DNA of 10,557 nt from JAUXIQ01 sp030620925 [NCBI: Nitrospinota bacterium] (GTDB taxonomy: Bacteria; JAUXIQ01): NCBI GenBank assembly GCA_030620925.1, contig JAUXIQ010000034.1, positions 1 to 10,557 of the forward strand, given 5' to 3'. Positions 1-10,557 of this stretch are shown piece by piece. A program made the translations under genes and the position numbers. The notes beneath the pieces are model-generated. The model was not told where the DNA came from. It worked only from the letters and a program-made list of their open reading frames with translations, and searched no databases. The number at the start of each line of letters is the position of its first letter. The first letter of the stretch is position 1.

Positions 1-397
1 AGGCCAACAGGGCCAGGGCGGCCGGAATGGGCATAAGCCCCAGGAAGGAGCCGAAGGCCGTAGCCACCCCCTTTCCCTTGGCGGTGAATCGCAGGTAAAT
101 GGGATAGTTGTGCCCCATCACCGCCGCCAGGGGTATCGCCCCTATCCAGTCACCGGTGCCGATAATGACCCTGGCAAGGAGAACTACTCCCAGGCCCTTC
201 ACAACGTCCAGTATCAGGACGATAACCCCTTCTTTTTTCCCCACCGTCCTGATCACATTGGTGAAGCCTATGCCCCCGCTACCCTGCTGGCGGATATCGA
301 ACCCCTTGGAGGCGCGGGTGATAATATACCCGAAAGGGATCGAGCCGATCAGATAGGCTGCAACCAGAAAGACTATTTTCAACACTAATTCACTCAT
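1..397 (-). CDS. plsY: Glycerol-3-phosphate acyltransferase PlsY, partial (C-terminus beyond left edge)
   Basis: PlsY is the integral membrane enzyme that moves an acyl group from acyl-phosphate to glycerol-3-phosphate, making lysophosphatidate at the start of phospholipid synthesis. The first 132 residues are present, starting at ATG 397. The three cytoplasmic family motifs can be placed. Motif 1 is GSIPFGYI with Ser19 and Arg28. Motif 2, the phosphate-binding loop, reads GSGGIGFTN (residues 39-47), where the usual form is GSGNxGATN. Motif 3 begins GHNYPIYL near 95-102 and runs into AKGKGVAT, where GGKGVAT is usual. Hydrophobic stretches near 5-20, 57-80 and from about 112 fit membrane helices. 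The start lies 3 nt after the pgsA stop, so the two are almost certainly one transcript in the same pathway. The family call is firm; the altered motif 2 is noted separately. Confidence 0.93.
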   Translation of the reverse strand, partial: MSELVLKIVFLVAAYLIGSIPFGYIITRASKGFDIRQQGSGGIGFTNVIRTVGKKEGVIVLILDVVKGLGVVLLARVIIGTGDWIGAIPLAAVMGHNYPIYLRFTAKGKGVATAFGSFLGLMPIPAALALLA

Positions 398-400
398 GGC

Positions 401-952
401 TCATACACCGGGTTTTATTTTGTACCGAAACTTTATGAAGTATTGCAGGCCGGATATGCTGCTCAATACCATCACCGCCCAGAGGGCCACCGTTCCCGCC
501 TGTTGAAAGCTGAGACCGTAAACGTTCCAATTGAGTATCAGCAACAGTATGGCCGCCACCTGGAAGACCATTTTGAGTTTACCCAGATCCTCAGCCTGAA
601 TAATGAATCCCTGAGCGGCACCCACCGTCCGCAGGCCGGTGACGAGGATTTCCCGCCCTATGATGACCGCCACTATCCAGCCGCCGGCTCTACCCGTGGA
701 AACCAGCGGTATGAGACACCCGGCCACCAGCAGTTTGTCGGCCACGGGGTCAAGAAGTTTACCCAGCGACGTTACCTCTTTTTTGGCCCTCGCCAGGTAT
801 CCGTCGAGCCAGTCGGAAAAAGAGGCTAGGGCAAAGATGATGGCCGCTGCAAGGTCTGCGGCGGGGGTGGAAAGGGTCAGCAACACCACGATGGGCGGGA
901 CCATGAACAGCCTCAAGACAGTTATTTTGGTAGGGAGGTTTAAACCAGACAT
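401..952 (-). CDS. pgsA: CDP-diacylglycerol--glycerol-3-phosphate 3-phosphatidyltransferase (PGP synthase)
   Basis: This membrane enzyme joins CDP-diacylglycerol and glycerol-3-phosphate to give phosphatidylglycerol phosphate, the committed step to phosphatidylglycerol. The 183-residue protein carries the full CDP-alcohol phosphatidyltransferase signature: Asp47, Asp50-Gly51, Ala54-Arg55, Gly64, Asp68 and Asp72, matching D-x2-DG-x2-AR-x8-G-x3-D-x3-D. The N-terminus (NLPTKITVLRL) is typical of PgsA, and length and helix spacing are normal for the family. The other family members (phosphatidylserine synthase, cardiolipin synthase of the same fold) are less likely given the N-terminal sequence and the plsY neighbour. 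ATG 952 is the only reasonable start before an in-frame stop, although no clear Shine-Dalgarno precedes it. The gene sits 3 nt upstream of plsY and is separated by a terminator from the lipoprotein gene before it. Confidence 0.93.
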   Translation of the reverse strand: MSGLNLPTKITVLRLFMVPPIVVLLTLSTPAADLAAAIIFALASFSDWLDGYLARAKKEVTSLGKLLDPVADKLLVAGCLIPLVSTGRAGGWIVAVIIGREILVTGLRTVGAAQGFIIQAEDLGKLKMVFQVAAILLLILNWNVYGLSFQQAGTVALWAVMVLSSISGLQYFIKFRYKIKPGV

Positions 953-1059
953 TTCGTTTTTTGAATATACAAAAGACTCTGTTTAACAAGGGCCGAGTTT
1001 TAACGGCATCTACATTCTCGGGGGCGGCAACGCGCCTCACGCTCCCCAATAAAATGGCA

Positions 1060-1089
1060 AAAGGAGATATCGCCTACGATATCTCCTTT
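1060..1089 (-). terminator. Intrinsic terminator after the repeat lipoprotein gene
   Basis: A perfect 13-bp inverted repeat (1060-1072 with 1077-1089) encloses a 4-nt loop. Read on the minus strand, the GGAGATATCG stem core is preceded by an A run and followed by TTTTGCCATTTTATT, the layout of a Rho-independent terminator. It lies about 40 nt past the stop codon of the gene at 1128-2372 and before pgsA. On the plus strand the T run is only three bases, so minus-strand function is favoured. The rest of the 953-1127 spacer shows no gene, and I could not identify a convincing pgsA promoter in it. Confidence 0.8.
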
Positions 1090-1127
1090 CACCGGATTAA
1101 AAATCATCTTCAAATGTGGTCATTATC

Positions 1128-2372
1128 CTATTTAGTGGGCTTTTTCGCCATGGCGATTGCCTTGAACGCTGAACTCCCCGCCCTTTCCGCCAACTCTCTG
1201 GCCATGATTCCCCTGTCTCTGGCGGTAGCGTAATTCCCCTTACGCAGAGCTCTTTTAGCCCTTTGGTAAACTGATCTAGCCTGAGAAAGCTGCGTCCTGG
1301 CGGCGTTAAGTTCTGCCTGCCCGGCTCTTTCCATTTGAGAAGCTTTGGCCACCATCGCTTCAGCGGAGGTGATGGCCGCTCCTGCCGCCGATACTTCAAA
1401 TTCCGCGTCTTTTTTGGATACCTTTGATACAGGAGGTTTCTTCGCTTTCTGCAACGCTGCAAAAGCTACAGAAGCGGCCGCTTCAGCTTTTCCCCGTGCC
1501 TTACCCGCCAGATGTATAGCGCTTTTGTAACTTTCGGACTCTATCATCGACCTGGCATTTGAGGCCATCCTCTCGGCGGTTTCCAGCAACATTTCCGCTT
1601 CGCCGATATCCTTGGCAGCGGCTTTCTCCTTTTTGGCGCTGGCGATCATCCCTTTGGCGGAGGTGATGGCCGCTTCTGCGGCGGCCAGCTCGAAATCAGC
1701 CTCACGCTTGGCGGCGGCTTTAGCTTTGGCGGCTTTTTTGGCTTCGTCTGCTTTCGCTTTTGCTCCAGTTTTAGCTGCCTGTAATGCGGCGAAGGCTGCA
1801 GAACCAGCCGCCTCGGCTTTCTCCCGCGCTTTACCCGCCAGATGTATAGCGCTGACGTAACTTTCCGATTCTATCATCGACTTTGCATTGGACGCCATAC
1901 TTTCAGCGGCTTCCAGCAGGTTTTCCGCCTGGGCGATATCCTTGGCAGCGGCTTTCCCCTTTTTGGCGTTGGCGATCATCCCTTTGGCGCTGGTGATAGC
2001 CGCTCCTGCTGCTGCCAGTTCGAAGTCAGCCTCACGCTTGGCAGCGGCTCTGGCTTTTGCGTCTTTTTTATTCTCTACGGCAGCCTTCTCTGCAAGTTCA
2101 GCCAGCGCTATGGCTTCCCTTGCCGCGATCTCGGCTTCCTTGTATTTGCGTTTCTCGGCGAAGGTCAGGGCTTTATTGAGCGCGTCCTGTGCCTTCTGGT
2201 ACTGTTCTTTAGCATATACATCAGCCCCCGCGGCTTTAGCCCTTTCCAGGGCAGCCTGTGCTTCTGCTATGAGCTGGGTCGGAGGAGCGGCACATCCCGC
2301 CAGTAACGATAAAACCAGGAATCCGGAAAAAATGGAAATAAGAATGCTCTTTTTACAACCTTGTTTTTTCAC
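1128..2372 (-). CDS. Repeat-containing Ala/Lys-rich lipoprotein (DUF4398-like helical units)
   Basis: The 414-residue protein is predicted to be exported and lipid-anchored: a KK-rich N-terminus, a hydrophobic core at about 9-24 and a lipobox LAGC with Cys27. The mature part is almost wholly helical and made of repeats. A first unit (about 36-100, with AALERAKAAGADVYA) resembles the DUF4398 type of periplasmic helical hairpin. Two nearly identical 90-residue units follow at 109-198 and 219-308, exactly 110 residues apart. A diverged fourth unit (about 321-404) ends the protein. The linkers are rich in Ala and Lys. The start is GTG 2372, supported by a strong AAGGAGGT ribosome binding site 8 nt upstream; a sigma70-like promoter lies at 2432-2460 and a terminator at 1060-1089, so it is probably monocistronic. 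The function is unknown. A periplasmic structural, spacer or envelope-binding role is possible but is only inference. Confidence 0.85.
   Translation of the reverse strand: MKKQGCKKSILISIFSGFLVLSLLAGCAAPPTQLIAEAQAALERAKAAGADVYAKEQYQKAQDALNKALTFAEKRKYKEAEIAAREAIALAELAEKAAVENKKDAKARAAAKREADFELAAAGAAITSAKGMIANAKKGKAAAKDIAQAENLLEAAESMASNAKSMIESESYVSAIHLAGKAREKAEAAGSAAFAALQAAKTGAKAKADEAKKAAKAKAAAKREADFELAAAEAAITSAKGMIASAKKEKAAAKDIGEAEMLLETAERMASNARSMIESESYKSAIHLAGKARGKAEAAASVAFAALQKAKKPPVSKVSKKDAEFEVSAAGAAITSAEAMVAKASQMERAGQAELNAARTQLSQARSVYQRAKRALRKGNYATARDRGIMARELAERAGSSAFKAIAMAKKPTK
1449..2048 (-). repeat. Two tandem 270-bp units, 330-bp period, inside the lipoprotein gene
   Basis: The DNA at 1449-1718 and 1779-2048 is a direct duplication with a 330-bp period. 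Long runs match base for base, for example the stretch starting ttacccgccagatgtatagc at 1501 and again at 1831. They encode residues 219-308 and 109-198. A third, much more diverged copy lies at about 1161-1409. The high DNA identity of the two central copies points to a recent duplication or to gene conversion between them, and the pair is a likely site of copy-number change by recombination. Confidence 0.9.
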
Positions 2373-2377
2373 TATCA

Positions 2378-2387
2378 GGACCTCCTT
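2378..2387 (-). promoter_or_regulatory. Strong ribosome binding site that fixes the GTG start of the lipoprotein
   Basis: On the minus strand this reads AAGGAGGTCC, a near-perfect match to the 16S anti-Shine-Dalgarno sequence. It is placed 8 nt (from the end of AAGGAGGT) before GTG 2372, so the GTG rather than an internal codon is the start. Confidence 0.85.
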
Positions 2388-2431
2388 TTTTTTCTCCTCT
2401 GATGAAAACTTATTTTTAAGTGCGAATTTTA

Positions 2432-2460
2432 ATGTTACTTTAAGGTTTAATCCATGTCAA
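2432..2460 (-). promoter_or_regulatory. Sigma70-type promoter for the repeat lipoprotein
   Basis: The minus strand has a consensus -35 TTGACA (2455-2460), a 17-bp spacer and a -10 TAACAT (2432-2437, four of six consensus bases). Transcription would start near 2425, leaving a roughly 50-nt leader that contains the strong ribosome binding site. The rest of 2373-2653 is an AT-rich divergent control region between this gene and holA, with no further gene seen. Confidence 0.7.
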
Positions 2461-2600
2461 GTTTATTCTGTTATCAAAATAACTACAGTTTAATAATCTC
2501 CAAGCCTATTTTTTTGCACTCCAACTTCGGAATGTTGCCTGGAGCAGGTTACTCGCTGTGGAAAAATTCCCTCAACTTAGTGCTGAAAGAGGGAGCAGAA

Positions 2601-2606
2601 TATGAT
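2601..2606 (+). promoter_or_regulatory. Possible -10 element for holA
   Basis: TATGAT matches five of six consensus -10 bases and would place a transcript start near 2613, about 40 nt before the preferred holA start. The upstream -35 (TTAGTG at 2577-2582, 18-bp spacer) is poor, so this is tentative. Confidence 0.25.
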
Positions 2607-2640
2607 ATAGATTGCCTGAAGAAGTTGTTCCTCTGCCTTT

Positions 2641-2647
2641 GAGGAGG
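2641..2647 (+). promoter_or_regulatory. Ribosome binding site that sets the holA start at GTG 2654
   Basis: GAGGAGG ends 6 nt before GTG 2654, the ideal spacing. The reading frame stays open back to a TTG at 2612, but that codon has only a poorly spaced GGGAG before it, and the extra 14 residues would not belong to the HolA fold. Confidence 0.8.
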
Positions 2648-2653
2648 CTCGCG

Positions 2654-3682
2654 GTGGATTTCGATGAATGGTTGAAGTCGTTCAAGACGGATAACATAAA
2701 ACCCCTCTACATCATAGCCGCCCAGGAGTATTTTCTCACCCGGCGGGTAGTGGAGCGGATTAAGGAAGCCCTCCGGGATGAAATCCAGGGGGAGACCAAT
2801 TACAAGCGGCTGGATGGAGTTGAGGTGGGGCCGGCTGAGCTTCTGGAAGCGGTGAACACTATCCCCTTCTTCGGAAGCAGAAGATTGATTGTTTTAGACT
2901 CCGCTTGCGCCTTCACGGACAGGCTGGGGGCCAAAGAGCGAGAGTCGCTGCGCAGCTACCTTTCCTCACCCAATCCCGCCACCACGCTGGTGATGGTCTT
3001 CGATGCCACAGACCGCAGGAAATGGACGGATAAGTACCGGAAATGGACCGTGGATATCGAGGGTCAGGGCGATTTCATAGACTGCAAGGTAATATACGAA
3101 AACCAGGTGCCGGGTTGGGTGAGGCGCATCGCCGACCACATGGGCATGAGGCTGAATCAAGACATTCTGGATTACCTCAGCCTGCATCTGGGCACAGACA
3201 TACAGACCATCTACACGGAGCTGGAAAAACTGGCGGTCCGCGCTGCAAGAGACCCTGCGATAACCCTGAAGGATGTTCAAGAGATTGTTGGAGACAGGCG
3301 GCAGAGCGATATCTTCACTTTCCAGCATCACCTGGGGGAGGGGGACACGGCGGCGGCGCTGCAGATGCTGGACAAGCTTCTGGCCGAAGGTGAAGAGGGC
3401 CATAGGCTCCTTAACAGAATGTTCTACTATTTCAAGCAACTCATGTTGATAAAAGAACTCGATGGGCGCGGCCAGGCTTCCCCCGGAAATGTGTCCAAGA
3501 TCACCAGGAACAGGCACGGAAAGACCAACCAGATGTTCATCGAGGAGTCACGAAGGTTCAGCGAGGAAGCACTGTTAAGCGTGTTCCCGCGCCTTCTGCA
3601 GGCGGATGTAGAGCTTAAGACGGGAGGCCCCAGGGCCGATGATCTCCTGCCCCCTCTGGTGGCCGAGCTCTGCAGGCGTTAG
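2654..3682 (+). CDS. holA: DNA polymerase III subunit delta
   Basis: HolA is the clamp-loader subunit that opens the beta sliding clamp so that it can be placed on primed DNA. The predicted protein has 342 residues from GTG 2654, the usual length. The family's order of segments is visible: PLYIIAAQEYFL near residue 17 in place of the P-loop strand (delta does not hydrolyse ATP), FFGSRRLIVLD near 72-82, LSSPNPATTLVMVF near 103-116, then the helical middle with LYTELEKLAVR-like spacing (here IYTELEKLAVR) followed by ITLKDVQEIVGD. The C-terminal collar domain has the GD-x-AAAL-x-MLDKLLAEGEE pattern and ends with DVELKTG. The gene stands alone on the plus strand, divergent from the lipoprotein gene and convergent with the rimI cluster. 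Identification is by overall pattern because the family is poorly conserved. Confidence 0.88.
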   Translation: MDFDEWLKSFKTDNIKPLYIIAAQEYFLTRRVVERIKEALRDEIQGETNYKRLDGVEVGPAELLEAVNTIPFFGSRRLIVLDSACAFTDRLGAKERESLRSYLSSPNPATTLVMVFDATDRRKWTDKYRKWTVDIEGQGDFIDCKVIYENQVPGWVRRIADHMGMRLNQDILDYLSLHLGTDIQTIYTELEKLAVRAARDPAITLKDVQEIVGDRRQSDIFTFQHHLGEGDTAAALQMLDKLLAEGEEGHRLLNRMFYYFKQLMLIKELDGRGQASPGNVSKITRNRHGKTNQMFIEESRRFSEEALLSVFPRLLQADVELKTGGPRADDLLPPLVAELCRR

Positions 3683-3709
3683 CAGTCCTCCAATTTTATG
3701 CCGGCCATC

Positions 3710-3726
3710 CGAATAGCGGCTATTCG
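3710..3726. repeat. Inverted repeat at the convergent end of holA and the small unknown gene
   Basis: CGAATAGC-G-GCTATTCG is a perfect dyad in the short gap between two convergent genes and overlaps the stop codon (3720-3722) of the minus-strand gene. There is no T run on either side, so it is not a standard intrinsic terminator, though it could stall or stabilise either transcript end. Confidence 0.5.
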
Positions 3727-4004
3727 ATCTCGCTTATGGCCTTTTGAAACTCTCGGAGACAATCCAACATTATTATAGATTGAAAAGCAAGGGGAAGCTC
3801 AAAAGCCAGGCGGGCGCGTTCCTCAGGGTCTTTCGTTGCTTCTATAGTCTCGGCGGCCGAATCTATCTCCTTCTTGTTTTTTGTGCGTATCTCGGCCAGC
3901 ACCTCCAATTTTTTCTTGTTGCGGGTAACTTCAGACACCAGGGCCAATACCTTCTCTTGCCCCCAGACTTCCAAGATATTTATTTTTTGATAAACATCAT
4001 TCAT
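3720..4004 (-). CDS. Small helical protein of unknown function
   Basis: I do not recognise a family for this 94-residue protein. It is charged and probably all helix, with a basic stretch RNKKK (about 28-32) and KNKKEID (about 42-48), an acidic centre (KDPEERAR) and a more hydrophobic end. No signal peptide or membrane segment is seen, so a cytoplasmic location is likely. It follows the BamE-like lipoprotein gene by 30 nt on the same strand and is probably the third gene of the rimI transcript. ATG 4004 has no obvious Shine-Dalgarno, so translation may be weak or the start may differ. The open frame, its position in the operon and the sensible composition favour a real gene over chance. Confidence 0.6.
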   Translation of the reverse strand: MNDVYQKINILEVWGQEKVLALVSEVTRNKKKLEVLAEIRTKNKKEIDSAAETIEATKDPEERARLAFELPLAFQSIIMLDCLREFQKAISEIE

Positions 4005-4034
4005 GATTTTACAGATAGTTTTAATTAATAAGCT

Positions 4035-4367
4035 TCAAGGACCGCGGACACGAACGTCCTTCACCGTTCCCCGTTGAAACTCGACCACAAGCTTTTCATC
4101 CCCCGGGCAGCGGTAAATCCACCTTTCCTCAACCTTCGGTGATCCCTTTAATCTCTCAATTATGTCCGGGACACCCCGGGCCATGTATACCTGCGCCACA
4201 GTCATCCCCCTCACCACCCTCTTTTCTAATATGTATGCCCTCTCCTCCCGGGAGCTGCTCTCAAAATTGTCCCTGTGAATTCCGATCCTCCTCTCCTGTA
4301 AAGTATCCGCGCAACCGACGCCGAGAGCCGCAGCAGCCAGCAGGAGCAGGGCAGAAGTCCACTTCAA
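4035..4367 (-). CDS. Small lipoprotein with BamE/SmpA-like domain
   Basis: This is a 110-residue exported protein. Residues 1-18 form a signal peptide with a Leu/Ala core, ending before Cys19 (LGVGC, an imperfect lipobox because Gly takes the usual Leu place at -3). After a charged, probably extended segment, residues 48-105 have the BamE/SmpA/OmlA pattern: VRGMTVAQVYMARGVPD, then ERWIYR (81-86), then VEFQRGTVKDV (95-105), that is helix-helix followed by a beta hairpin with W-x-Y. BamE itself helps the BAM complex fold outer-membrane proteins; small relatives with the same fold have other envelope roles, so the exact job is open. The start is TTG 4367, which overlaps the rimI stop by 4 nt and has GGAGGT 6 nt upstream, so the two genes are translationally coupled. 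Confidence 0.75.
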   Translation of the reverse strand: MKWTSALLLLAAAALGVGCADTLQERRIGIHRDNFESSSREERAYILEKRVVRGMTVAQVYMARGVPDIIERLKGSPKVEERWIYRCPGDEKLVVEFQRGTVKDVRVRGP

Positions 4368-4828
4368 TGGAGGACCTCCAGGGTCATAATAAGGGCGTCT
4401 TCCCTGTTATCCGAATAGTATCCTTTTCGCATGCCCCCGGGCAGAAAGCCCAGTTTACTGTACATGCGCTGCGCCGCCATGTTGGATACCCTTACCTCGA
4501 GGGTAATGGTCTTTATCCCCCCCGCCCTGGCATCCTCCGTTATCTTTTGCAGCATCCTTTCCCCTATACCTTTGCGGCGGTGTTCAGGGTCCACCGCGAT
4601 GTTGGTTATGTGGGTTTCCTCCACTATCAGCCAGAAGCAGGTGTAGCCGATAATTTTGCTTTCGCCTTCTTCGGGTTCCGTCTCCACAACCATGGTTCCC
4701 GCAAAGGAGTTCAACAACTCATGCTTAAACAAGCTGTAGCTCCAGGGAGTGGGGAACGACTGGCGTTCAATTCTCAGAACCTGCTTCAGGTCTTTTTCTT
4801 CCATTTCCCTGAAATGAATGCTCGGCAT
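4364..4828 (-). CDS. rimI: Ribosomal protein S18-alanine N-acetyltransferase (GNAT family)
   Basis: RimI transfers acetyl from acetyl-CoA to the N-terminal alanine of ribosomal protein S18. The 154-residue protein has the whole GNAT fold and RimI-specific features: the N-terminal ERQSFPTPWS segment (21-30), the substrate-side strand IGYTCFWLIVEETHITNIAV, the acetyl-CoA pyrophosphate loop RRKGIG (84-89), LEVRVSN (110-116), MYSKLGF, and the typical C-terminal YYSDNREDALIM. Glu111 and Tyr123 have the same 12-residue spacing as the catalytic Glu103 and Tyr115 of the Salmonella enzyme. ATG 4828 is preceded by GGGAGGG at close spacing. RimI is often found beside tsaB/tsaD; here it instead leads a transcript with a lipoprotein and a small unknown protein. 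A different protein substrate is possible, but the family call is good. Confidence 0.88.
   Translation of the reverse strand: MPSIHFREMEEKDLKQVLRIERQSFPTPWSYSLFKHELLNSFAGTMVVETEPEEGESKIIGYTCFWLIVEETHITNIAVDPEHRRKGIGERMLQKITEDARAGGIKTITLEVRVSNMAAQRMYSKLGFLPGGMRKGYYSDNREDALIMTLEVLH
4374..4379 (-). promoter_or_regulatory. Ribosome binding site inside rimI for the overlapping TTG start
   Basis: GGAGGT on the minus strand, within the last codons of rimI, ends 6 nt before TTG 4367. It supports this unusual start codon and coupled translation of the lipoprotein. Confidence 0.75.
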
Positions 4829-4889
4829 AGGGCCCTCCCCCGCCCCTTTTTCTCCAGGTGAAGTGCGTTTAGTTTAACGGAGGAAAATA

Positions 4890-4918
4890 TTGCAATAGAG
4901 ATAATAATACTATATCAT
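4890..4918 (+). promoter_or_regulatory. Sigma70-type promoter for the diguanylate cyclase-uvrA unit
   Basis: TTGCAA (4890-4895, four of six), a 17-bp spacer and TATCAT (4913-4918, five of six) lie in the AT-rich divergent gap before the GGDEF gene. Transcription would start near 4925, giving a leader of about 55 nt. A possible minus-strand -10 (TATGAT, 4914-4919) for rimI overlaps it, but I found no good -35 for that direction. Confidence 0.55.
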
Positions 4919-4934
4919 AGGTTATGAACGGCTA

Positions 4935-4958
4935 AAAACTATATTTCCTAATAGTTTT
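4935..4958. promoter_or_regulatory. 8-bp perfect dyad in the leader of the diguanylate cyclase gene
   Basis: AAAACTAT (4935-4942) and ATAGTTTT (4951-4958) are perfect inverted halves separated by 8 bp. The dyad lies just downstream of the predicted transcript start and upstream of ATG 4981. Half-site length and spacing resemble a binding site for a dimeric repressor; a weak RNA hairpin is the alternative. No regulator gene is visible in the window. Confidence 0.4.
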
Positions 4959-4980
4959 CATACAGATACGGTTAAACTTT

Positions 4981-6087
4981 ATGGGCGATGATGTCATCGG
5001 TGGTAGAAGAGTGGGAAGACTGAAGAAGGCTCTGCAAGAGCTGGAAGAAGAGAACGCCAGGCTTCGCAGGGAGTTTTCTACAAAGATACACCAGTTGCAT
5101 ACGCTTAACGACACGGCCCGGGCTCTCAACTCGGTATTAAACCTGGACGTATTGTTCCGTCTTATAGTAACCCTCGCCACCCATGAGCTGGGCGCCGATC
5201 GCGGTTCTCTCATGATACTCGAGGGAGACGCTCTGAAGATCAAGGCCGCCTTCGGCCTATCGGAGGAAGTGAAGCAGAGCACCGGCGTGAGGGCCGGAGA
5301 AGGCGTCTCCGGGAGGGTGTTGGCCACCGGCAGACCGGTGCTGGTAAAGAACAGGGAAGAACTCGACAAACTTGAAGTGAAGAGCCGGGGGCGCTACAAA
5401 AATTACTCCTTTGTAAGCGTGCCCATAATGATAGATAGAAAGTGCACAGGAGTTATAAATATAGACGAAAAGAAGTCCGGCGAACCTTTCGATGAAGGAG
5501 ACCTCAACTTCCTGGAAATACTGGCCAATCATGCCGCCATCGCCATCAGGAATGCATCTATCCATCAACGGACGCAGCTCCAGGCCGTGACTGACGGGCT
5601 CTCCGGCCTGTTCAATCACCGCTATTTTCATGAAAGGCTGGCGGAAGAAATAGAGCGCTGCAAGAGGTATGGAAAAGAAGGGTTAAGCATACTCATGATA
5701 GATATCGATGATTTCAAGCTGTTCAATGATGAATATGGACATTTGATGGGAGACCATTTGCTGAAGGGGATTTCCTCCATAATCAAATATGAATCACGAG
5801 TATCAGACATCGTCTCCCGATATGGCGGAGAAGAGTTCGCCGTCATCTTGCCCGAAACCGGAGAAAAAGAGAGTATGATAATTGCCGAAAGGCTGCGCTT
5901 CCTGGTGGAAACACATGATTTTTCGATGGCAGACGTCAAGCCCAAAGAGAGAGTGACCCTGAGCATAGGCGTATCACACTATCCCCAACACGCCGATTCC
6001 CCCTCCCTGATCATAGATCGAGCCGACAAAGCACTCTATATGGCTAAACAATCCGGTAAGAATCAAGTGTGCCTGTACGAAGAATAG
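4981..6087 (+). CDS. GAF-GGDEF diguanylate cyclase
   Basis: This is a predicted cytoplasmic enzyme that makes cyclic di-GMP from two GTP. The 368 residues comprise a coiled coil at about 12-40 (LKKALQELEEENARLRREF), a GAF sensor domain at about 50-195 (GADRGSLMIL, GEGVSGRV, VPIMIDRKCTGVINID, then LANHAAIAIRNA) and a GGDEF domain from about 200. Catalytic features are intact: TDGLSGLFNHRYF (204-216), the metal-binding Asp241 in MIDIDDFKLFND, and GGEEF at 282-286. An RxxD inhibitory I-site (RVSD, 273-276) sits exactly five residues before GGEEF, so product feedback inhibition is expected. No membrane segment or signal peptide is seen; the GAF ligand is unknown. The start ATG 4981 lacks a clear Shine-Dalgarno. 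The gene ends 33 nt before uvrA on the same strand. Confidence 0.92.
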   Translation: MGDDVIGGRRVGRLKKALQELEEENARLRREFSTKIHQLHTLNDTARALNSVLNLDVLFRLIVTLATHELGADRGSLMILEGDALKIKAAFGLSEEVKQSTGVRAGEGVSGRVLATGRPVLVKNREELDKLEVKSRGRYKNYSFVSVPIMIDRKCTGVINIDEKKSGEPFDEGDLNFLEILANHAAIAIRNASIHQRTQLQAVTDGLSGLFNHRYFHERLAEEIERCKRYGKEGLSILMIDIDDFKLFNDEYGHLMGDHLLKGISSIIKYESRVSDIVSRYGGEEFAVILPETGEKESMIIAERLRFLVETHDFSMADVKPKERVTLSIGVSHYPQHADSPSLIIDRADKALYMAKQSGKNQVCLYEE

Positions 6088-6120
6088 AAGTCTGGAAGTG
6101 AGAAGCGGGGATGAAGCAAA

Positions 6121-8994
6121 TTGCTCAAGAAGATACTCATAAAAGGGGCGAGAGAGAATAATTTAAAGAACATAGACCTTGAGCTCCCCAGAGGAAAGTT
6201 TATAGTCTTCACCGGCCTCAGCGGGTCGGGGAAATCATCCCTGGTCTTCGATACTATTTATGCGGAAGGCCACCGACGATACATCGAATCCCTCTCCACC
6301 TATGCCAGGCAGTTCCTGGAGCGCGTGGACAAACCGGATGTAGACTACATAGAAGGCATTTCACCCGCCATCGCCTTCGAACAGAAGAACCCCGTCAAAC
6401 ATTCCCGCTCCACAGTGGGCACCGCCACCGAAATTTACGACTACCTGCGTCTCCTCTTTTCCAAGGTGGGGAAAATAGAATGCCCCCGGTGCCTTAAGGA
6501 GGTTAAGGCAGACACCGTCAGTCAGTCAGTGGATACCCTCCTGCAAAAGCACCAGGAAGCCCGCATCTACATAACCTTCCCCTTTTACTATACCGACCGG
6601 GCGTCCGCACAACAGTTCCTGGATGACCTGCCGGCGCGCGGGTTTATACGGGTGATGACCGATGGGGAGGTTGGAGTCCTGAAGCCCAGAGGGCGGGAGG
6701 TTGGAGTCCTGAAGCCCGAAGGGCAAGAGGTTGGAGTCCCGCGTGTGGCGGGAAAGCCCAGAGGGCGGGAGGTCTATGATCTGTCCCAGGGCCGATACCC
6801 GCCACTCGATGGTGGTGGCCGGCTCCTGGTGGTGGTGGACAGGCTGATGGTTCGAGAGAGCGCCGCCACTCGTTTGGCCGATTCATTGGAGACCGCTTTC
6901 CGGGAGAGTAAAGGAGCGGCCGTGGTGCGCTTCGTTGACGGCCCCGACCTCCGCTTCAACCAGGAGTTCACCTGCAACGATTGCGGCAGTGAGTTCGAGC
7001 GGCCCACCCCCAACTTCTTTTCCTTCAACAGCCCCTATGGAGCATGTCAGGCCTGCGGCGGGTTCGGGAACATACTGGATTACGATCTGGACCTCATCAT
7101 CCCCGACAAAGATAAGAGCCTCGCCCAGGGCGCCATCGAGCCCTGGAACATGCGCAAATACAGATCGCATTTTCAGCGGGAATTGAGGAAACTGGCCGAG
7201 GCCAAGAAGGTGGACTTAAATAAACCCTACCGCAAGCTCAGCAAGCGCGCACAGAAGTTAGTCCTCTATGGTGCCAAGGGACATATAGGCGTGTTCCCCT
7301 TCTTTGAAAGGCTGGGAACTAAAAAATATAAGATGTTCATACGAGTGTTCACCCGGAAGTACAAATCGATCAAAGACTGCCATGAATGCGAGGGCACGAG
7401 GTTGCGGCGGGAGGCACTGTGGGTCAAGATCGGCGGCCGCACCATAGCTCAGGTCACCAGTATGACGGTGACCGAGGCCCGGGAGTTTTTCGCCGCTCTC
7501 AAGCTGTACCGTATGGAGCGTGAAATAGCCAGAGACGTACTGAAGGAAATAGAGTCCAGGCTCGAGTTCATGTACTACGTGGGCCTGGATTACCTCACCC
7601 TGGACCGCCTCACCCGCACCCTCTCCGGAGGGGAGGCCCAGCGAGTCAACCTGGCCAACCAGTTGGGAGCCAGACTCACAGGAACCCTCTACATCCTCGA
7701 TGAACCGACCGTCGGGCTGCACCCCAGGGATAACCGCCGACTGCTTGACATCCTCAAAAAACTGAGCGACGCCGGAAACACCGTCCTGGTGGTGGAGCAC
7801 GACCGGGAGGTGATCTCCACCGCCCAGCACCTGGTGGACATGGGGCCCGGCGCCGGTGCGCAGGGGGGACAGGTAGTCTACAGCGGCACCCTTAAAAATT
7901 TTCTTAAAACGTGCGATTCACTCACCGCCGGACACCTCAAAGGCAAGCTAACCATACCCCTGCCCACCACGAGGAGGGAGACCAACGGCCGGTATCTGTC
8001 CATTAAAGGCGCAAAAGAGAACAACCTCAAGGGCATCAACGTCCGCATACCCTTAAACACCTTCACCTGCGTCACTGGAGTCTCCGGAGCGGGCAAGAGC
8101 ACCCTCATCCACGATACGCTCTACAGAGCGCTCGATCGCATCTACCATCCTTCAGGGGAGCGGACGGGCATGTTCGACGTTATCACCGGCTTCGGATGGC
8201 TCCGGGACGTAGCGCTCCTGGACCAGCAGCCCATCGGCAAGACCCCCCGCTCAAACCCCATCACCTACATCAAGAGCTACGACGCGGTGCGAAAGCTCTT
8301 CTCCGAAACGCCCGGCGCCCGAAGGCAGGGTTACGAGCCTCGACATTTTTCTTTCAACGTGACGGGTGGCCGCTGCCCGGAATGCGACGGCAACGGGCAC
8401 CAGAAAATCGAGATGCACTTCATGGCCGATATATTCGTTCGCTGCGAGGAATGCCAGGGCAGCAGGTTCAAGCGGGAGGTGCTGGAAATAAAATACAAGG
8501 GCCTCAACATAAAGCAGGTGCTGGACCTGACGGTGGACCAGGCGCTGGAATTTTTCACCGGCCCCAATCAGCTTATGGAAAAGCTGGCCCTGTTTCAAGA
8601 GGTGGGTCTGGGCTATCTGAGGCTGGGGCAGCCCGCCACCACCCTCTCCGGCGGCGAGGCCCAGCGCCTGAAGATAGCCGCCGAGCTGAGCAGCAAGAAA
8701 TCCAAAGGCGTCCTCTACATCCTGGACGAGCCCACTACCGGTCTCCATTTCGAGGACGTCAAAAAACTCCTGGCCGTCTTGAACAGTCTGGTGGACCGGG
8801 GGAACACCGTCCTGGTGGTGGAGCACAACCTCGACGTAATAAAGACCGCCGATTACATCCTCGACCTGGGGCCGGAAGGAGGCGAACAGGGGGGCTACCT
8901 CGTGGCCGAAGGGACCCCCGAGCATCTGGCCCAGGTGGAGGCCTCGCATACCGGCCGCTTCCTCAAGGAACTTCTCCAAAAAGAAAGTATTTAA
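6121..8994 (+). CDS. uvrA: Excinuclease ABC subunit A, with in-frame repeat insertion
   Basis: UvrA is the damage-sensing ATPase of nucleotide excision repair; it dimerises, loads UvrB on lesions and leaves. The 957-residue protein has both ABC halves: Walker A at 32-40 (GLSGSGKSS) and 653-661 (GVSGAGKST), signatures LSGGEAQR at 501-508 and 842-849, and Walker B LDEP at 526-529 and 868-871. Two zinc modules are intact: Cys285, 288, 309, 312 and Cys752, 755, 775, 778. The usual VDQSPIGRTPRSNP segment is LDQQPIGKTPRSNP here. The TTG start is forced, because an in-frame stop lies at 6112 and no other start codon precedes the conserved N-terminus. The odd part is residues 184-217, a 34-residue repeat insertion between DGE and VYD, which accounts for much of the excess over the about 940 residues of typical UvrA. 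The stop codon overlaps the start of a flanking repeat at 8991. Damage-induced control is not evident; it probably shares the promoter at 4890. Confidence 0.97.
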   Translation: MLKKILIKGARENNLKNIDLELPRGKFIVFTGLSGSGKSSLVFDTIYAEGHRRYIESLSTYARQFLERVDKPDVDYIEGISPAIAFEQKNPVKHSRSTVGTATEIYDYLRLLFSKVGKIECPRCLKEVKADTVSQSVDTLLQKHQEARIYITFPFYYTDRASAQQFLDDLPARGFIRVMTDGEVGVLKPRGREVGVLKPEGQEVGVPRVAGKPRGREVYDLSQGRYPPLDGGGRLLVVVDRLMVRESAATRLADSLETAFRESKGAAVVRFVDGPDLRFNQEFTCNDCGSEFERPTPNFFSFNSPYGACQACGGFGNILDYDLDLIIPDKDKSLAQGAIEPWNMRKYRSHFQRELRKLAEAKKVDLNKPYRKLSKRAQKLVLYGAKGHIGVFPFFERLGTKKYKMFIRVFTRKYKSIKDCHECEGTRLRREALWVKIGGRTIAQVTSMTVTEAREFFAALKLYRMEREIARDVLKEIESRLEFMYYVGLDYLTLDRLTRTLSGGEAQRVNLANQLGARLTGTLYILDEPTVGLHPRDNRRLLDILKKLSDAGNTVLVVEHDREVISTAQHLVDMGPGAGAQGGQVVYSGTLKNFLKTCDSLTAGHLKGKLTIPLPTTRRETNGRYLSIKGAKENNLKGINVRIPLNTFTCVTGVSGAGKSTLIHDTLYRALDRIYHPSGERTGMFDVITGFGWLRDVALLDQQPIGKTPRSNPITYIKSYDAVRKLFSETPGARRQGYEPRHFSFNVTGGRCPECDGNGHQKIEMHFMADIFVRCEECQGSRFKREVLEIKYKGLNIKQVLDLTVDQALEFFTGPNQLMEKLALFQEVGLGYLRLGQPATTLSGGEAQRLKIAAELSSKKSKGVLYILDEPTTGLHFEDVKKLLAVLNSLVDRGNTVLVVEHNLDVIKTADYILDLGPEGGEQGGYLVAEGTPEHLAQVEASHTGRFLKELLQKESI
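6670..6771 (+). repeat. 102-bp in-frame insertion of three related repeat units inside uvrA
   Basis: The units lie at 6668-6697, 6698-6727 (both 30 bp) and 6728-6769 (42 bp, the same unit carrying an extra 12 bp). All begin AGGTTGGAGTCC and end with a GGGC-type half. Each unit contains a small palindrome: GCCC-aga-GGGC, GCCC-gaa-GGGC, and in the last unit TCCCGC-gtgtg-GCGGGA (6737-6753) followed by GCCC-aga-GGGC. At the protein level they encode EVGVLKP-type repeats (residues 184-217). Removing exactly 102 bp rejoins GATGGGGAG to GTCTATGAT, giving the normal UvrA reading DGEVYD. The flanks share GGGGAGG at the left and GGGAGG at the right. It looks like a palindromic element that inserted in the coding frame and was then partly duplicated. 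Confidence 0.85.
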
Positions 8995-9050
8995 CCACAA
9001 AGACACGATAATATGGAACCACGGATGAACACCGATAAGCACAGATGAAA
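8991..9050 (+). repeat. Left flanking short-repeat block (AACCACxxATGAAC type)
   Basis: TTAACCACAAAGACACGATA followed by AACCACGGATGAACACCGATAAGCACAGATGAA is a block of short degenerate units. It is the inverse of the units in the array at 9421-9560 (reverse complement AACCACAGATGAACAC). The first TTAA includes the uvrA stop codon (8992-8994). It also overlaps the start of the broken GxxExxY gene. Confidence 0.75.
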
Positions 9051-9400
9051 CCCAATTAAATCGAATTACCGAGAAGATAATCGGCTGTGCATACACTGTG
9101 AGCAATGGGTTGGGCACAGGCTTCCTGGAGAAGGTTTATGAGAATGCACCTTAAAAAGGAAGGCCTCAAGGCGGCCCAGCAGCATAGCATTCAGGTCGTT
9201 TACGACGGCATTGTCGTTGGCGATTATGTTGCGGATTTATTGGTTGAAGAACTTGTTCTTGTGGAGCTGAAAGCAGTCAAAGAGCTGGATGAGGTCCTCT
9301 CGCCCAATGCCTGAATTATTTGAAGGCATCCGATTTTCGTATTTGTCTGCTGCTGAATTTCGGCAAGCCTAAGGTTGAGATTAACCGCATCATTACTTAA
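9025..9400 (+). pseudogene. Frameshifted GxxExxY-family protein gene
   Basis: Three reading-frame segments together restore a GxxExxY protein, a small family with a PD-(D/E)xK nuclease-like core and unknown function. Segment 1 (9041-9123) encodes LNRITEKIIGCAYTVSNGLG and then GFLEKVYENA, which holds the name-giving G-x2-E-x3-Y-type motif. Segment 2 (about 9144-9314) encodes KKEGLKAAQQHSIQVVYDGI, VVGDYVADLLVEELV and then the nuclease-like VELKAVK. Segment 3 (9308-9400) encodes CLNYLKASDFRICLLLNFGK and ends PKVEINRIIT then TAA. Relative to the family, segment 1 to 2 fits an 11-nt loss and segment 2 to 3 a 1-nt loss, so segments 1 and 3 share a frame. The likely original ATG (9025, MNTDKHR) runs into TGA at 9046, a third lesion. 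Good sequence preservation suggests recent decay. Short repeats flank it on both sides. Confidence 0.85.
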
Positions 9401-9420
9401 CTTAACATTTTATAAGTATT

Positions 9421-9560
9421 TGTGTCTATCCGTGTTCATCTGTGTTCATCTGTGGTTAAATATGTTCATCCGTGGTTCCTATTCCGTGTTCATTTGTGTT
9501 CATCTGTGGTTCCTATTTCCTGTTTATCCGTGTTCATCCGTGTTCATCTGTGGTTCTAAA
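9421..9560 (+). repeat. Right flanking array of 10-bp units (TGTTCATCYG)
   Basis: At least eight exact or near-exact copies of TGTTCATCTG/TGTTCATCCG occur with a 10-bp period, in three blocks that each end TGGTT (9453, 9507, 9551; also 9473). Example units start at 9433, 9443, 9463, 9487, 9497, 9521, 9531 and 9541. Read on the minus strand the units become CAGATGAACA and AACCACAGATGAACAC, matching the left block at 8991-9050, so the two blocks bracket the pseudogene as an imperfect inverted pair. The open frame here (VFICVHLWF-type translation) is simply the translated repeat. Confidence 0.85.
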
Positions 9561-9579
9561 TCCTTTTTTCAAATTGACG

Positions 9580-9596
9580 TTGATTAAACCAATCAA
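9580..9596. promoter_or_regulatory. Small dyad upstream of the acyl-CoA synthetase gene
   Basis: TTGATT-aaacc-AATCAA is a perfect 6-bp inverted repeat just after TTGACG (9574-9579), which could be a -35 element, although no convincing -10 follows at 17 bp. It may be an operator, but it is short and AT-rich and could be chance. Confidence 0.25.
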
Positions 9597-9636
9597 ATGT
9601 GAGACAAATATTGTGTTCGGTTAATAGCGCCGGCTC

Positions 9637-9662
9637 CGGAGCCCTACAGGGGCTCTGTTTTT
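9637..9662 (+). terminator. Terminator-like hairpin in the leader of the acyl-CoA synthetase gene
   Basis: An 8-bp stem (core GAGCCC 9639-9644 with GGGCTC 9650-9655, extended by a G-T and a C-G pair) with a 5-nt loop is followed by TTTTT (9658-9662). It can end transcripts coming from uvrA and the repeat region, or act as an attenuator, because it lies only 39 nt before ATG 9701. The upstream half is also part of a perfect palindrome GGCTCCGGAGCC (9632-9643), which could compete with the terminator fold. Confidence 0.65.
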
Positions 9663-9700
9663 ATGGAATCAAAGAAAATAGTTGCCGTCGGGAGGAGAGA

Positions 9701-10557
9701 ATGCAGAATCGGGCTGTCGCCAACCGTAAAAAGGCGGGAAGGAAAACCGGAGCCGGAAAACCGGCCCTGGAATATATCTTTCATCCGGGTTCAATAGCCA
9801 TCATAGGGGCTTCCCCCAACCCCAGGAACCAGTCCAATATGTTCCAGCGGGAGTTCAAGGAATTCGGCTTCAAGGGGGATGTCTACCTGGTCAATCCCGG
9901 GTATCGGGAGGTTCTGGGCCAGCCCGTGTATCCCTCGCTGTCCGACGTGCCGGGCGACGTGGATCACGTCATCTCATGCGTGCCCGCGAGTTTGGTGCCG
10001 GAGCTGGTAGAGCAGTGCATAGAAAAGAAAGTCAAGGTGCTGCATCTCTATACGGGCCGCATGGCCGAGGCGCGCCTGGCGGAGAAGAGGAAAATGCAGG
10101 AGGACGTGGTAGCCAGGGCCCGGTCGGCGGGCATACGCGTCATCGGCCCCAACTGCATGGGCCTCTATTACGCACCTGAAGGGTTGACCTTCCGCCTGTC
10201 GCTCCCCAAAGAGATGGGAACGATGGGTTTCATGTCCCAGAGCGGGGGCATGTGCGCCGACCTGGTCTACAAGGGCTGCGGCCGGGGGCTGAAGTTCAGC
10301 AAGGTCATAAGCTACGGCAACGCATCAGACCTCAATGAGTGCGACTTCCTGGAATATTTCATGGAAGACCCCGAAACCGAAGTCATCGCCGCTTATATAG
10401 AAGGCGTTAGGGGTGGGAAGAAGTTTTTCAAGCTGGCCCGGGAAGCGGCCAGGCGAAAACCGCTGCTCATTCTCAAAGGCGGCCGCACAGACGCCGGAAA
10501 ACGGGCCGTGGCCTCGCATACAGCCTCTCTGGCGGGGGTGGACAACGTTTGGGACGC
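9701..10557 (+). CDS. NDP-forming acyl-CoA synthetase-like protein, partial (C-terminus beyond right edge)
   Basis: This is the N-terminal 285 residues of an acetyl/acyl-CoA synthetase (ADP-forming) type protein, the superfamily of succinyl-CoA synthetase. Such enzymes interconvert acyl-CoA plus ADP and phosphate with acid, CoA and ATP, a way to make ATP in fermenting or syntrophic cells. Visible are the CoA-binding Rossmann domain (SIAIIGASPNP at 31-41, YLVNPGY, GQPVYPSLSDVP), GIRVIGPNCMG (154-164), the second flavodoxin-like domain with SQSGG (189-193), SYGNASDL and DPETEVIAAYIEGV, and ASHTASLAG with His273, the segment usually written SHTGxLAG that in this family holds the proposed phosphohistidine. 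About 20 extra basic residues precede the usual N-terminus. ATG 9701 has GGAGG 5 nt upstream. Whether an ATP-grasp (beta) part or an acetyltransferase domain follows is not visible, so a protein-acetyltransferase relative (Pat/YfiQ type) cannot be excluded. Confidence 0.88.
   Translation, partial: MQNRAVANRKKAGRKTGAGKPALEYIFHPGSIAIIGASPNPRNQSNMFQREFKEFGFKGDVYLVNPGYREVLGQPVYPSLSDVPGDVDHVISCVPASLVPELVEQCIEKKVKVLHLYTGRMAEARLAEKRKMQEDVVARARSAGIRVIGPNCMGLYYAPEGLTFRLSLPKEMGTMGFMSQSGGMCADLVYKGCGRGLKFSKVISYGNASDLNECDFLEYFMEDPETEVIAAYIEGVRGGKKFFKLAREAARRKPLLILKGGRTDAGKRAVASHTASLAGVDNVWD

What the first reader, a model, noticed from the sequence alone, without database searches (positions are those of the whole stretch)
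6668..6771. In-frame palindromic repeat insertion inside the DNA repair gene uvrA
Seen directly: 102 bp (34 codons) made of three related units sit between codons for DGE and VYD, which are adjacent in ordinary UvrA. Frame, ATPase motifs and zinc modules are all kept, so the protein is probably functional. Units carry small palindromes (GCCC-N3-GGGC and TCCCGC-N5-GCGGGA). Established parallel: Rickettsia palindromic elements insert in frame into protein genes. Inference: this is a comparable, perhaps undescribed, coding-compatible repeat family, and the insertion falls on a tolerated surface loop of the UvrB-interaction/insertion region.
Basis: partly seen in the sequence, partly recalled or inferred. 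Interest (0 to 1): 0.72.

Follow-up and report, generated by a model that had tools for sequence, protein, structure and literature searches.

The report
Repeat tract inside second UvrA gene
A DNA-repair gene carries an in-frame insert of three short repeat units whose only other copy found in this draft genome lies beside a phage gene; similar repeat insertions in this very gene are known elsewhere, so it is a curious variant rather than a new kind of thing.

Summary
A 102-bp (34-codon) tract of two 30-bp units and one 42-bp unit lies in frame in uvrA (957 codons), flanked by a 7-bp direct repeat, GGGAGGT. In the 2.5-Mb draft genome the unit was found at one other place: two tandem units before a gene on a phage-structural contig (59 of 65 bases identical). 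It was not found in 385 other genomes. The third unit carries a 17-bp palindrome that is dispersed in this genome (12 exact places, this one included). The host gene is a second UvrA paralogue. Seven of seven relatives checked have two UvrA genes, and 11 second-type relatives have variable linkers (28-75 residues) at this site, so the site was already permissive. A model places the insert as a disordered loop of the UvrB-interaction domain. Most likely a tract shared with a phage was captured at GGGAGGT by illegitimate recombination or template switching, then made chimeric with the chromosomal palindrome. It works like Rickettsia palindromic elements and intragenic REPs, which are already reported in uvrA genes, but lacks their tags, length and copy number; no REP-type transposase was found. 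New variant of a known kind.

The parts
6121..8994 (+). uvrA, second paralogue (957 codons)
   Evidence: Open frame; NCBIfam UvrA equivalogs above cut-off; Pfam UvrA_inter and UvrA_DNA-bind; tree places it with the second UvrA type of Nitrospinota/Tectomicrobia, apart from the canonical type (midpoint root)
6665..6694 (+). repeat unit 1 (30 bp), with GCCC-AGA-GGGC at 6684-6694
6695..6724 (+). repeat unit 2 (30 bp), with GCCC-GAA-GGGC at 6714-6724
6725..6766 (+). repeat unit 3 (42 bp): TG of the unit replaced by a 14-base stretch that completes the palindrome; GCCC-AGA-GGGC at 6756-6766
6737..6753 (+). palindrome TCCCGC-GTGTG-GCGGGA, identical to the core of a dispersed repeat of this genome
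   Evidence: 12 exact places and 19 with up to one mismatch in the genome, this one included in both; 0 for the pattern read backwards; contexts
6665..6671 (+). left copy of the flanking 7-bp direct repeat GGGAGGT
6767..6773 (+). right copy of the flanking 7-bp direct repeat GGGAGGT

Best explanation
The insert is a short tandem-repeat tract, not native UvrA sequence. A stretch of at least two 30-bp units, shared with a phage of the same host lineage, entered a hypervariable loop of the second UvrA gene through illegitimate recombination or template switching at the short match GGGAGGT. It was then enlarged by slippage, and one unit became chimeric with the palindrome of a dispersed chromosomal repeat by a second template switch at TCC. 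Total length stayed a multiple of three, so the protein gained 34 residues that form a flexible loop on the UvrB/TRCF-interaction domain, at a site where relatives already carry variable linkers. It most likely has little or no effect on function and is kept because it is tolerated. Shown: the units, the flanking direct repeat, the phage-side copy, the dispersed palindrome, the variable linker in relatives. Predicted: the disordered loop. Inferred: direction (phage to gene, gene to phage, or both from a third source), mechanism, that the phage belongs to this host, neutrality.
For: Own-genome searches find the unit only at C15 (uvrA) and C129; C129:5324-5388 matches at 59 of 65 bases, all six differences transitions, E 8e-20. 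C129 encodes a P22-type portal, a phage capsid protein and an SU10-type adaptor. Its closest relative found, L090 (capsid 71%), has homologues of the two downstream genes (39% and 40%) but only 14 bases before the first of them and no repeat there, against 118 bases in C129, so the tract looks inserted on the phage side too. C129 also has a GTAGGGGC...GCTCCTAC element with partial matches on other contigs of the genome, not present just behind the capsid gene of L090. 7-bp direct repeat at both ends of the uvrA insert. Third unit carries the dispersed palindrome. Linker at the site is 28-75 residues in 11 UvrA relatives, 19 in the other UvrA of this genome. AlphaFold: residues 192-215 have pLDDT under 50, while blocks of ten on both sides in the body of the domain have 83-97; the fold matches UvrA-UvrB interaction domains, 3fpn TM 0.83 by target length.
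Against: Only two places, so shared descent from an unseen third source cannot be excluded. C129 may be a wrongly binned contig (bin contamination 3.55%). Tetranucleotide profile does not settle it: C129 correlates with the window at 0.70, but fragments of the same genome gave 0.45-0.69 and fragments of other genomes 0.46-0.65. In L090 the gene upstream of the interval is not clearly the same as in C129 (best blastp E 0.025), so the interval is not strictly the same junction. The phage array is almost uniform (29 of 30 between its two units) and the uvrA units differ more (27 of 30 in the same register), which gives no clear direction. No other genome of its phylum is held, so the empty site has not been seen in a sister gene and no selection test was made.
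Confidence: 0.52

Rival explanations
1. It is a low-copy selfish element family like Rickettsia palindromic elements or REPs that transposes as a unit and is compatible with coding.
For: Two unlinked places; palindromic pieces; direct repeat at the ends that could be a target duplication; REPs in uvrA are reported from Opitutus terrae and Thioalkalivibrio (PMC3733652 section 15).
Against: Two places in 2.5 Mb; no GTAG or CGTC tag in the insert on either strand; no Y1 transposase found in the genome, in a search that finds it in 5 of 14 control genomes (genome 89% complete); no strong hairpin; open frames no better than shuffles. A draft of 445 contigs may hide further copies at contig ends.
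Confidence: 0.2
2. The linker of this second UvrA is a selected, flexible, basic tether, and repeat expansion merely supplies raw material for it.
For: Ten of 11 relatives have 8-18 K+R residues in the linker at this site, and the window linker has 10 K+R and 17 P+G of 53.
Against: The linkers share little sequence; L070 has 28 residues with 2 K+R; the repeat also sits in a phage interval before a start codon, where no such protein selection is expected.
Confidence: 0.18
3. Assembly artefact: units were multiplied or joined in error in this metagenome assembly.
For: Draft of 445 contigs; repeats are where short-read assemblies fail (general knowledge).
Against: Three units that differ from each other, exact keeping of frame, and a different version of the unit on another contig.
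Confidence: 0.08

Closest known systems
Intragenic GTAG/CGTC-tagged REPs in DNA-repair genes (Di Nocera et al. 2013, PMC3733652; abstract, section 15 and passages seen)
   Same: Short repeats with palindromes, often several units together, inside uvrA and other repair genes, adding 20-30 or more residues; the authors also think of flexible linkers or loops.
   Different: No GTAG or CGTC tag in the insert, 30-bp tandem unit without a dominant hairpin, two genomic places found, no tyrosine transposase found, second copy at a phage gene.
Rickettsia palindromic elements, RPE (passages of the reviews PMC2229807 and PMC10969869 seen)
   Same: In-frame insertion into a conserved gene, product probably tolerated.
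   Different: RPEs are 105-146 bp with long stem-loops and occur in many genes; here 30-42-bp units, two places, weak folds.
[quoted passage not shown]
   Same: Tandem, dyad-bearing coding repeats, in some taxa linked to mobile elements.
   Different: PARCEL is a 25-residue motif in ORFs without assigned function; here a 10-residue period in a conserved repair protein.
Variable-number tandem repeats formed by slippage (general knowledge)
   Same: Head-to-tail units with few differences, in frame.
   Different: The same unit on a separate phage contig and a dispersed palindrome in one unit are not explained by local slippage alone.

Membership tests
GTAG/CGTC-tagged REP superfamilies | unpaired GTAG or CGTC tag at one end | tested here: not met
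   neither tetranucleotide nor its complement in 6662-6774; degenerate tags were not tested
GTAG/CGTC-tagged REP superfamilies | stem-loop in each unit, most stems 6-9 bp (PMC3733652) | tested here: not met
   units 1 and 2 have 4-bp stems; only unit 3 has a 6-bp stem, which belongs to the dispersed palindrome
GTAG/CGTC-tagged REP superfamilies | high copy number in the genome | tested here: not met
   30-bp unit at two places; the palindrome core alone at 19 with up to one mismatch
GTAG/CGTC-tagged REP superfamilies | RAYT transposase in the genome (GTAG type; not in every species) | tested here: not met
   no PF01797 match at E 0.001 in the genome, estimated 89% complete
Rickettsia palindromic elements | 105-146-bp element with long stem-loop and terminal inverted repeats | tested here: not met
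   folds z -1.78 (DNA) and -1.32 (RNA); the repeat found at the ends is direct
Rickettsia palindromic elements | in-frame insertion in several unrelated genes | tested here: not met
   one gene only; the other place is before a start codon
Rickettsia palindromic elements | host protein still made and active | not testable with these tools
   needs expression and assay
UvrA (host gene) | UvrA domains and family scores | tested here: met
PARCEL | 25-residue amphipathic repeat | tested here: not met
   period is 30 bp, 10 residues

The most novel reading that the evidence does not exclude
A phage and its host exchange a short repeat unit that is harmless in coding sequence, and DNA-repair genes such as uvrA are preferred landing sites because the repeat enters during repair of phage-linked or stalled forks; the loop may then change how UvrA meets UvrB or TRCF.
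Probability: 0.08. Interest if true: 0.75.

Novelty: new variant of a known kind. Interest (0 to 1): 0.42.

Why it matters
It adds a case to the unexplained finding (Di Nocera et al. 2013) that small repeats sit inside DNA-repair genes, and gives it a possible route, exchange with a phage, that a closed genome or sister genomes could test. It also points to a second UvrA paralogue in Nitrospinota-like bacteria with a hypervariable linker in the UvrB-interaction domain, a natural experiment on how much that domain tolerates.

Tried and rejected
Rejected: a wide repeat family (own genome with up to 3 mismatches; 97 other genomes; 385 other genomes, which include at least most of those by handle; viral contigs with two exact patterns; phage records, with the C129 interval as query; plasmid records, with the uvrA tract as query). 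The single hits (G034, L026, two mismatches; L030) are single, partial matches inside unrelated reading sequence and were judged chance. Rejected: coding compatibility as a special property. Rejected: a known RNA family (no Rfam match in five sources). Rejected: strong hairpin element. Against my reading: the 8-mer GTAGGGGC is not more frequent than its reversed control in the genome (218 against 224), so the claim of a dispersed family rests on the 17-bp core (12 exact, 0 reversed). Tetranucleotide comparison did not discriminate own from foreign fragments and is not used as support.

Flawed steps: one search stopped with a file error and was redone. The first tree took wrong frames for L149 and L150 and was replaced, where L070 is still a long branch of odd composition. 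Alignment A2 holds a misframed row (L066) and was not used. L072 (three stops in its translation, incomplete) was dropped from the linker count: 11 of 12 relatives counted. For one search I gave 7 of the 12 relatives. The full-length AlphaFold model is poor (pLDDT 65, pTM 0.37), so the domain model is relied on. Overlap of the dispersed palindromes with open frames was only mechanical and is not used. A paper search for the bare letters GTAGGGGC gave 440 papers, 20 listed, no title on repeats, and was left.

Full report
What is there. The window holds a uvrA gene at 6121..8994 with a 102-bp insert of two 30-bp units and one 42-bp unit. The same seven bases, GGGAGGT, stand at both ends, so the edges are ambiguous over eight positions. 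In the protein the insert is residues 184-217, with a decapeptide period EVGVLKPxGx in the first two units. Family models match UvrA on both sides of it.

Is it more than chance. The lag-30 identity of the tract is 89%; the best elsewhere in the window is 59% among 10,261 positions. The unit matches a second contig at 59 of 65 bases (E 8e-20). The palindromes alone would not stand out: folds z -1.78 and -1.32, and open frames are as common in shuffled units.

Where else it occurs. In the own genome the unit was found only in uvrA and on contig C129, where two units end in GGAGGT three bases before the ATG of a 115-residue ORF. C129 carries a P22-type portal, a capsid protein and an SU10-type adaptor. 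The closest related phage contig found (L090, capsid 71% identical, one of 54 loci) has homologues of the two genes downstream (39% and 40%) but 14 bases in place of 118 in front of them; the gene on the other side is not clearly the same. Of 97 other genomes one (G034) has a single match with two mismatches, judged chance; of 385 other genomes none has the longer pattern with up to three mismatches. Viral contigs gave one partial match, judged chance, and none for the longer pattern. BLAST found nothing in phage records for the C129 interval or in plasmid records for the uvrA tract. The metagenome collection could not be searched.

The third unit. It differs from the others by a 14-base stretch in place of TG, which makes the 17-bp palindrome TCCCGCGTGTGGCGGGA. 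This 17-mer has 12 exact places in the genome, the uvrA one included, and 19 with up to one mismatch; none when read backwards. By eye, 14 of the 18 other copies shown stand right behind GTAGGGGC (7) or a variant of it with one changed base (7); 4 do not. C129 carries a 64-bp GTAGGGGC...GCTCCTAC element at 4783-4846, with partial matches on other contigs. So unit 3 looks like a chimera of two repeats. The bare 8-mer GTAGGGGC is not enriched (218 against 224 reversed).

The gene. The genome has a second UvrA on C339 (861 residues) without the insert. All 7 relatives given to (of 12 loci; Nitrospinota, Tectomicrobia and two records titled only 'bacterium') have two UvrA genes, in one of them (G391) with the canonical copy split over two frames. 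In the tree, drawn with a midpoint root, one fully supported branch parts the window gene and 11 second-type genes from C339 and 6 canonical ones. In 11 relatives of the second type the linker between the conserved glutamate and the VVVDR strand is 28-75 residues, with 8-18 K+R in ten of them and 2 in L070; in the window it is 53, or 19 without the insert, as in C339. The site is therefore permissive, and added length there is usual in this clade, although none of the 11 shows these repeats in the alignment.

Structure. The domain model (residues 110-300) has mean pLDDT 76, with 192-215 under 50, between strands 183-188 and 217-220. It matches solved UvrA-UvrB and UvrA-TRCF interaction domains. 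The full-length model agrees at 191-215 but is poor overall.

How it most likely arose. A tract of units shared with a phage of this lineage met a matching GGGAGGT in the loop; recombination or template switching inserted it, slippage and a further switch into the dispersed palindrome made the present form, and selection kept frame and tolerated the loop. Direction, mechanism and the tie of C129 to this host are inferred; the composition test did not settle the last. No Y1 transposase was found, so movement by a resident RAYT is not supported.

What is known. Di Nocera et al. 2013 (PMC3733652; abstract, section 15 and passages read) report REPs inside DNA-repair genes, including both uvrA genes of Opitutus terrae and one of Thioalkalivibrio, and weigh neutral loops against altered repair. 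RPEs were seen in two reviews (PMC2229807 and PMC10969869, passages), PARCELs in abstract and outline (PMC2996958). The present tract fails the tag, stem, copy-number and transposase features, so it is filed beside these, not among them. My searches for earlier reports were made, in an open-access library only; none of the listed titles describes this tract, but listings were capped.

Verdict. A real, repeat-derived in-frame insert; analogue of known intragenic repeats; unusual for its phage-side copy and its chimeric unit.

Noticed in passing
L073 (C339), UvrA 590-3172 minus strand: The other UvrA of this genome seems, by eye, to lack a large part of the UvrA DNA-binding (insertion) domain: LIMP is followed almost at once by the CxxC of the next module. 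Deletion or assembly error not settled.
   Followed up: no
relatives: Seven of seven Nitrospinota/Tectomicrobia-like genomes checked carry two UvrA genes; the second type has a variable, mostly basic linker in the UvrB-interaction domain.
   Followed up: partly
window 9011-9570: Cluster of direct and inverted repeats of the TTCATCYGTGTTCATCTGTGGTT type behind uvrA.
   Followed up: no
window 1128-2372, minus strand: Predicted lipoprotein-like ORF with long internal repeats (299 nt, 83% identical, 330 nt apart).
   Followed up: no
L034 4783-4846: 64-bp GTAGGGGC...GCTCCTAC inverted-repeat element between the phage capsid gene and the next ORF, not present just behind the capsid gene of L090.
   Followed up: partly
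own genome: Dispersed palindrome with core TCCCGCGTGTGGCGGGA, mostly behind GTAGGGGC-like ends; resembles GTAG-tagged REPs, but no Y1 transposase was found.
   Followed up: partly
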